From contig JAGWTH010000001.1 of NCBI GenBank assembly GCA_028868995.1, positions 124,001 to 188,000 on the forward strand: DNA of 64,000 nt, given 5' to 3'. Shown piece after piece: positions 1 to 64,000 of this stretch (its first letter is position 1; the number at the start of each line of letters is the position of its first letter). Origin of the DNA: Burkholderiales bacterium (GTDB lineage: Bacteria; Pseudomonadota; Gammaproteobacteria; Burkholderiales; Burkholderiaceae_C). The notes under the pieces are model-generated. The model worked only from the letters and a program-made list of their open reading frames with translations, was not told the origin of the DNA and made no database searches. The position numbers and the translations under genes are program-made.

Positions 1-453
1 GCCAATGGCGCCTGCATGATGATCCGCACCGAGACCCTCCGCGAGGTGGGCCTCTTCGACCGCAACCTGCGCTTCATCTGCTCGGACTCGGACTTCTCCT
101 TCACGGCGCGCGCGCGCGGCTGGAAGGTGTTCGTGGTGCCGCAGGCGGTGGCCCAGCACTCGTTGGCCGCCTCGAGCCAGGCCAGCCTCGAGATCTCGCT
201 GGTCAAGTGCCGCGACGCCCTCTACTTCGCCGAGAAGTGGCTCACGGGCGGACTCTACCGGCAGCTCTCGTTCGAGGGGCCGGGCCTCAGCCGCATCGGC
301 GTGCGGCAGTGGGCCGAACGGATGCGGCATGACGTGCGGATGATCGAACGCCAAGCGGGGGCTGCGCCCAGTGTCGACCCCGAGGCGTCCCTGCTGTCGC
401 TGATGGCCGAGATGCACCAGCCGCCGCAGCCCCGGCGCCCCGGCCGGTTCTGA
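1..453 (+). CDS. GT2-family glycosyltransferase, C-terminal part (5' end outside the window)
   Basis: The reading frame is open at base 1, so only the last ~150 residues are present. They hold the acceptor-side end of a GT-A fold: a GACMMIR stretch, 'EVGLFDRNLRF', the acidic 'SDSDFSFTARARGW' and 'VAQHSL', the usual run of GT2 rhamnosyl/glycosyltransferases (D/E followed by a trailing His). A soluble cytoplasmic sugar transfer to a surface polysaccharide, flagellin or other protein is inferred. It converges on a block of TPR-glycosyltransferase fusions, which supports a shared glycosylation locus. Donor and acceptor cannot be told from this fragment. The first internal ATG pair (bases 16-21) is unlikely to be the true start because the homology runs upstream of it. 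Confidence 0.75.
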   Translation, partial: ANGACMMIRTETLREVGLFDRNLRFICSDSDFSFTARARGWKVFVVPQAVAQHSLAASSQASLEISLVKCRDALYFAEKWLTGGLYRQLSFEGPGLSRIGVRQWAERMRHDVRMIERQAGAAPSVDPEASLLSLMAEMHQPPQPRRPGRF

Positions 454-474
454 CGGGAAAGGGCCGACCGAGGC

Positions 475-2235
475 TCAGCGCGCGGCGACCAGGGCGCCGA
501 GGTCCCGCCGCACCTGTTCCGTCACCGATGCCCAGTCCCCCGGCACCGCCTGCCGGTACAGGCGCGCGGTGGGATACCAGGGGGAATCGGAACGCTCCAG
601 CATCCAGCGCCAGTCCGGCGCGTACGGCAGCAGGATCCAGACCGGCTTGCCCAGGGCGCCGGCCAGGTGCGCGACGCTGGTGTCCACGGTGACCACCAGG
701 TCGAGCGCCTCGATCAAGGCCGCCGTGTCAGCGAAGTCCTTCAGGTCGGACCCGCAATCGACAGCCCCCTGCCATTGCGCCAGCACCTCGCGGTCACCGG
801 GACGCATCTGCGGCTGCAGCGCGAAGAAGCGGCAGCCTTCCACATCCCCGAGTGCCCGCATCTCGCCCAGCGGCATCGAACGGTTCCTATCGTTCGGATG
901 GTTCGCGTTGCCGGACCAGGCGATGCCGACGTGGAACGCTCCGGCCCCCAGGCGAGTGCGCCAGGACTGGACTGCCGTCGGCCGCGCACGCAGGTAGGGC
1001 ACTTCGGCCGGCAGCGTATCGAGATTCGTCCCCAGCACGGCCGGGACACTCATGAGAGGGCAATGGAAGTCGATCGGCGGCAGCACGGAGTGCTGGGGCA
1101 ACACCCGGCAGTTCGCGGGCAGCGCGCCGGCCAGCAGCGGCTCCAGGCCTTCCTTCACCAGCAGCAGCACCGTCCGCGCGCGACGCGCCACCTCGGGCAC
1201 GAAGCGCAGGAACTGGATGCTGTCGCCGAAGCCCTGTTCCGTGTGCAGGAAGATGGTGCGCCCCTCCAGGCTCTCGCCCTGCCAGCGCGGATGCCCCAGC
1301 CGCAGCTGCTCCTGCTGCCGGAACGCGGCGCTGCGGGTGCGCCACTCGTGCTCGCTCCAGCCGCGCCGCAGGTCGCCGAGAAGCAGCAGGCCGATGCCCA
1401 GCATCGTGTGCAGGTTCGCGTCGTCCGGCCTCTCGCGCAGGGCCTCCTCGGCGGCCGCGACCGCTTCGTTCACCTTGCGCAGCCCCAGCAACACCGCGAC
1501 CCGGTTGCCGCGGGCCTCTCCGTGCGAGGGGTCCAGAGCGAGCGCCTGGTCCACCGCCGCCAGCGCATCATCCAGCCGACCCGTGCGCTCCAGGGGCTCC
1601 GCGCGGTTGACGAGGAGCGTGGGGTGCGGCCCCGCGAGTTCCAGCGCACGATCGATGGCGGCCAGGGCTTCGTCGAACCGGTTCAACCGGACCAGCGCGA
1701 GGTGCCGCAGCAACCACCCGTTGACATTGTCCGGCTTGAGCTGCAGCAGGCGGTCCGCCCACTGCACGGCTTCCTCGTGGCGCTGCAAGCGATACAGTGT
1801 TCGGGCGCCTTCTTCCAGCGCGTCGACATGGTCCGGCTGCAGGCGTGCCGCCGTCTCGAGGTGCTGGAACGCTTCGGGCAGGACATCCAGCTGCGCCAAC
1901 GCACGTCCCAGGAGAAGATGGGCCTGCTCCGGGGCCCAGCCGTCACCGGGTCGGCGCAAAGCGAGCGCCTGGCGCAGCCGGTCGGCCGCCGCGGCGGACT
2001 GCCCCAGCTCGAGCAGAGTGCGGCCCAGCCCCAGGCGCAGCGCGGCATCCTGGGGGCGGGACGCGATGCCTTGCTCGAACGCAAGCGCGGCGCCCGCCAG
2101 GTCGCCTGCCTCCAGCGCCCGCTCTCTTTGTGCCAGCCAAGGTCCCGGCTGGGACGGCGCAGCCGGGTCCGGCGGCGTTTTGGCAGCTGCCGCGGCAGAT
2201 TCCGCACGCCCGAAGAATCCTTTCAACCAGCTCAT
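475..2235 (-). CDS. TPR repeat-glycosyltransferase (GT9-like) fusion, paralog 1
   Basis: About 586 residues. The N-terminal ~300 residues are tetratricopeptide repeats (for example 'ALAAIDRALELAGPHPTLLVN' type units and 'ALDPSHGEARGNR'). The C-terminal ~280 form a GT9/ADP-heptose-transferase-like domain with 'TEQGFGDSIQFLRF', 'VGIAWSGN' and 'VDTSVAHLAGALGKPVWIL'. The start was chosen at MSWLKGFFGR, which matches the N-terminus of the neighbouring paralogs and has AGGAG 10 bases upstream; an ATG 9 bases earlier lies too close to that site. It is the last of three tandem paralogs, 29 bases after the previous one. Glycosylation of a protein such as flagellin is inferred from context only. Confidence 0.85.
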   Translation of the reverse strand: MSWLKGFFGRAESAAAAAKTPPDPAAPSQPGPWLAQRERALEAGDLAGAALAFEQGIASRPQDAALRLGLGRTLLELGQSAAAADRLRQALALRRPGDGWAPEQAHLLLGRALAQLDVLPEAFQHLETAARLQPDHVDALEEGARTLYRLQRHEEAVQWADRLLQLKPDNVNGWLLRHLALVRLNRFDEALAAIDRALELAGPHPTLLVNRAEPLERTGRLDDALAAVDQALALDPSHGEARGNRVAVLLGLRKVNEAVAAAEEALRERPDDANLHTMLGIGLLLLGDLRRGWSEHEWRTRSAAFRQQEQLRLGHPRWQGESLEGRTIFLHTEQGFGDSIQFLRFVPEVARRARTVLLLVKEGLEPLLAGALPANCRVLPQHSVLPPIDFHCPLMSVPAVLGTNLDTLPAEVPYLRARPTAVQSWRTRLGAGAFHVGIAWSGNANHPNDRNRSMPLGEMRALGDVEGCRFFALQPQMRPGDREVLAQWQGAVDCGSDLKDFADTAALIEALDLVVTVDTSVAHLAGALGKPVWILLPYAPDWRWMLERSDSPWYPTARLYRQAVPGDWASVTEQVRRDLGALVAAR

Positions 2236-2264
2236 CGTTTGCATTCTCCTGGATGCCGCACGGT

Positions 2265-4079
2265 TCAGCGGCTCGGTGCGAGCGCAGCGAGATCTTCCTT
2301 GACCCTGGCAAGCACCTCGACCCAGTCCCCCGGCGTCCGCTGCCGGTAAAGGCGTGCAGTGGGGTACCAGGGCGAGTCCTCGCGTTCCAGCAGCCAGCGC
2401 CAGTCCGGCAGGTACGGCAGCAGGATCCAGATCGGCTTGCCCAGGGCACCCGCCAGGTGCGCGACGCTGGTGTCGACCGAGACGACCAGGTCGAGCCGCT
2501 CCACCGCTGCCGCCGTGTCGGCGTAGTCGCCCAGCTGTGGTCCCGCGTCCACGAGTCCTGGCCAGTCGGCGAGGCCCCGGCGGTCGGTGTCGCGCACCTG
2601 CGGCTGAAGGCTGACGAAGCGCACGCCCCCCGGGTCGATCGCGCGGAACTCCGCCAGCGGGATCGAGCGCCTGCGGTCGTTGCGGTGACGCGGATTGCCC
2701 GACCAGACAATGCCCACGGCCAGCCCATCGCCGGCGGCAAGGCGCTCCAGCCAGCGCGACCGGCGACCACCGTCCACCCGCAGGTAGGGGATGGGCGCCG
2801 GCACATCCGCCAGCGTGGTGCCGAATGCGCAGGGCAGGCTCAGCAGCGGACACTGGAAATCATGCGGCGGCACCGCTTCATCCTCCCGCACGATGCGGCA
2901 GTTCGCCGCCGGCTCGCCCACCAGCGGCACCAACGCCGCAGGCAGGCGCAGGAAGACCTGGCCGGCCAGCGCGGCGACGCGGGGGACATAGCGCAGGAAC
3001 TGGATCGAATCACCCAGCCCCTGCTCCGCGAAAAGCAGGATGGAGCGGTCCCGCAGGGAGGCCTCGCCCGTCCACTGCGGCTGCGCGGACGGCCGCACGG
3101 AATGCAGGGCAAAGCCCTCGGCGCGCCAGCGTGATTCGTGCAGCCGCCAGCCCTGTTCGTACTCGCCCCGCAGCAGGCGCGCCACCGCCAGGTCCCACTC
3201 GAAATCGGGGTCCCCGGGATACCGGCTGGCACCCTCGGACGCGAGGGCGAGCGCCTCGTCGACGCGCAGCAGCTCGGTCAGAGCGCAGATCTTGTTGTGC
3301 AGCGCCTCACGATGCCCCGGCTGCAATCGCAGCGCATCGTCCGCGAGCGCCAGTGCTTCCGCCGGCCGATCCAGCCGCAGCAGCGCCGCGCTCGCATTGG
3401 CCAGGCTGTCAGGACGTGCACCGTGCACCCGCAGCAGCCTCTCGAAGGTGGCGAGCGCTTCCTGCGCCCGGCCCGACGCGAGCTGCATGCTGCCCAGACA
3501 CTCTAGCCCACCCAGGTCATCGGGCTGCGCCCCGAGCAGGGCGCGCAGGGGCTCCAGAGCCTCCTGCGGGCGGCCCGCGGCATGCAGGGCCTGCGCGAGC
3601 TGCATCCACGCCGGCGGCGACGGCGCAAGCGCCACGAGCTGCCGTGCGGCTTCGACCGCCTCCTCGCCTCGCCCGGCGGACAGCAGCAGCGACACCAGCT
3701 CCTCCTGCGCCTCGGCGAACCCCGGGCGCGCGGACAGCGCGCCGCGCAAGGCGGCTGCAGCCGCGTCGACCGAGCCGGCCATGCGGTGGGCCCGTCCGAG
3801 GAGGAACTGCGCATCCGCGAGCGGGTCCGCCCGACCCTGCGCCAGTGCCACCGCCTGGGCCAGGGTGGCGATGGCCCCGGGGAAGTCGGCCTGCTCCAGA
3901 AGCACGTATCCCAGGTTCACCCGCGCCGCGGCGTCCGCGGGGTCCGCTGCGGCGGCCGCCCGGTAACAGTCCGCCGCCTGCAGCAACTGTCCTTGCGCGA
4001 GCGCGGCATTGCCCCGGTCCCTCCATGCGGCAGCGCCCGGTTCAGGCACCGGGGAACTCTTGCGCAGCCATCCGAACAT
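2265..4079 (-). CDS. TPR repeat-glycosyltransferase (GT9-like) fusion, paralog 2
   Basis: About 604 residues starting MFGWLRKSSP, with GAGGAG 10 bases upstream. TPR-type helices fill the first ~330 residues; the GT9-like domain follows with 'AEQGLGDSIQFLRYVP', 'VGIVWSGNPRHRNDR' and the very conserved 'SVDTSVAHLAGALGKPIW', then 'PDWRWLLEREDSPWYP'. The last ~280 residues are closely similar to those of both neighbours, while the TPR part has diverged more, the pattern of a tandem duplication in which the putative catalytic part is conserved. The gap to the upstream paralog is 13 bases, so co-transcription is likely. Sugar donor and acceptor are unknown. Confidence 0.85.
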   Translation of the reverse strand: MFGWLRKSSPVPEPGAAAWRDRGNAALAQGQLLQAADCYRAAAAADPADAAARVNLGYVLLEQADFPGAIATLAQAVALAQGRADPLADAQFLLGRAHRMAGSVDAAAAALRGALSARPGFAEAQEELVSLLLSAGRGEEAVEAARQLVALAPSPPAWMQLAQALHAAGRPQEALEPLRALLGAQPDDLGGLECLGSMQLASGRAQEALATFERLLRVHGARPDSLANASAALLRLDRPAEALALADDALRLQPGHREALHNKICALTELLRVDEALALASEGASRYPGDPDFEWDLAVARLLRGEYEQGWRLHESRWRAEGFALHSVRPSAQPQWTGEASLRDRSILLFAEQGLGDSIQFLRYVPRVAALAGQVFLRLPAALVPLVGEPAANCRIVREDEAVPPHDFQCPLLSLPCAFGTTLADVPAPIPYLRVDGGRRSRWLERLAAGDGLAVGIVWSGNPRHRNDRRRSIPLAEFRAIDPGGVRFVSLQPQVRDTDRRGLADWPGLVDAGPQLGDYADTAAAVERLDLVVSVDTSVAHLAGALGKPIWILLPYLPDWRWLLEREDSPWYPTARLYRQRTPGDWVEVLARVKEDLAALAPSR

Positions 4080-4092
4080 GCGAAAGGGCTCC

Positions 4093-5952
4093 TCAATGGC
4101 CGGGCGCAACAAGTGCCCGCAGGTCTGCCCGCACTCTGCGGATGACGGAGTCCCAATCGCCCGCCGCCGGCTGGCGGTACAGCCGCGCGCTGGGATACCA
4201 GGGCGAATCCTCCCGCTGCAGCATCCAGCGCCAGTCGGGCACGTGGGGCAGCAGGATCCACACCGGCTTGCCCAGGGCGCCAGCGAGGTGCGCGACGCTG
4301 GTGTCGACGGTGATGACGAGGTCCAGCGCCTCCATCAGCGCCGCCGTATCGTCGAAGTCGCGCAGCTCGCGTCCAAGATCGACGGCGGCCGGCCAGGCTT
4401 CGAAGCTCGCGCGGTCCGCGTCGCGCACCTCCGGCTGCACCGTCACGAACCGGCAGCCGGCCGCGTCGATGGCGCGGAACGTCGCCAGCGTCATCGAGCG
4501 GTTGTGGTCGTTCGTGTGCTTCGGGTTGCCGGCCCAGGCGATGCCCACGTTCAGCGTGCCGCCGCCCAGCCGCTCCCGCCACGCGGGCACCAGGGACAGG
4601 TCAGCCCGCAGGTAAGGCACCTCGGCGGGAATCGTTTCCTCCGTGGTCCCCAGGATCGCAGGCACGCTCATCAGCGGGCAATGGAAATCGATCGCGGGCA
4701 GCCGCGCGCCCTGCGGCAGCAGCCGGGCGTTCGCCGGCAGGTTGCGCGCCACCAGCGGCTGCAGCGCCTCGGACACCAGCACCAGAACATCCCGCGCCTG
4801 CGCCGCCACCGGCTGCACGTAACGCACGAACTGGATGTTGTCGCCCAATCCCTGTTCGCCGTGCAGGAAGATGGTGCATCCCCTCAGGCTCTCGCCTTGC
4901 CACGGGCGCTGCCCTTCCAGCTCCAGGAGCTTGCCGCGAAAGCCCGCGCTGCGCCGGCGCCATTCGCTCTCCTGCCACCCGCGGCGCAGGTCGCCGCTCA
5001 TGAGGAGCGGGATGCTCAGGGAAAAGTGGAGATCGGGATCCTCCGGCAGCAGTTGCACGGCCGCCTCACCCGCGGCGATGGCTTCGGGCAGACGCAGCAG
5101 GTTCGTGAGGGTGGTGCAGCGGTTCACGAGCGCATCCCGGTTGCTCGGCTCGAAGGTCAATGCCTGCTCGACGCAGGCGAGGGCCTCCTCGAAACGCCCC
5201 AGGCGCTCCAGCGGCACCGAACGGTTGACGAGGAAGCGCGCGCTCGGCCCCTGGAGGGCCAGCATGCGCTCGGCCTCGGCCAGCGCATTGAGGGTCCGGC
5301 CCGATTTCATCAGCGCGCCGTAGCGCAGGACCGCGGCGTCGACATTCGCCGGCTCTTGGGCGCACACGGGCGCCAGCAAGTCGGCCGCCTCGGCGTGCCG
5401 ATTGCAGGCACGCAGCTCGCTGGCCAGCACCAGCTTGTTGAGGGTGGTGGGGCGCAGCTTCAGCAAGCGCTGCATCCATGCGACGGCCTCGGCATGCCGC
5501 TCGAGGACATGCAGGCTGCGCGCACCGTCCTCCAGCGCCTCGGCGAAATCGGGCTGCGCGCCCAGGGCGGCCTCGAAGCTGGCCACGGCCTGCGCATGCA
5601 AGCCCGACGCAGCCTGGGCGCGGCCCAGGAGGTAGTGGGCATCGTGGGCCGCGCAGCCGTCGCCGGGCCGGCGCAGGGCGAGCGCCTCCTGCAGCCGCAC
5701 GGCCGCGGCCTGGGGCTGCCCCTGCTCCAGCAGCACGAAGCCCAGGTTCAGCCGCAGCGCCGCGTCCTGCGGATCGGCGAGCGCGCCTTGCTCATAGCAT
5801 CGGAAAGCCTCCGCAAGATGGCCGGCGGCCAGCGCATCGTTGCCCAGCTTGCGCCAGTTCGTCAGAGTCACCGGCGAGGGCGCGGCCGCGGGCTCCGCAG
5901 GCGCAGCCGTCGTGCCGCCCCGTCGGCCGAAGGTCTCGCGCAGCCAGCCCAC
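4093..5952 (-). CDS. TPR repeat-glycosyltransferase (GT9-like) fusion, paralog 3
   Basis: About 619 residues with a GTG start (MGWLRETFGRRGG), placed 2 bases after the stop of the upstream small gene, so translational coupling is likely; no good ribosome binding site is visible. Domain order is the same as in the two downstream paralogs: TPR repeats to about residue 330, then a GT9-like domain with 'GEQGLGDNIQFVRYV', 'VGIAWAGNPKHTNDHNRS' and 'TVDTSVAHLAGALGKPVW'. It is the first of the three paralogs in transcription order. A role in protein or surface glycan modification is inferred from the fold and from the neighbouring OGT and GT2 genes. Confidence 0.85.
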   Translation of the reverse strand: MGWLRETFGRRGGTTAAPAEPAAAPSPVTLTNWRKLGNDALAAGHLAEAFRCYEQGALADPQDAALRLNLGFVLLEQGQPQAAAVRLQEALALRRPGDGCAAHDAHYLLGRAQAASGLHAQAVASFEAALGAQPDFAEALEDGARSLHVLERHAEAVAWMQRLLKLRPTTLNKLVLASELRACNRHAEAADLLAPVCAQEPANVDAAVLRYGALMKSGRTLNALAEAERMLALQGPSARFLVNRSVPLERLGRFEEALACVEQALTFEPSNRDALVNRCTTLTNLLRLPEAIAAGEAAVQLLPEDPDLHFSLSIPLLMSGDLRRGWQESEWRRRSAGFRGKLLELEGQRPWQGESLRGCTIFLHGEQGLGDNIQFVRYVQPVAAQARDVLVLVSEALQPLVARNLPANARLLPQGARLPAIDFHCPLMSVPAILGTTEETIPAEVPYLRADLSLVPAWRERLGGGTLNVGIAWAGNPKHTNDHNRSMTLATFRAIDAAGCRFVTVQPEVRDADRASFEAWPAAVDLGRELRDFDDTAALMEALDLVITVDTSVAHLAGALGKPVWILLPHVPDWRWMLQREDSPWYPSARLYRQPAAGDWDSVIRRVRADLRALVAPGH

Positions 5953-5954
5953 GG

Positions 5955-6248
5955 CTAGAGGCGCACGCTCAACCAGTCGGTGAGCTGGTTCGCGTATTCC
6001 GGGGTGCAGCCGCTGTCGCGCAGCGTCCAGAGGAAGGCATTGGCGAGCTTGGCCTTCTTGTAGAAATTCATTCGCTCGCGCGCCTTGAATTCCCGGACCC
6101 GCTGGTCTGCCCGCACCAGCGCCTTTTCCGCCTTGGCCGTGAATTTGGCGTCGGCCTTACCCGCCGACCCGGAAAGCTCGCCGAGCACGAAGGTGGCGAG
6201 CTCCTTGCCAAAGCGGACCGATTCGGAGGAAGAAGACCAGCTGAACAT
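5955..6248 (-). CDS. Conserved small hypothetical protein
   Basis: 97 residues, MFSWSSSSESVRFGKELATF at the start and ending in LSVRL. It is charged and probably helical, with no signal peptide or membrane segment and no motif I recognise. It sits between the OGT gene (5-base gap) and the first TPR-GT9 paralog (2-base gap) and so belongs to the same transcript. The tight spacing makes it a likely accessory protein of the glycosylation locus, but its function is unknown. The start ATG is the only one that gives a frame free of overlap with the OGT gene. Confidence 0.7.
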   Translation of the reverse strand: MFSWSSSSESVRFGKELATFVLGELSGSAGKADAKFTAKAEKALVRADQRVREFKARERMNFYKKAKLANAFLWTLRDSGCTPEYANQLTDWLSVRL

Positions 6249-6253
6249 GGGAC

Positions 6254-8215
6254 CTATTGTCGCCCGGGAAGGACCGAGGGCGGCAGGACCCGTTGCGGCT
6301 GCGCCACCCCGGCGCCCCGCTCCCGCCAGGCCTGTTCGAGCAATGCCTCGAATGCAGCCACGAACCCCGCCTCGTCCATCAGCGGCGAGGCGCGCAGGCG
6401 CTCGCGCAGGGTGCGGCGCAGGTGGGCGATGGCCGCGGTGTCGCGCGTGCGTTCGACGGCCACTTCCTGGTAGCGCGAGATGTCGGGCGCGACCCAGTCC
6501 GGCAGGCCCAGCACCTCCAGCACGCTGGCCGCGCTGCGCGAGGCGGGCAGCGGACCGGTGCAGGCCACGACCGGCACGCCCATCCACAGGGCGTCGAACG
6601 TGGTCGTGCCGCCACCGTAGGGGTAGCTGTCCAGGGCGATGTCGACCTGGTTCATGAGCTCGTAATAGCCCTGGAGGTCGGTGCGCGGCGCGAACCGCAC
6701 GCGCGCAGCCTCTCCGCCCCCCTCCACGATCGCCTCCAGCAGGGACTGCCTCTTGCGCTCCGAGCCCACGCCGGCCACCAGCAGGCGTGCAGTGGGCAGC
6801 TCCCGCAGGATGCGGCCCCAGCGCCACGCGGTCTCGTGCGTGAGCTTGATCGTGTTGTTGAACGAGCCGAAGGTGACGTAGCCATTGCGTTCGCAGGGCG
6901 CGGCCGGCGCCGGCTCGACGACGAGGAAGGGCCGGTAGCACCACTGGCTGTGCGGAAACAGCAGCAGCTGCTCGGTGTGCAGGGACTGGGACATCTCCGG
7001 CGGGTCGCAGCGCGCGTCGGTCAGCCGGTAGTCCATGCGCGTGAGGCCGGTCGTGTTCAGGTAACCCACCCAGGTCACCTGCACCGGCGCCGGCTTCGCG
7101 GCGAAAGCCCCCAGGCGCGCCGTGCTGGTGTGGCCGGACAGGTCGACCAGGATGTCGATCGCATCGGCGGCGATCGCCTCGGCCAGCCGGAGGTCATGCC
7201 AGCCGCTGGCATCGACCCAGTGGTCGCTCAGCTGCTGCACCTGGCGGGTGAATGCGTCGGGCTTGCGGGTGCTGGAGTAGCAGAACACCTCGAAGCGATC
7301 GCGCGAGCGCCTCTCGAGGACCGGCAGAAGGAAAAGGGTGACCGGGTGGCCGAGAAAGTCGCCCGACACGAATCCGATGCGCAGGCGGCGGCCGGCCGCG
7401 TCGCGCGGCACGTGCGCGCGTGCAGGCACCGCGGCCTCGAGCCGGGCCCCCAGTGCTCGGTGCCGCGCGGCCAGGTCCCGCACGTCCACGCCCTCGACGA
7501 GGTTCAGCAGGAACAGCTCGCGCGAACGCAGCTCGAAGCGATGGGGTGCCAGCTCGATGGCCCGGCGCAGCGGAGCCATCGCCTCGGCCGCGAAGCCCTG
7601 GTCCACCAGCCGGAAGGCATGCACGGCCTGGGCATCGGCGTCCTGCGGCAGCAGGGCGGCGGCGCGGGCCGCCGCGGCCTCGGCTTCGTCGAGCCGGCCG
7701 AGCCGGGCCAGGATGCCGGTCTGCAGGGATAGCGCGCCGCCGTCCTCGGGCTGCAGCCGCACGGCCTCGGCAATCGCGTCGGCGGCGGCCTCGAGCTGGC
7801 CGCGGGCTTCCAGCACGCTGGCGAGCACCGTGCAGGCCTGCGGGAAGTCCGGCTTGCGCGCGAGGGCGCGGCGCAGCAGGGCTTCGGCCGATTCCAGCCG
7901 GCCCTGCACGAAGTCCAGCTTGCCGAGGTTGTAGGCGCCGAAGGGGTGATCGAGCTCCAGGGCCAGCACACGCTCGTAAGAGGCACGGGCACTGGCCGCA
8001 TCGCCGAGCGCCTCCTGGGCGATGCCCAGGTTCAGGTGCGCGGCCGGCAGCTGGGGCGCCAGCGCGGCGGCGCGCCGATAGAGGTCCAGCGCCTCCTGCA
8101 GGCGGCCGGCGTCCTCCGCGGTGTTGCCGGCGGCGATGAGTTCCTGGGCTTGTTCGCGGGAGCGTTCGGCCGGCACTTCGCCGCCCGACAGGCTTTTCAG
8201 AAGGCTCTTGAACAT
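6254..8215 (-). CDS. TPR-OGT family (GT41, SPINDLY-like) glycosyltransferase
   Basis: About 653 residues from MFKSLLKSLSGGE. Residues ~30-270 are TPR repeats; from ~300 comes the glycosyltransferase 41 domain, with 'LRIGFVSGDFLGHPV', 'IDILVDLSGHTSTARLGAFA', 'PAPVQVTWVGYLNTTGL', 'VTFGSFNNTIKLTHE' and 'ALDSYPYGGGTTTFDALWMGVPVV', all hallmarks of bacterial O-GlcNAc-transferase-like enzymes. In bacteria such proteins often modify flagellin or adhesins. It follows recX by 37 bases on the same strand. A longer in-frame start exists but reads through recX and was rejected. No strong ribosome binding site is seen. Confidence 0.88.
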   Translation of the reverse strand: MFKSLLKSLSGGEVPAERSREQAQELIAAGNTAEDAGRLQEALDLYRRAAALAPQLPAAHLNLGIAQEALGDAASARASYERVLALELDHPFGAYNLGKLDFVQGRLESAEALLRRALARKPDFPQACTVLASVLEARGQLEAAADAIAEAVRLQPEDGGALSLQTGILARLGRLDEAEAAAARAAALLPQDADAQAVHAFRLVDQGFAAEAMAPLRRAIELAPHRFELRSRELFLLNLVEGVDVRDLAARHRALGARLEAAVPARAHVPRDAAGRRLRIGFVSGDFLGHPVTLFLLPVLERRSRDRFEVFCYSSTRKPDAFTRQVQQLSDHWVDASGWHDLRLAEAIAADAIDILVDLSGHTSTARLGAFAAKPAPVQVTWVGYLNTTGLTRMDYRLTDARCDPPEMSQSLHTEQLLLFPHSQWCYRPFLVVEPAPAAPCERNGYVTFGSFNNTIKLTHETAWRWGRILRELPTARLLVAGVGSERKRQSLLEAIVEGGGEAARVRFAPRTDLQGYYELMNQVDIALDSYPYGGGTTTFDALWMGVPVVACTGPLPASRSAASVLEVLGLPDWVAPDISRYQEVAVERTRDTAAIAHLRRTLRERLRASPLMDEAGFVAAFEALLEQAWRERGAGVAQPQRVLPPSVLPGRQ

Positions 8216-8252
8216 GGGACGGCTGGCATGACCGCCCCATTGTGGCGGCAGT

Positions 8253-8714
8253 TCAGGCGCTGCCGTCCTCGTCCGGGTCCCAGGCGAGCACGCGCCGCAC
8301 GGCTTCGGCGGAAAAACCACGCGCCAGGAGGAAGCGGCCCTGCTTCGCCCGCTCGCGCGCGTCGGCGGGCGGGGTGCCGAAGCGGCGCCGCCAGACCTCG
8401 CGCGCGCGCTGCAGTTCGCTGGCCTGCAGCCGGGACACCGCCTCGGCCACGCGCTCCGCATCCAGCCCTTTCGCCTGCAGCTCCTGCCGGATGCGCCCGG
8501 CGCCCAGGCGGGCGGCGCGCCGGTGCAGCACCGACTCGACCACCCGCTGCTCGTCGAGGAAGCCGCGCGCCTGCAGTTCGTCCAGCGCCGCCTTCAGCTG
8601 GCCGGGCTCGGCCTCGTGCGGCGCCAGCTTGCGTTCCAGCTCGCGGCGGGAATGCTCGCGCGCGGCGAGCAGCTTCAGCGCGCGGCCCTTGAGGGAGGGT
8701 TGACCGAAGGCCAT
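8253..8714 (-). CDS. recX: RecX, regulator of RecA
   Basis: 153 residues, the usual length of the family. The sequence 'SLKGRALKLLAAREHSRREL', the 'ARGFLDEQRVVES' unit and 'LGAGRIRQELQAKGLD' are the typical three-helix RecX repeats, ending 'KQGRFLLARGFSAEAVRRVL'. RecX binds RecA filaments and limits their extension during recombination and SOS induction. The gene lies 12 bases downstream of recA on the same strand, the standard recA-recX order, so it should be transcribed from the recA promoter. Confidence 0.95.
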   Translation of the reverse strand: MAFGQPSLKGRALKLLAAREHSRRELERKLAPHEAEPGQLKAALDELQARGFLDEQRVVESVLHRRAARLGAGRIRQELQAKGLDAERVAEAVSRLQASELQRAREVWRRRFGTPPADARERAKQGRFLLARGFSAEAVRRVLAWDPDEDGSA

Positions 8715-8726
8715 GCGGCCTGCGGC

Positions 8727-9785
<1,059 letters not shown>

Positions 9786-9832
9786 GGTCGGTTTCTCCTT
9801 GCGCATCAATGATTTAGCTGTTGGGGCACCCA

Positions 9833-9865
9833 CTGGTTCGACGAACAGGCTGGATGCATGCCCAG
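9833..9865 (-). promoter_or_regulatory. Two adjacent LexA (SOS) box candidates upstream of recA
   Basis: Read on the recA strand, bases 9865-9850 are CTGGGCATGCATCCAG and bases 9848-9833 are CTGTTCGTCGAACCAG. Both have the CTG-N10-CAG core of the gamma/betaproteobacterial LexA operator and are separated by one base. They sit 48-80 bases upstream of the recA start and just downstream of the candidate -10 element, where a repressor would block initiation. Neither is a perfect match to the CTGT-N8-ACAG consensus. Function is inferred. Confidence 0.5.
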
Positions 9866-9866
9866 T

Positions 9867-9896
9867 AATGTAACGAGCGAGATGCCGGCGGGACAA
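9867..9896 (-). promoter_or_regulatory. Candidate sigma-70 promoter of recA
   Basis: On the minus strand TTGTCC (9896-9891) and TACATT (9872-9867) are separated by 18 bases, each matching the consensus -35/-10 at 4 of 6 positions. The implied start of transcription falls within the LexA-box pair. The match is modest, so this is a plausible but unproven assignment. Confidence 0.4.
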
Positions 9897-9931
9897 CAGG
9901 ATTTTTGGTCAGTTTGCCTTACGATTGGTGA

Positions 9932-10408
9932 ATGACAACACTGGACGAGGGCTGGCGGGTCACCCATCTGGGACGGCTGCTGGGGCATGCCATGCGCCGC
10001 TTCGACGAGCGCGTGCTGCACCTCATGGCCCACAACATCGACGTGCCGCTGGCGCTGTCCAACCTGGCCGCGCGTGCGCAGATCAGCGCCGCCCATGTCC
10101 ACATCACCCGCCACCTGGACCTGGAAGGAACGCGCCTGACGGACCTGGCGCAGAAGGCCGGCATGAGCAAGCAGGCCATGGGCGACCTGGTGGACCAGTG
10201 CGAGGCCTGGGGCCTGGTCACCCGCGAGGCCGATGCGCGCGACGCCCGCGCCCGGCTGGTGCGTTTCACGCCCACGGGCCTGCTGTGGCTCGCGGCCTTC
10301 CAGGACGCCGTGGCGCAGGCCGAGCGGGAGTTCCGGCAGGAGGTGGGCCAGGACGTCGCCACCGTGGTGAAGATCGGGCTCGAGGCGTACGCGGGCGGAC
10401 TGCCCTGA
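9932..10408 (+). CDS. MarR-family transcriptional regulator
   Basis: 158 residues with a winged helix of the MarR type: 'LTDLAQKAGMSKQAMGDLVDQCEAWGLV' is the recognition helix region and 'READARDARARLVRFTPTG' is the wing with the family's D-x-R-(A/S)-x-R signature. It is expected to bind DNA as a dimer and respond to a small ligand. It is divergent from recA, with 146 bases between them, and no obvious target operon adjoins it; the next gene is a two-component regulator on the same strand. The effector is unknown. Confidence 0.85.
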   Translation: MTTLDEGWRVTHLGRLLGHAMRRFDERVLHLMAHNIDVPLALSNLAARAQISAAHVHITRHLDLEGTRLTDLAQKAGMSKQAMGDLVDQCEAWGLVTREADARDARARLVRFTPTGLLWLAAFQDAVAQAEREFRQEVGQDVATVVKIGLEAYAGGLP

Positions 10409-10444
10409 GGGCGTCCGGATCCGCCGGCCGACCACCCCGGGGCC

Positions 10445-10450
10445 TAGAAT
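10445..10450 (+). promoter_or_regulatory. Candidate -10 element for the two-component genes
   Basis: TAGAAT lies 58 bases before the response-regulator start and is followed by a purine-rich stretch. No convincing -35 hexamer is seen at the right distance, so confidence is low. Confidence 0.25.
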
Positions 10451-10507
10451 TTCCGCCAGGGCGCCCGCCGTGCGAAAAAGAAAAAGGCGCCCCTCCAGGA
10501 GACAAGC

Positions 10508-11179
10508 ATGCGCATCCTCATCGCCGAAGACGACCAGGTGCTGGCCGATGGCCTGCTGCGCAGCCTGCGCGCGTCCGGCGCCGCCGTGGACCATGTGGGC
10601 AGCGGCACCGAGGCCGACACCGCCCTGATGACGAACAACGAGTTCGACCTCCTGATCCTGGACCTGGGCCTGCCGAAGATGCACGGCCTGGAGGTGCTGC
10701 GCAAGCTGCGCGCCCGCGGCTCGGGCATGCCGGTGCTGATCCTCACCGCGGCCGACGCGATCGAGGAACGGGTGAAGGGCCTAGACCTGGGCGCGGACGA
10801 CTACATGGCCAAGCCCTTCGCCCTGTCGGAGCTGGAGGCGCGCGTGCGCGCGCTCACCCGCCGCGGCATGGGCGGCACCAGCAGCACCATCAAGCACGGC
10901 CCACTGGTCTACGACCAGGCCGGCCGCGTCGCCACCATCGACGGCCGCCTGGTGGAACTCTCCGCCCGCGAGCTGGGCCTGCTGGAGGTGCTGCTGCAGC
11001 GCGCCGGCCGCCTGGTCAGCAAGGACCAGCTGGTGGAGCGCCTGTGCGAATGGGGCGAGGAGGTGAGCAACAACGCCATCGAGGTGTACATCCACCGCCT
11101 GCGCAAGAAGATCGAGAAGGGCCCGATCCGCATCGCCACGGTGCGGGGGCTGGGCTACTGCCTCGAGAAGATCCAGTGA
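10508..11179 (+). CDS. OmpR/PhoB-family response regulator (TctD/QseB-like)
   Basis: 223 residues. The receiver domain (1-115) carries the acidic pair in 'IAEDDQ', the phospho-acceptor Asp52 in 'LILDLGLPK', Thr80 and Lys102 ('DDYMAKPF'). The winged-helix effector domain ends with 'SNNAIEVYIHRLRKKI' and 'IATVRGLGYCLE', typical of this family. AGGAG lies 6 bases before the ATG. The sensor kinase gene starts 56 bases downstream, so the two form a cognate pair. The nearest characterised relatives by eye are TctD (tricarboxylate) and QseB/PmrA; no tctCBA transporter is adjacent. Confidence 0.92.
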   Translation: MRILIAEDDQVLADGLLRSLRASGAAVDHVGSGTEADTALMTNNEFDLLILDLGLPKMHGLEVLRKLRARGSGMPVLILTAADAIEERVKGLDLGADDYMAKPFALSELEARVRALTRRGMGGTSSTIKHGPLVYDQAGRVATIDGRLVELSARELGLLEVLLQRAGRLVSKDQLVERLCEWGEEVSNNAIEVYIHRLRKKIEKGPIRIATVRGLGYCLEKIQ

Positions 11180-11200
11180 AGCCTCCCCCGAGTCACCGTG

Positions 11201-11224
11201 GATTCCCGCCCGCGCGCGGATGAC
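11201..11224. repeat. Degenerate palindromic intergenic repeat, copy A
   Basis: GATTCCCGCC...GCGGATGAC in the 56-base space between the response regulator and the kinase resembles, in reverse orientation, the better-formed palindrome at 57716-57742 (both contain a GGATTCCCGC ... ATGACG frame). This looks like a dispersed short palindromic (REP-like) element; two copies are seen in the window. Confidence 0.45.
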
Positions 11225-11235
11225 GGCCCGACCCC

Positions 11236-12702
11236 ATGAAGATCTTCCAGCGTGAGCAGCGCTCGCTCTTCGGCGAGATCCTGGACTGGATGCTCACGCC
11301 CCTGCTGCTGCTGTGGCCGGTGAGCCTGGCGCTCACCTGGCTGGTGGCGCAGAGCATCGCCGGCCGGCCCTTCGACCGCGCGCTGGAATACAACGTGCAG
11401 GCGCTGGCGCAGCTGATCACGGTGCAGGGCCACCGCGCCGCCTTCAACCTGCCGCAGCCCGCCCGCGAGATCCTGCGCGCCGACGATTCGGACCAGGTCT
11501 ACTTCCAGGTGCTGGGCTCGCGCGGCGAGCTGCTCGCCGGCGAGCGCGACTTCCCGCAGCCGCCGGAGGACGAGAAGCCCGGGACCGGGGAGACCCGGCT
11601 GAGGGACGACGAGATCCGCGGGCTCGACGTGCGCGTGGCCTACACCTGGGTGCAGCTGCCCGGCGCCCCGCCGGTGCTGGTGCAGGTGGCCGAGACCCGC
11701 GAGAAGCGCTCGGTGCTCGCCACCGAGATCATCAAGGGCGTGATGCTGCCGCAGCTGGTGATCCTGCCGCTGGCGGTGCTGCTGGTGTGGCTCGCCCTGG
11801 TGCGCGGCATCAAGCCGCTGTCGGAACTGGAGGAGCGCATCCGCGCGCGCAAGCCCGACGACCTGAGCCCGCTGGACGAGAAGGCGGTGCCGCTGGAAGT
11901 GGCGCCGCTGGTGTCCTCGGTCAACGACCTGCTCACGCGCCTGAAGGACTCCATCGCCACGCAGAAGCGCTTCCTCGCCGACGCGGCCCACCAGCTGAAG
12001 ACGCCGCTCGCGGGCCTGCGCATGCAGGCCGACCTGGCCCAACGCGAACAGGTCGACGCCGAGCAGCTCAAGCAGTCGCTCAAGCAGATCGGCCGCTCCA
12101 GCATGCGCGCCACCCACACCGTGAACCAGCTGCTGGCCCTGGCCCGGGCGGAAAGCAGCGGCAAGACCCTGGTGCGCCAGACCTGCGACCTGGCGGCGCT
12201 GGCAGTCGAGGCGGTCCACGACACCGTGCCGCGGGCGATGGAAAAGCACGTCGACCTGGGCTACGACGGCGCCCAGCCCGGCGCGCCCGGCGTGCTGCTG
12301 CAGGGCAATCCCACGCTGCTGAAGGAGCTGGTGCGCAACCTCCTGGACAACGCGGTGAACTACACGCCGTCCAGCCTCGAGCGCCCGGGCGTGGTCACGG
12401 CGCGCGTGCTGGCCGACCCCTTCGGCCGCGTGCTGGTGCTGCAGGTGGAGGACTCCGGCCCGGGCATCCCCGAGGCGGAGCGCGAGCTGGTGTTCCAGCC
12501 CTTCTACCGGGCGCTGGGGACCAACGTCGACGGCTCCGGGCTGGGCCTGCCCATCGTGCTGGAGATCGCGCGCCAGCACCAGGCCAGCATCACCATCGAG
12601 GACGCGCGCCCGGGACGGCAGCCGCCGGGCACCCGCGTGAGCGTGCGCTTCGACGCCACCGCCGCGGAAGCGCCAGCCGGGGAAGCGGCCGAGGCCGCCT
12701 GA
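11236..12702 (+). CDS. Sensor histidine kinase (TctE-like, 2CSK N-terminal domain)
   Basis: 488 residues. Membrane segment 1 lies at about residues 14-38 and segment 2 at about 168-192, bracketing a ~130-residue periplasmic sensor region, as in TctE/QseC-type kinases. Then come the HisKA dimerisation helix with His252 in 'DAAHQLKTPLAGLR', the N box 'NLLDNAVNYTP', and the G boxes 'VEDSGPGIP' and 'GSGLGLPIV'. It should phosphorylate the regulator encoded just upstream. The signal sensed is unknown. A low-complexity, proline- and glutamate-rich insert lies in the periplasmic loop. Confidence 0.92.
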   Translation: MKIFQREQRSLFGEILDWMLTPLLLLWPVSLALTWLVAQSIAGRPFDRALEYNVQALAQLITVQGHRAAFNLPQPAREILRADDSDQVYFQVLGSRGELLAGERDFPQPPEDEKPGTGETRLRDDEIRGLDVRVAYTWVQLPGAPPVLVQVAETREKRSVLATEIIKGVMLPQLVILPLAVLLVWLALVRGIKPLSELEERIRARKPDDLSPLDEKAVPLEVAPLVSSVNDLLTRLKDSIATQKRFLADAAHQLKTPLAGLRMQADLAQREQVDAEQLKQSLKQIGRSSMRATHTVNQLLALARAESSGKTLVRQTCDLAALAVEAVHDTVPRAMEKHVDLGYDGAQPGAPGVLLQGNPTLLKELVRNLLDNAVNYTPSSLERPGVVTARVLADPFGRVLVLQVEDSGPGIPEAERELVFQPFYRALGTNVDGSGLGLPIVLEIARQHQASITIEDARPGRQPPGTRVSVRFDATAAEAPAGEAAEAA

Positions 12703-12703
12703 A

Positions 12704-13360
12704 TCAGGCCTTGTAGAGGTTCAGCTGCAGCCGCTCGCGCTCGATCGCGCGGGCCACGCCCGGCTGCTGCGCGACCTTCTGAACGTGGGCCCACAGCGCG
12801 GGATAGCCGGTCGGGTCGATCTGCGCGAAGCCGCCCCAACGCAGCAAGGTGAGGGCGTAGACGTCCAGCGGGCCCAGCCGCTCGCCGCCCAGCCAGGGCC
12901 GGCCGGCGTCCGCCGCCCGGCGCGCCAGTGCGTCGATCTCCCCCAGCAGGCCCGCGTACACCCTGGCGTTGAAGGCCTTGAGCTCCTCCTGCGCCTCGGG
13001 CGTGCCGGCGAACTTGAACGGCATGAACACGTGGGTGAAGGTCGGATGGACCGTGTTGTTCATCCAGGCGAGCGTCTCCAGCACACGCGCGCGCGCCAGC
13101 GGTTCGCGCGGCAGGAACTGCTGCTCGGGGAACTTCGCGTCCAGGTAGTTCACGATGGCGGCGATCTGGGTGATCGTCTCGCCGCCGTCGACCAGCACCG
13201 GCACCTGGCCGCGCGGGTTGACGGCCCGGAAGGCCGCCTCGTTCTGCTCGCCCTTGTGCAGCTTGACCAGCACCGGCTCGAATTCGGCGCCGGCGGTCTC
13301 GAGCAGGCTGTGCGGGACGAAGGAGCAGGCGCCGGGGGCGAAATACAGCTTCAGGGACAT
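12704..13360 (-). CDS. Glutathione S-transferase, beta-class-like
   Basis: 218 residues, starting MSLKLYFAPGACSFVPH with AGGAG 5 bases upstream. The thioredoxin-like N-terminal domain has the beta-class Cys12 (GACS) and the glutathione-binding 'NPRGQVPVL' cis-Pro loop; the all-helical C-terminal domain follows. It would conjugate or reduce electrophiles with glutathione in the cytoplasm. It ends one base after the end of the kinase gene, convergent with it, and is preceded on its own strand by the SPOR gene. The substrate is unknown. Confidence 0.88.
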   Translation of the reverse strand: MSLKLYFAPGACSFVPHSLLETAGAEFEPVLVKLHKGEQNEAAFRAVNPRGQVPVLVDGGETITQIAAIVNYLDAKFPEQQFLPREPLARARVLETLAWMNNTVHPTFTHVFMPFKFAGTPEAQEELKAFNARVYAGLLGEIDALARRAADAGRPWLGGERLGPLDVYALTLLRWGGFAQIDPTGYPALWAHVQKVAQQPGVARAIERERLQLNLYKA

Positions 13361-13374
13361 GGCTTCTCCTGGGT

Positions 13375-14031
13375 TCAGTGGCAGGGCCGCAGGGGCTTGT
13401 TCGCCAATGCGGGCTTGAGTTCGTCCAGCCGCGGCCGCAGGGTGTCGTCCACCGCCGGCAGCTGCAGCCGCAACCCGTTCTGGGCGGGGCGCTCCTGCAC
13501 CACCCGCGCCGTGTGCACGCCGCGCGCGGCCAGGGCCGCCAGCTGCGCGTTGGCCGCCGCTTCGCTGGGGAAGCTGCCCAGCGACAAGCCGGGCTCCAGG
13601 TCGGGATTGGCCAGCGCCTCGAAGGAGACGCCGATCTGGCGCAGCTCGGCGCGCTTGCGCGCCACCTGTTCCACGCCCGCGTACTTGCCCATGTAGATGA
13701 TCCACAGGGCCGGCTGCGTCACCGGGTCCAGGCTCCAGGAACCGGCGGGCCAGCCGGCCAGGGCCGCGCGCAGCGGCGCCACCTGGGCCGGGTCCAGGGC
13801 CGCGCTCTGCAGGCATTCCGGCGGGCGCGGCGCCTGTGCGACCTGCGCCTCGACCCGCTGCAGTTCCGCCGGCGGCAGCACCCGCACCGCCTCCGGCCGG
13901 ACCTGCTGCACCAGGCGCTGCGGCTCCGACTGCTGGGTGGGCCCCACGCCCCAGGCGAGCAGCAGCCCATGCGCCCAGGCATAGAAGGCGGCGTTGGCCA
14001 GGACCAGCAGCAGGACGATCAGGCGCAGCAT
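13375..14031 (-). CDS. SPOR-domain membrane protein
   Basis: 218 residues. An N-terminal membrane anchor (about residues 2-24, MLRLIVLLLVLANAAFYAWA) is followed by a Pro/Gln-rich spacer and a C-terminal SPOR-like fold with 'WIIYMGKYAGVEQVARKRAEL' split over two strands and 'LSLGSFPSEAAANAQLAAL'. SPOR domains bind denuded peptidoglycan glycan strands at the division septum. It starts 6 bases after birA stops, so the two are co-transcribed, an arrangement common in Burkholderiales. Confidence 0.75.
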   Translation of the reverse strand: MLRLIVLLLVLANAAFYAWAHGLLLAWGVGPTQQSEPQRLVQQVRPEAVRVLPPAELQRVEAQVAQAPRPPECLQSAALDPAQVAPLRAALAGWPAGSWSLDPVTQPALWIIYMGKYAGVEQVARKRAELRQIGVSFEALANPDLEPGLSLGSFPSEAAANAQLAALAARGVHTARVVQERPAQNGLRLQLPAVDDTLRPRLDELKPALANKPLRPCH

Positions 14032-14037
14032 GGGACT

Positions 14038-14802
14038 TCAGCGGTCGGCGGGGCGCACGCTCACCTCGGAACTGCCGATGGCGTGCAGGCCGGCCGCAGT
14101 ATGCACCAGCAGGCTGCCGTCCTCGCCGACCCCATGGGCGGTGCCGGCCGTGCCGTCGCTGAGCGTCACGGCGCGGTCCCGCAGGGCGTCCCGGGCGTCG
14201 AATCGGGCATGGAAGGGCGCGAAGCCGGATTGGGCGAAACCCAGCACGTCGCGCACCAGGGCCGGGACGACGCGCAGCAGCGCCGCGGAGGCGTCGATGT
14301 CCGGCAGCAGCTCGCGCAGGGCCGCCGGCGGCGTGGACAGGCCCTCGGCCGGACGCGGCGCGATGTTGATCCCTACCCCGATCACGGCCTGCCGGACGCC
14401 CGGGCCGCCCGCCCCGAAGCTGGCGGTCTCGATCAGGATCCCGGCCAGCTTGCGGTCGTCCAGCCACAGGTCGTTGGGCCACTTCAGGCGCACGCGCGGG
14501 TGGAGGCTCTCGGCGAGGCTGACGCCCACGGCCAGCGACAGGCCCGACCAGTCGGCCGGCGCCAGCGCCAGGCCCAGCGAAAAGGTGAGCGAATCGCCCG
14601 GGGCGCTGTGCCAGGCCCGCCCCAGGCGGCCGCGGCCCGCGGTCTGGCGCTCGACCACCAGCAGCACGGGCTCGGTACGGCCGGCGCGCGCCCGGCGCAT
14701 CAGTTCGCTGTTGCTGGAGTCGACCTCCGGCAGGACCTCCACGGTGAAGCCGGGCAGCAGCGGCGCCACCGCCTCCCACACCGCCTCGGCCTGCCAACGC
14801 AT
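14038..14802 (-). CDS. birA: Biotin--[acetyl-CoA-carboxylase] ligase
   Basis: 254 residues. The catalytic BPL/LplA-like domain shows 'EVDSSNSELMRRA', the biotin/ATP loop 'ERQTAGRGRLGRAW' and 'LKWPNDLWLDDRKLAGILIE', then the small C-terminal SH3-like domain. It adenylates biotin and transfers it to the biotin carboxyl carrier protein. The N-terminal winged helix of E. coli BirA is absent, so this is a monofunctional ligase rather than a repressor. It starts 4 bases after the end of the SET gene on the same strand. Confidence 0.92.
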   Translation of the reverse strand: MRWQAEAVWEAVAPLLPGFTVEVLPEVDSSNSELMRRARAGRTEPVLLVVERQTAGRGRLGRAWHSAPGDSLTFSLGLALAPADWSGLSLAVGVSLAESLHPRVRLKWPNDLWLDDRKLAGILIETASFGAGGPGVRQAVIGVGINIAPRPAEGLSTPPAALRELLPDIDASAALLRVVPALVRDVLGFAQSGFAPFHARFDARDALRDRAVTLSDGTAGTAHGVGEDGSLLVHTAAGLHAIGSSEVSVRPADR

Positions 14803-14806
14803 GGGC

Positions 14807-15361
14807 CTACCGGCGGCGCTTGGGCGCGAGCAGGGTGCCGCGGCAGTTCCTGCTGCCGCACCAGCAGGGATATTCGGCCTTGAGCTTCTTCGTGTACGGC
14901 TCGTCGATGATCAGGCCGTAGTCGTAGTTCAACTCCTCGCCGGCCTGGATGTTGCGCAGCGCCTTGATGAACACCCGGCCCCCCTCCTCGTCGGCCTCGC
15001 AGTTCGGGTCGCAGGAGTGGTTGATCCAGCGCGCCGCGTTGCCGCCCACGGCCGCGTCGATCACGCGGCCGTCGTCGACGTGGAAGTAGAAGGTGTGGTT
15101 GGGATCGTCCGGGTTCCAAGGATGGCGGCGCTGGGCCTCCTTCCAGGTGATGATCTCGCCCACATATTCGATGATCTGCTCGCCCTCGGGGATGTCCTGC
15201 AGCGCGAACACGCCCTTGCCGTGGACGCCGGACTTGCGGACCTGGATCCGGCGGCCGCCGGAGGCCTTGGCCGGGGCCTTCTTCACCTTGGGGGCCGCGT
15301 GGGCGGACGGGGAGCGCTTGGGGGAGGCGGCGCGGGTCTTCGCCTGGGGCTTGGCGGGCAT
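14807..15361 (-). CDS. SET-domain protein-lysine methyltransferase-like protein
   Basis: 184 residues. Residues 1-36 are Lys/Ala/Pro-rich and basic. The SET domain follows: 'RKSGVHGKGVFALQDI' (SAM-binding G-x-G), 'RWINHSCDPNCEA' with NHSC at 114-117 (pseudoknot), 'GEELNYDYG' with the catalytic Tyr, and a post-SET zinc motif C166-x-C168-x4-C173 near the C-terminus. All hallmark residues of an active methyltransferase are present; no pre-SET domain is seen. The ATG is preceded by no clear ribosome binding site. It is divergent from topB across 127 bases. The substrate is unknown; the basic Lys-rich linker of the neighbouring TopB is a candidate. Confidence 0.88.
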   Translation of the reverse strand: MPAKPQAKTRAASPKRSPSAHAAPKVKKAPAKASGGRRIQVRKSGVHGKGVFALQDIPEGEQIIEYVGEIITWKEAQRRHPWNPDDPNHTFYFHVDDGRVIDAAVGGNAARWINHSCDPNCEADEEGGRVFIKALRNIQAGEELNYDYGLIIDEPYTKKLKAEYPCWCGSRNCRGTLLAPKRRR

Positions 15362-15387
15362 GAAATGAAATCGTGTTAACTTGGGTT

Positions 15388-15425
15388 CGTACACGTGCGC
15401 GCATGCGCGTGCGCGTACGCGCGCG
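15388..15425. other. 38-bp alternating purine-pyrimidine (Z-DNA-prone) tract
   Basis: Between the divergent SET and topB genes, 38 consecutive bases alternate pyrimidine and purine without a break, mostly CG/GC and CA/TG steps (for example GTGCGCGCATGCGCGTGCGC). Such a tract flips to left-handed Z-DNA under negative supercoiling. It lies 63 bases before the topB start and 27 bases before the SET start, so it could make either promoter sensitive to supercoiling. The alternation is directly visible; the Z-DNA behaviour and any regulatory effect are inferred. Confidence 0.7.
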
Positions 15426-15488
15426 AGGAAAGCGCAGATTGTAAGAACATCGCAGGAGGCGCGGCCGCAAGGCAGGCGCTGGTGGTCC

Positions 15489-18437
15489 GTGACAAAGACA
15501 TTGGTTATTGCCGAGAAGCCCTCCGTGGCCCAGGACATCGTCCGGGCCCTCACGCCCGTGGCCGGCAAGTTCGACAAGCACGACGAGTACTTCGAGAACG
15601 AGCGCTACGTCGTGACCAGCGCCGTCGGCCACCTGGTCGAGATCCACGCGCCGGAACAGTTCGACGTGAAGCGGGGCAAGTGGAGCTTCGCCCACCTGCC
15701 GGTGATCCCGCCCTTCTTCGACCTGAAGCCGGTGGACAAGACCAAGTCGCGCCTGAACGCGGTGGTCAAGCTGGCCAGGCGCAAGGACGTGACCGACCTC
15801 GTGAACGCCTGTGACGCGGGGCGCGAGGGCGAACTGATCTTCCGCCTGATCGAGCAGTACGCCTTCGGCAGCGACGGCCTGGGCGGCGGCAAGAAGGCGG
15901 GCGCGGCCAAGCCGGTCAAGCGCCTGTGGCTGCAGTCGATGACGCCGCAGGCCATCCGCGAAGGATTCGAGAAGCTGCGCACCGACCGACAGATGGAAGG
16001 CCTGGCGCACGCGGCCCGCTCCCGCTCGGAGGCCGACTGGCTGGTGGGCATCAACGGCACGCGGGCCATGACTGCCTTCAACTCGCGCGACGGGGGCTTC
16101 TTCCTGACCACCGTGGGCCGGGTGCAGACGCCCACGCTGGCCATCGTGGTGGAGCGCGAGGAGCAGATCCGCAAGTTCGTCAGCCGCGACTACTGGGAGA
16201 TCCACGCAAGCTTCCTGGCCGAAGCCGGCGCCTATCCCGGCAAGTGGTTCGACCCGAACTTCAAGAAGGACGCCGAAGATGCCGAGAAGAAGGCCGAACG
16301 CCTGTGGAGCGAGCGCGAGGCAATCGCCATCGCCGATGCGGTGCGCGGCAAGTCCGCCACCGTCAGCGAGGAGTCCAAGCCCAGCACCCAGGCCTCGCCC
16401 GGCCTGTTCGACCTGACCTCGTTGCAGCGCGAGGCCAACGGCCGCTTCGGCTATTCGGCCAAGACCACGCTGGCGCTGGCGCAGTCGCTGTACGAGCGGC
16501 ACAAGGCGCTGACCTATCCCCGGACCGACTCGCGCCACCTGCCCTCCGACTACGTCAAGGTGGTGCACGAGACCATGGGCATGCTCGCGGGCAGCGGCCT
16601 GCCGCACCTGGCGCCGTTCGCGCGGCAGGCGCTGGACGGGAACTACGTCAAGCCGATCAAGAAGGTGTTCGACGACAGCAAGGTGTCGGACCACTTCGCC
16701 ATCATCCCGACCCTGCAGGCGCCCAGCGGCCTGTCGGATGCGGAGCAAAAACTCTACGACCTGGTGGTGCGCCGCTTCCTGGCGGTGTTCTTCCCGAGCG
16801 CCGAGTACCTGGTCACCACCCGGATCACGAAGGCGGTGGGCCACCACTTCAAGACCGAGGGCAAGGTGCTGGTCAAGCCGGGCTGGCTGGCGATCTACGG
16901 CAAGGAGGCCGCCGACCAGGAGGAGGGCCGGGAAGGCGAGAAGGGCCAGAACCTGGTGCCGGTGCAGCCGGGCGAGATGGTGCGGACTGAAAGCGCGGAG
17001 GCCAGGGGGCTGAAGACCCGGCCGCCGGCGCGCTACAGCGAAGCCACCCTGCTGGGCGCGATGGAAGGCGCCGGCAAGTTCGTCGAGGACGACGAGCTGC
17101 GCGAGGCGATGGCCGAGAAGGGCCTGGGCACGCCGGCCACCCGCGCGGCCATCATCGAGGGCCTGATCAACGAGAAATACATGCTGCGCGAGGGCCGCGA
17201 GCTGATCCCCACGGCCAAGGCCTTCCAGCTGATGACGCTGCTGCGCGGCCTGGGCGTGGAGGAGCTGAGCAAGCCGGAACTCACCGGCGAGTGGGAGTAC
17301 AAGCTCGCGCAGATGGAGCACGGCAAGCTCTCGCGCGAGCGGTTCATGCACGAGATCGCCGACATGACGAAACGCATCGTCATGAAGGCCAAGGAGTACG
17401 ACCGCGACACCGTCCCGGGCGACTACGCGACGCTGAAGACGCCCTGCCCCAACTGCGGCGGTGTGGTGCAGGAGTCCTACCGCCGCTACAACTGCGTCGG
17501 GAAGAAGGGCCAGCCGCCCTGCGGCTTCTCCTTCACCAAGATCCCCGCCGGCCGGCCCTTCGAGCTGGAGGAGGTCGAGACCTTCCTGCGCGACAAGCGC
17601 GTCGGCCCGCTGCAGGGCTTCCGCTCCAAGGCGGGCTGGCCCTTCACGGCCGAACTGGCGCTGGTGTTCGACGAGGAGGAGAAGAACTGGAAGCTCGAGT
17701 TCGACTTCGGCGAGGAGAAGAACCCGGCCGAGACCGGCGAGATCGTGGACTTCTCGGCGCAGGAGCCGCTGGGGCCCTGCCCCAAGTGCGGCCACAGGGT
17801 GTTCGAGTGGGGCAGCAACTACCTCTGCGAGCGCTCGGTCCCCACCCAGGACCATCCCGCGCCCACCTGCGACTTCCGCAGCGGCAAGATCATCCTGCAG
17901 CAGCCGGTGGAGCGCGAGCAGATGGCCAAGCTGCTGGCGACCGGCAAGACCGATCTGCTGGACAAGTTCGTGTCCATGCGCACCCGCCGCTCCTTCAAGG
18001 CCTTCCTGGCCTGGGATGCGGAAGCGGGCAAGGTGAACTTCGAGTTCGAGCCGCGCGCCTCCAAGTTCCCGCCGCGCAAGACGGCGGCCAAGGAGCCGGC
18101 GGCGGCGTACAAGGCGGGCGCGAAGGCCGCCGCGAAGAAGGCCGCGCCGGCGGCGAAGGAGGCGCCGGCGAAGAAGGCGGCCGCCAAGGCGCCGCGCAAG
18201 GCCGCCGCCGGACTGAAGCCCAGCCCGGATCTCGCCGCCGTGATCGGCACCGAACCGGTGGCACGTACCGAAGTGATCAAGAAGCTGTGGGACTACATCA
18301 AGGCCCACGGCCTGCAGGACGCCAAGGACAAGCGAGCGATCAACGCCGATGCGAAGTTGCAGCCGGTGTTCGGCAAGGCACAGGTGAGCATGTTCGAGCT
18401 GGCCGGCATCGTCGGCAAGCACCTGTCGGCGCCCTAG
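15489..18437 (+). CDS. topB: DNA topoisomerase III with histone-H1-like linker and C-terminal SWIB domain
   Basis: 982 residues from a GTG start (MTKTLVIAEKPSVAQ); no earlier ATG/GTG fits the homology. Order: toprim domain (Glu9, 'ACDAGREGELIFR' around 107-119), type IA core with catalytic Tyr343 in 'ALTYPRTDSRH', then zinc-ribbon-like segments ('CPNCGG', 'CPKCGHRVFEWG'). After about residue 857 comes a ~50-residue Lys/Ala/Pro repeat like bacterial histone-H1-type tails ('KAGAKAAAKKAAPAAKEAPA'), then a ~75-residue SWIB/MDM2-like domain ('TEVIKKLWDYIKAHGLQD', 'MFELAGIVGKHL'). The core relaxes or decatenates DNA by single-strand passage. SWIB fusions to type IA topoisomerases are known from Chlamydia TopA; the role of SWIB here is unknown. 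Confidence 0.95.
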   Translation: MTKTLVIAEKPSVAQDIVRALTPVAGKFDKHDEYFENERYVVTSAVGHLVEIHAPEQFDVKRGKWSFAHLPVIPPFFDLKPVDKTKSRLNAVVKLARRKDVTDLVNACDAGREGELIFRLIEQYAFGSDGLGGGKKAGAAKPVKRLWLQSMTPQAIREGFEKLRTDRQMEGLAHAARSRSEADWLVGINGTRAMTAFNSRDGGFFLTTVGRVQTPTLAIVVEREEQIRKFVSRDYWEIHASFLAEAGAYPGKWFDPNFKKDAEDAEKKAERLWSEREAIAIADAVRGKSATVSEESKPSTQASPGLFDLTSLQREANGRFGYSAKTTLALAQSLYERHKALTYPRTDSRHLPSDYVKVVHETMGMLAGSGLPHLAPFARQALDGNYVKPIKKVFDDSKVSDHFAIIPTLQAPSGLSDAEQKLYDLVVRRFLAVFFPSAEYLVTTRITKAVGHHFKTEGKVLVKPGWLAIYGKEAADQEEGREGEKGQNLVPVQPGEMVRTESAEARGLKTRPPARYSEATLLGAMEGAGKFVEDDELREAMAEKGLGTPATRAAIIEGLINEKYMLREGRELIPTAKAFQLMTLLRGLGVEELSKPELTGEWEYKLAQMEHGKLSRERFMHEIADMTKRIVMKAKEYDRDTVPGDYATLKTPCPNCGGVVQESYRRYNCVGKKGQPPCGFSFTKIPAGRPFELEEVETFLRDKRVGPLQGFRSKAGWPFTAELALVFDEEEKNWKLEFDFGEEKNPAETGEIVDFSAQEPLGPCPKCGHRVFEWGSNYLCERSVPTQDHPAPTCDFRSGKIILQQPVEREQMAKLLATGKTDLLDKFVSMRTRRSFKAFLAWDAEAGKVNFEFEPRASKFPPRKTAAKEPAAAYKAGAKAAAKKAAPAAKEAPAKKAAAKAPRKAAAGLKPSPDLAAVIGTEPVARTEVIKKLWDYIKAHGLQDAKDKRAINADAKLQPVFGKAQVSMFELAGIVGKHLSAP

Positions 18438-18501
18438 TCCCCGCCCCTCGTCGGGCATCGTAGCGCGGGGTGAGCGGCGCAGCCCGAACCCCGCCGCCCC
18501 C

Positions 18502-18903
18502 TCACGGCGGCGGCTGCGTCAGCGCCGGGATCCGCACCGCCAGCACCGCCCAGTCCACCAGCCGCTGCACGGCCTCCGGCGGCTCCATCACCTGCGTCCT
18601 GCCCACCGTCGACCGGCCGGTGTTGCCTTTCGGGATCCGGCCCGTCAGGTGCCCGACCGGCAGCAGGATGAGGCGCTGCACCTGGCCCGCCATCTCGCCC
18701 CAGTCGCGGCTCTCGCGCGCCAGGGCCAGCATGCGGCGATGGCAGTCGAAGTGCAGGTCGAACCGGTGCTGGCCCACCACATGGGCGGCCATCAGCCAGT
18801 TCCAGCGCTCCTCCAGCCGCTCGGGCAAGGGTTTGACCGCGGCGAAGCCCGCGACCAGGCACTCGTAGACGAGTGGCCGTTCGGCGGGCGGGAGCGCATC
18901 CAT
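18502..18903 (-). CDS. DUF3703-family protein
   Basis: 133 residues. The central part, 'AAHVVGQHRFDLHFDCHRRM' followed by 'RDWGEMAGQVQRLILLPVGHLTGRIPKGNTG', matches my recollection of the DUF3703 family (AHVLGQ-x-H-x-H-x-RML, LPxGxxxGxxPxGNTG). It is predicted cytoplasmic and largely helical with several conserved histidines. No function is established for the family. It is convergent with topB, with only 64 bases between stops, and divergent from the YbhB/PEBP gene. Confidence 0.65.
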   Translation of the reverse strand: MDALPPAERPLVYECLVAGFAAVKPLPERLEERWNWLMAAHVVGQHRFDLHFDCHRRMLALARESRDWGEMAGQVQRLILLPVGHLTGRIPKGNTGRSTVGRTQVMEPPEAVQRLVDWAVLAVRIPALTQPPP

Positions 18904-18985
18904 ATGACAATGAGTAACAGTCGGATACCATTTCTGTCAAACACGTTGGTCGGATGAGGAGGCCCGGGCCCGGCCGGGCAAGCCG

Positions 18986-19008
18986 GCGGGTGCATGATCC
19001 GCACCCGC
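18986..19008 (+). repeat. 8-bp perfect inverted repeat in the leader of the PEBP gene
   Basis: GCGGGTGC (18986-18993) and GCACCCGC (19001-19008) flank a 7-base loop and end 21 bases before the ATG at 19030, just before the GGAGG ribosome binding site. It could be an mRNA hairpin or an operator. No T-run follows, so it is not a typical terminator. Confidence 0.45.
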
Positions 19009-19029
19009 AGATTCCCCATTGGAGGCCCC

Positions 19030-19602
19030 ATGACCCGCATGCTGACCGTCGCCGCCGCCGCGGCCCTCGTCCTGGCCGCCGGCACCGCCCAGGCCGCCGG
19101 CTTCAAGCTGGAAAGCCCCGACATCAAGCCGGGCGCGATGATCGACCGGAAGTTCGAAGCCAACGTCTTCGGCTGCGGCGGCGAGAACAAGTCGCCCGAA
19201 CTGAAGTGGAGCGGCGCGCCCAAGGGCACCAAGAGCTTCGCGGTCACGGTGTACGACCCGGATGCACCCACCGGCTCCGGCTGGTGGCACTGGTCGGTCA
19301 TCAACATCCCGGCCGACGTGACCGAGCTCAAGCCCGACGCCGGCAACGCGAGCAATGCCAACCTGCCGCCCGGCGCGCGCCAGGTGCGCATCGACTACGG
19401 CGTCGCGGCCTGGGGCGGGGTCTGCCCGCCCGAGGGCGACAAGCCGCACCGCTACGTCTTCACCGTCTACGCGCTCAAGGCGGACAAGCTGGACATCCCG
19501 GCCGACGCCACGGCGGCGCTGGCGGGCTTCATGATCCACGCCAACACGATCGCCAAGGCCAGCTTCACGGCGAAGTACGGGCGGCCGAAGGCGAAGAAGT
19601 GA
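19030..19602 (+). CDS. Periplasmic YbhB/YbcL-family (PEBP / Raf kinase inhibitor-like) protein
   Basis: 190 residues with a clear Sec signal peptide (MTRMLTVAAAAALVLAAGTA, cleaved after AQA). The mature part is a phosphatidylethanolamine-binding-protein fold: 'NKSPELKWSGAPKGTKSFAV', 'VYDPDAPTGSGWWHW' (ligand-site D-P-D-A-P and W-H-W) and 'YGVAAWGGVCPPEGDKPHRY'. The start has GGAGG 4 bases upstream; an ATG 36 bases earlier lies inside a hairpin and would spoil the signal peptide. The ligand and role are unknown. Confidence 0.85.
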   Translation: MTRMLTVAAAAALVLAAGTAQAAGFKLESPDIKPGAMIDRKFEANVFGCGGENKSPELKWSGAPKGTKSFAVTVYDPDAPTGSGWWHWSVINIPADVTELKPDAGNASNANLPPGARQVRIDYGVAAWGGVCPPEGDKPHRYVFTVYALKADKLDIPADATAALAGFMIHANTIAKASFTAKYGRPKAKK

Positions 19603-19624
19603 GCCGCTGACGCGGCGCGGCGCA

Positions 19625-20389
19625 TCAGCGGCGCCCGAGCGCCCCGGCGCGCGCGAGGTGCACCTGGTGCAGCGTGATCTTGCGCACCTCGGCCTGGCTG
19701 GTCTCGATGTGGGCGCGCAGCAGCAGCGCGGCCTGGTCGCCGCGCCCACGCTGGATGGCACGCAGGATCTTCGCGTGCTCCTCGTAGGTCGCGTCGATGC
19801 GCACGGGCTTGGTGAAGTCCAGCCGCCGGATGATGCGGATGCGCTCGGTGACCTCGCGGTGCACCCGCGCCATCTCCGCATTGCCCGCGGCCGCGACCAG
19901 CGCGCAGTGGAACTGCTCGTCCCATTGCGCCACTTCCAGCGGGTCGGTGCTGCGCTCGGCGGCCGGCACCAGCCAGATCGCCGCCAGCCGGTCCAGCAGG
20001 GCGCGGTCGACCGGCGCAAGCCTGCCCCCGCGCACGCGGGGCTCGGCGCAGATGCGATGCACCGCGGTGGTCTCCAGCACCATGCGCAGGTCGTAGAGCT
20101 GCTCGAATTGGTCGAAGTCGAAGGGCAGCACCCGCCAGCCGCTGCGGAACAGCACCTCGACGTAGCCCTCCTGCTGCAGCCGGAACAGCGCCTGCCGCAC
20201 CGGCGTGCGGCTCACTCCCAGCCGCTCGCTCAGTTCGTTCTCGGTGAAGCGGTCGCCGGGTACCAGCTTGAACTCGGCGACGTCGCGCTTGAGCTGCTCG
20301 TACACCTCGTCGGCGCGCGAGCGGTGCACGCGCGCGACGGCAGGCGGCGCGGCGGCGGCGCGGGTGGCGAGTGCGGTCACGAGGGCCAC
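19625..20389 (-). CDS. GntR-family regulator (FadR/FCD subgroup) of the ureide/biuret operon
   Basis: 254 residues. The N-terminal winged helix is 'SRADEVYEQLKRDVAEFKLVPGDRFTENELSERLGVSRTPVRQAL' in structure (split here as the family's E-L-S-E-R-L-G-V-S-R-T-P-V-R helix); the C-terminal FCD ligand domain has the helical 'LYDLRMVLETTAV' and metal/acid-binding residues 'DEQFHCALVAAAGN' and 'EEHAKILRAI'. It is the last gene of the 15-gene minus-strand unit, one base after the preceding hydrolase. A GntR-type inverted repeat upstream of the first gene (34067-34082) is its likely operator. The effector is unknown, probably a pathway intermediate. Confidence 0.88.
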   Translation of the reverse strand: MALVTALATRAAAAPPAVARVHRSRADEVYEQLKRDVAEFKLVPGDRFTENELSERLGVSRTPVRQALFRLQQEGYVEVLFRSGWRVLPFDFDQFEQLYDLRMVLETTAVHRICAEPRVRGGRLAPVDRALLDRLAAIWLVPAAERSTDPLEVAQWDEQFHCALVAAAGNAEMARVHREVTERIRIIRRLDFTKPVRIDATYEEHAKILRAIQRGRGDQAALLLRAHIETSQAEVRKITLHQVHLARAGALGRR

Positions 20390-20390
20390 T

Positions 20391-21074
20391 CTAGCAGCGC
20401 GCCGTCGCCGCGCCGGACAGGGCTTGCAGCAGTTGCGCGCTGGTCGCGGTCCAGCCCACGATCGCGCCCTGGGCGCGCACCATGTCCAGGGTCGCGGCCT
20501 TGAACTGCGGGAAGTAGCTCTCGGTGCAATCCTCCAGCAGCAGGCATTCGTAGCCCCGGTCGTTGGCCTCGCGCATGCTGGTCTGCACGCAGACCTCGGT
20601 CGTCACCCCCATGAACACCAGGTGCGTGATGCCGCGCTCCTGCAGCAGTTCCTGCAGGGGCGTCGCGTAGAAGGCGCCCTTGCCCGGCTTGTCGAGCGCG
20701 ATCTCGCCGGCCGCGGGCGCCAGCTCCGGAACGATCTGGTTGCCCGGCTCGCCGGCGACCAGGATGCGCCCCATCGGGCCCGCGTCACCGATGCGCAGCC
20801 GCGGCGCACCCCGCTCGCGCTTGGCCGGCGGGCAGTCGGACAGGTCGGCGCGATGCGCCTCGCGCGTGTGCACCACGGTGCCGCCGGCCGCGCGCCAGGC
20901 CTGCAGCACGGCGCGGCAGGCCGGGAGGATGGCCTGCAGCGGCCGCACGTCGTTGCCCAGCGATTCGCCGAAGCCGCCGGGCTCGACGAAGTCGCGCTGC
21001 ATGTCGATGATCACGAGCGCCGTGGAGGGCAGCTCGAAGCGGAAGGCGAAAGGCCGTGCGTCGACTTCGCTCAT
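20391..21074 (-). CDS. Isochorismatase-like cysteine hydrolase (amidohydrolase), second copy
   Basis: 227 residues. The isochorismatase-like catalytic triad is visible: Asp24 ('VIIDMQRDF'), Lys129 ('[10 protein letters not shown]') and Cys162 ('[17 protein letters not shown]'), with the same 33-residue Lys-Cys spacing as the biuret-hydrolase-like protein encoded at 22711-23397. It lacks the longer '[14 protein letters not shown]' region of that protein, so the substrate probably differs; a ureidoacrylate/biuret/N-carbamoyl-type amide is likely. GAGGAG lies 8 bases before the ATG, which overlaps the stop of the upstream ATPase gene by 4 bases. Confidence 0.85.
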
Positions 21075-22714
21075 GCGGCGAGCTCCTCTTCGCGGGTGCG
21101 CGTACCCCGCGCCTCCACCGCCTCCCCGGAAGGGAGCGGGAGCGCAGGTTCGTGCTGCGCTCCGCCCATGTGGGCACCCAGCACCTGCCGCTCGGCGCCC
21201 GCCGCGTCGGCCTCGTACACGATGCGGCCCTCGCTCATCACCACGATGCGGTCGGCCAGCTCCAGCAGTTCGTCCAGGTCCTCGCTGACCAGCAGCACGG
21301 CGCCCTCGCGGTCGCGCACGCCGCGGACGCGTGCATGGATCTCCTCCACCGCCGCGAAGTCGAGGCCGAACACCGGGTTGGCCGCGACCAGCACGTTGAT
21401 GTCGCCGGCCAGCTCGCGCGCCAGCACGGCACGCTGCACGTTGCCGCCGGACAGGCTGCGGATCGGCGCATCCTCGCCGCGCGTCTTGATGCCGTAGGCG
21501 GCGATCCACTCGCGGGCGCGGCTGCGCCAGCGACCGAAGCGCAACACGCCACCGGCCGCCAGCGGCGCCAGGTCGAAGTCGCGCAGGGCCATATTCTCGG
21601 CCACGCTGAGGCCGCCGACGCAGGCGTTGCGCAGCGGCTCCTCCGGCAGGCTGCGCACCTTCAGCCGGTGGTTCTCGCCGCGCCGGGCCGCGTAGGGTTC
21701 GCCGCACACCCGCACCGAGCCGCCGGCGCGCTCCCGCTGGCCCACCAGGGCCTCGACCAGCTCGCGCTGCCCGTTGCCCGAGACTCCGGCCACGCCCAGG
21801 ATCTCGCCGGGCCGCACGGCCAACGACAGCCCGCGCACGGCCAGCGTGCCGCGGTCGCCCATCACTTCGAGGTCCCGCACCTCCAGCGCCGGCGCGCGCC
21901 CGCTCGCCGGGACGGGGCGCGCCGCCGAGGCCGGCCGTGACCGCGCCTCCGCCGCATGGGCGTCGCCGATCATGGCCTGCGCGAGCCGCGCCGCATCCGT
22001 TTCGCGCACGGCACAGGCATGCACCCGTTGGCCGCGGCGCAGCACCGTGACGTCGTCGGCGTAGGCCGTGACCTCGCGGAACTTGTGCGTGATCAGCAGC
22101 ACCGTGCACCGGCCCGCCCGCGCGAAGGCGCGCACGTAGCCCAGTACCTCGTCGGCCTCCTGCGGCGTCAGCACCGAGGTGGGCTCGTCGAGGATCAGCA
22201 GGCGCGGCTGGAGGTACAGCTGCTTGAGCAGCTCCAGCTTCTGCTTCTCGCCGGCGGCCAGCTCCATGGGCCGCGCATCCAGGTCCAGCCGGAACGGCGT
22301 CGAGGCCAGGAACTCCTGCAGCGCGCGGCGCTGCGCCCGCCAGGAGATCACGCCGGGCACCCGGCCGCCGGCCAGCAGCAGGTTCTCGGCCACCGTCATC
22401 CCCGGCGCCAGCGTGAAGTGCTGGTACACCATGCCGATGCCGAGCGAGCGGGCCACTACCGGGTTGGCGATGTCCTGCTCGCGGCCGTCGGTGACGATGC
22501 TGCCTTCCTCCGCACGGTGGAAGCCGGCGATGCACTTCACCAGCGTGCTCTTGCCGGCGCCGTTCTCCCCCAGCAGCGCATGCACCGAGCCCGGCGCGAC
22601 CTTGAGGTCGACGTGGTCCAGCGCCGTGAAGCTGCCGAAGCGCTTGGTGAGCCGGTAGGTCTCGAGGGCCATGGCACCCGTGGGCGCCGGCATGGGGTCG
22701 ACATGCAGCGTCAC
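21071..22714 (-). CDS. ABC transporter ATPase, two-cassette, BMP/nucleoside (or sugar) type
   Basis: 547 residues holding two ATP-binding cassettes. Cassette 1: Walker A '[13 protein letters not shown]', Q-loop '[14 protein letters not shown]', Walker B '[15 protein letters not shown]'. Cassette 2: a degenerate P-loop '[17 protein letters not shown]', signature '[15 protein letters not shown]' and a degenerate Walker B '[13 protein letters not shown]' (A-N-P instead of D-E-P), the usual asymmetry of this family. It energises the permease pair encoded at 24445-26438. The chosen GTG start has GGAGG 4 bases upstream and overlaps the preceding stop (GTGA); an ATG 7 codons downstream is the alternative. 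Confidence 0.9.
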
Positions 22715-23397
22715 AGGACCTCCAGCAGTGCGCCGGACATCGCGTGCGCCCCGAAGACGCCGCCCTGCATGGTGATCATCTTCAGCGCCGCCTCGTGGTT
22801 GCCGCGGTCGGTGGCCGCGGTGCAGTCCGACAGCAGCAGGCATTCGAAGCCGCGGTCGTTGGCCTCGCGCAAGGTGGTGTGCACGCACACGTCGGTGGTG
22901 ATGCCCGCGAGCACCAGGTTGCGGATGCCGCCCGTGTGCAGGATCAATTCGAGGTCGGTCGCGCAGAAGCTGCCCTTGCCCGGCTTGTCGATCACCACCT
23001 CGCCCGGCAGCGGCGCCAGTTCGGGAATGATCTCCCAGCCCGGCTCGCCGCGCACCAGGATGCGGCCGCAGGGGCCGGCGTCGCCGATGCCGATGCCCTG
23101 GGTGCCGATCTGGCGCGAGCGCCAGCGCTTGTTGGCCGGCAGGTCCGACAGGTCGGGGCGGTGGCCTTCCCGCGTGTGCATCACGGGGTAGCCCTTCGCG
23201 CGCATCGCCGCCATCAGCTTCTTCAGCGGCTCGATCGGCGCTCGGGTGAGCGAGATGTCGTAGCCCATCTTGTCGACGTAGCCGCCCGGGCCGCAGAAAT
23301 CGGTTTGCATGTCGATCACGACCAGCGCGGTGGTCGCGGGCTGCAGGCTGCCGTCGAACGGCCACGCGTAGGGATTCGCCTGGACGAAGCGTTCCAT
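22711..23397 (-). CDS. Biuret amidohydrolase-like cysteine hydrolase
   Basis: 228 residues. It resembles, over its whole length, the Rhizobium biuret hydrolase BiuH as I recall it: '[20 protein letters not shown]', '[20 protein letters not shown]', '[14 protein letters not shown]', '[16 protein letters not shown]' and '[17 protein letters not shown]'. The triad is Asp29, Lys138 and Cys171. Biuret hydrolases convert biuret to allophanate and ammonia; allophanate hydrolase is encoded at the head of the same operon, which supports this call. A related ureide or N-carbamoyl amide remains possible. It starts one base before the stop of the formamidase-like gene region ends on the same strand, within a tightly packed operon. 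Confidence 0.82.
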
Positions 23398-23398
23398 G

Positions 23399-24439
23399 TC
23401 AGGCCACCTTCTTCAGCGCCGGCTGCGAACCGGGCACCAGCGGATGCGCCTCGGGGCCGACGTAGCTGCGCGTCGGCGCGGGGAATCCGCAGGACGTCCC
23501 GTCCTTCACTTCCACCTCCCACGGCAGCTTGTACCTGCCCGCCGCCATGTCGTGCATGTAGGTGTAGGGACAGTCCTGGGCGCCGCCCTTCACCGCCACG
23601 TAACCCCGGTGGTACAGCTGGTAGATGTTGTTCTCCACGCCCCAGCCGGCGCGCGCCTCGCGCACCAGGTCGGGCCGGAGCTCGCAGGTGATGATTTCGT
23701 CGGGCCGGCCGCCGCCTTCGACAAGCACCGTGCCGTCGAAGTGGCAGAACATGCCCTCGCCCATGCTGTCGAAGGTGCCGTCGCTGCCGCTCATGCACAC
23801 GCTGGCGGTGTACGCGAGGTTCTGGAAGGCGTTGGCCTGGTTGGTGATCTTCCAGGCGTGGCGGATCGGCGCCGTGTAGCCGGCCGTGCGGATGATGATC
23901 TCCGCGCCCTTGTACGCGGCCTCGCGCGCCATCTCCGGGAACATCCCGTCGTGGCAGATGATCAGGGCAAGCTTGCTTCCGTTGGGCCCGTCGCACACCG
24001 GGATGCCCAGGTTGCCGGGCTCCCAGGGCTCCACTGGCACCCAGGGATGCAGCTTGCGGTAGTAAAGGCGGATCGTGCCCTGGTCGTCGATGATGAGGCC
24101 GCTGTTGTACGGATTGCCGCCGGGGTTGGCCTCCATGATCGAGAAGCAGCCCCAGATGCGGTTCTCGGCGCAGGCCGCCTTGAAGGCCGCGACCTCCGGC
24201 CCGTCCAGCGTGCACATGATCTCCGGGTTCGTGTCCATCGACAGCCCGTGCAGCGAGTACTCGGGGAACACGACCAGGTCCATGGTCGCCATGTTGCGCC
24301 GGGCCTTGCCCACCAGTTCGCAGATGCGCGCGGTCTGCGCCGCGAGGTCCGCCTTCGTCGCCACCACCGGCAGCTGCAGCTGCACCAGCCCCAGCACCAC
24401 GCCGTTCTTCGCCTTGTTCAGTCCGCCCAGTCCGCTCAT
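23399..24439 (-). CDS. Nitrilase-superfamily aliphatic amidase / formamidase-like protein
   Basis: 346 residues, the size of AmiE/AmiF amidases. The nitrilase triad is Glu60 ('[10 protein letters not shown]'), Lys129 ('YYRKLHPW') and Cys162 ('[10 protein letters not shown]'). Similarity to Helicobacter formamidase extends to '[13 protein letters not shown]' and '[18 protein letters not shown]'. It would release ammonia from a short amide such as formamide, or from a ureide-derived amide. The ATG has AAGGTGA 5 bases upstream. It lies between the permease gene (5 bases) and the biuret-hydrolase-like gene (1 base). The exact substrate is not decided by the sequence. Confidence 0.85.
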
Positions 24440-24444
24440 GTCGT

Positions 24445-25362
24445 TCACCTTGAGGAGAATTCGCCCGGCGCACCGGCCGCCAGCTGGCCCGGGCGGCAGG
24501 ACACCACCAGGATCGCCAGCGTCAGCACGTAGGGCACGATGTTGAAAAGCTGGTAGCCCCAGCCGAAGCCGATCGACTGCAGGGCCGGCCCGATCGCCCC
24601 GGCGCCGCCGAACAGCAGCGCCGCGCCCACGCAGCGCAGCGGGCTCCAGCGCGCGAAGATCACCAGCGCCACGGCGATCAGGCCCTGGCCGCTGGAGACT
24701 CCCTCGCTCCAGCTGCCGGGATAGAACAGCGTGAGGCAGGCCCCGCCCAGTCCCGCCACCAGGCCGCCGGCGGCGGTCGCCGCGATGCGGATCGCGGGGA
24801 CCGAGTATCCCAGCGCGCGCGTCGCATCGGCGGAGTCGCCGGCCATGCGCACCAGCAGGCCCAGGCGCGTGTTCGCGAAGCCCCACCACAACACCACCGC
24901 CAGCAGCACGCCCAGCGGCACCAGGGGGTTGACCTGCAGCGCCGCCCGGATGGCCGACGAGCCGCTCCAGTTGCCCAGGGGGATCGGCGGCAGCTGCGGC
25001 GCCTGCGGCTGGATCAGCGGCTTGCCCAGGTAGAAGGCCAGGCCCATGCCCAGCAGCATCAGCGCGATGCCGGTGGCCACGTCGTTCACGCGCGGCAGCG
25101 AGCACAGCACGCCGTGCAAGGCGGCGAGCGCCGCGCCCGCGAACATGCCCACGACGACCCCGGTCCACACCGAGCCGCTCCAGTAAGCGCCGCCGAACGC
25201 CGCCATGGCCGACAGCACCAGCACGCCTTCCAGGCCCAGGTTGATGCGGCCGGCCTTCTCGGTGATGCACTCGCCCAGGCTCACGAACAGGAAGGGCGCG
25301 CCCACGCGCAGGGCGCCGCCGACGATGCCCGCGACCAGGGCGGTGGCCTGGTCGGCGGTCAT
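24445..25362 (-). CDS. ABC transporter permease 2, BMP/nucleoside type (YufQ/BPL_TP family)
   Basis: 305 residues with about eight to nine hydrophobic segments. The conserved 'ITEKAGRINLGLEGVLVLSAM' stretch near residues 33-53 (split: ITEKAGRINLG then LEG) and 'GDSADATRALGYSV' with the following EAA-like loop mark the branched/nucleoside-type permease family. It pairs with the permease encoded at 25359-26438; the ATG overlaps that gene's stop by 4 bases. The pair forms the membrane channel for the importer whose ATPase is at 21071-22714. Confidence 0.88.
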   Translation of the reverse strand: MTADQATALVAGIVGGALRVGAPFLFVSLGECITEKAGRINLGLEGVLVLSAMAAFGGAYWSGSVWTGVVVGMFAGAALAALHGVLCSLPRVNDVATGIALMLLGMGLAFYLGKPLIQPQAPQLPPIPLGNWSGSSAIRAALQVNPLVPLGVLLAVVLWWGFANTRLGLLVRMAGDSADATRALGYSVPAIRIAATAAGGLVAGLGGACLTLFYPGSWSEGVSSGQGLIAVALVIFARWSPLRCVGAALLFGGAGAIGPALQSIGFGWGYQLFNIVPYVLTLAILVVSCRPGQLAAGAPGEFSSR

Positions 25363-26438
25363 GGCGTCACCCCCTGCGCGGGGACGGGGGCCGGACCGAT
25401 GCGGCGCACCCGGGCCCAGGCCGCCTTCCAGTCGGCGCCGCGCAGCGCCTCGCTGGCCAGCACGAACACGAAGGCGATGCCCTGCAGCACCAGCACCGAG
25501 GCATCGGGCAGGTCCAGCCGGCGCTGCAGCAGGCTGCCGGCGGCACCGAAGCCCCCGAACAGGATCGCCACCGGCACGATCGCCAGCGGCTGCTGGCGCG
25601 CGATGAAGGCGACCAGGATGCCGGCATAGCCGTAGCCGGCGATCAGCGAGGCGTTGGCGTTGGTGTGCACCGCCGCCACCTCCACCGCGCCCGCCAGGCC
25701 GGCGGCCGCGCCGCCGAGGGCGCAGGCCAGCAGGATCAGCCGCGTGGCGGGCAGGCCCACCAGCTGCGCCGCGCGCGGGTTGCCGCCGACCACGCGCACG
25801 GAGAAGCCGGCAGGCGTCCAGCGCAGCCAGAGAGCAGAGACCACGCAGGCGACCACGCCCATCACCAGGCCCCAGTGCACGTCGGAGCCGGCGATGCCGC
25901 CGATGCGCAGGCTGTCGGCGATCGTGTGCGTCGACGGCTTGTTCAGGCTCGCCGGATCGCGCAGGGGGCCCTCGACCAGGTGCTTGAACAGGCCGATCGC
26001 GATGTAGGACAGCAGCAGGCTGCTGATGGTCTCGTTGACGCCGCGCCACTGGCGCAGCCAGCCCGCCAGCGCAATCCACAGCGCGCCGGCGAGCGCGCCG
26101 GCGGCGCACATCAGCACGGAGCCGGTCCAGCCCGAGATGGGTGAGGCCTGCGCCAGCGCCGCCGCGGCCAGCCCGCCCAGCACCAGCGCGCCTTCGCCGC
26201 CGATGATGGTGAGCCCCGCGCGCGCCGGCAGGGCGACGCACAGCGCCGTGAGCATCAGCGGCGCGGCGCGCTGCAGCGTGTTCTGCCAGGAGAACCAGTC
26301 GCCGAAGGCGCCCTTGAACAGGATCAGCCACACCTCCACCGGGTTGACCCCGGCGAAGGAGACGAACAGGCCGAACACGGCCAGGGCCGCCACGATGGCG
26401 CCCACCGGCAGCAGGGCGTCCTTCAGCACATCGCGCAT
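25359..26438 (-). CDS. ABC transporter permease 1, BMP/nucleoside type (YufP family)
   Basis: 359 residues with about ten hydrophobic segments, starting at one near residues 10-30. Family marks include 'LTALCVALPARAGLTIIGGE' and 'VVGGNPRAAQLVGLPATRLI'. It lies 7 bases after the substrate-binding-protein gene and overlaps the second permease by 4 bases. Together they should import the BMP-bound ligand, which in characterised homologues is a nucleoside or nucleobase and in this operon may be a ureide-type compound. Confidence 0.88.
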   Translation of the reverse strand: MRDVLKDALLPVGAIVAALAVFGLFVSFAGVNPVEVWLILFKGAFGDWFSWQNTLQRAAPLMLTALCVALPARAGLTIIGGEGALVLGGLAAAALAQASPISGWTGSVLMCAAGALAGALWIALAGWLRQWRGVNETISSLLLSYIAIGLFKHLVEGPLRDPASLNKPSTHTIADSLRIGGIAGSDVHWGLVMGVVACVVSALWLRWTPAGFSVRVVGGNPRAAQLVGLPATRLILLACALGGAAAGLAGAVEVAAVHTNANASLIAGYGYAGILVAFIARQQPLAIVPVAILFGGFGAAGSLLQRRLDLPDASVLVLQGIAFVFVLASEALRGADWKAAWARVRRIGPAPVPAQGVTP

Positions 26439-26445
26439 GGCGGCC

Positions 26446-27552
26446 TCAGGCGGCGTTGCCGATCACGCCCTCGACCAGGTAGTCCATCTTCTCGAGCTCG
26501 ATGTCGCGCTGCTTGCGCGTCGTGCCCGCGGGGATGACCACCGCGCCCTTGTTGGTCTTGATCGGGCCCTTGAAGATGTCGAAGGTGCCGGCGATCATCT
26601 GCGCCTTGATCGTGTCGGCCTGCTTCTTCGCGGCCTCGGTCACGGCCGGCCCGTAGGGCGACATCTTCACGAAGCCTTCCTTCAGGCCGCCGCGCACGAA
26701 GTTGGGGTGCGGCTTGCCGGCCTTGGCCGCGTCGACGAAGGTCATGTAGGCCGTGATCCAGTTCCATTCGGCGCCGGTGAGGTAGGCCTGGGGCGCCAGC
26801 TTGGCCTGGCTGGCGTGGTAGCCGCAGACCATCTTGCCGCGCTTGGCCGCCGTCTCCACCACCACCTTGGGGCTGTCCACGTGCATGGTGAACACGTCCG
26901 CGCCCTGGTCGGCCAGGCTGCTGGTGGCCTCGGCCTCCTTCACCGGCAGCGACCAGTCGCCGGTGAAGATCACCTGGGTGGTGATCTTGGGGTTCACGGA
27001 GCGCGCACCCATGGTGAAGGCGTTGATGTTGCGCAGCACCTGCGGGATCGGCTTGGCGGCGATGAAGCCCAGCTTGGCGCTCTTGCTCATGTGGCCGGCC
27101 ACCACGCCGTTGAGGTACTGGCACTCGTCGATGTAGCCGAAGTAGCTGGCCGTGTTCTTCGGGTGCTTGCCCTCGGTCCAGAGGCCGCCGCAATGGGCGA
27201 AGCGGATGTCCGGGTACTTGGCCGCCACCACCAGCATGTGCGGGTCGAAGTAGCCGAAGGAGGTCGGGAACAGCAGGGTGGCCCCGTCCTGCTCGATCAT
27301 GCCGATCATGGTCTTCTGCACCGCGACCGTCTCGGGCACGTTCTCCTCCTCGACCACCTTGATGCCGGGCAGCTTCTTGAGCGCCGCGGCCGCCTCGGCC
27401 TGGGCCTGGTTGTAGCCGTAGTCGTCGCGCGGTCCGACGTAGATCACGCCCACGGTCAGCGGCTTCTGGGCGAAGGCCAGGGGCGCGGCGCCCAGTGCGG
27501 ACAGGGCGGCGATGGACTTCAGCGTGTCTCGGCGGTTGAACTGGTGGCTCAT
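26446..27552 (-). CDS. BMP-family ABC substrate-binding protein
   Basis: 368 residues with a Tat-like signal (MSHQFNRRDTLKSIAALSAL, cleavage after AFA). The mature protein is of the BMP/PnrA type: 'VGVIYVGPRDDYGYNQAQAE', 'FGYFDPHMLVVAAKYPDIRF', 'YFGYIDECQYLNGVVAGHMS' and 'NAFTMGARSVNP'. Family members bind nucleosides, purines or related compounds in the periplasm. GAGGAG lies 6 bases before the ATG. It heads the second transporter module of the operon, 46 bases after the AtzH/HpxZ-like gene. Confidence 0.9.
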   Translation of the reverse strand: MSHQFNRRDTLKSIAALSALGAAPLAFAQKPLTVGVIYVGPRDDYGYNQAQAEAAAALKKLPGIKVVEEENVPETVAVQKTMIGMIEQDGATLLFPTSFGYFDPHMLVVAAKYPDIRFAHCGGLWTEGKHPKNTASYFGYIDECQYLNGVVAGHMSKSAKLGFIAAKPIPQVLRNINAFTMGARSVNPKITTQVIFTGDWSLPVKEAEATSSLADQGADVFTMHVDSPKVVVETAAKRGKMVCGYHASQAKLAPQAYLTGAEWNWITAYMTFVDAAKAGKPHPNFVRGGLKEGFVKMSPYGPAVTEAAKKQADTIKAQMIAGTFDIFKGPIKTNKGAVVIPAGTTRKQRDIELEKMDYLVEGVIGNAA

Positions 27553-27598
27553 GGAGCACTCCTCACGGGTTGATGAAGGGACGGGAAGCGGGATTCGT

Positions 27599-27982
27599 TC
27601 ATGCCAGCAGGCTCACGTGCGCGGCGACCACGCGCCAGCCCTCGGGCATGCGCACCCAGGTCTGGCTCTGCCGGCCGGTGCGTTCGCTGCCGGCGCGGCG
27701 GAATTCGATGTCGGCCGTGGCGAAGTCGCGGCCGTAGGTGGTGATGACGGTCCTGAGCACCTCGCGCTGCAGGCCCTGCGCCGGGCGGCCGGCGCGGAAG
27801 CGGGCGATCGCCTCGTAGCCGTAGAGGTTCTCGGTGGCGCCGTAGCGCAGCGTGTGCGGGCTGTTCCAGAACAGCTCGTCGAGCACCGCGACGTCGTTGG
27901 ACGTGAGCGCCTGCTCGTAGCGTTCGAACTGCGCGCGCACCTCGGCGAGCACCTCGGGCAGGTTGATGGCGGGATGGCTCAC
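27599..27982 (-). CDS. AtzH/HpxZ-like protein (DUF3225, NTF2/SnoaL fold)
   Basis: 127 residues from a GTG that overlaps the AtzE-like stop (GTGA). '[20 protein letters not shown]' and '[21 protein letters not shown]' match the DUF3225 family, called HpxZ in oxalurate gene clusters and AtzH in Pseudomonas sp. ADP, where it acts as a decarboxylating amidohydrolase on 1,3-dicarboxyurea. The small cone-like fold is typical of SnoaL/NTF2 proteins. Next to AtzE- and AtzG-like genes, an auxiliary hydrolytic step towards allophanate is the best inference; a role in oxalurate breakdown is the alternative. Confidence 0.82.
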
Positions 27983-29346
27983 GGGTGGGCCACTCCGGCG
28001 TCCTGCAGCACCCGCGCGGCGCGCAGGCACAGCGATTCCTTCCAGGGCGCGGCGATCAGCTGCACCGCGATGGGCAGGCCGCCCGTGCCCTCGGGCCACA
28101 TCGGCGCGGCCACCACCGGGCAGCCGGCGAAGGAGATCGGCTGCGTGAGCAGGCCCAGCGAGGGCCGGCTCGGGTGGCGCTGGCCCTCGATCTCGATCCA
28201 CTCCTCGCCGATGGCGGGCGCGCTGACCGGCGTGGCGGGGGCGATCAGCACGTCCCAGTGCGCGAACAGCGCGTTGACCCGGTCGCGGTAGGCGCGGCGG
28301 AAGCGCTGGGCCTTCAGGTACCAGTCCACCGGCTGCAGGGCGCCGGCGATGAAGCGGTCCACCGACAGCGGCTCGAAGTCCTGCGCGCGGGTGCGCAGGT
28401 CCGGCAGGTGCAGGCTGCCGCCCTCGCTGGCGCTGACGACGAAGGCGGCGGCGCGTGCGACCGCGGCATCGGGCCACTCCACCTTCCCGGTGGCGCCCAG
28501 CGTGCTGGCGGCATGGGCGGCGACGCGGCGCGCGGCCGGCGAGGCGAACGTCTCGAAGTAGCCGCCCAGCAACCCCACCCGCAGACCCTCGACGCCACGC
28601 GCCAGGGCGGGCACCGACGGCTGCACGCGCAAGGCGTGGCACCCCGGATCCAGCGGGTCCGACCCCTGCAGGGCGTCGTAGGCGAGCGCCAGCGCCTCCA
28701 CGCTGTCGGCCAGCGGCCCCAGGTGGTCGATGCTGTGCACGAAGGGATAGCTGCCACGGCGCGACAGCCGGCCGAAGGTCGGCTTCAGGCCCCACACGCC
28801 GCACAGCGAGGCTGGCACGCGGATCGAGCCGTTGGTGTCCGACCCCAGGGCCAGCGGCACCTGGCCGGCCGCGACGGCGGCGCCGGAGCCGCCCGAGGAG
28901 CCGCCGGACATGCGCGCCGGGTCGCGCGGATTGCGCGTCGGACCGTAGTGCGTGTTCTCCGTGGTGAAGCCGTAGGCGTACTCGTCCATGTTGAGCGCGC
29001 CCACCAGCACCGCGCCCGCCGCGCGCAGGCGCTGCACCAGCACCGCGTCCTCGCGCGCCGGCGGCAGCCCGCGGTTGACCTTCGAGCCGGCCAGGGTCGT
29101 CACGCCGGCGATGTCGAACAGGTTCTTCACCGCGTAGGGCAGGCCGGCCAGCGGGGGCAGCGCCTCGCCGCGCGCGCGGCGCGCGTCCACCGCATCGGCC
29201 TCGGCGCGGGCCCGGTCGGCCGTGCGCTCGGTGAAGGCGTTGATGCGGCCATCGCTGGCGGCGATGCGTTCCAGCGTCGCCTCGCACACTTCGCGGGCGC
29301 TGCGCTCGCCGGAGGCGACCGCGCGCAGGATCTCCACCGTCTTCAT
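27979..29346 (-). CDS. atzE: AtzE-family amidase (1-carboxybiuret hydrolase large subunit-like; HpxY-like)
   Basis: 455 residues of the amidase-signature family. The Ser-cisSer-Lys triad is Lys74 ('[11 protein letters not shown]'), Ser150 in '[10 protein letters not shown]' and Ser174 in '[14 protein letters not shown]'. Its length, the '[17 protein letters not shown]' stretch and the neighbouring small AtzG-like subunit identify the AtzE group, which deaminates 1-carboxybiuret in an AtzE2G2 complex; HpxY in oxalurate clusters is closely related. Start and stop overlap both neighbours by 4 bases (ATGA, GTGA), so subunit synthesis is coupled. The physiological substrate here is inferred. Confidence 0.85.
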
Positions 29347-29552
29347 TCCTCGCCCTCCGGCGGGAAGGGCGCGGGACGATAGATCTCGGCCGGTTCGTCC
29401 TCCGGCGCCAGGGCGTGCTCGCCCAGCAGCCGTGCCATCGCAGCGGTCCGTTCCAGGTGCAGCGCCACGGCCTGCGCGCGCGCTTCGTCCAGGGGCAGCG
29501 CCAGCAGGACCGCGGAGGCCTTCACGTAGGCCAGGATGTCGTTCCCGGTCAC
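29343..29552 (-). CDS. atzG: AtzG-like small subunit (DUF4089; HpxX-like)
   Basis: 69 residues from a GTG start ([20 protein letters not shown]...). It is a small helical protein of the DUF4089/AtzG type, with the typical '[19 protein letters not shown]' helix and a proline-rich C-terminal tail. In characterised systems AtzG binds AtzE and completes or shapes its active-site complex. It overlaps the ATPase gene upstream (GTGA) and atzE downstream (ATGA) by 4 bases each. The short length and position leave little doubt about the family. Confidence 0.82.
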
Positions 29553-30376
29553 CGCCGCACCTCCCGCTGGAAGATCTCCAGGCTGCGCTTCTTGGCGGCG
29601 ACGAAGCTCGCCTCCGACAAGGTCTCCACCGTGCGCGGCCGCGGGTCGGCGTAGTCCAGGATCTCCGCGACGCGCGTCGGCCTCTTGGTCAGCAGCAGCA
29701 CCTGGTCGGCCAGGTAGACCGCCTCCTCGAGGTCGTGCGAGACCAGCAGCATGGTCGTGCCGGTCCGCATGAACACCTCCTGCAGCTTCTCGCGGATGAA
29801 CAGCGTCATCTCGAAGTCGAGCGCGGAAAACGGCTCGTCGAGGAACAGCACCTCGGGCTCGTTGGCCAGTGCGCGCATGATGGAAGCGGTCTGCTGCTGG
29901 CCGCCGGACAGCTCGTACGGGTAGCGCCGCAGGTCGAACTTGACGTCGAACGAGGCGACCAGCTCCTCCATGCGCCGGTCCACTTCCGCCTTCGACCGGC
30001 CTTCCAGCTTGAGCGGGTAGGCGATGTTGTCGATGGTCCGCATCCAGGGGAACAGCGCCTCCCGGTAGTTCTGGAAGACGTATCCGATCCGGGTGTCCTT
30101 CAGCGTCTTGCCGTCGAACAGGATCTCGCCGCCGTCGATGGGGACCAGGCCGGCGATCATGTTGATCAGGGTCGACTTGCCGCAGCCGTTGGGCCCGAAC
30201 ACCGAGACGATCTTGTGCTTGGGGATGTCCAGGTCGAAGTTCTCGTACAGCGGCCAGCCCGCGAAGTGCTTGGTGAGGCCGCGGATGGTGATCTCGGTGC
30301 CCGCGGGCCCCGGCTCGAAGGGCCTCTTCGGCACGTCGGGATAGGGGGCTATGGGTGAGCGAAGGACAGCGGACAT
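29549..30376 (-). CDS. ABC transporter ATPase, NitT/TauT/SsuB type
   Basis: 275 residues, one cassette. Walker A 'FGPNGCGKSTLINMIAG', Q-loop 'VFQNYREALFPWMRT', signature 'LSGGQQQTASIMRALA', Walker B 'VLFLDEPFSALDF' and the His switch 'LLVSHDLEEAVYLAD'. 'EALFPWMRTIDNIAYPL' is characteristic of nitrate/taurine/sulfonate-type importers. A ~30-residue N-terminal extension precedes the cassette. It works with the permease (30496-31338) and the binding protein (31343-32341). It is separated from the permease gene by 119 bases containing palindromes. Confidence 0.9.
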   Translation of the reverse strand: MSAVLRSPIAPYPDVPKRPFEPGPAGTEITIRGLTKHFAGWPLYENFDLDIPKHKIVSVFGPNGCGKSTLINMIAGLVPIDGGEILFDGKTLKDTRIGYVFQNYREALFPWMRTIDNIAYPLKLEGRSKAEVDRRMEELVASFDVKFDLRRYPYELSGGQQQTASIMRALANEPEVLFLDEPFSALDFEMTLFIREKLQEVFMRTGTTMLLVSHDLEEAVYLADQVLLLTKRPTRVAEILDYADPRPRTVETLSEASFVAAKKRSLEIFQREVRR

Positions 30377-30441
30377 TCAGGCCTCGGGTTCGTCTTTTCC
30401 AGGGACACCGCGGAACCGGCTTTGCCGGGCCGCCGGTGTCG

Positions 30442-30472
30442 CCCCCTCGAGGGGGAGGCGGCCGCAGGCCGC
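30442..30472. repeat. Palindromic GC-rich element inside the operon
   Basis: CCCCCTCGAGGGGG (30442-30455) is a perfect 14-base palindrome, followed by GCGGCC-GCA-GGCCGC (30458-30472), a 6-bp stem with a 3-base loop. It occupies the only long gap (119 bases) within the transporter module, between permease and ATPase. Elements of this look recur in Comamonadaceae genomes as I recall. It may stabilise or partly terminate the transcript; no T-run follows. Confidence 0.55.
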
Positions 30473-30495
30473 TTCGGGGGGGAGCCTGTTCGCGT

Positions 30496-31338
30496 TCATC
30501 GGCCGCTCCAGTGCACGATGCGCTTCTCGGCCAGGAGGAACAGCACATTGAGCGCATAGCCCAGGGCGCCTGCGGCCAGGATGCTGGCGTACATGCTCTT
30601 GACGTTGAGCACCTGCTGCGCGTCGATGATGCGGTGGCCCAGGCCGCTCTCCGAGCCGATGAACATCTCGGCCACGATCACGATCACCAGGGCCATCGAC
30701 ACCGCCGAACGCAGGCCGACGAAGCTGGGTTGCAGGCTTTCCCAGACCAGCACGTCCTTGAACACCTGCCAGCGCGACGCGCCCATGACCTGCGCCGCCA
30801 TCACGCGCTGCTTGCGCGCGTTGATCACGCCGTAGGCGCTGTTGAACACCACGATCAGCAGCGCACCGAAGGCTGCGATGGCCACCTTGTTGAAGTCCGA
30901 CACGCCGAAGACCAGGATGAACAGCGGGATCAGCGCCGAGGAGGGGGTCGAGCGGAAGAAGTCGATCAGGAACTCCACGCTGCGGTAGGCGCGCTCGTTG
31001 CTCCCGAGCAGCACCCCCAGCGGCTTGCCGATCACGGCCCCGATCAGGAAGGCCTCCAGCGTGCGCCAGACCGTGACCAGGAAGTCCGACAGCAGTTCAC
31101 CTCCGGCCAGCCCCGAAGCCAGCGCCGCCAGCGTGTCCCAGGGCGAGGGCAGCAGGATGGCCTTGATCAGGCCCGCGCGGACGACGAGGTCCCAGACGAT
31201 GAAGAGCATCACCGGTCCGATCACGGGCAGGGCCCGGGCCCGGTGGCTCTGGCGCGGCGGCGCCGGCATGGCCGCCGCGGCCTGCGCCCAGGGCGAGCCG
31301 GACGCGGCGGCGACGGTGGTGACGGCTGGTTCGTTCAT
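30496..31338 (-). CDS. ABC transporter permease, NitT/TauT/SsuC type
   Basis: 280 residues. A ~35-residue polar Ala/Pro-rich N-terminus is followed by six membrane segments typical of the BPD_transp_1 fold, with the EAA loop 'AAQVMGASRWQVFKDVLVWE' that contacts the ATPase. 'FRSTPSSALIPLFILVFG' and 'EMFIGSESGLGHRIIDA' are typical of the SsuC/TauC group. It lies 4 bases downstream of the binding-protein gene. Its substrate should be a small anionic or polar nitrogen compound judged by context. Confidence 0.9.
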   Translation of the reverse strand: MNEPAVTTVAAASGSPWAQAAAAMPAPPRQSHRARALPVIGPVMLFIVWDLVVRAGLIKAILLPSPWDTLAALASGLAGGELLSDFLVTVWRTLEAFLIGAVIGKPLGVLLGSNERAYRSVEFLIDFFRSTPSSALIPLFILVFGVSDFNKVAIAAFGALLIVVFNSAYGVINARKQRVMAAQVMGASRWQVFKDVLVWESLQPSFVGLRSAVSMALVIVIVAEMFIGSESGLGHRIIDAQQVLNVKSMYASILAAGALGYALNVLFLLAEKRIVHWSGR

Positions 31339-31342
31339 CGCC

Positions 31343-32341
31343 TCACCCCTTGAAGAGCATGCCGCCCACGTCGATCTTCTTCGTGAAGATGCCGTGCTCC
31401 GTGAACAGGTCGTAGAACTTCTGGAAGTAGGCGATGTCGCTGGGCTTGAAGTCGGTCGAGAACAGGTAGTCGGCCATGGGCACTTCGGCGGTCAGGTCGC
31501 CCTCGATGGCCGTGTAGCCCTTGAGCGAGGGGCGCGCCGCGGCGGGGTTGGTCTTCACGAGGTCGACGCCGCGCTTGTAGGCCGCGATGAATTTCTTCGT
31601 GACGTCCGGGTGCTTCTGGATGAAGTCGGTGGTCAGGCTCGCCGAGCCGCCGAACCAGGGCGCCATCGGGTCGCCGAGCACGTACTTGGCGATCACGCCC
31701 ACCTCGAGCGCACGCGTCAGGCCCTTGAGCCGGCCCACGGTGCCCGTGGGCTCCAGCGTGTAGACCGCATCGACCTGGCCGGCCGCCAGCGCCGCCACGT
31801 GCTGGCCGATCGGGAGTTCGGTCACGCTCATGGTGCCGGCGCCCGCGCGCTCGAGCACGGTCTTGGCCAGCAGCACGTTCTGCACGCCGGGGCCGCTGGC
31901 CACGCGCTTGCCCTTCAATTCGCCGATGGTCTTGATCGGGCTGTCCTTGGCCACCAGGAATTCGTCGAGCACGTACTTCTGGTTGGTCGGGTTGGCGCAG
32001 AAGATCTTCAGCAGCCCGGGCTGCGCCTGTTCGCCCAGCGCCAGCGCGGCCGAGGCGGTGCCGTTGGAGCTGCCTTCGGCGCGGCCGGCGAGGATGGCCT
32101 CGATCACCTGCTGGGCGCTGGCGAACTTGAGCGGCTCCACGTCGAGGCCGGCCTCCTTGAAGTAGCCCCTGTCCACCGCCGCGAAGAAGGGGATGCCGGC
32201 CGCCACGGGCCAGAATCCGATGCGGATCCTGGGCGTGGCCTGGGCGCGCGCGGCCGGCACCCCGGCCAGTCCGAGCACGGCCGCGGCGGAACCCGCCTGC
32301 AGCACTTTGCGGCGGGGGAGGGCGATGGATCGCTGGGTCAT
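31343..32341 (-). CDS. ABC transporter substrate-binding protein, NitT/TauT (NMT1-like) type
   Basis: 332 residues with a Tat-type signal peptide (MTQRSIALPRRKVLQAGSAA, cleavage after ARA). The mature protein resembles SsuA/NMT1-like binders: 'RIGFWPVAAGIPFFAAVDRG', 'EPLKFASAQQVIEAILAGRA', 'ELKGKRVASGPGVQN' and 'AALAAGQVDAVYTLEP'. AAGGAG lies 5 bases before the ATG, 26 bases after the allophanate hydrolase stop. It delivers the substrate of the first transporter; the ligand is unknown but a ureide- or biuret-like compound is the contextual guess. Confidence 0.9.
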   Translation of the reverse strand: MTQRSIALPRRKVLQAGSAAAVLGLAGVPAARAQATPRIRIGFWPVAAGIPFFAAVDRGYFKEAGLDVEPLKFASAQQVIEAILAGRAEGSSNGTASAALALGEQAQPGLLKIFCANPTNQKYVLDEFLVAKDSPIKTIGELKGKRVASGPGVQNVLLAKTVLERAGAGTMSVTELPIGQHVAALAAGQVDAVYTLEPTGTVGRLKGLTRALEVGVIAKYVLGDPMAPWFGGSASLTTDFIQKHPDVTKKFIAAYKRGVDLVKTNPAAARPSLKGYTAIEGDLTAEVPMADYLFSTDFKPSDIAYFQKFYDLFTEHGIFTKKIDVGGMLFKG

Positions 32342-32367
32342 GGATGCTCCTTGGGTACGAGGTGGTG

Positions 32368-34053
32368 TCAGGCGGGCTGAAGTGATGCGAGGTAGGCCCG
32401 CCAGCCGCGGAAATGCGAGATGTCCCGTGCCCCGGCGCTCGCGTGGGCCTCGCACAGAAAACCCTGGACGCGTTCGCCGTCCGCCAGCTCCAGCGTGCCG
32501 ATGCCCAGCGGAGCCGGCACCAGGGCGACGAAGGAGCCGTAGGCCTCGACCGGCATCTCCCAGACCTCCAGCGCGATGGCGCTGCCGGTGCCGGGAGCGA
32601 CGCGCAGCAGGCCGGGCTTGGGCGGGGTCGTCCCGGGCAGGGCGAACAGCTTGTAGTCGGGGCTGGTCTCCGCGGTGCGCAACAGGCGCGCGCCGCGCTC
32701 GGTGAGCTGGCCGTTGAGCGGCATGCCGGAGAGGTGCGCACCGACGACCGCGATCCGCACCCTCTCTTGCGCCCGCCGAGCCAGGCCGGGAATCGGTTCG
32801 GGCGGCGGAAGCCCCTGGTCCGTGGCTCCCATCGGAAGGCCGGTGGCGTGGTGGTAGCGCTGGCCCAGTTCCGCCAGCTGCCAGTCGCTGCCGCAACGGC
32901 CGACGAAGGTGATGCCGAAGGGCAGCCCGTCGGGGCGCAGGCTGCTCGGCACCGCGAGCGCCGCGTAATCGAGCAGGTTGACGAAGTTGGTGTAGACGCC
33001 CAGGTTGCGGTTCAGGGCGACCGGGTCCGCCTGCATCTGCGCGATCGTGTAGATCGTCGGCGCAGTGGGCACCACGAGCACGTCGATGCGGTCCCACATC
33101 GCGTCGGCTGCCTGGCCGAGCGCGCGCAGGCGCGTCAGCGCCTCGCAGTGGTCTGCGGCGCTGTAGCCGCAGCCGGCGGCGATGATGCCGCGCACGGGCT
33201 CGATGACGGCGTCCGCGCGGCCGTCGAAGAAGCTGCGGATCGCCTCGTAGCGGTCGGCCACCAGGGCGCTCTCGTACAGCAGCGCGGCGGCCTGGGCCAG
33301 CGGCGCGTAGTCGATGGCGACCGGCGTGCCGCCCAGTTCGCGCAGGCGCGCGACGGCCTGGTCGAAGGCAGCGCGCGCGAGCTCGTCGCCGAAGAACTCC
33401 AGCCGGTCCGGGACACCGAAGCGGAAGCGGGCCGGATAGGGACGGTCCGCCAGCTTCAGGTCGCGCGAGTACGGATCCAGCGGATCGGGCCCCCGGGCCT
33501 GCGCCAGCACCCGTGCCGCCAGCCCCACGCTGCCCGCGAAGATGGAAACACAGTCGACGCTCTGCGCCGCGGGCACCACTCCGCGCGCGCTGACCAGGCC
33601 GCGCGAGGGCTTGAGCCCCACGATGTTGTTGAAGCCCGCGGGCACCCGTCCGGAGCCTGCGGTGTCGGTGCCCAGCGAGAAGTCGGCCTGCCCCGTCGCC
33701 ACCACGTAGGCCGAACCGGAGCTGGAGCCGCCGCAGAGGTATTCCGCGCGCAGCGCATTCGGCACCGCGCCGTAGGGCGAGCGCGAGCCGTTCAAGCCGC
33801 AGGCGAACTGGTCGAGGTTGGTCTTGCCCAGCAGCGTCGCCCCGGCATCGAGCAGTCGGCGCACCGCCGTGGCGTGCGTGCCCGGGCGATAGGCGAATGC
33901 CGGGCAGCCCGCCGTCGTGGGCACGCCCGCCGCATCGATGTTGTCCTTGGCGGCGAAACGCAGTCCCGCCAGCGGCCCTTCGGCCGCACCGGCGACGGGC
34001 GTGGCCAGGCGCGTGATCCAGGCGGCATCGGGGGACGGGGGGCGCTGCACCAT
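32368..34053 (-). CDS. atzF: Allophanate hydrolase
   Basis: 561 residues, first gene of the 15-gene unit. The amidase domain (1-430) has Lys36 ('RFAAKDNIDAAG'), Ser110 in 'YLCGGSSSGSAYV' and Ser134 in 'TDTAGSGRVPAG', the same 24-residue Ser-Ser spacing as other amidase-signature enzymes. The ~125-residue C-terminal domain ('VVGAHLSGMPLNGQLTERGA', 'PAPLGIGTLELADG', 'GARDISHFRGWRAYL') is the extra domain of AtzF/DUR1,2-type allophanate hydrolases, which hydrolyse allophanate to two ammonia and two CO2. An operator-like inverted repeat lies 14 bases upstream of its start. Confidence 0.92.
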   Translation of the reverse strand: MVQRPPSPDAAWITRLATPVAGAAEGPLAGLRFAAKDNIDAAGVPTTAGCPAFAYRPGTHATAVRRLLDAGATLLGKTNLDQFACGLNGSRSPYGAVPNALRAEYLCGGSSSGSAYVVATGQADFSLGTDTAGSGRVPAGFNNIVGLKPSRGLVSARGVVPAAQSVDCVSIFAGSVGLAARVLAQARGPDPLDPYSRDLKLADRPYPARFRFGVPDRLEFFGDELARAAFDQAVARLRELGGTPVAIDYAPLAQAAALLYESALVADRYEAIRSFFDGRADAVIEPVRGIIAAGCGYSAADHCEALTRLRALGQAADAMWDRIDVLVVPTAPTIYTIAQMQADPVALNRNLGVYTNFVNLLDYAALAVPSSLRPDGLPFGITFVGRCGSDWQLAELGQRYHHATGLPMGATDQGLPPPEPIPGLARRAQERVRIAVVGAHLSGMPLNGQLTERGARLLRTAETSPDYKLFALPGTTPPKPGLLRVAPGTGSAIALEVWEMPVEAYGSFVALVPAPLGIGTLELADGERVQGFLCEAHASAGARDISHFRGWRAYLASLQPA

Positions 34054-34066
34054 TCGTGGGCATCCA

Positions 34067-34082
34067 ATCTTGTATTCAAGAT
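34067..34082. promoter_or_regulatory. Candidate GntR (FCD-type) operator upstream of the ureide/biuret operon
   Basis: ATCTTG-TATT-CAAGAT is a perfect 6+6 inverted repeat with a 4-base centre, 14 bases upstream of the atzF start. Its core TTGTATTCAA resembles the TTGTATACAA-type operators of FadR/FCD-subgroup GntR regulators. The operon's last gene encodes such a regulator. The surrounding ~100 bases are the only sizeable space upstream of the operon; I could not assign clear -35/-10 hexamers. Confidence 0.6.
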
Positions 34083-34157
34083 CAGATGCATAAGGTGTGC
34101 CAGCGCGCGGCGGCGGTGCGCGCCTGCCCGATCTTCAGGCCCGGCCGGGAGCGTGGG

Positions 34158-34931
34158 TCAAGCGGACCGGGCCGCGCGCGCCGCCTGCAGGAAATCCCGC
34201 AGCAGCGGCGTATCGTCCACCACACCCAGCTCGGGCCGGCGGTACTCGGGATGCCACTGCACCGCGGCGATCCACGGGCCGCCCCGGTGCCGGATCGCCT
34301 CGATCACGCCGTCGCCGGTCGAGACGGCCTCGACCTCGAAGCCCGGCGCCAGGTCCTTGATGCCCTGGTGGTGCACGCTGTTGATGCGGTGGCGCCCGGG
34401 CGGCAGCAGCTGTGCGAGGCGCGAACCTTCCAGGATGTCCACCTCGTGGAAGTGGAGGTCGTAGGCCGCGGCGTCGCGGTGGGAGAGCGCGCCCGGCTTC
34501 TGCGTGGCGATGTCCTGGTACAGCGTGCCGCCGTGCGCCACGTTGATCAACTGCAGTCCGCGGCAGATGCCGAACACCGGCTTGCCCGCCGCGCAGAAGG
34601 CGCGCACCAGGGCGATCTCGTATTCGTCGCGCACACGGTCGCCGTGCCATTCCGCCCGCAGCGGCTGCTCGCCGTAGCTGCCCGGCCAGACGTCGGCGCC
34701 GCCGTGCATCACCAGGCCGTCCAGCGCCCGCGCGTAGTCGTCCGCGCGCACCTCGCCGCGGAACGTCTCTCCCTGCAGCGAGGGGATCATCACCGGCAGC
34801 GCGCCCTCGGACATGAGCCAGTGCGCGGTCGACTGCTCGATCCACAGCAGGGTCTTGGACGGCGCGGCGCGCCGTTCGCCGTCCGGGTGGAAGAAGCAGG
34901 CACTGATGCCGATGCGCAGGCGCTCCGTCAT
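34158..34931 (-). CDS. Class I glutamine amidotransferase-like (gamma-glutamyl-GABA hydrolase, PuuD-like) protein
   Basis: 257 residues. The class I GATase triad is visible: nucleophile Cys in 'VFGICRGLQLINV', and His/Glu in 'IAAVQWHPEYRRPE'. 'DGLVMHGGADVWPGSYGEQP' (with the oxyanion-loop glycines) and 'SVHHQGIKDLAPGFEV' are typical of the peptidase C26/PuuD group, which hydrolyses gamma-glutamyl amides in polyamine breakdown. It overlaps the GNAT stop by 4 bases. It lies 104 bases upstream of the atzF operon and may or may not share its regulation. Confidence 0.82.
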   Translation of the reverse strand: MTERLRIGISACFFHPDGERRAAPSKTLLWIEQSTAHWLMSEGALPVMIPSLQGETFRGEVRADDYARALDGLVMHGGADVWPGSYGEQPLRAEWHGDRVRDEYEIALVRAFCAAGKPVFGICRGLQLINVAHGGTLYQDIATQKPGALSHRDAAAYDLHFHEVDILEGSRLAQLLPPGRHRINSVHHQGIKDLAPGFEVEAVSTGDGVIEAIRHRGGPWIAAVQWHPEYRRPELGVVDDTPLLRDFLQAARAARSA

Positions 34932-35419
34932 GCCAGGCCCAGGTGCATGTGGTTCTTGGCGTAGGAAAGCCCGTCGACGCGCATCGCGTCGGGCTCCACG
35001 CCAAAGCTGCGGAAGCCGGCCGCCGCGTACAGGCGCCGTGCCTGCGCGTTGCCCTCCGTGACGGTCAGCACCAGCGAAGCGATGCCCTCGGCGCGCGCAT
35101 GGGCGAGCAGCGCCTCCAGGAGGGCGCGACCGACACCCCGGCCCGCCGCTTCCGGCGCCACGTACATGCCCACGACGCTCGCCTTGTGGCGGCTCTTGGC
35201 GCGCGGCTCGCGCTCCAGGCCCACGATGCCCACCAGCTCGCCGCCCCGGTAGGCTCCCCAGAAGGCGTGGGCCGCCAGGCGCTGCGCCGCGGCCTCCACC
35301 GGCTGGCTGCGGTCGTCCTCCCAGCTGGAAGTGAAGGCGTCCGGGTGGTCCCTCAGGGCGCGCAGGCGCAGCGCGCGGTACAGCAGCGCGTCGGCGGGGG
35401 TCAGGCGGCGGATGTGCAT
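34928..35419 (-). CDS. GNAT-family N-acetyltransferase
   Basis: 163 residues. GNAT motif A is clear: 'VVGMYVAPEAAGRGVGRALLEA' holds the acetyl-CoA pyrophosphate loop (G-R-G-V-G-x-A), followed by motif B 'LVLTVTEGNAQARRLYAAAGF'. It should acetylate a small amine or a protein N-terminus; the substrate is unknown. It is translationally coupled to the amidotransferase gene downstream. 206 bases separate it from the divergent EF-G-like gene. Confidence 0.88.
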   Translation of the reverse strand: MHIRRLTPADALLYRALRLRALRDHPDAFTSSWEDDRSQPVEAAAQRLAAHAFWGAYRGGELVGIVGLEREPRAKSRHKASVVGMYVAPEAAGRGVGRALLEALLAHARAEGIASLVLTVTEGNAQARRLYAAAGFRSFGVEPDAMRVDGLSYAKNHMHLGLA

Positions 35420-35626
35420 CGGGGGATGGCGCGCGGCGCAGGGCGTGCCGGCATGCTAGCGCGATCGGCGGGCCCTGGGCACGGCGGTGCTCCTGGCCGG
35501 CATCGCCGCCCTGCGCCCCGGTTAACTCGGCAGTACGCCGGAGCGCCTTCCTTGCGCCGCCGCCGTTGCGGCGCCGGTGCGAGCTGCGTAGGATGGTCCT
35601 CCCCCAAGCGTTGCAGGAGGGCTTCC

Positions 35627-37681
35627 GTGGCAACCCATCGCGACATCGCCGCGCGGCGCACGCTGGCCCTCGTGGGCCCCAGCGCCGCCGGCAAGACCAG
35701 CCTGGCCGAAGCCTTGCTGTGGAAGGCCGGGGCGATCGGTGCGCCCGGCAGCGTGGAAAGAGGCAGCACCGTGTCGGACCAGGACCCGCTGGAGAAACGC
35801 GGCCAGCGGTCCCTGAACACGACGCTGCTGCACTTCGGGCACCGCGGCATCACCACCCACCTCGTCGACACGCCCGGCGCGCCCGACTTCCTCGGCCAGT
35901 CGCTGCCGGCGCTGGAAGCGGTGGAGACGGCGGCCATCGTGATCAACGCGGCCGTCGGCATCGAGCCGATGGCGGTGCGCATGATGGAGTGGGCGAAGCA
36001 GCGCGAGCGCGACCGCCTCATCGTGGTCAACAGGATCGATGCCCAGGGCGTGAACCTGCAGGCGCTGGTCGGGCAGATCCAGGCCGCCTTCGGCAAGGAA
36101 TGCCTGCCGCTGAACCTGCCTTCACAGAGGGGCGAGGGGGTGCTCGACTGCTTCTGGAAGCTCAGGGACGAGGGCCCGCCGCCCGACTTCTCCTCGGTGG
36201 AGCAGGCGCACCGCGCGCTGGTGGAGCAGGTGGTGGAGGTGGACGCGGCCTTCGTCGATCGCTACCTCAACGACGGCGACGTGGCGCCCGAGGAGGTGCA
36301 CGCACCGCTGGAGCAGGCGCTGCGCGAGGGCCACCTGATCCCGATCTGCTTCGTATCCGCGCGCACCGGTGCGGGCGTGCCCGAACTGCTGGACGTGATC
36401 GAGCGCCTGCTGCCCGACCCGACCGAGGGCAACCCGCCGGCCTTCCTGGAGGGCGAGGGCGAGGCGGCGAAGACGATCCAGGGCCTGGCCGACCCGGAGC
36501 GCCACGTGCTGGCCCATGTCTTCAAGGTCACCCAGGACCCTTACGTGGGCAAGATGGGCGTGCTGCGCGTGCACCAGGGAACGATCACGCGGGACAGCCA
36601 GCTGTACGTGGGCGACGGCCGCCGCCCTTTCAAGGTGGGCCACCTCTTCCTGCTGCAGGGCAAGGAGCTCAAGGAGGTGGCGAAGGCGGTGCCGGGCGAC
36701 CTGTGCGCCATCGCCAAGGTGGAGGAGCTGCACTACGACGCGGTGCTGCACGACGCCGACGAGGACGCCCACATCCGCCTGTTGCCGCTCGCCTTCCCGG
36801 TGCCGGTGCACGGGCTGGCCATCACGCCCAGGCGCCGCGGGGACGAGCAGCGCCTGCACGACATCCTGCTGAAGCTGGTGAGCGAGGACCCCTGCCTGAA
36901 GGTGGAGCACGTCGCCACGACCAACGAGACGGTGGTCTACGGCCTGGGCGAGCTGCACCTGCGCACCCTGCTGGACCGCCTGACCGAGGTGCACGGCTGC
37001 CAGGTCGACACCCGGCCCCCGCGCATCGCCTACCGCGAGACCATCACCGCGCCGGCCGAGGGGCACCACCGGCACAAGAAGCAGACCGGAGGCGCCGGCC
37101 AGTTCGGCGAGGTCTTCCTGCGGGTGGAGCCGCTGCCGCGCGGCGCGGGCTTCCAGTTCGCCGACGAGGTCAAGGGCGGGGCGATCCCGCACAACTTCAT
37201 GCCCGCGGTGGAGAAGGGCGTGCGCCAGGCGATGGAGCAGGGCGTGATCGCCGGCTACCCCGTGGTGGACCTGAAGGTCACGGTCCACGACGGCAAGCAC
37301 CACGCCGTGGACAGCAAGGAGATCGCCTTCGTCACGGCGGGGCGCAAGGCGCTGATCGCCGCGGTGCAGGCGGCCGGCCCCTGCGTGCTGGAGCCGATCG
37401 TCGACGTGGAGATCGCCGCGCCCGAGCAGCACATGGGCGACATCACCGGCGACCTCGCCTCGCGCCGCGGCCAGGTGAGCGGCACGCAGGCCGCCAGCGA
37501 CGGCGCGCTCACCGTGCTGGCGCAGGCGCCGCTGTCGGAGCTGGCGAGCTACCAGTCGCGGCTGAATTCGCTCACCGGCGGGCAGGGCCGCTACACCCTC
37601 GCCTTCAGCCACTACGAGGCGGTGCCGCCGGCGGTGCAGGCGCAGCTGGCCTCGCAGTACAAGCTGAAGGACGAGGCTTGA
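35627..37681 (+). CDS. Elongation factor G-like translational GTPase
   Basis: 684 residues from a GTG start with AGGAGG 6 bases upstream; the long in-frame extension before it has no support. Domains follow EF-G: G domain, domain II, III, IV and V, ending 'GRYTLAFSHYEAVPP'. The P-loop is GPSAAGKTS (17-25) rather than the usual A-H-x-D-x-G-K-T, G3 is DTPG (81-84) and G4 is NRID (135-138) instead of NKxD. These changes and ~684 residues place it in the EF-G-like (FusA2/EF-G II-type) subfamily, not the housekeeping factor, and there are no rpsL/rpsG/tuf neighbours. Function unknown. Confidence 0.88.
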   Translation: MATHRDIAARRTLALVGPSAAGKTSLAEALLWKAGAIGAPGSVERGSTVSDQDPLEKRGQRSLNTTLLHFGHRGITTHLVDTPGAPDFLGQSLPALEAVETAAIVINAAVGIEPMAVRMMEWAKQRERDRLIVVNRIDAQGVNLQALVGQIQAAFGKECLPLNLPSQRGEGVLDCFWKLRDEGPPPDFSSVEQAHRALVEQVVEVDAAFVDRYLNDGDVAPEEVHAPLEQALREGHLIPICFVSARTGAGVPELLDVIERLLPDPTEGNPPAFLEGEGEAAKTIQGLADPERHVLAHVFKVTQDPYVGKMGVLRVHQGTITRDSQLYVGDGRRPFKVGHLFLLQGKELKEVAKAVPGDLCAIAKVEELHYDAVLHDADEDAHIRLLPLAFPVPVHGLAITPRRRGDEQRLHDILLKLVSEDPCLKVEHVATTNETVVYGLGELHLRTLLDRLTEVHGCQVDTRPPRIAYRETITAPAEGHHRHKKQTGGAGQFGEVFLRVEPLPRGAGFQFADEVKGGAIPHNFMPAVEKGVRQAMEQGVIAGYPVVDLKVTVHDGKHHAVDSKEIAFVTAGRKALIAAVQAAGPCVLEPIVDVEIAAPEQHMGDITGDLASRRGQVSGTQAASDGALTVLAQAPLSELASYQSRLNSLTGGQGRYTLAFSHYEAVPPAVQAQLASQYKLKDEA

Positions 37682-37685
37682 GGAT

Positions 37686-38636
37686 TCAGCGACTGCGCGG
37701 GCGGGCTTGGCGTCCGTCGTCGGGGTCGCGCGGCCCGTGGCCCTGGCCGCTGTCGAAGCTGCCGCCCTGGTCGATCTGCACCCGGCCCGCGTCGCGCTGC
37801 GACCGGCCATAGTCGACGCGGCCCGCGTCCCGTTGCGGCTCGCCGGGATCCACCTTGCCGGCGTTGCGCTGGCGCTGGGCCCCGGACTCGTCCTGCTCGT
37901 GCATCTGGTGGCGCGCGTCGCGCTCGGCCTGGCGCTGCAGCCGGTCCTGCTCCTGCCGGGCGCGCAGCTGGTCGCGCACGGCGGGGGGCAGCGGCGGGAC
38001 GCCGGGCGCGCCCTGCGGCGGGGGAAAGATGGGCTGGACCGGCTTCGGCAGGCTGCCATGCAGCGGCGGGGCGCTGGTGCCCGCCGCGGCACGCACCAGC
38101 CGGTCCTGCGGGCGCGCGGGGACGTCCCCCAGCCGCGCGCGGTCGATCATGGCGGGTGCCACCGCGTGCCAGGCCCGGTCGACCGGCCGGCCCCGGCGGA
38201 ACTCGTCTTCACGCACCGCCGTCACCGCGGACGGATGCTGCCGCCAGTAGTGGTGGGTGGCGTCGCGCGGCCAGGCGCCGAGGCGGATCGCGGGATTGAC
38301 GTTGCCCACGTAACGGGCGCTGGCGTGGTACCAGGGCCACCAGGCCTCGTCCGGGGCAAGCGGGTACCAGCCCACCGCCGGTCCGCTGCCGATGAGGAAC
38401 GTGCCGCCGCCGCCGAGGAACACCACCAGGGCCGGCGCGTACACGGGACGCGGCGGCAGCCGTCCGGGCACCCAGGCCCAGCGCTGGCCGATCATGGCCC
38501 AGCGGCCGTAGTGGAACGGCGCGAAGCCCCAGGGCGCGTCGTCGATCCAGGTCCAGCCCCAGGGCGGGATCCATTCCCAGTGCCCGTAGCGGTAGGGCGC
38601 CCAGTTCACCAGCGTCACCGTGGGGTACCAGACCAC
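37686..38636 (-). pseudogene. C-terminal DUF6600 part of a FecR-domain protein, downstream of an in-frame stop
   Basis: The frame from the first ATG after the TGA at 38667-38669 gives 316 residues: 'WAPYRYGHWEWIPPWGWTWI', 'FHYGRWAMIGQRWAWVPG' and 'DEAWWPWYHAS' are the aromatic-rich DUF6600 repeats, followed by a long Gln/Arg/Asp-rich tail with 'QRDAGRVD' repeats. It is in the same frame as the FecR part (38667-39380), and the ten codons between (GTWAEDPGYG...) are exactly what intact family members show at this junction. So the gene looks split by one nonsense codon. No ribosome binding site precedes the internal ATG. Confidence 0.7.
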
Positions 38637-38666
38637 GCCGTAGCCCGGGTCCTCGGCCCAGGTGCC

Positions 38667-39380
38667 TCAGGCATCGAGCTGGGGCGCGCCCACCACGCCT
38701 GGCGGCACGTAGCGCGCGGCGAGCGCCTGGTCCTGCGCGCGGTTGCGGTCCTGCGCCCACAGGCCGAATTCGTCCCGGGCGGCATAGGGGGCCTCCACCT
38801 GTGCGAGCGCGCGGCCGGTGAAGGTGGCCTGCTGGCCCGCCGCCATGCGCAGGGCCTGCCCGTTCTCGCCGAACACGTCGACCTGGCCGCCGTGCACGAT
38901 GACGCGCGTGCTCTGGGTGCGCGGATCGACGTCGAGGCGATAGTCGCCCGGCTGCAGCGCCCGCAGGGCCAGGTTGGGCGTGTCGATCTCGAAGTCCTCG
39001 TCCGGCTGCAGGTCGCGCACGCGCGCGTTCGCTGTGCCCTGCTGCAGGATGAAGCGCGCGACGCGCTCCTCCAGCAGGCCCAGCCGCAGCTGCGTCACGC
39101 TGCCCAGGTGCAGGGTGGCCGTGCCCAGCTGCAGTTCGGCGCGGGCGGCCGGGTCGGTCCAGAGGCGGTCGCCCTCGGTGAGGGGCCGGTTGGGGGGCAG
39201 CTGCTGCCAGTCCTCCGCGCCCAGCGGGGCGAAGACCACGCTGCCCTGCTGCAGGCTGACGAAGGCGACGCGGCCGGGCGGGTCGGCCTGCTGGCCGAGG
39301 GCGCCGCAGCCCAGGCACGCCAGGAGCAGCCCGGCCAGCCAGGACGGCAGGCGCGCATCGAATCGGAACCCCCTCGCCAT
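38667..39380 (-). CDS. FecR-domain envelope protein, truncated by an in-frame TGA
   Basis: 237 residues from MARGFRFDARLPSWLAG. A signal peptide (about 1-30, a possible lipobox-like LLACLGCGA) is followed by a FecR domain: 'GRVAFVSLQQGSVVFAPLGA', 'GDRLWTDPAARAELQLG', 'LRALQPGDYRLDVDPRTQST' and 'VHGGQVDVFGENGQALRMAA'. It ends at TGA (38667-38669) but the same frame continues into a DUF6600 region, so the full-length gene would span 37686-39380. The exported N-terminal part could still be made. An ATG three codons upstream (39389) is an alternative start. Confidence 0.72.
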   Translation of the reverse strand: MARGFRFDARLPSWLAGLLLACLGCGALGQQADPPGRVAFVSLQQGSVVFAPLGAEDWQQLPPNRPLTEGDRLWTDPAARAELQLGTATLHLGSVTQLRLGLLEERVARFILQQGTANARVRDLQPDEDFEIDTPNLALRALQPGDYRLDVDPRTQSTRVIVHGGQVDVFGENGQALRMAAGQQATFTGRALAQVEAPYAARDEFGLWAQDRNRAQDQALAARYVPPGVVGAPQLDA

Positions 39381-39479
39381 GCCCCCCATTCTGGGCCCTG
39401 GGCCCCCGGCCGGGCCAGACCCGCCCGGTGGCCGGCCGCGAGCGGCTAGCATCCGGGGATCACTCCAAGGAGACACCGC

Positions 39480-40247
39480 ATGCCCAGCCCGGTGCAGACC
39501 GTGGCGGACGCGCTGGCCAGCGCCTACCGCCTGCATCGTCCCAGCGACGCGACGCCGTACGAGAACCTGCTCGCCCAGGCGGAGGAAGCCTACGCGGTGC
39601 AGGACGCGGTCGGGCGCAGCCTAGTCTGGTTCGACCGGCCGGTGCCGCAGCACTGGAAATCGGGCGGTCCCTCGCGCTCCGCCCCCCTGACCCACGCGCC
39701 CCTGCCGCCGCAGCGCGTGTGGGCCAGCCCCGCCGATGCGAGCGGCGCCCGGTTCAACCTGCGCTTCATCGAGGCCGAGGTGGCGCTGCGCCTGGCGCGC
39801 GAGGTCACGCCCGCCGACGCGCAGTCCTTCGACCCGTCGGCGGCGCCCGACTGGCTCGACGGCATGGCGGTCTCCATCGAGGTGGTCGACTCGCGCTGGC
39901 AGCAGGCGCGCACGGCCGGCGCGCTGCTGCGCCTGGCCGACCTGCAGTCGCACGGCGCGCTGGTGCTGGGTGCCTGGCATCCCTTCGCCGCGCGCGACTG
40001 GGCGCGGCAAGTCTGCACCGTGCAGATCGGCAAGGGGGCCCCGCAGTCCTTCCGCGGCACGCATTCGCTGGGCGACCCGGCCTGGCTGCTGCCGACCTGG
40101 CTGCGCCACGTCACGCGCCACGGCGCCACCGTGCCGGCCGGGACCGTGGTCACCACCGGCACCTGGTGCGGGCTGCTGGAGGCGCGTGCCGGCGACACGG
40201 TGCGCGCGGCGTTCGAAGGCATCGGCGAAGCCGAGATCCATCTCTGA
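39480..40247 (+). CDS. 2-keto-4-pentenoate hydratase / FAH-superfamily protein
   Basis: 255 residues with AAGGAG 7 bases before the ATG. 'EENLLAQAEEAYAVQDAVGR'-type N-terminus (here YENLLAQAEEAYAVQD), 'RFIEAEVALRLAREVTP' with the metal-binding E-x-E, 'VSIEVVDSRW' and 'VVTTGTWCGLLEARAGDTV' are marks of the MhpD-like hydratase group. Such enzymes hydrate 2-oxopent-4-enoates from aromatic meta-cleavage. No other aromatic-degradation gene lies nearby, so the substrate is open. The MFS gene follows 1-2 bases later. Confidence 0.8.
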   Translation: MPSPVQTVADALASAYRLHRPSDATPYENLLAQAEEAYAVQDAVGRSLVWFDRPVPQHWKSGGPSRSAPLTHAPLPPQRVWASPADASGARFNLRFIEAEVALRLAREVTPADAQSFDPSAAPDWLDGMAVSIEVVDSRWQQARTAGALLRLADLQSHGALVLGAWHPFAARDWARQVCTVQIGKGAPQSFRGTHSLGDPAWLLPTWLRHVTRHGATVPAGTVVTTGTWCGLLEARAGDTVRAAFEGIGEAEIHL

Positions 40248-40248
40248 A

Positions 40249-41490
40249 TTGAACCCCGCCGCCTCCCCCCGCAGCGCCTGGCTGATGCTGCTGGTGCTGA
40301 TCTCGGGCTTCGCGCTGAGCCAAGCCTTCCGCACGGCCGCGGGCATCATGGCGCCGCCCCTGCAGCAGGCCTTCGGGCTGACGCCGCAGCAGCTGGGCCT
40401 GTTCGCCGCGGCCTTCCACTTCTCGTTCGCCGCACCGCAGCTGTTCATGGGCATGGGCATCGACGTGTACGGGCCCAAGCGAACCGTGGTCGCCGTGTTC
40501 CCGCTGGCCATCGCCGGCGCGCTGGTGACCGCCACGGCCACCGGCTATCCGCTGCTGATCCTGGGCCAGGTGCTCACCGGCATCGGCTGCGCGCCGGCCT
40601 TCCTGGTGTGCACGGTGTTCATCTCGCGCCGCTTCCCGCTCGAGCGCTTCGCGGCCGTCAACGGGGCGGCCCTGGGCATCGGCTCGGTCGGCCTGCTGCT
40701 CACGGGCACGCCGCTCGCGTGGATCATCGAACACCTGTCCTGGCGCGCCGGCTTCTTCGCGCTGGCCGCCTGCGCGGCGGCGGCCTGGCTGGCGATCGCG
40801 CTGCTGGTGCGCGACGAGCCCCGGTCCGGCGCCCACCAGGCCGTGGACGTGCTGGGCGCCCTGCGCGGCTACGGCGAGCTGTTCCGGCTGCCGCACACGC
40901 TGGGCATCATCGGCCTGGCCCTCTTCAGCTATGCGGCCTTCATGGCCCTGCGCGGGCTGTGGCTGACGCCGCTGCTGATCGAGCGCTACGGCTTCACGCT
41001 GGTGCAGACCGGCAACGTCGCGATCGCGCTGTCGGTGCTGGGCATGTTCAGCGCGCCGCTGTTCGGCCGGCTGGACCCCGGCGAGCGGCGGCGGCGCGGC
41101 TGGATCCTCGCCTGCGCGCTGCTCACCGCGCTGATGTTCTTCGGCATGGCCCTGCGCCCGGGCGCGGCGCTGGAGGTCGCGCTCGCACTCGCAGTCAGCC
41201 TGCTCTCGGGCTTCGGCACCCTGCAGTACGCGGACGTGCGTTCGGCCTACCCGGCGCGCATGACCGGGCGCGCCATGGCGGTGTTCACCATGGCCATGTT
41301 CCTGGGTGTGGCCCTCATGCAGGGGCTCACCGGCGGCATCGCCTCGGCGGCGCAAGCGCGGCACGTGGAGCGCTACGCGGCGGTGATGGCGGCCATCGGC
41401 GGCTTCCTGTGCCTGGGCGCGCTGCTGTTCCGGCTGTTGCCGGCCCCAGCCGGCAAGGGTTTGGCCGAACGGTCACAATCGGCGCCATGA
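40249..41490 (+). CDS. Major facilitator superfamily transporter
   Basis: About 413 residues with twelve hydrophobic segments. Motif-A-like and family features: 'ISGFALSQAFRTAAGIMAPP' at the first helix, 'GMGIDVYGPKRTVVAVFPLA' after helix 2 and 'GVALMQGLTGGIASAA' near the end. A proton-driven importer or exporter of an organic solute is expected; the substrate is unknown. The start is uncertain: TTG at 40249, immediately after the hydratase stop, keeps the whole N-terminus, while ATG at 40285 would remove 12 residues. The stop overlaps the slyD start (ATGA). Confidence 0.82.
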   Translation: MNPAASPRSAWLMLLVLISGFALSQAFRTAAGIMAPPLQQAFGLTPQQLGLFAAAFHFSFAAPQLFMGMGIDVYGPKRTVVAVFPLAIAGALVTATATGYPLLILGQVLTGIGCAPAFLVCTVFISRRFPLERFAAVNGAALGIGSVGLLLTGTPLAWIIEHLSWRAGFFALAACAAAAWLAIALLVRDEPRSGAHQAVDVLGALRGYGELFRLPHTLGIIGLALFSYAAFMALRGLWLTPLLIERYGFTLVQTGNVAIALSVLGMFSAPLFGRLDPGERRRRGWILACALLTALMFFGMALRPGAALEVALALAVSLLSGFGTLQYADVRSAYPARMTGRAMAVFTMAMFLGVALMQGLTGGIASAAQARHVERYAAVMAAIGGFLCLGALLFRLLPAPAGKGLAERSQSAP

Positions 41491-41963
41491 AGATCGCCAA
41501 GGACACCGTCGTCACCCTGCACTACAAGGTGGCGGACGCCAGCGGCCGCCTGATCGAGCAGAGCAAGGACCCCATGGTCTACCTGCACGGCGGCTACGAG
41601 AACACCCTGCCGAAGATCGAGGAAGCCCTGGAGGGCCGCGAACCCGGCTACGAGACCACCCTGCAGCTGCAGCCCGAGGACGCTTTCGGCCAGCGCGACG
41701 AGTCGCTGGTGCGCGTGATCCCGAAAAGCGAGTTCCCGCCCGGGGTGAAGGTCGGCGGCCAGCTCGAGGGCCGCACCGACGACGGCCAGCCGCACGTGTT
41801 CCACGTCATGAAGATCAAGGGGCAGGAAGTGCACCTGGACGGCAACCATCCGCTGGCGGGCCGGGCGCTGCGCTTCACGCTCAAGGTCACGGGTGTGCGC
41901 ACCGCATCCCCCGAAGAGATCGAGCACCGGCACGTGCACGGCGAGCACGGCCACCACCACTGA
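41487..41963 (+). CDS. slyD: FKBP-type peptidyl-prolyl cis-trans isomerase SlyD
   Basis: 158 residues. 'MKIAKDTVVTLHYKVADASG', 'DPMVYLHGGYENTLPKIEEA' and 'LEGREPGY' form the split FKBP domain with the inserted IF chaperone domain ('PEDAFGQRDESLVRVIPKSE'), closing with 'DGNHPLAGRALRFTLKV'. The C-terminus ends in a His-rich tail (HRHVHGEHGHHH) suited to nickel/zinc binding. SlyD folds proteins and helps nickel delivery to hydrogenase. The start overlaps the MFS stop by 4 bases. Confidence 0.93.
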   Translation: MKIAKDTVVTLHYKVADASGRLIEQSKDPMVYLHGGYENTLPKIEEALEGREPGYETTLQLQPEDAFGQRDESLVRVIPKSEFPPGVKVGGQLEGRTDDGQPHVFHVMKIKGQEVHLDGNHPLAGRALRFTLKVTGVRTASPEEIEHRHVHGEHGHHH

Positions 41964-41967
41964 CGCC

Positions 41968-43005
41968 ATGACCACCGCCGCTTCGCCCGTCCTCGCCGTG
42001 AAGCCGCTCGGCTTCCCCTGGGAGACCGCCGATCCCTTCCTGTTCTGCGCCTACCACGACGACGCCTATCCGCGCGGCAACGGCGCGATGGGGCCGGCCG
42101 CGTCGCTGGCGGGGCGCGACCTCGGGCAGGACTTCAGCCGCAAGGACGGCTGGAGCATGTACCACGGCGAGACGGTGCCCGGCTTCCCGGCGCATCCGCA
42201 TCGCGGCTTCGAGACCGTGACCATCGTGCGCCGGGGCCTGATCGACCACAGCGACTCGCTGGGCGCCGTGGCGCGCTTCGGCGGCGGCGACGTCCAGTGG
42301 GTCACCGCGGGCGCGGGGATCGTGCACACCGAGATGTTCCCGCTGCTCAGGACCGGCGAGGACAACCCGCTGGAGCTGTTCCAGGTCTGGCTCAACCTGC
42401 CCAAGCGCAGCAAGATGGCCGCGCCGCACTTCACCATGTTCTGGAACGAGCAGGTGCCGCGCCGCGTCCTCGCCGACGAGGCCGGCCGCCGCGCGGAAGT
42501 GGCCGTGATCGCCGGGCGCTTCGGCGACGCCGCGCCGCTGGCGCCGCCGCCCGACTCCTGGGCGGCGCAGGCCGAGGCCGACGTCGCGATCTGGACCCTG
42601 CGGCTGGACGCGGGCGCGAGCTTCCGGCTGCCGCCCGCGCAGGGCGCCGGCACGCGCCGCACGCTCTACTTCTTCAAGGGTGCCGGCGCCGCGGTGGCCG
42701 GCCGCGCGGTGCAGGGGCCGGTGGCCATCACGCTGGACGCCGCCTCGGAAGTCGAACTGCGTGCCGGCGACACGGAATGCGAGTTCCTCCTGCTGCAAGG
42801 CCGCCCGATTGGCGAGCCGGTGGCGCAGTACGGCCCCTTCGTGATGAACACCCAGCAGGAGATCATGCAGGCGCTGCAGGACTACCGCCGCACGCAGTTC
42901 GGCGGCTGGTCCTTCGGCGATGCGGCGCCGGTGCACGGCAGCGAGCCGAGGCGCTTCGCGCGCTATCCGGACGGGCACGAGGAGACCCCTGCGGCGTCCT
43001 CCTGA
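41968..43005 (+). CDS. Pirin-family protein
   Basis: 345 residues starting 4 bases after slyD. The N-terminal cupin holds the metal ligands in 'GFPAHPHRGFETVTIV' (His-x-His), 'GLIDHSDSLG' and 'GAGIVHTEMF'; 'PLELFQVWLNLPKRSKM' is a pirin signature. The C-terminal cupin follows. At 345 residues it is longer than E. coli YhhW, closer to full pirins. Some pirins have quercetinase activity or act as redox regulators; nothing in the context decides between these. A hairpin terminator follows. Confidence 0.88.
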   Translation: MTTAASPVLAVKPLGFPWETADPFLFCAYHDDAYPRGNGAMGPAASLAGRDLGQDFSRKDGWSMYHGETVPGFPAHPHRGFETVTIVRRGLIDHSDSLGAVARFGGGDVQWVTAGAGIVHTEMFPLLRTGEDNPLELFQVWLNLPKRSKMAAPHFTMFWNEQVPRRVLADEAGRRAEVAVIAGRFGDAAPLAPPPDSWAAQAEADVAIWTLRLDAGASFRLPPAQGAGTRRTLYFFKGAGAAVAGRAVQGPVAITLDAASEVELRAGDTECEFLLLQGRPIGEPVAQYGPFVMNTQQEIMQALQDYRRTQFGGWSFGDAAPVHGSEPRRFARYPDGHEETPAASS

Positions 43006-43024
43006 ACGTCCTGGATCCCCAAGA

Positions 43025-43050
43025 CAAGACGCGCCCGAAGGCGCGTCTTG
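43025..43050. terminator. Strong hairpin between convergent pirin and gap genes
   Basis: CAAGACGCGCC-CGAA-GGCGCGTCTTG is an 11-bp perfect stem. On the gap (minus) strand the loop reads TTCG, giving the very stable C(UUCG)G tetraloop. There is no long T-run on either side (minus strand: TCTTGGGG), so it is likely a bidirectional terminator or 3'-end stabiliser of moderate strength. Confidence 0.7.
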
Positions 43051-43068
43051 CGTGGAGGCGTCAGCGGC

Positions 43069-46113
<3,045 letters not shown>

Positions 46114-46279
46114 CGAGGGCAGCTCCGGGGAAGGGAATCGGGAAAAGGAAACCATTCATTTTAAGGGACCCGTCCGGCGCGGACGGGCGGGCCACTTCGC
46201 ATACCGTGCCGCAGGCATCGCATACAGTCGGGACCATGAAGGGCCTGCATCTGGCCGGAACGCGGCAGGAAGGAATGGG

Positions 46280-46978
46280 ATGGGAACCGCGCAGGCGATG
46301 ATCCTGGCGGCCGGGCGCGGCGAGCGCATGCGGCCCCTGACCGACACGACGCCGAAGCCGCTGCTGCCGGTGCGCGGCAAGCCGCTGCTGGAATACCACC
46401 TGGACGCCTTCGCGCGCGCCGGCTTCCGCGAGGTGGTGGTCAACACGGCCTGGCTCGGCGAGCAGATCGAGCAGCGCTACGGCCCGGGCACCGCGCAGGG
46501 CGTGCGCATCGCCTATTCGCACGAGGGCCGCGATTTCGGCGGCGCGCTGGAGACGGCCGGCGGCATCGCGCGCGCCCTGCCGCTGCTGGCGGAGGTGTTC
46601 TGGCTGGTGGCGGGGGATGTCTTCATGCCGCAGTTCGAGTTCACCCGAGCCGCCTACGAGCGCTTCGCCGCCGGGGGCCGGCTGGCCCACCTGTTCCTGG
46701 TGCCCAACCCGCCCCACAACCCGAAGGGCGACTTCGGCCTGGCGCCCGGGGGCCTGGCCCTCAACCAGGCCGAGGTGCGCTACACCTATTCGACCACGGC
46801 GCTGCTGCGCCGCGAGCTGCTGGCCGCGCTGCCCAGCGGCAATCCGCAGGGACGCAAGCTCGCGCTCGCGCCCCTGCTGCGCGCCGCGATGGACCGCGGC
46901 GAGGTCAGCGCCGAGCTCTACCCCGGCCCCTGGGTTGACGTGGGCACCCCCGAGCGCCTGGCCCAGCTCAACGCCTGA
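46280..46978 (+). CDS. murU: N-acetylmuramate alpha-1-phosphate uridylyltransferase
   Basis: 232 residues with AGGAAGGA just upstream. The nucleotidyltransferase N-terminus 'AMILAAGRGERMRPLTDTTP' with 'KPLLPVRGKPLLEYHLDAF', the metal-binding 'VAGDVFMP' (here G-D-V rather than the D-x-D-x of larger enzymes) and 'WVDVGTPERLAQLNA' match MurU, which makes UDP-MurNAc in the peptidoglycan-recycling bypass found in Pseudomonas and relatives. The partner kinase amgK lies 15 kb away at 62428-63525 instead of adjacent. It is followed by pepP at 18 bases. Confidence 0.87.
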   Translation: MGTAQAMILAAGRGERMRPLTDTTPKPLLPVRGKPLLEYHLDAFARAGFREVVVNTAWLGEQIEQRYGPGTAQGVRIAYSHEGRDFGGALETAGGIARALPLLAEVFWLVAGDVFMPQFEFTRAAYERFAAGGRLAHLFLVPNPPHNPKGDFGLAPGGLALNQAEVRYTYSTTALLRRELLAALPSGNPQGRKLALAPLLRAAMDRGEVSAELYPGPWVDVGTPERLAQLNA

Positions 46979-46996
46979 TTCCGGGACAATGGGCGC

Positions 46997-48394
46997 ATGA
47001 ACACCACCGTGCCCACCTCGCTCTACGCCCAGCGCCGCGCCCGCGTGGCCGCGCAGCTGGGGGCCGACGGCATCGCGCTGGTGCCGACGGCGCCGGAGCG
47101 CCAGCGCAACCGCGACTCCGACTTCCTGTACCGGCACGACAGCTACTTCTACTACCTCACCGGCTTCACCGAGCCCAATGCGTGGCTGGTGCTGACGGCC
47201 GACGGGCGCAGCACCCTGTTCTGCCAGCCCAAGGACCTGGAACGCGAGATCTGGGACGGCTACCGCCTCGGCCCGGAGGCCGCGGTGGGCGCCCTGGGCG
47301 TCGACGCCGCGCATCCGGTGACCGAGCTGGACTCTCTGCTGCCGAAGCTGCTGGAGAACCGCGGCACGGTGTGGTTTCCTTTCGCCATCCACCCCGGCCT
47401 GGAACAGCGCGTGGCCGGCTGGCTGGACCGCGTGCGCGCCCGCGTGCGCTACGGGGCGCTGTGCCCCGAGCGGCAGGGTGACCTGTGCGCCGTGCTCGAC
47501 GAGATGCGCCTGGTGAAGGACGCGCACGAGCAGGACACCATGCGGCGCGCCGCCGCCATCAGCGCCCGTGCCCATGTGCGCGCCATGCGGTCCAGCGCCC
47601 GCATGTTGCGCGCCGGCCAGGACGTGCGCGAGTACCACCTGGACGCGGAGCTGATGCACGAGTTCCGCCTGGGCGGCTCCCAGTACCCCGCCTACAGCTC
47701 GATCGTCGCGGCCGGGCCGAACGCCTGCGTGCTGCACTACCGCGCCGACGTGGCGCCGGTGCGCGCCGGCGAGCTGGTGCTGATCGACGCCGGCTGCGAG
47801 CTCGACGGCTATGCCAGCGACATCACCCGCACCTTCCCCGCCGACGGCCGCTTCACCGGGCCGCAACGCACCCTGTACGACCTGGTCCTCGCGTCGCAGG
47901 AGGCCGCCGTGGCCGCGACGAAACCGGGGGCGCGCTTCACCGACCCGCACGACGCCGCCGTGCGCGTGCTGGCCCAGGGCATGCTCGACGTCGGCCTGCT
48001 GGATGCGAACAAGGTCGGCACGCTGGACGACGTGATCGACAAGCGCGCCTACTTCCCCTTCTACATGCACCGCACCGGCCACTGGCTGGGCATGGACGTG
48101 CACGACTGCGGCAGCTACGTGGAGCCGGGCGAGGTCGGCCAGGTGAGCGAGCGCAAGGACCCGCTCTCGGGCGAGACGATCCAGAACCGGCCGAGCCGCA
48201 TCCTGCGCCCTGGCATGGTCCTGACCATCGAGCCGGGGATCTACGTGCGCCCCGGCGAGGGTGTGCCGGAGGCCTTCCACCACATCGGCATCCGCATCGA
48301 GGACGACGCCATCGTGACCGCCGCCGGCTGCGAGCTGATCACCCGCGGCGTGCCGGTCCGGGCGGACGAGATCGAGGCCCTGATGCGGGAGTGA
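46997..48394 (+). CDS. pepP: Xaa-Pro aminopeptidase (aminopeptidase P)
   Basis: 465 residues. An N-terminal AMP_N domain ('LYAQRRARVAAQLGADGIAL', 'YRHDSYFYYLTGFTEPNAWL') precedes the pita-bread metallopeptidase domain with metal ligands Asp264 ('LIDAGCELDGY'), Asp275 ('SDITRTFP'), His in 'HRTGHWLGMDVHD', Glu in 'LTIEPGIYVRPG' and Glu in 'GIRIEDDAIV'. It removes N-terminal residues before proline in the cytoplasm, using two Mn ions. It lies 18 bases after murU. Confidence 0.95.
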   Translation: MNTTVPTSLYAQRRARVAAQLGADGIALVPTAPERQRNRDSDFLYRHDSYFYYLTGFTEPNAWLVLTADGRSTLFCQPKDLEREIWDGYRLGPEAAVGALGVDAAHPVTELDSLLPKLLENRGTVWFPFAIHPGLEQRVAGWLDRVRARVRYGALCPERQGDLCAVLDEMRLVKDAHEQDTMRRAAAISARAHVRAMRSSARMLRAGQDVREYHLDAELMHEFRLGGSQYPAYSSIVAAGPNACVLHYRADVAPVRAGELVLIDAGCELDGYASDITRTFPADGRFTGPQRTLYDLVLASQEAAVAATKPGARFTDPHDAAVRVLAQGMLDVGLLDANKVGTLDDVIDKRAYFPFYMHRTGHWLGMDVHDCGSYVEPGEVGQVSERKDPLSGETIQNRPSRILRPGMVLTIEPGIYVRPGEGVPEAFHHIGIRIEDDAIVTAAGCELITRGVPVRADEIEALMRE

Positions 48395-48483
48395 GCCGGC
48401 CGGATCGCCAAGAATGGATACCTTGGTGACAATTCCTGTCAATCTGCGGGGACCAACCGTGCACTATTTCACGGCCGAGGTGG

Positions 48484-48498
48484 TGGCATGGCGATTGC
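48484..48498 (+). promoter_or_regulatory. Candidate sigma-54 (RpoN) promoter of the pilin-like gene
   Basis: TGGCATGGCGATTGC carries the invariant GG and GC of the -24/-12 promoter with the required 10 bases between them (consensus TGGCACG-N4-TTGC, one mismatch). The predicted transcript start near 48510 leaves a short leader with AAGGA before the ATG at 48527. Type IV pilin genes are classic RpoN/PilR targets, which fits. Confidence 0.6.
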
Positions 48499-48526
48499 CT
48501 TAACGCAGCCTGATCAAGGAATCCCC

Positions 48527-49036
48527 ATGACACGCCATCCGCGCCGCCAGTCCGGTTTCACGCTCATCGAGCTGATCATCGCGATGTGCATCGCCGCCAT
48601 CCTGGGCTCGATCGCGATGAACCAGATGCGCGACTACACCCGCCGCGCGCGCATGTCCGAGGTGGTCATGGCCACCAGCCAGTGCAAGGGCAAGGTGACC
48701 GAGGGCTACCTGGTGCGCGACTCCGCGCCGCCGGCGGGGGGCTGGGACTGCGAAGGCGGCGGCGGCGCCACCGAGTACGCGGGCAACGCGCAGACCACCG
48801 CCGATGGCTGGATCCGCATTCCCGTCACCAACCTCGATTCCCAGGTGAACGGGCACTACGTCTACATGGTCCCGGCCAAGATGGGCGGCAACGTCGCGAT
48901 GAACACGACCAACGACCTGGGCGACAACGTGCAGGGCTGGATCTGCGGCTCCGACTGGGCGCCGGTGCTCAATGCGCTGCCGGCCAACTGCCGCACGGAC
49001 ATGACCACCTACGCCTCGGACACCTACGGTCCCTGA
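48527..49036 (+). CDS. Type IV pilin-like protein (prepilin)
   Basis: 169 residues. A class III prepilin signal, MTRHPRRQSG|FTLIEL, has a basic leader, cleavage after Gly10 and Glu at position 5 of the mature protein; the hydrophobic 'FTLIELIIAMCIAAILGSIA' helix follows. The rest is a globular head with four cysteines (two disulfides possible), rich in Gly, Asn and Thr. It could be a major or minor pilin or a competence pseudopilin; no other pil genes are adjacent. It sits behind a sigma-54-type promoter and is convergent with gdhB (31 bases apart). Confidence 0.85.
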   Translation: MTRHPRRQSGFTLIELIIAMCIAAILGSIAMNQMRDYTRRARMSEVVMATSQCKGKVTEGYLVRDSAPPAGGWDCEGGGGATEYAGNAQTTADGWIRIPVTNLDSQVNGHYVYMVPAKMGGNVAMNTTNDLGDNVQGWICGSDWAPVLNALPANCRTDMTTYASDTYGP

Positions 49037-49067
49037 ACGCGGGCCGCGGCGGGTTGCCGCCGCCGGA

Positions 49068-52000
49068 TCACACCAGGTTGCGCAGCTCGCGCAGGGCCAC
49101 CGACAGCATCGCCAGGTCGCCGGAGGGCGCCTCCTGCAGCTCCGCCAGCAGCCGCTGGGCCCGCTCCAGGGCCTGCCGGTTGCCCCGTTCCCAGCGCTCC
49201 AGCACCAGGCTCGCGTCGTCCTCGGCCGGGCTCACGGCCTGCTGCGCGATCGATCGCTGCAGGTCGGCCAGGTCGTCGGTCAGCGCCAGCCTGGCCAGGC
49301 TGTGCCAGTAGCTGTCGGCCGGCAGCAGCTCGATCTGCTGGCGCATGCGCTCCAGGCCCAGGCGCTCGCCCACCCCGGCATGCACCTGCGCCGTGAGCGC
49401 CAGGGGGCGCTGCGTGGCCTCGGCGATCTCGGCGATGTCGAGCGCGCCGAACCAGGACTCGGCGCCGTCCACCGCCAGCGCGAGCTCCTGCGGCACCGCG
49501 GCCGCGAGCCAGCGCTGCGCGCGCGCCGAGGGCGCGGCCGCCTGCTCGCGCTGCGACCGCACCGCCGGCGCGAAGCGCGCGACCTGCTGCTCGACCGGCT
49601 CGTACAGCCGGCGCGACCGCAGGAACCAGGTCGTGGCCCGCGCGAGCAGCGCGTGCAACGCCAGCACCATCTCGGCCTGCGTTTCGTCGGGCACCGCGTT
49701 GTCCAGCGCCTCGATCCGCTGCCACAGCGGCACCAGGCCGAACACCTCGCGACTGGCCAGGTAGGCGCGCACCACCTGCGGCGGCGTGGCCCCGGTCACC
49801 TCGCCCAGGCGGTGCACGAAGGTCGGTCCCACCCGGTTGACCATGCTGTTGAGGACGTGCGTGACGATGATCTCGCGCCGCAGCGGATGGCGCGGGATGG
49901 CTGCGGCGAACTTCTCCTTCAGCCGCGCCGGGAAGTAGCGCTCCAGCGCCGTGGCGATCCAGGGATCCTCCGGCAGGTCCGAGGCGAGCAGCTCCTGGTC
50001 CAGCCACATCTTCGCGTAGGCGAGCAGCACGGCGCGCTCGGGCGTGGTGAGCCCCAGCCCACGCGCGCGGCGCTCGGCGATCTCCTCTTCGCCGGGCAGG
50101 AACTCGATGGCGCGATCGAGCTCGCCTTTCTTCTCCAGGAAGCGGAGGAAGCGCGCCTGCTCCTCCAGCTGGCGCGGCGCCTGCCGGGCGCCGATCGACA
50201 GGGCCTGGGTCTGTAAGTAGTTGTCGCGCAGCACCAGGGCGGCGATCTCGTCGGTCATCTGCGGCAGCAGGGCGTCCCGCTGCTTCGCCGTGAGCTCGCC
50301 GTCGGCCACCGGGATCCCGAGCAGGATCTTGATGTTCACCTCGTGGTCGGAGGTGTCGACGCCGGCGGAGTTGTCGATGGCGTCGGTGTTGATCTTCACG
50401 CCCGCGAGCGCGGCCTCGATGCGCCCGCGCTGGGTGCAGCCCAGGTTGCCGCCCTCGGCCACCACCCTGCAGCGCAGCTCGGCGCCGTTCACGCGCACCG
50501 CGTCGTTGGCGCGGTCGCCCACTTCGGCGTGGCTCTCGGCCGACGCCTTCACGTAGGTGCCGATGCCGCCGTTGTAGAGCAGGTCCACGGGCGCCTTCAG
50601 GATCGCGTTGACCAGTTCGGCCGGCGTGAGCTGCTGCGCCTCGATCCCCAGCGCCGCGCGCGCCTCGCGTGACAGCGGAACGGACTTTTCGGAGCGGGAC
50701 CAGACGCCGCCGCCCTCGGAGATGAGCGTCGCGTCGTAGTCGGCCCAGGAGGAGCGTGGCAGCCGGAACAGCCGTTCGCGCTCGGCGAAGGACCGCTGCG
50801 GATCCGGGTCCGGGTCGATGAACACGTGCCGGTGGTCGAAGGCGGCGACCAGGCGGATGTGCCGCGACAGGAGCATGCCGTTGCCGAACACGTCGCCGGA
50901 CATGTCGCCGATGCCCGCCACGGTGAAGTCGCTCGCCTGGGTGTCCACGCCCAGCTCGCGGAAGTGGCGCTTGACGCTTTCCCAGGCGCCGCGGGCGGTG
51001 ATGCCCATGGCCTTGTGGTCGTAGCCCTTGCTGCCGCCGGAGGCGAAGGCGTCGTCCAGCCAGAAGCCGTATTCGGCGGCGATCGCGTTGGCGTGGTCGG
51101 AGAAGGTCGCGGTGCCCTTGTCGGCGGCCACCACCAGGTAGGGATCGTCGCCGTCGGCGCGCACCACCTGCGGCGGGGGCACCGGCCGGCCGGCCACCAG
51201 GTTGTCGGTGAGGTCCAGCAGGCCGCGCAGGTAGTCCTGGTAGCAGGCGACGCCCTCCTGCAGGAAGGCCTCGCGGTCGCTCGCCGGCGGCGCCTTCTTC
51301 AGCACGAAGCCGCCCTTGGAGCCGACCGGCACGATCACCGTGTTCTTCACCATCTGCGCCTTCACCAGGCCCAGGACCTCGGTGCGGAAGTCGTCCGGCC
51401 GGTCGGACCAGCGCAGGCCGCCGCGCGCGACCTTGCCGCCGCGCAGGTGGATGCCCTCGAAGCGCGGCGAATAGACCCAGATCTCCACCAGCGGCTTGGG
51501 CCGCGGCAGGCCCGGCACCCGGCGCGAGTCGAGCTTGAAGCTCAGGAAAGGCCGGCGCGGCCCCGGCGCCCCGCTCGCGCCGACGCCGGTGCGCCAGAAA
51601 TTCGTGCGCAGCGTGGCCTGCAGGAGCGCCAGCAGCTGGCGCAGCACCCGGTCCTCGTTCAGGTTGCCCACCTTGTCGAGCGCCTGCTCCAGCGCGTTCA
51701 CCTGGGAGGCGGCCGCCGCGGCGTCCTGGGCCTGCGGATCGAAGCGCAGCCGGAACAGCGCCACCAGCATGCGGGCGATGCGCGGGTGGGCCGCCAGCGT
51801 CGCGGCGATGGTCGCCTGCGACTGCGCGAAGCCGATCTGCTGCAGGTACTTCGCGTAGGCGCGCAGGATCACCACCTCCTCGGCCGCCAGCCCGGCCAGC
51901 AGCACCAGCCGGTTGAAGCCGTCGCTCTCCACGTCGCCGCGGAACACCCGCGCGAACGCGTCCTCGAACAGACGCGCGAGCGCCTGCGGATCGATCCCGG

Positions 52001-53858
52001 GATCGGGCCGCGCCTCCAGCGTGAAGTCGTGCAGGAACAGCGGCGGCCGGTCCGCCAGCTCGATGCGATGGTTGTCCTCGGCCAGCACCCGCACGCCCAT
52101 GTGCTCCAGCATCGGGAGGCTGTCGGACAGCACCACCGGGGCGCCGAGCCGGTACACCTTGAGGCCCAGCCGGCCCTCGGGCGCACCCAGCGGCCAGTAC
52201 AGGGCCACGCCCAGCGGCGCCGCCTCGGTGAGGGCCTCGAACTTGCGGATGTCGTGCACGGCGGCCCGCGCGGGCACGCGGTCGCGGTAGGACAGCGGGA
52301 AGGCCCCGACGAAGCGCCGGTCGAGCGCCAGGCCGGTCGCCTCGCCCTCGGCTTCCACCAGGGCGTCGCGCAGGTCGTCCTCCCAGCGCCGCGCCGCCGC
52401 CGCCAGCTTGCGCTCCAGCTCCCTGCGGTCCAGGGCCGGCATGGGATTCGGGGCGATGCGCACGGTGAAGTGGATGCGCGCCAGCTGCGTGCCGGACAGC
52501 AGCACGTCGACGTCGATGTGGTTGCCGCCCAGCGCCTGCAGCAGGATGGCCTGGAACTTCAGCCGCAGCTGGGTGGAGAAGCTCTCGCGCGGCACGAACA
52601 GCAGGCAGGAGACGAAGCGCTGGAAGCGGTCGGGCCACAGGAACAGGCGCAGCCGGTGGCGCTCGCCCAGGGCGAGGATGCCCATGGCGGTGTCGTACAG
52701 CTCGTCCTCCGGGATCTGGAACAGCTCGTCGCGCGGGAAGGTCTCCAGCGTGTGCTGCAGCGCCTTGGCCAGGTGGCCCGCCGCTGCGAAGCCGGCACGG
52801 CGAGCGACCGCCTCCACCTTGCGCCGCAGCAGCGGAACCTCGGCCACCCGCTCGGCATAGACGCTGGAGGTGAACAGGCCGACGAAGCGGTCCTCGCCCA
52901 CCACCCGGCCCTGGGCATCGAAGCGCTTGACGCCCACGTAGTCGGTGTAGCCGTCGCGGTGCACGGTGGAGCGGGTGTTGGCCTTGGTCACCACCACCAT
53001 CGGCGACGGGGTGCGCGCCAGCGCCCGCGCCTGCGGCGGCAGCGCGGCGAAGCTGGCCGAGGGCTCGCCCGGGCCCTGGCGCAGCACGCCCAGGCCGCTG
53101 CCCGCCACCGGGCGCAGCGCCAGCCCGCCGCCTTCCTCCACCAGGTCGTGGCGGCGGTAGCCCAGCAGGGTGAAGTGGTCGTCGGCCAGCCAGCGCAGGA
53201 AGGCGCGGCTTTCGTCGACCTCCCCGGCGGCGATGCCGGCCGGCGGCGCATCCAGCGCCTGGCTCACCTCCTCCAGGCGGGCCAGCATGGACGGCCAGTC
53301 GGCCACCGCCGCGCGCACGTCGGCCAGCACCCGCTCGATGCCCGCGACCAGCGCCGCGCGCTGCCCGGCATCGACCATGCGGTCGACCTCGATGTACATC
53401 CAGGATTCGCAGGGCAGCGCGGGCGCCGCGGCGCGGGGCGCCACCGAATGGAGCACGCCCGCGGCGTCGCGCTCCACCGCGAACACGGGATGCACGATCA
53501 GGTGCAGCGCCAGCCCGTGCCGGGCGATCTCCAGCGAAACCGAATCCACCAGGAAGGGCATGTCGTCGTTGACAACCTGCACGATGCTGTGGCGCGAGCC
53601 CCAGCCGTCGGCGCCCGGCGAAGGGCTGAACACCCGCACCTTGGGCGCGCCCGGGGCGCGCTGCGAGGCGAACTGCCTGTGCGACAGCAGCGCGCCCAGC
53701 AGGTCCTGCGGCGTGCGCTCGTCCAGGTCCTCGACGTCCACCTGGCGGAAGTACTCGCGCGAGAAGGTGTCCAGCGGCAGGTCGGCGGTGGTCTCGCGGG
53801 CCTGCGCCACCACGGCGGCGATGCGCTCCTCGCGCCGGGCTTCGGTCATGGCAGCCAT
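49068..53858 (-). CDS. gdhB: NAD-specific glutamate dehydrogenase, large (~180 kDa) type
   Basis: 1596 residues, the size of the GDH-180 class. The catalytic part contains 'SKGGFVLKKAPPASDREAFL' (catalytic Lys region), 'LVAAFDHRHVFIDPDPDP' and the dinucleotide-binding 'AEGGNLGCTQRGRIEAA' region; long N- and C-terminal extensions are typical of this class. It oxidatively deaminates glutamate to 2-oxoglutarate and ammonia, a catabolic nitrogen-releasing step. The start MAAMTEARREERI has AGGAG 8 bases upstream; longer in-frame starts cross the region before maeB and were rejected. It is divergent from maeB. Confidence 0.95.
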   Translation of the reverse strand: MAAMTEARREERIAAVVAQARETTADLPLDTFSREYFRQVDVEDLDERTPQDLLGALLSHRQFASQRAPGAPKVRVFSPSPGADGWGSRHSIVQVVNDDMPFLVDSVSLEIARHGLALHLIVHPVFAVERDAAGVLHSVAPRAAAPALPCESWMYIEVDRMVDAGQRAALVAGIERVLADVRAAVADWPSMLARLEEVSQALDAPPAGIAAGEVDESRAFLRWLADDHFTLLGYRRHDLVEEGGGLALRPVAGSGLGVLRQGPGEPSASFAALPPQARALARTPSPMVVVTKANTRSTVHRDGYTDYVGVKRFDAQGRVVGEDRFVGLFTSSVYAERVAEVPLLRRKVEAVARRAGFAAAGHLAKALQHTLETFPRDELFQIPEDELYDTAMGILALGERHRLRLFLWPDRFQRFVSCLLFVPRESFSTQLRLKFQAILLQALGGNHIDVDVLLSGTQLARIHFTVRIAPNPMPALDRRELERKLAAAARRWEDDLRDALVEAEGEATGLALDRRFVGAFPLSYRDRVPARAAVHDIRKFEALTEAAPLGVALYWPLGAPEGRLGLKVYRLGAPVVLSDSLPMLEHMGVRVLAEDNHRIELADRPPLFLHDFTLEARPDPGIDPQALARLFEDAFARVFRGDVESDGFNRLVLLAGLAAEEVVILRAYAKYLQQIGFAQSQATIAATLAAHPRIARMLVALFRLRFDPQAQDAAAAASQVNALEQALDKVGNLNEDRVLRQLLALLQATLRTNFWRTGVGASGAPGPRRPFLSFKLDSRRVPGLPRPKPLVEIWVYSPRFEGIHLRGGKVARGGLRWSDRPDDFRTEVLGLVKAQMVKNTVIVPVGSKGGFVLKKAPPASDREAFLQEGVACYQDYLRGLLDLTDNLVAGRPVPPPQVVRADGDDPYLVVAADKGTATFSDHANAIAAEYGFWLDDAFASGGSKGYDHKAMGITARGAWESVKRHFRELGVDTQASDFTVAGIGDMSGDVFGNGMLLSRHIRLVAAFDHRHVFIDPDPDPQRSFAERERLFRLPRSSWADYDATLISEGGGVWSRSEKSVPLSREARAALGIEAQQLTPAELVNAILKAPVDLLYNGGIGTYVKASAESHAEVGDRANDAVRVNGAELRCRVVAEGGNLGCTQRGRIEAALAGVKINTDAIDNSAGVDTSDHEVNIKILLGIPVADGELTAKQRDALLPQMTDEIAALVLRDNYLQTQALSIGARQAPRQLEEQARFLRFLEKKGELDRAIEFLPGEEEIAERRARGLGLTTPERAVLLAYAKMWLDQELLASDLPEDPWIATALERYFPARLKEKFAAAIPRHPLRREIIVTHVLNSMVNRVGPTFVHRLGEVTGATPPQVVRAYLASREVFGLVPLWQRIEALDNAVPDETQAEMVLALHALLARATTWFLRSRRLYEPVEQQVARFAPAVRSQREQAAAPSARAQRWLAAAVPQELALAVDGAESWFGALDIAEIAEATQRPLALTAQVHAGVGERLGLERMRQQIELLPADSYWHSLARLALTDDLADLQRSIAQQAVSPAEDDASLVLERWERGNRQALERAQRLLAELQEAPSGDLAMLSVALRELRNLV

Positions 53859-53974
53859 GTCGTGCTCTCCTGGGGCGCCCACTGTACGGGCGCCGCCTCG
53901 CCGGCGCCAATGCCCTTTGCCGGGAAGAGTATGCAGATCCGGCATGGGCCATATGCCGCACGGAAGGGCTCCAC

Positions 53975-54007
53975 CCCAGGGTTTCCCCTGGGAGGCAGGT
54001 CTACAAT
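53975..54007 (+). promoter_or_regulatory. Inverted repeat and candidate -10 element upstream of maeB
   Basis: CCCAGGG (53975-53981) and CCCTGGG (53986-53992) form a perfect 7-bp inverted repeat with a TTTC centre; TACAAT (54002-54007) follows 9 bases later and resembles a -10 hexamer, 59 bases before the maeB ATG. The inverted repeat occupies the -35 region, so it could be an operator. No convincing -35 is visible. Confidence 0.35.
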
Positions 54008-54066
54008 CCCAGCCTCTTTGCAGAAGAAGGGCCGCCCGCCCGGGCGGCACCCAGGAGACCGCCTTC

Positions 54067-56379
<2,313 letters not shown>

Positions 56380-56445
56380 GGCTTTTCAGGAAAGCCGGCG
56401 CTAACTTTTCGATTTGTCAAGCGGCCGCCAATGGCCTTCACCGCT

Positions 56446-56560
56446 GCCCAAAAATTGGGCGGCAGCTTGCGCGAACAGTCCGCGCCTGTCACACTACCGG
56501 GCTTGAAAGTCCGGGTTTACCCGGGGTGAAGCTGACAGTTCCGGGCCCGAAAGGGCCGGG
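56446..56560 (+). other. Hairpin-rich leader upstream of the RNase gene, with competing stems
   Basis: Within the 247-base gap before the RNase gene lie GCCCAA-AAA-TTGGGC (56446-56460), CCGGGC-TTGAAA-GTCCGG (56497-56514), CCGGGT-TT-ACCCGG (56511-56524) and GGCCC-GAAA-GGGCC (56544-56557, extended with one mismatch to 56541-56560). The second and third share bases 56511-56514, so they cannot form together. This is the layout of a structured or switching leader; no known riboswitch class was recognised. Confidence 0.4.
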
Positions 56561-56626
56561 AAGGTCGATCCGGATCCAGGTGGGTCCGGCGGGTGTCCCT
56601 TGAAGATCTCCCCAGAAGGTCCGTTC

Positions 56627-57031
56627 ATGGCTGGTTTCGCGGCAGTCAAGTCAGTGCTCACAAGCACCCTGCTGGCCGCCGCGATCGGCCTGGCCCCCCA
56701 GGCGCAAGCGAGGGGACCGATGGACGGGCCGGCTGCGGCCGGGGCAGCGACGGTGCGCGTCGCCGAGCTGCCGCGGCAGGGTCAGGAGACCTACGCACGG
56801 ATCCGCCAGGGCGGACCGTTCCCGTACGACAAGGATGGAGCGGTGTTCGGGAACCGGGAGCGCCGGTTGCCGGTCCACCGACGGGGGTACTACCGCGAAT
56901 ACACCGTGCCGACGCCGGGTTCGCGCGACCGGGGCGCCCGGCGCATCGTATGCGGAGGTCCCCCCCGGACGCCGGACAGCTGTTTCTACACCGCCGACCA
57001 CTACGCCAGTTTTCGCCAGATCGTGGAGTGA
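56627..57031 (+). CDS. Secreted guanyl-specific ribonuclease (RNase Sa / barnase family)
   Basis: 134 residues. Signal peptide MAGFAAVKSVLTSTLLAAAI, cleavage after AQA (~28). The mature protein resembles Streptomyces RNase Sa: 'GPFPYDKDGAVFGNRERRLP', 'GYYREYTVPTPGSRDRGARR', and 'YTADHYASFRQI'. The catalytic residues align as Glu91, Arg102, Arg106 and His125; Cys109 and Cys119 may form a disulfide. It should cleave RNA after guanosine outside the cytoplasm. AGAAGG lies 6 bases before the ATG; a TTG nine codons upstream is an alternative start. The next gene encodes a barstar, the matching inhibitor. Confidence 0.9.
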   Translation: MAGFAAVKSVLTSTLLAAAIGLAPQAQARGPMDGPAAAGAATVRVAELPRQGQETYARIRQGGPFPYDKDGAVFGNRERRLPVHRRGYYREYTVPTPGSRDRGARRIVCGGPPRTPDSCFYTADHYASFRQIVE

Positions 57032-57083
57032 CCCGAAGCAAATGAAGCGGGACCTGTTTTTGACCAGAGAGAAAGTTACGGAG

Positions 57084-57710
57084 ATGGAACAACCACTTCG
57101 TCCGGACGTTTCCGAAACGCCCCTGAAAGGCGTGCGCAGCAACATCGTGCAGTCCATCCGCGCCTTCCGCGTGCAGGACCTGCAGGAGACCGCCACCCAG
57201 CTGGGCCACCACTTCCTCTACGCCAACCTGGCGACGGCGCAGAGCAAGCAGGACGTGCTGGACATGATCGCTGCGCAGTTCACCTTCCCGGCGCACTTCG
57301 GCAAGAACTTCGACGCGCTGTACGACTGCATGACGGACCCGCTGCACAAGTCGGGCCCGCAGCCCGGCTTCATCGTCGTGCTGGAGCACATCCCGGCCAA
57401 CGGCAAGTTCGACAAGGAAGCGCGCGAGCAGCTGCTGGACATCTTCCGCGACACCGCCGACTACTGGGCGGACCGCAAGGTGCCCTTCCGCTGCTTCTAT
57501 TCCTTCTCGGTCGCCCGCTCCGCGCAGGCGGGCCAGGCGGAGCGCGCCGGCGGCGAGGCCGCGGGCGAACAGGCGCCGCCGCCTGCCGCTGCTGCCGCCG
57601 CCGCCCCGGACGGCGAGAAGATGCCGACGGACAAGATCCTGGACGTCTCGCCGATGGCGCTGCGCATGAGCAGCCCGTTCAATGCGGGCTACTGGCTGGC
57701 CGCCGCCTGA
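57084..57710 (+). CDS. Barstar-family RNase inhibitor with a C-terminal extension
   Basis: 208 residues from MEQPLRPDVSETPL. The barstar fold covers about residues 25-125, with the inhibitory-helix motif 'HFGKNFDALYDCMTDPL', matching barstar's F-G-N-N-L-D-A-L-W-D-C-L-T. A second part, residues ~130-208, is an Ala/Pro-rich linker followed by a conserved-looking tail 'KILDVSPMALRMSSPFNAGY' not found in classic 90-residue barstars. It should protect the cell against the RNase encoded 52 bases upstream. An in-frame ATG at 57042 would add 14 residues; the choice is uncertain as GGAG directly abuts the later ATG. A strong terminator follows. Confidence 0.88.
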   Translation: MEQPLRPDVSETPLKGVRSNIVQSIRAFRVQDLQETATQLGHHFLYANLATAQSKQDVLDMIAAQFTFPAHFGKNFDALYDCMTDPLHKSGPQPGFIVVLEHIPANGKFDKEAREQLLDIFRDTADYWADRKVPFRCFYSFSVARSAQAGQAERAGGEAAGEQAPPPAAAAAAAPDGEKMPTDKILDVSPMALRMSSPFNAGYWLAAA

Positions 57711-57715
57711 CCCTC

Positions 57716-57742
57716 GTCATTCCCGCGCACGCGGGAATCCAA
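57716..57742. repeat. Palindromic intergenic repeat, copy B
   Basis: GTCATTCCCGCG-CA-CGCGGGAATCCA contains a perfect 9-bp stem (57719-57738). It matches, in reverse orientation and with changes, the element at 11201-11224, and lies between the barstar stop and its terminator. This is a dispersed short palindrome of the REP type. Confidence 0.6.
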
Positions 57743-57751
57743 GGCGTCGAG

Positions 57752-57780
57752 AAAGCCCCGCACCGCGGGGCTTTTTCTTT
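57752..57780 (+). terminator. Rho-independent terminator of the RNase-barstar unit
   Basis: AAAGCCCCGC-ACC-GCGGGGCTTT is a 10-bp stem with a 3-base loop, followed by TTCTTT (T-run 57772-57780). It lies 41 bases after the barstar stop. On the other strand the leading A-run makes it a likely terminator for rsmA as well. Confidence 0.9.
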
Positions 57781-57790
57781 GTAGCGGGGC

Positions 57791-58570
57791 TCAAAACCCG
57801 GCCTTCGCGCTGCCCACCGCCGCGCACAGCGCCAGGTACTCGTCCACCGGCACCTCCTCGGCGCGCCGCTGCAGGTCGAAGCGGCCGCCGAAGCCATGCT
57901 GCTCCAGCCATCGGCCGAGCGTGTGGCGCAGGATCTTGCGCCGCTGCGAGAAGGCGACCTGCACCAGCTCGGACAGCAGTTCGCCGTCGACCGCGGCCGG
58001 CTGCGCGCGCGGCACCATGCGCACCACGGCGCTGTCCACCCGGGGCGGCGGGTCGAAGGCGGCGGGCGGCACGAACAGCACGTTCTCCATCGCGTAGCGC
58101 CACTGCAGCATGACCGACAGGCGCCCGTAGTCGGCGCAGGCGGGCGGCGCCACCATGCGGTCCACGACCTCCTTCTGCAGCATGAAGTGCTGGTCCTCCA
58201 CCCGGTGCACGTAGCGCAGCAGGTGGAACAGGATCGGGCTGGAGATGTTGTACGGCAGGTTGCCCACCACGCGCAGCTTCGGCGCGCCGAGTTCGTCGGC
58301 CAGGGCGGCGAAGTCCACCTTCAGCACGTCCGACTCCACCACCTTCAGCTGCGGGTGCTGGCGCAGGCGGGCGGCCAGGTCGCGATCGAGCTCGATCACC
58401 GCGAGGCGCCCCAGGCGCTCCACCAGGGGCTGGGTGAGGGCGGCCAGGCCGGGGCCGATCTCCACCATGGCCTGGCCCGCGCGCGGGGCGATCTCCCGCA
58501 CGATCGCGTCGATGATCGCGCCGTCGGCCAGGAAGTGCTGGCCGAAGCGCTTGCGCGCGACGTGCTTCAC
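57791..58570 (-). CDS. rsmA: 16S rRNA (adenine1518-N6/adenine1519-N6)-dimethyltransferase RsmA (KsgA)
   Basis: 259 residues from a GTG start overlapping the surA stop (GTGA). '[20 protein letters not shown]', the SAM motif '[15 protein letters not shown]', 'VIELDRDLA' and the catalytic '[18 protein letters not shown]' identify it. It dimethylates two adjacent adenines in helix 45 during late 30S assembly. The earlier in-frame ATG lies within surA and was rejected. pdxA, often found between surA and rsmA, is absent here. Confidence 0.96.
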
Positions 58571-59943
58571 GGCTGCGGCGGGTCGCGGTACTCCACGTAG
58601 GCGCGGCCGCGCACCTGGCGGGCCCACTCGGCGTACGCCTCGTCCAGCTTGCGCTCGTGCAGCAGGTTGCGCACCACCTCGCGCTGCTCGCTCGGGCTCA
58701 TGGTGGCCTGGCGCCGCTCGAGCAGCTGGATCAGGTGCACGCCGAACCGGGTGGTGACCGGGTCGGAGATCTGGCCCGGCTTCAGGCTGTCCAGCGCCTC
58801 CTCGAACTCGGGCACGAACATCCCCGGGCTGGACCAGCCCAGGTCGCCGCCGTTGGCGGCGCTGCCGTCCTGCGAGTACTCGCGCGCCAGCGTGGCGAAG
58901 TCGGCCTGTCCGGCCAGGATGCGCCGCTTGAGGTCAGCCAGCTTCGCGCGCGCCTGCGCCTCGGTCATCTGGGCGTCGGGCCGCAGCAGGATGTGGCGGG
59001 CGTGGCTCTGGGTGACGGTGATGCCGGTCTTGCCCAGCTCGCGCTTCTCCAGCACCTTGACGATGTGGAAACCGGCGCTCGAGCGCAGCACGCCGGTGAC
59101 CTGTCCCGGGCCCAGGTCGCGCACGGCGTCCACGAACAGCGGCGGCAGCCGGTCGGCCGTGCGCAGGCCGATCACGCCGCCGTTCTGCGCGGCGCCGGCG
59201 GCATCGGAGCTCTCGCGCGCCACCTTGGAGAAATCCTCGCCGGCGCGCACGCGCTGCAGCAGCTGTTCCGCCTTGGCCTTCGCCTGGGCCACCTGCGCCT
59301 CGGTGGCGTTGTCGGGGACTGCCACCAGGATGTGGGCGAGGTTCATCTCGGTCAGCGCCGGGTCGGCCGCGGCGCCCTGCTGCTCGCTCAGGTACTGGTC
59401 GATCTCCAGCTCGCTCACCTTCGCCTTGGCCTGCAGGTCGCGGTCGCGCAGGCGCTGCAGCATGATCTGGTTGCGCAGGTCCTGGCGGAACTGGGCGACG
59501 CCCAGCCCGTCGGCCGCGACGCGCCGCTCCAGCTCCGCCACGGAGATGCCGTTCTGACGCGCCACCGTTTCCTCGGCCTGGTTCACCACTGCGTCGTCGA
59601 CCTTGATGCCGGTCTCGCGCGCCACCTGCAGCTGCGCCTTCTCGGAGATCAGCCGCTCCAGCACCTCGCGCATCAGCTGCGACCTCGGGGGCAGCGACTG
59701 TCCCTGGGCGGCCAGCTGCTGCTCGAAGCGCAGCATCCGGCGGCGGACCTCGTTGTTGGTGATCGGCTCCGAGTTCACCACCGCCACGATGTAGTCCGCC
59801 TGCTGCGGACCGGCGTCGGCGCTGGCGGGCTGCCGCAGGCCGATCTGGGGCGTCACGCGCAGGCCTTGTGCCGCGGCCGGGAAGGCCAGGCCGAGCGCCA
59901 GGCTCGCGCAGGCCAGCGCCAGCGCCAGGAATCGAGAGATCAT
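58567..59943 (-). CDS. surA: Periplasmic chaperone / peptidyl-prolyl isomerase SurA
   Basis: 458 residues with a Sec signal peptide ([20 protein letters not shown], cleavage after AAA). The SurA N-domain follows ('[20 protein letters not shown]'), then two parvulin (PpiC) domains: '[11 protein letters not shown]' with '[19 protein letters not shown]', and '[16 protein letters not shown]' with '[19 protein letters not shown]'. It escorts unfolded porins and LptD to the outer membrane. It lies 12 bases after lptD, its best-known client. Confidence 0.96.
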
Positions 59944-59955
59944 CGTGCTTGCACT

Positions 59956-62364
59956 CTAGTCGTAGTTGCTGAAGCGGCTCGGGGTGGAGACCTGCTCCCG
60001 CAGGAATTGGTAGCGGGGGATATTTTGCTTCAGGGTGTCCAGCGGGCTGGAGCCCAGCCGGCTGAAGCCCACGAACTCCAGCTGGAACAGCAGGCGCTTG
60101 TTGACGTCGGCGCCGGTCTGCGTGTGCTCCATGACGATGCGCCCGATCCAGCAGCCGGCGTCGTACTCGAGCCCGATGACGCCGTCCACGAGGGCGCTGT
60201 CGCGCAGGCTGTAGTCCAGCCGCCCGACGCTGTACCAGCGGCCCGGCCCCTGGCCCCGGCCCGCGCCGAGGTCCTGGCCGCGGTCGCCCCACAGGTCGTT
60301 GATGGGCCACTGCCAGCCCAGGTCGACCTGTTCGCTCTGCCCTTGCTGGCGCCGATAGCCCAGGCTCACCGTGCGGTAGTTGCCGGGGCTGTAGCGCACG
60401 CCGAAGGTGGAGCGGATCGACTGGTTGTACTTGAAGTTGTACTGCAGGAAGCCGTCGACGCTCCACTTGGGCACGTAGGTGACCGAGGCGCCGAACAGCG
60501 AGTCCGACAGCCGGTCGCTGATCGGCGAGGTCTGCCCGGGCAGCACCACCCGCTGGTCCTTGAAGCGCAGCCGCTGCGCGACGCCGAAGCGCGCCGCCTC
60601 GGCGCCCGAGTCCGGGTCCAGGTAGCGCGTGGTCGCGCCCAGCGTCAGCAGGTTGTTGTCGGCGATGCGGTCGTTGCCGCCGTACTGGTTCTCGGAATAG
60701 ATGGTCGCGAAATTGAAGTCCAGCTGCGCCGAGTCGTAGTTGGGCAGGTTGTTCTGGTCGCGATAGGGCGTGTACACGTAGAACGCGCGCGGCTCCAGCG
60801 TCTGCGTGAAGGCATGGCCCAGCACGCTGGTGCTGCGCTCCAGGATCAGGCCGCTGTCCAGGCTCAGCGTGGGCACCGTCACCGACGCGCTGTTCTGGCC
60901 GGTCGCGGAGAGCGGCGTGTCGAAGCCGTAATAGCGCGCCTGCGCCTGCGCCTTGGGGGTGAAGAACCAGCCGGGCGCCTGCCAGGGCCGGCTCACCTGG
61001 GCCAGCAGGTAGCTGCGCCGGCCGTCGGGCTGGTTGACCTCGGGCGCCGTGGGGAAGCTGGTGCGCACCAGGTCGTTGATCGAATGGGTGAAGTACGTGT
61101 AGTCGGCCTCGACCGCGGCGTCCGTGCCGCCCCACAGGTTGTTGCCGGCCCGGCGCGCCGTCAGCTCCGGGGCGCGGTCGTAGGGCGGCAGGATGGGGCT
61201 GGCCGGGTCCTGCAGCACCTGCCAGCGCTGCACCCGGCCGCTCAGGCCGAAGCCGCCCCAGCCCCAGCCCAGCGTGCCGTCGTTGGACAGCAGGCGCTGG
61301 GTCAGCGAGCCGGAACTGTGCATGAAGTCCTTCCAGTAGTTGTCGTCGCTGACCCGGTTGATGTTCAGGTTCAGGCTGGAGGCACCGAGGACCGGCAGCT
61401 GCAGGGACGGCTGCGCGTGCTGCGCGGTGAAGCCCCAGCGATTCATGTTGCGCAGCTTGTCGTCCGGCAGGTAGTCGCCGCTCACCAGGCCCTGGTAGCC
61501 GGGCTCCAGGTAGCGGAACTCGCCGGCCAGGTCGACGCCGCGGCGCGTCATGATCGTCGGGTAGAGCGTGGCGTCGCGGTTGGGGGCGATGTTCCAGTAG
61601 TAGGGAACCGTCGTCTCGACGCCGCTGCGGCTGTCCATCCCGAGGGTGGGCGGCAGGACCCCGGACTTGCGCTCGTCGCCCAGGGGAAAGCTCAGCGCCG
61701 GCACCGCCAGGATCGGCACGCCCTTGAAGTCCAGCCGCGCGTTGCTCGCGTAGCCGACCTGCTCCACCTGGTCCGTGGAGATGCTCGCCGCGCGCAGGAT
61801 CCAGTCGGGCATCCAGCTCGGGCCCGGCTGGCGCTGGCAGGTGGTGTAGGTGGCGTTGTGGATGACGGCGTGCTGGTCGTCGATGAAATCGACGCGGTCG
61901 GCCTGCCCATAGGCATCGTTGGCCAGGAAGTGGTAGCGCGGCTGGTTGAAGAAGCCGTGGAAGGCATCCACCTCCAGCTCCAGCAGCGGGCCTTCAAACA
62001 CGTTGCCGGCCTTGTTGATGTGCACGTCGCCGGTGGCGCGCGCCAGGTCGGTCGCGTTGTTGTACTCGAGGCGCTTGGCCCGGATCACCGTGTCGCCGCG
62101 GCGCAGCTGGGCGTGGCCCTCCACCGTGGTCTCCAGGTCGGTGCGGCCCTGGATGCGGTCGCCCTCGACGAAGGTGGGCAGCTGCGAGCGCTGGTCGGCC
62201 GGGATCTTCTCCTGCAGCATCGGGCTCGGCTTGAGCGCGGGCGAGGCCGCCGCCGCCGCGTCCTGCGCCCGCGCGCCCGCCGGCTGCAGCAGCGCCGCGG
62301 CGACCAGCGCCACCGGGCTCAGGGCAAAGCGGGCGAGGGGGGCCCTGGTTCTGGCGTGATGCAT
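59956..62364 (-). CDS. lptD: LPS-assembly protein LptD
   Basis: 802 residues with a signal peptide (cleavage near 'GARAQD'). The N-terminal OstA/LptA-like beta-jellyroll ('FVEGDRIQGRTDLETTVEG', 'HAQLRRGDTVIRAKRLEYN') is followed by the LptD barrel domain ('LVSGDYLPDDKLRNMNRWGF', 'GLEYDAGCWIGRIVMEHTQT'). Cys residues in 'TTCQRQPGPS' and near the C-terminus ('DAGCW') could give the structural disulfides. With LptE it inserts LPS into the outer leaflet. It is divergent from amgK (63 bases) and co-directional with surA and rsmA. Confidence 0.95.
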   Translation of the reverse strand: MHHARTRAPLARFALSPVALVAAALLQPAGARAQDAAAAASPALKPSPMLQEKIPADQRSQLPTFVEGDRIQGRTDLETTVEGHAQLRRGDTVIRAKRLEYNNATDLARATGDVHINKAGNVFEGPLLELEVDAFHGFFNQPRYHFLANDAYGQADRVDFIDDQHAVIHNATYTTCQRQPGPSWMPDWILRAASISTDQVEQVGYASNARLDFKGVPILAVPALSFPLGDERKSGVLPPTLGMDSRSGVETTVPYYWNIAPNRDATLYPTIMTRRGVDLAGEFRYLEPGYQGLVSGDYLPDDKLRNMNRWGFTAQHAQPSLQLPVLGASSLNLNINRVSDDNYWKDFMHSSGSLTQRLLSNDGTLGWGWGGFGLSGRVQRWQVLQDPASPILPPYDRAPELTARRAGNNLWGGTDAAVEADYTYFTHSINDLVRTSFPTAPEVNQPDGRRSYLLAQVSRPWQAPGWFFTPKAQAQARYYGFDTPLSATGQNSASVTVPTLSLDSGLILERSTSVLGHAFTQTLEPRAFYVYTPYRDQNNLPNYDSAQLDFNFATIYSENQYGGNDRIADNNLLTLGATTRYLDPDSGAEAARFGVAQRLRFKDQRVVLPGQTSPISDRLSDSLFGASVTYVPKWSVDGFLQYNFKYNQSIRSTFGVRYSPGNYRTVSLGYRRQQGQSEQVDLGWQWPINDLWGDRGQDLGAGRGQGPGRWYSVGRLDYSLRDSALVDGVIGLEYDAGCWIGRIVMEHTQTGADVNKRLLFQLEFVGFSRLGSSPLDTLKQNIPRYQFLREQVSTPSRFSNYD

Positions 62365-62427
62365 CGAGGAAGGGAAGCCGGGCGCCCGGCGAGGCGCGCC
62401 ACCTTGGATTTGTAGAATCGATTATCC

Positions 62428-63525
62428 ATGAGCGATTCCGCCTCCCACCCTCCCCGGCCTGCCCCCGCGCAGGCGGGGGTCGCCTGGAGCGACCCCCGGC
62501 GCGAAGCCGCTTTCCACGACTGGCTGCGCCAGGTCGCCCCGGCCCACGCGCTGCAGCCGGCCAGCCTGCGCCCGGCCTCGGCCGACGCCAGCTTCCGCCG
62601 CTACCTGCGCGTCGACGGCGCCGCCGGCAGCTTCATCGTGATGGACGCGCCGCCCGAGCACGAGAACTGCGCCCCCTTCGTCCAGGTGGCGCGCCTGATG
62701 GCCGCGGCGGGACTGAACGTGCCGCGGGTGCTGGCCTGGGACGAGCCGCACGGCTTCATGCTCCTGGACGACCTGGGACACCGCACCATGATCGAGGTCG
62801 TGGGCACCGAGCCCACGCGCGAGGCGCAGGCGCTGTACCTGCGCGCCGTCGACGCCCTGCTGGCCTGGCAGCTCGCCTCCCGGCCGGGCGTCCTGCCGCC
62901 CTATGACGCGGCCCTGCTGGCGCGCGAGCTGCAGCTGTTTCCCGACTGGTACCTCGGCCGGCACCGCGGGCTCACCTTGACGCCGGCGCAGCAGGAGACG
63001 CTGCACTCGCAGTTCAAGCTCATCGTCGAACGCAACCTGGCCTCGCCCAGCGTCTACGTGCACCGCGACTTCATGCCGCGCAACCTGATGATCCCGCGCG
63101 ACCCCGGCGAGCCGCGCCTGGGCGTGCTGGACTTCCAGGACGCGGTGTACGGCCCCATCACCTACGACGTCGCCTGCCTGATGCGCGACGCCTTCCTCAG
63201 CTGGGACGAGGAGTTCGTGCTGGACATCACGGTGCGCTACTGGGAGAAGGCAGTGAAGGCGGGCCTGCCGGTGGACCCCGACTTCGGCGAGTTCTACCGC
63301 GCCGTCGAATGGATGGGCCTGCAGCGCCACCTGAAGGTCGCCGGCATCTTCGCGCGCCTGACGCTGCGCGACGGCAAGCCGAAGTACCTCGCGGACGCCC
63401 CTCGCTTCATCGGCTACATCCGCGCCACCGCCCACCGCTACCGCGAACTTGCGCCGCTGGCCCGCCTGGTCGACCAGGTGGAAGGCAGCGACGCGGTGAC
63501 CGGCTACGCCTTCGGGCGGCTCTGA
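62428..63525 (+). CDS. amgK: N-acetylmuramate/N-acetylglucosamine kinase AmgK (APH fold)
   Basis: 365 residues of the aminoglycoside-phosphotransferase fold. 'ADASFRRYLRVDGAAGSFIV' and 'MDAPPEHENCAPFVQVARLM' form the N-lobe; 'YVHRDFMPRNLMI' is the catalytic loop and 'LGVLDFQDAVYGPITYDVAC' holds the Mg-binding Asp. These match AmgK, which phosphorylates MurNAc at the anomeric position for MurU in peptidoglycan recycling. The residues 1-20 are Pro/Ala-rich and differ from homologues. It is divergent from lptD, a conserved arrangement in this group; murU lies 15 kb away. Confidence 0.88.
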   Translation: MSDSASHPPRPAPAQAGVAWSDPRREAAFHDWLRQVAPAHALQPASLRPASADASFRRYLRVDGAAGSFIVMDAPPEHENCAPFVQVARLMAAAGLNVPRVLAWDEPHGFMLLDDLGHRTMIEVVGTEPTREAQALYLRAVDALLAWQLASRPGVLPPYDAALLARELQLFPDWYLGRHRGLTLTPAQQETLHSQFKLIVERNLASPSVYVHRDFMPRNLMIPRDPGEPRLGVLDFQDAVYGPITYDVACLMRDAFLSWDEEFVLDITVRYWEKAVKAGLPVDPDFGEFYRAVEWMGLQRHLKVAGIFARLTLRDGKPKYLADAPRFIGYIRATAHRYRELAPLARLVDQVEGSDAVTGYAFGRL

Positions 63526-63529
63526 TCCC

Positions 63530-64000
63530 GTGCCGCGCGTCTACTGCGGCGAGCCCCTGGCCAGCGGCCTCGCGCTCGCACTGCCGCCGGGCGCCGCCCG
63601 CCACGTGCAGGTGCTGCGGCTGCAGCCCGGCGACCCCCTGACGGTGTTCGACGGCCGCGGCGGCGAGTACGAGGCGCAGGTGGAGCAGATGGGCCGCAGC
63701 GAGGTGAGGGTGCGCGTGGGCGCGCACCACGGGATCGAGCGCGAGGCGCCGGTGGCCGTGCACCTGGCCCTGGGCATGCCGGCCAACGAGCGCATGGACT
63801 GGCTGGTGGAGAAGGCCACCGAGCTGGGCGCCGCCTCCCTCCAGCCCCTGGTGGCGCAGCGCAGCGTGCTGCGGCTGGCCGGCGAGCGGGCGCAGAAGAA
63901 GCTGGCGCACTGGCAGGCGATCGCCGTGGCCGCCTGCGAGCAATGCGGGCGCAACCGCGTGCCGGAGATCCGGCCCGTGCGGCCGCTGGCCGACTGGCTG
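63530..64000 (+). CDS. rsmE: 16S rRNA (uracil1498-N3)-methyltransferase RsmE, 5' part (runs off the window)
   Basis: 157 codons are present from a GTG 4 bases after the amgK stop; the frame is open at the window end (full RsmE is ~240 residues). The N-terminal PUA-like domain ('HVQVLRLQPGDPLTVFDGRG') is followed by the start of the SPOUT methyltransferase domain: 'LALGMPANERMDWLVEKATE', 'LGAASLQPLVAQRSV', 'HWQAIAVAACEQCGRNRVPE'. It methylates U1498 in the 30S decoding region. Translational coupling to amgK is likely. Confidence 0.93.
   Translation, partial: MPRVYCGEPLASGLALALPPGAARHVQVLRLQPGDPLTVFDGRGGEYEAQVEQMGRSEVRVRVGAHHGIEREAPVAVHLALGMPANERMDWLVEKATELGAASLQPLVAQRSVLRLAGERAQKKLAHWQAIAVAACEQCGRNRVPEIRPVRPLADWL

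Follow-up and report, generated by a model that had tools for sequence, protein, structure and literature searches.

The region between the divergently transcribed genes for DNA topoisomerase III (topB) and a SET-domain protein in this Burkholderiales bacterium contains a perfect 38-bp alternating pyrimidine-purine tract, which may act, at a probability that we put at roughly 0.4, as an element that is prone to form Z-DNA and makes topB and the SET-birA genes responsive to supercoiling. The tract is the most unusual feature of the locus and was overlooked in the first-pass annotation of the window (the whole stretch of 64,000 nucleotides analysed). In run scans it was the only alternating run of at least 23 bp in the 3.76-Mb genome; a second run, exactly 22 bp long, lies on contig C37, and the next longest within the window is 17 bp. 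Its length is that of the long alternating pyrimidine-purine runs by which Z-DNA-forming elements are recognised, and since a long alternation is able to go left-handed under torsion, the SET-topB pair may share a torsion sensor. The features of the locus, by position in the window, are as follows.

14038..14802, minus strand: birA-like gene for a biotin protein ligase of 254 aa (Pfam BPL_LplA_LipB, 6.7e-16)
14807..15361, minus strand: SET gene, for a lysine-methyltransferase-like protein of 184 aa with post-SET cysteines
15374..15382, plus strand: putative left box TGTTAACTT, which resembles an extended -10 element (TG-n-TAnnnT) directed at topB
15388..15425, no strand: perfect alternating pyrimidine-purine tract of 38 bp, Z-DNA-prone
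15438..15443, minus strand: putative right box ATTGTA, which reads TACAAT on the minus strand and resembles a -10 element directed at SET
15489..18437, plus strand: topB, for DNA topoisomerase III with a C-terminal Lys/Ala tail and SWIB (NCBIfam PRK14724)
18075..18212, plus strand: Lys/Ala/Pro-rich, H1-like tail of TopB (from the translation and the tails read)
18213..18425, plus strand: SWIB domain of TopB (domain match)

The topB gene starts with GTG and encodes 982 aa comprising Toprim, the topoisomerase core, Toprim_Crpt repeats and SWIB; the Lys/Ala tail begins at about residue 863 and SWIB spans residues 909-979 (whole-protein E 6.2e-26), which locates both of the C-terminal elements proposed earlier. 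The fusion is a known protein that is already curated, as residues 2-980 match positions 2-988 of NCBIfam NF011313/PRK14724 at 1917 bits (cut-off 1088), alike over the whole length including the SWIB end and with no difference seen in the protein. The first-pass annotation had presented the system as unfamiliar, and this does not hold for the fusion itself, but the literature searched (titles and abstract openings among the entries listed, with most subscription papers outside) contained no topB-SWIB/SET pair in these bacteria, and the novelty here lies in the control region and the fixed SET partner. A TopA-SWIB fusion, likewise a type IA topoisomerase with a C-terminal SWI domain, occurs in Chlamydia. 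That protein is a topoisomerase I rather than III, and its model (NCBIfam PRK06319) matched the TopB studied here at only 178 bits (cut-off 868). The only other SWIB match in the genome is a stand-alone 159-aa ORF (SWIB, 6.7e-27) with a long AKKAPAKKAAAKK-type tail and a sub-threshold likeness to the HC2 histone-H1-like model (34.5 bits, cut-off 40).

The SET gene has an ATG start codon and is the one SET match in the whole genome. The Pfam SET domain covers residues 48-149 (7.1e-27) and the best solved-structure match is the SET domain of KMT2A/MLL1 (1.4e-28), so that the sequence resembles eukaryotic KMT2/MLL SET plus post-SET, here as a stand-alone bacterial protein. Both NHS and ELxYDY, which we take to be the SET catalytic motifs, and the cysteines of what is presumably the post-SET motif (CxC...C) are present, as in SET-domain protein lysine methyltransferases. 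Residues N114, H115, Y148, C166, C168 and C173 are invariant across 105 distinct relatives (start codons picked by heuristic, one incomplete sequence excluded), and position 146 is Tyr in 96 and Phe in 9 of these. The earlier reading of an intact SET domain with post-SET cysteines is thereby upheld, and the protein, of which the N-terminal tail is itself Lys/Ala-rich, is proposed to be a bacterial protein-lysine methyltransferase with predicted activity. Within the window's own family, which is Comamonadaceae-like with Ramlibacter as nearest named relatives, SET was present in 234 of 250 sampled species. Many of the SET-bearing species are environmental, judging by name.

The two genes are separated by 127 bp (15362-15488), confirming the common intergenic region described in the first-pass annotation. 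In a survey of 80 family genomes from 78 genera, which used only the best SET rows per genome among the matches listed and excluded second TopB-like matches (G350 C21, G358 C2), TopB was present in 77 and both proteins in 70. Separation of the genes in related genomes had been named as grounds for abandoning their association; within the family, they were divergent in all 68 genomes that carry both on one contig, at 27-747 bp between alignment ends (18 by subtraction of coordinates). Of 80 named loci, 79 have a birA homologue downstream of SET and co-oriented with it; in the window the gap is 4 nt, and SET is probably the first gene of a SET-birA operon. The divergent pair is thus strongly conserved in the family as a fixed unit, with SET-birA opposite topB. 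Among the other-family SET loci compared, no adjacent divergent pair turned up, and the distance between SET and topB often runs to kilobases or more. In four genomes from one genus of family f6, the two genes are adjacent and convergent.

An alternation score of at least 18 was found in 60 of the 80 family SET-topB gaps, a set in which 18 genomes were added to the even sample, largely from lists of best hits, and in 44 of 60 when one gap per genus was counted within the 80-genome sample surveyed above. Fixed 300-bp regions upstream of topB gave 57 of 87 in the family (loci lacking a topB start, such as G384, were left out) and 0 of 33 outside it, and none of 1806 control windows, which overlap and come partly from the same genomes, reached this score. 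The longest alternating run in 21 outside-family SET loci was 17 bp. The remaining 20 family gaps, 12 of which score below 14, count against a Z-DNA sensor, as do the SET-less genomes G324, G336 and G387, with no tract before topB. Alternation before topB is retained in the other three of the six genomes without SET that were examined (21 bp, 19+19 bp and 17 bp), so SET is not required for the tract to persist beside topB. Long runs also occur elsewhere, which is a further point against the sensor: with one anchored pattern applied to the 80 family genomes, 37 of the 103 listed runs of at least 22 bp lay within 900 bp upstream of topB and 66 were not at topB. This pattern misses one boundary class, estimated at about a quarter, and the listing excluded the same second TopB-like matches and the G353 fragment on C109; topB is not claimed as the sole site in other genomes. 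According to the accessible part of PMC4060949, RY patterns are rarer in beta-proteobacteria than a realistic null model predicts, and RY tracts are under-represented in prokaryotes; earlier work is cited there in which a simpler null placed RY patterns in surplus in beta-proteobacteria.

The letters of the tract drift while its alternation stays. In 59 box-anchored pairs, drawn from 122 unique box-anchored gaps out of 157, the tract segment showed 244 transitions and 129 transversions (flanks 190:330 and 128:282), and even-length and odd-length indels numbered 125 and 106 (flanks 38:141 and 51:173; tract versus flanks, Fisher p <2e-11); the test is alignment-dependent, with flanks partly saturated, pairs from related genomes and one pair (L224/L225) visibly misanchored. 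The pattern suggests selection on alternation rather than on letters as the cause of the tract's upkeep, but slippage and CpG transitions could yield part of the substitution pattern. A dinucleotide microsatellite shaped by these two processes, neutral or with length-variable tuning and with no Z-DNA role, would account for the excess of even-length indels and for the 2-bp units by which aligned tracts often differ. It is nevertheless an unlikely explanation, as the low share of transversions goes beyond slippage alone, and slippage alone is insufficient for tracts at one site in so many genera with none in the control windows. Two other possibilities were considered for the tract. Coding sequence of SET is disfavoured because 2-bp gaps are common in the alignments and, in the window, the tract is located 5' of the SET start codon. 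An RNA hairpin was rejected, with folding (mean z 0.06 and -0.23, n 54) and palindromy at the level of shuffles that preserve alternation.

The -10-like boxes that bracket the tract may serve as promoter elements. A similar left box is present in 60 of 67 tract-bearing family gaps, where shuffles gave an expectation of 8.3, and 74 of the 80 family gaps contain the right box, as opposed to 1.74 expected from shuffled letters; both patterns were chosen after the sequences were seen. A strict-setting scan of the gap for consensus sigma-70 promoters found none, which weighs against the sensor. Elemental transcription pauses have G at -10, a pyrimidine at -1 and G at +1. Alternating pyrimidine-G repeats would offer this pattern at every second base, and the tract, which probably falls within the initially transcribed part of topB, could slow promoter escape and so set the output of topB, and of SET. 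Such a pause array is decidedly improbable, even with a left box that reads toward topB just ahead of the tract and with strand-biased letters: TG is favoured over CA on the topB strand, and G makes up 81% of tract purines there, compared with 66% on the SET strand (49 versus 10 genomes). The left flank has the same excess of G and T, so the bias may be regional; alternation persists even where A replaces G, and strict alternation over 20-47 bp exceeds what pausing needs. Symmetric Z-DNA likewise does not predict a strand bias, though here too the left flank is similarly biased. The B-Z transition of the tract is predicted to set in at about sigma -0.037, with energies from Table 1 of PMC3024258 together with constants for twist and stiffness; a short run elsewhere in the window comes close (-0.038), and low onset energy is therefore not unique to the tract.

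The Z-DNA-prone element would operate within a control region common to topB and SET-birA. Rising negative torsion would flip the tract from B- to Z-DNA, taking up about 6-8 helical turns, and the flip would alter firing or escape at the two facing promoters with -10-like boxes around it, so that expression of the torsion-relaxing topoisomerase III and of SET-birA would be tied to torsion. Supercoiling-sensitive topoisomerase promoters and Z-DNA-forming promoter elements exist, and the control proposed here is alike in linking a topoisomerase to torsion; it differs in that the tract is natural, is conserved in its alternation and occupies a gap that topB shares with a methyltransferase gene. 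Natural conserved bacterial Z-DNA elements with a clear job are, to our knowledge, hardly documented, and the literature searched, to the same depth as above, contained no Z-DNA at a bacterial topoisomerase promoter. A tract that keeps its alternation beside a topoisomerase gene offers a simple and direct test case for left-handed DNA as a torsion gauge. A wider claim, which we regard as doubtful, is that in most genera of the family both genes answer to one left-handed-DNA switch between facing promoters, a tract under selection for alternation only, which couples DNA relaxation and the modification of H1/SWIB-type nucleoid proteins to supercoiling, as a bacterial chromatin feedback loop.

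In the main reading, SET probably modifies the cell's H1-like Lys/Ala tails, namely those of the stand-alone H1-SWIB protein, of TopB and perhaps of SET itself. The fixed SET-topB pairing suggests that SET works on the chromatin of its own cell, and it is plausible that Lys-rich nucleoid proteins there are its substrates. In the accessible part of PMC3980110, cpnSET methylated Hc1 and Go1-SET was tested with MC1-alpha, a precedent, and NUE did not methylate Hc1. These SET enzymes are likewise associated with H1-like or nucleoid proteins but belong to other lineages, whereas here there is a fixed divergent pairing with topB and a predicted activity. The interpretation in the first-pass annotation is supported in part, but its narrower claim, that SET methylates the TopB tail, is not supported. 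That SET adjoins topB for this reason would suit the intact SET, the conserved divergence and the 2-21 Lys in each of 27 fetched SWIB-less tails from SET-bearing family genomes. Tails were read directly because local alignments stopped in the low-complexity tail, and comparison of tails with and without SET weakens this reason for the pairing, which we consider improbable. In the 27 genomes read whose TopB lacks SWIB, SET remains beside topB (the SET match is partial in one); tails with at least 7 Lys occur in five of seven SET-less genomes, one of which (G324) has a TopB with SWIB too; and in the f6 genus, where TopB lies beside SET, three fetched tails hold 1, 0 and 0 Lys. The frequent distance of SET from topB in other families is also against it, and the stand-alone H1-SWIB protein, at least as good an H1 mimic, is an equally good candidate substrate.

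In the available text of the review PMC3980110, bacterial SET proteins figure chiefly as effectors that are secreted, and LegAS4-like ones are reported in Burkholderia and Bordetella. An effector injected to act on host histones, like LegAS4/AnkI and incidentally placed beside topB, is a very remote prospect here. In its favour are those reports and a weak NCBIfam hit to AnkI/LegAS4, confined to the SET part. Against it, the score of that hit is far below the threshold (44 bits, cut-off 550), the gene is spread across nearly the whole family, with many species environmental by name, and birA directly follows SET in the window and lies downstream in almost all named loci.

The gap between the divergent SET and topB genes contains an alternating pyrimidine-purine tract. 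Out-of-frame readings upstream of SET had led to this intergenic region, and the features concerned are as follows.

14807-15361, minus strand: SET gene, encoding a stand-alone SET protein of 184 aa with post-SET cysteines
15388-15425: alternating tract, 38 bp in perfect alternation
15489-18437, plus strand: topB, GTG start, encoding a topoisomerase III that ends in a Lys/Ala tail and a SWIB domain

Both proteins are as the first-pass annotation had described them. The catalytic and zinc residues of SET (N114, H115, Y148, C166, C168, C173) are invariant across 105 distinct relatives, and by sequence comparison its top solved-structure match is KMT2A/MLL1 (1.4e-28). The same annotation had made neighbourhood of the two genes in related genomes a test of its reading, and within the family of the window (f1) they are neighbours. 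SET matches were obtained in 234 of 250 f1 species sampled, and in 77 of 300 genomes drawn across the order, f1 among them. TopB is present in 77 of 80 f1 genomes (78 genera), of which 70 also have SET and seven do not; in two of the 70 (G343 and G363) the genes lie on separate contigs, and in the remaining 68 they are all divergent, with alignment ends 27-747 bp apart. An overlapping sample, the best 80 of 548 named relatives, has the same arrangement at 77 loci, the other three stopping just upstream of SET. The genera represented there include Ramlibacter, Limnohabitans, Rhodoferax, Curvibacter, Hylemonella, Polaromonas and Caenimonas, and f1 is therefore likely to be Comamonadaceae-like, the window probably coming from Ramlibacter or a close neighbour. 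A biotin protein ligase-like gene, birA (Pfam BPL_LplA_LipB), follows SET at 79 of the 80 named loci, at 56 of them within 150 bp. It was also matched in four of six SET-less loci searched (L131-L134), where its coordinates place it directly divergent from topB, with ORFs listed for two of them. No adjacent divergent pair was seen outside f1. In four genomes from a single genus of another family (f6), SET is the adjacent but convergent neighbour of topB; in several other genomes it is about 1.5-17 kb away, and otherwise far.

In one f1 genome (G316) the SET match beside topB (C1:2638183-2638545) is partial, covering only residues 8-127, and a second match to residues 56-182 lies far away (511806-512186), which could represent a split gene, a paralogue or an assembly error. 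Several f1 genomes (e.g. G306, G326) have one or two additional, more distant SET matches (~31-38% identity) away from topB.

Methylation of the Lys-rich TopB tail by SET had been put forward as the basis of the pairing. SWIB is found on at least 41 of 77 f1 TopBs and on none of the 33 outside-family tails read, from 55 outside-family genomes with TopB. Among SWIB-less f1 TopBs accompanied by SET, the 27 tails fetched contain 2-21 Lys. Five of the seven SET-less f1 genomes keep at least seven tail Lys, one of them (G324) with SWIB as well, and the others have none (G322) or one (G387, in an interrupted frame); three f6 tails beside SET contain 1, 0 and 0. Neither tail nor SWIB thus tracks SET closely, which weighs against tail methylation as an explanation of the pairing, although such methylation would still be compatible with these data. 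A strong candidate substrate is a second SWIB protein of the source genome, in which a genome-wide search gave one SET and two SWIB matches. This stand-alone 159-aa ORF (contig C20, L166:4693-5172) has an AKK-repeat, AKKAPAKKAAAKK-type H1-like tail and gives a sub-threshold HC2 match; given these features, the C-terminal end of TopB would appear to be a copy of this protein that became fused, and the two are likely relatives. SET activity on an organism's own chromatin has precedent (PMC3980110). In many species the SET protein itself has a Lys-rich tail at its N- or C-terminus, which suggests DNA binding or self-modification.

The tract is exceptional in its genome. The second-longest alternation in the window is 17 bp, and the 3.76-Mb genome has no other run of at least 23 bp and a single one of exactly 22 bp (contig C37). 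With a score of +1 for each alternating step and -4 for each break, 60 of 80 f1 SET-topB gaps reach a threshold of 18, and 50 of the 80 have a perfect run of at least 20 bp. Eighteen of the 80 genomes are from outside the even sample, within which 44 of 60 genera reach the threshold. The named loci reach the threshold in 53 of 77 cases. None of 33 regions upstream of topB outside the family does so (maximum 10), nor does any of 1806 overlapping 300-bp control windows from the f1 loci (maximum 16). An anchored pattern search of 80 f1 genomes listed 103 distinct sites of at least 22 bp in 52 genomes; 37 of them, each in a different genome, fall in the 900 bp preceding topB and 66 elsewhere. Of six SET-less genomes examined, three keep alternation before topB (G322, 21 bp; G429, 19+19; G370, 17 bp, score 16) and three have none (G324, G336, G387).

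It is the alternation, rather than the letters, that is conserved: right-anchored pairwise identity averages 0.58, and the tracts show no folding or palindromy beyond alternation-keeping shuffles. In 59 pairs, with segments comprising everything between two flanking boxes irrespective of alternation, transitions:transversions are 244:129 in the tract segment and 190:330 and 128:282 in the flanks, and even:odd indels are 125:106, 38:141 and 51:173 (Fisher p < 2e-11), with the qualification that the flanks are partly saturated, alignment effects enter and the genomes are related. Slippage and CpG transitions may contribute to this pattern. Both box motifs were picked after the sequences had been viewed. 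ATTGTA (TACAAT toward SET) occurs in 74 of 80 gaps (1.74 expected from letter shuffles), and within 25 nt of the tract in 59 of 67 tract-bearing gaps, 56 of these at 6-12 nt; toward topB, TAnnnT occurs in 60 of the 67 (8.3 expected), and in 57 it is closely preceded by TG. No consensus promoter was detected when the scan was run at strict settings. We read the boxes as two putative, facing -10 elements, in which case transcription in both directions would start out across the tract.

We tentatively favour, with a probability of about 40%, a role for the tract in sensing torsion on behalf of topB and SET-birA. Its calculated B-Z onset, at a sigma of about -0.037, is the lowest found in the window, with a 16-bp run close behind at -0.038; by arithmetic, the long tract would absorb far more turns. 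The B-Z energies were those of Table 1 in PMC3024258, and the twist and stiffness constants were taken from general background. The main mechanistic rival, that the tract is a transcription pause array, gains from its strand bias, which would favour an effect linked to transcription or add one, but an equivalent bias is seen in the left flank of the gap. According to PMC4060949, prokaryotes have fewer RY patterns than a realistic null model predicts; the same paper refers to older work that counted the opposite in beta-proteobacteria. The TopB-SWIB fusion itself is already catalogued (NCBIfam PRK14724); no description of a fixed SET-topB pair with an alternation-conserved tract was found in the literature searched, as judged by titles and abstract beginnings.

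Another alternating run of 22 bp recurs with near-identical letters in many f1 genomes (e.g. G302 C1:4661518, G317 C1:177827) and is probably conserved coding DNA, perhaps cysS. Some long gaps hold additional sequence. In G345 a thioredoxin-like (AhpC-TSA/Redoxin) ORF (L071:4413-4949; Pfam AhpC-TSA, 2.1e-12) lies between tract and topB. The tract is absent from two further long gaps (G330, G347). Five others (G301, G353, G393, G424, G426) have a similar stretch of 550-570 bp, with the tract remaining on the SET side; the ORF is probably present in other long gaps as well, and G403 seems to have kept a remnant of it.
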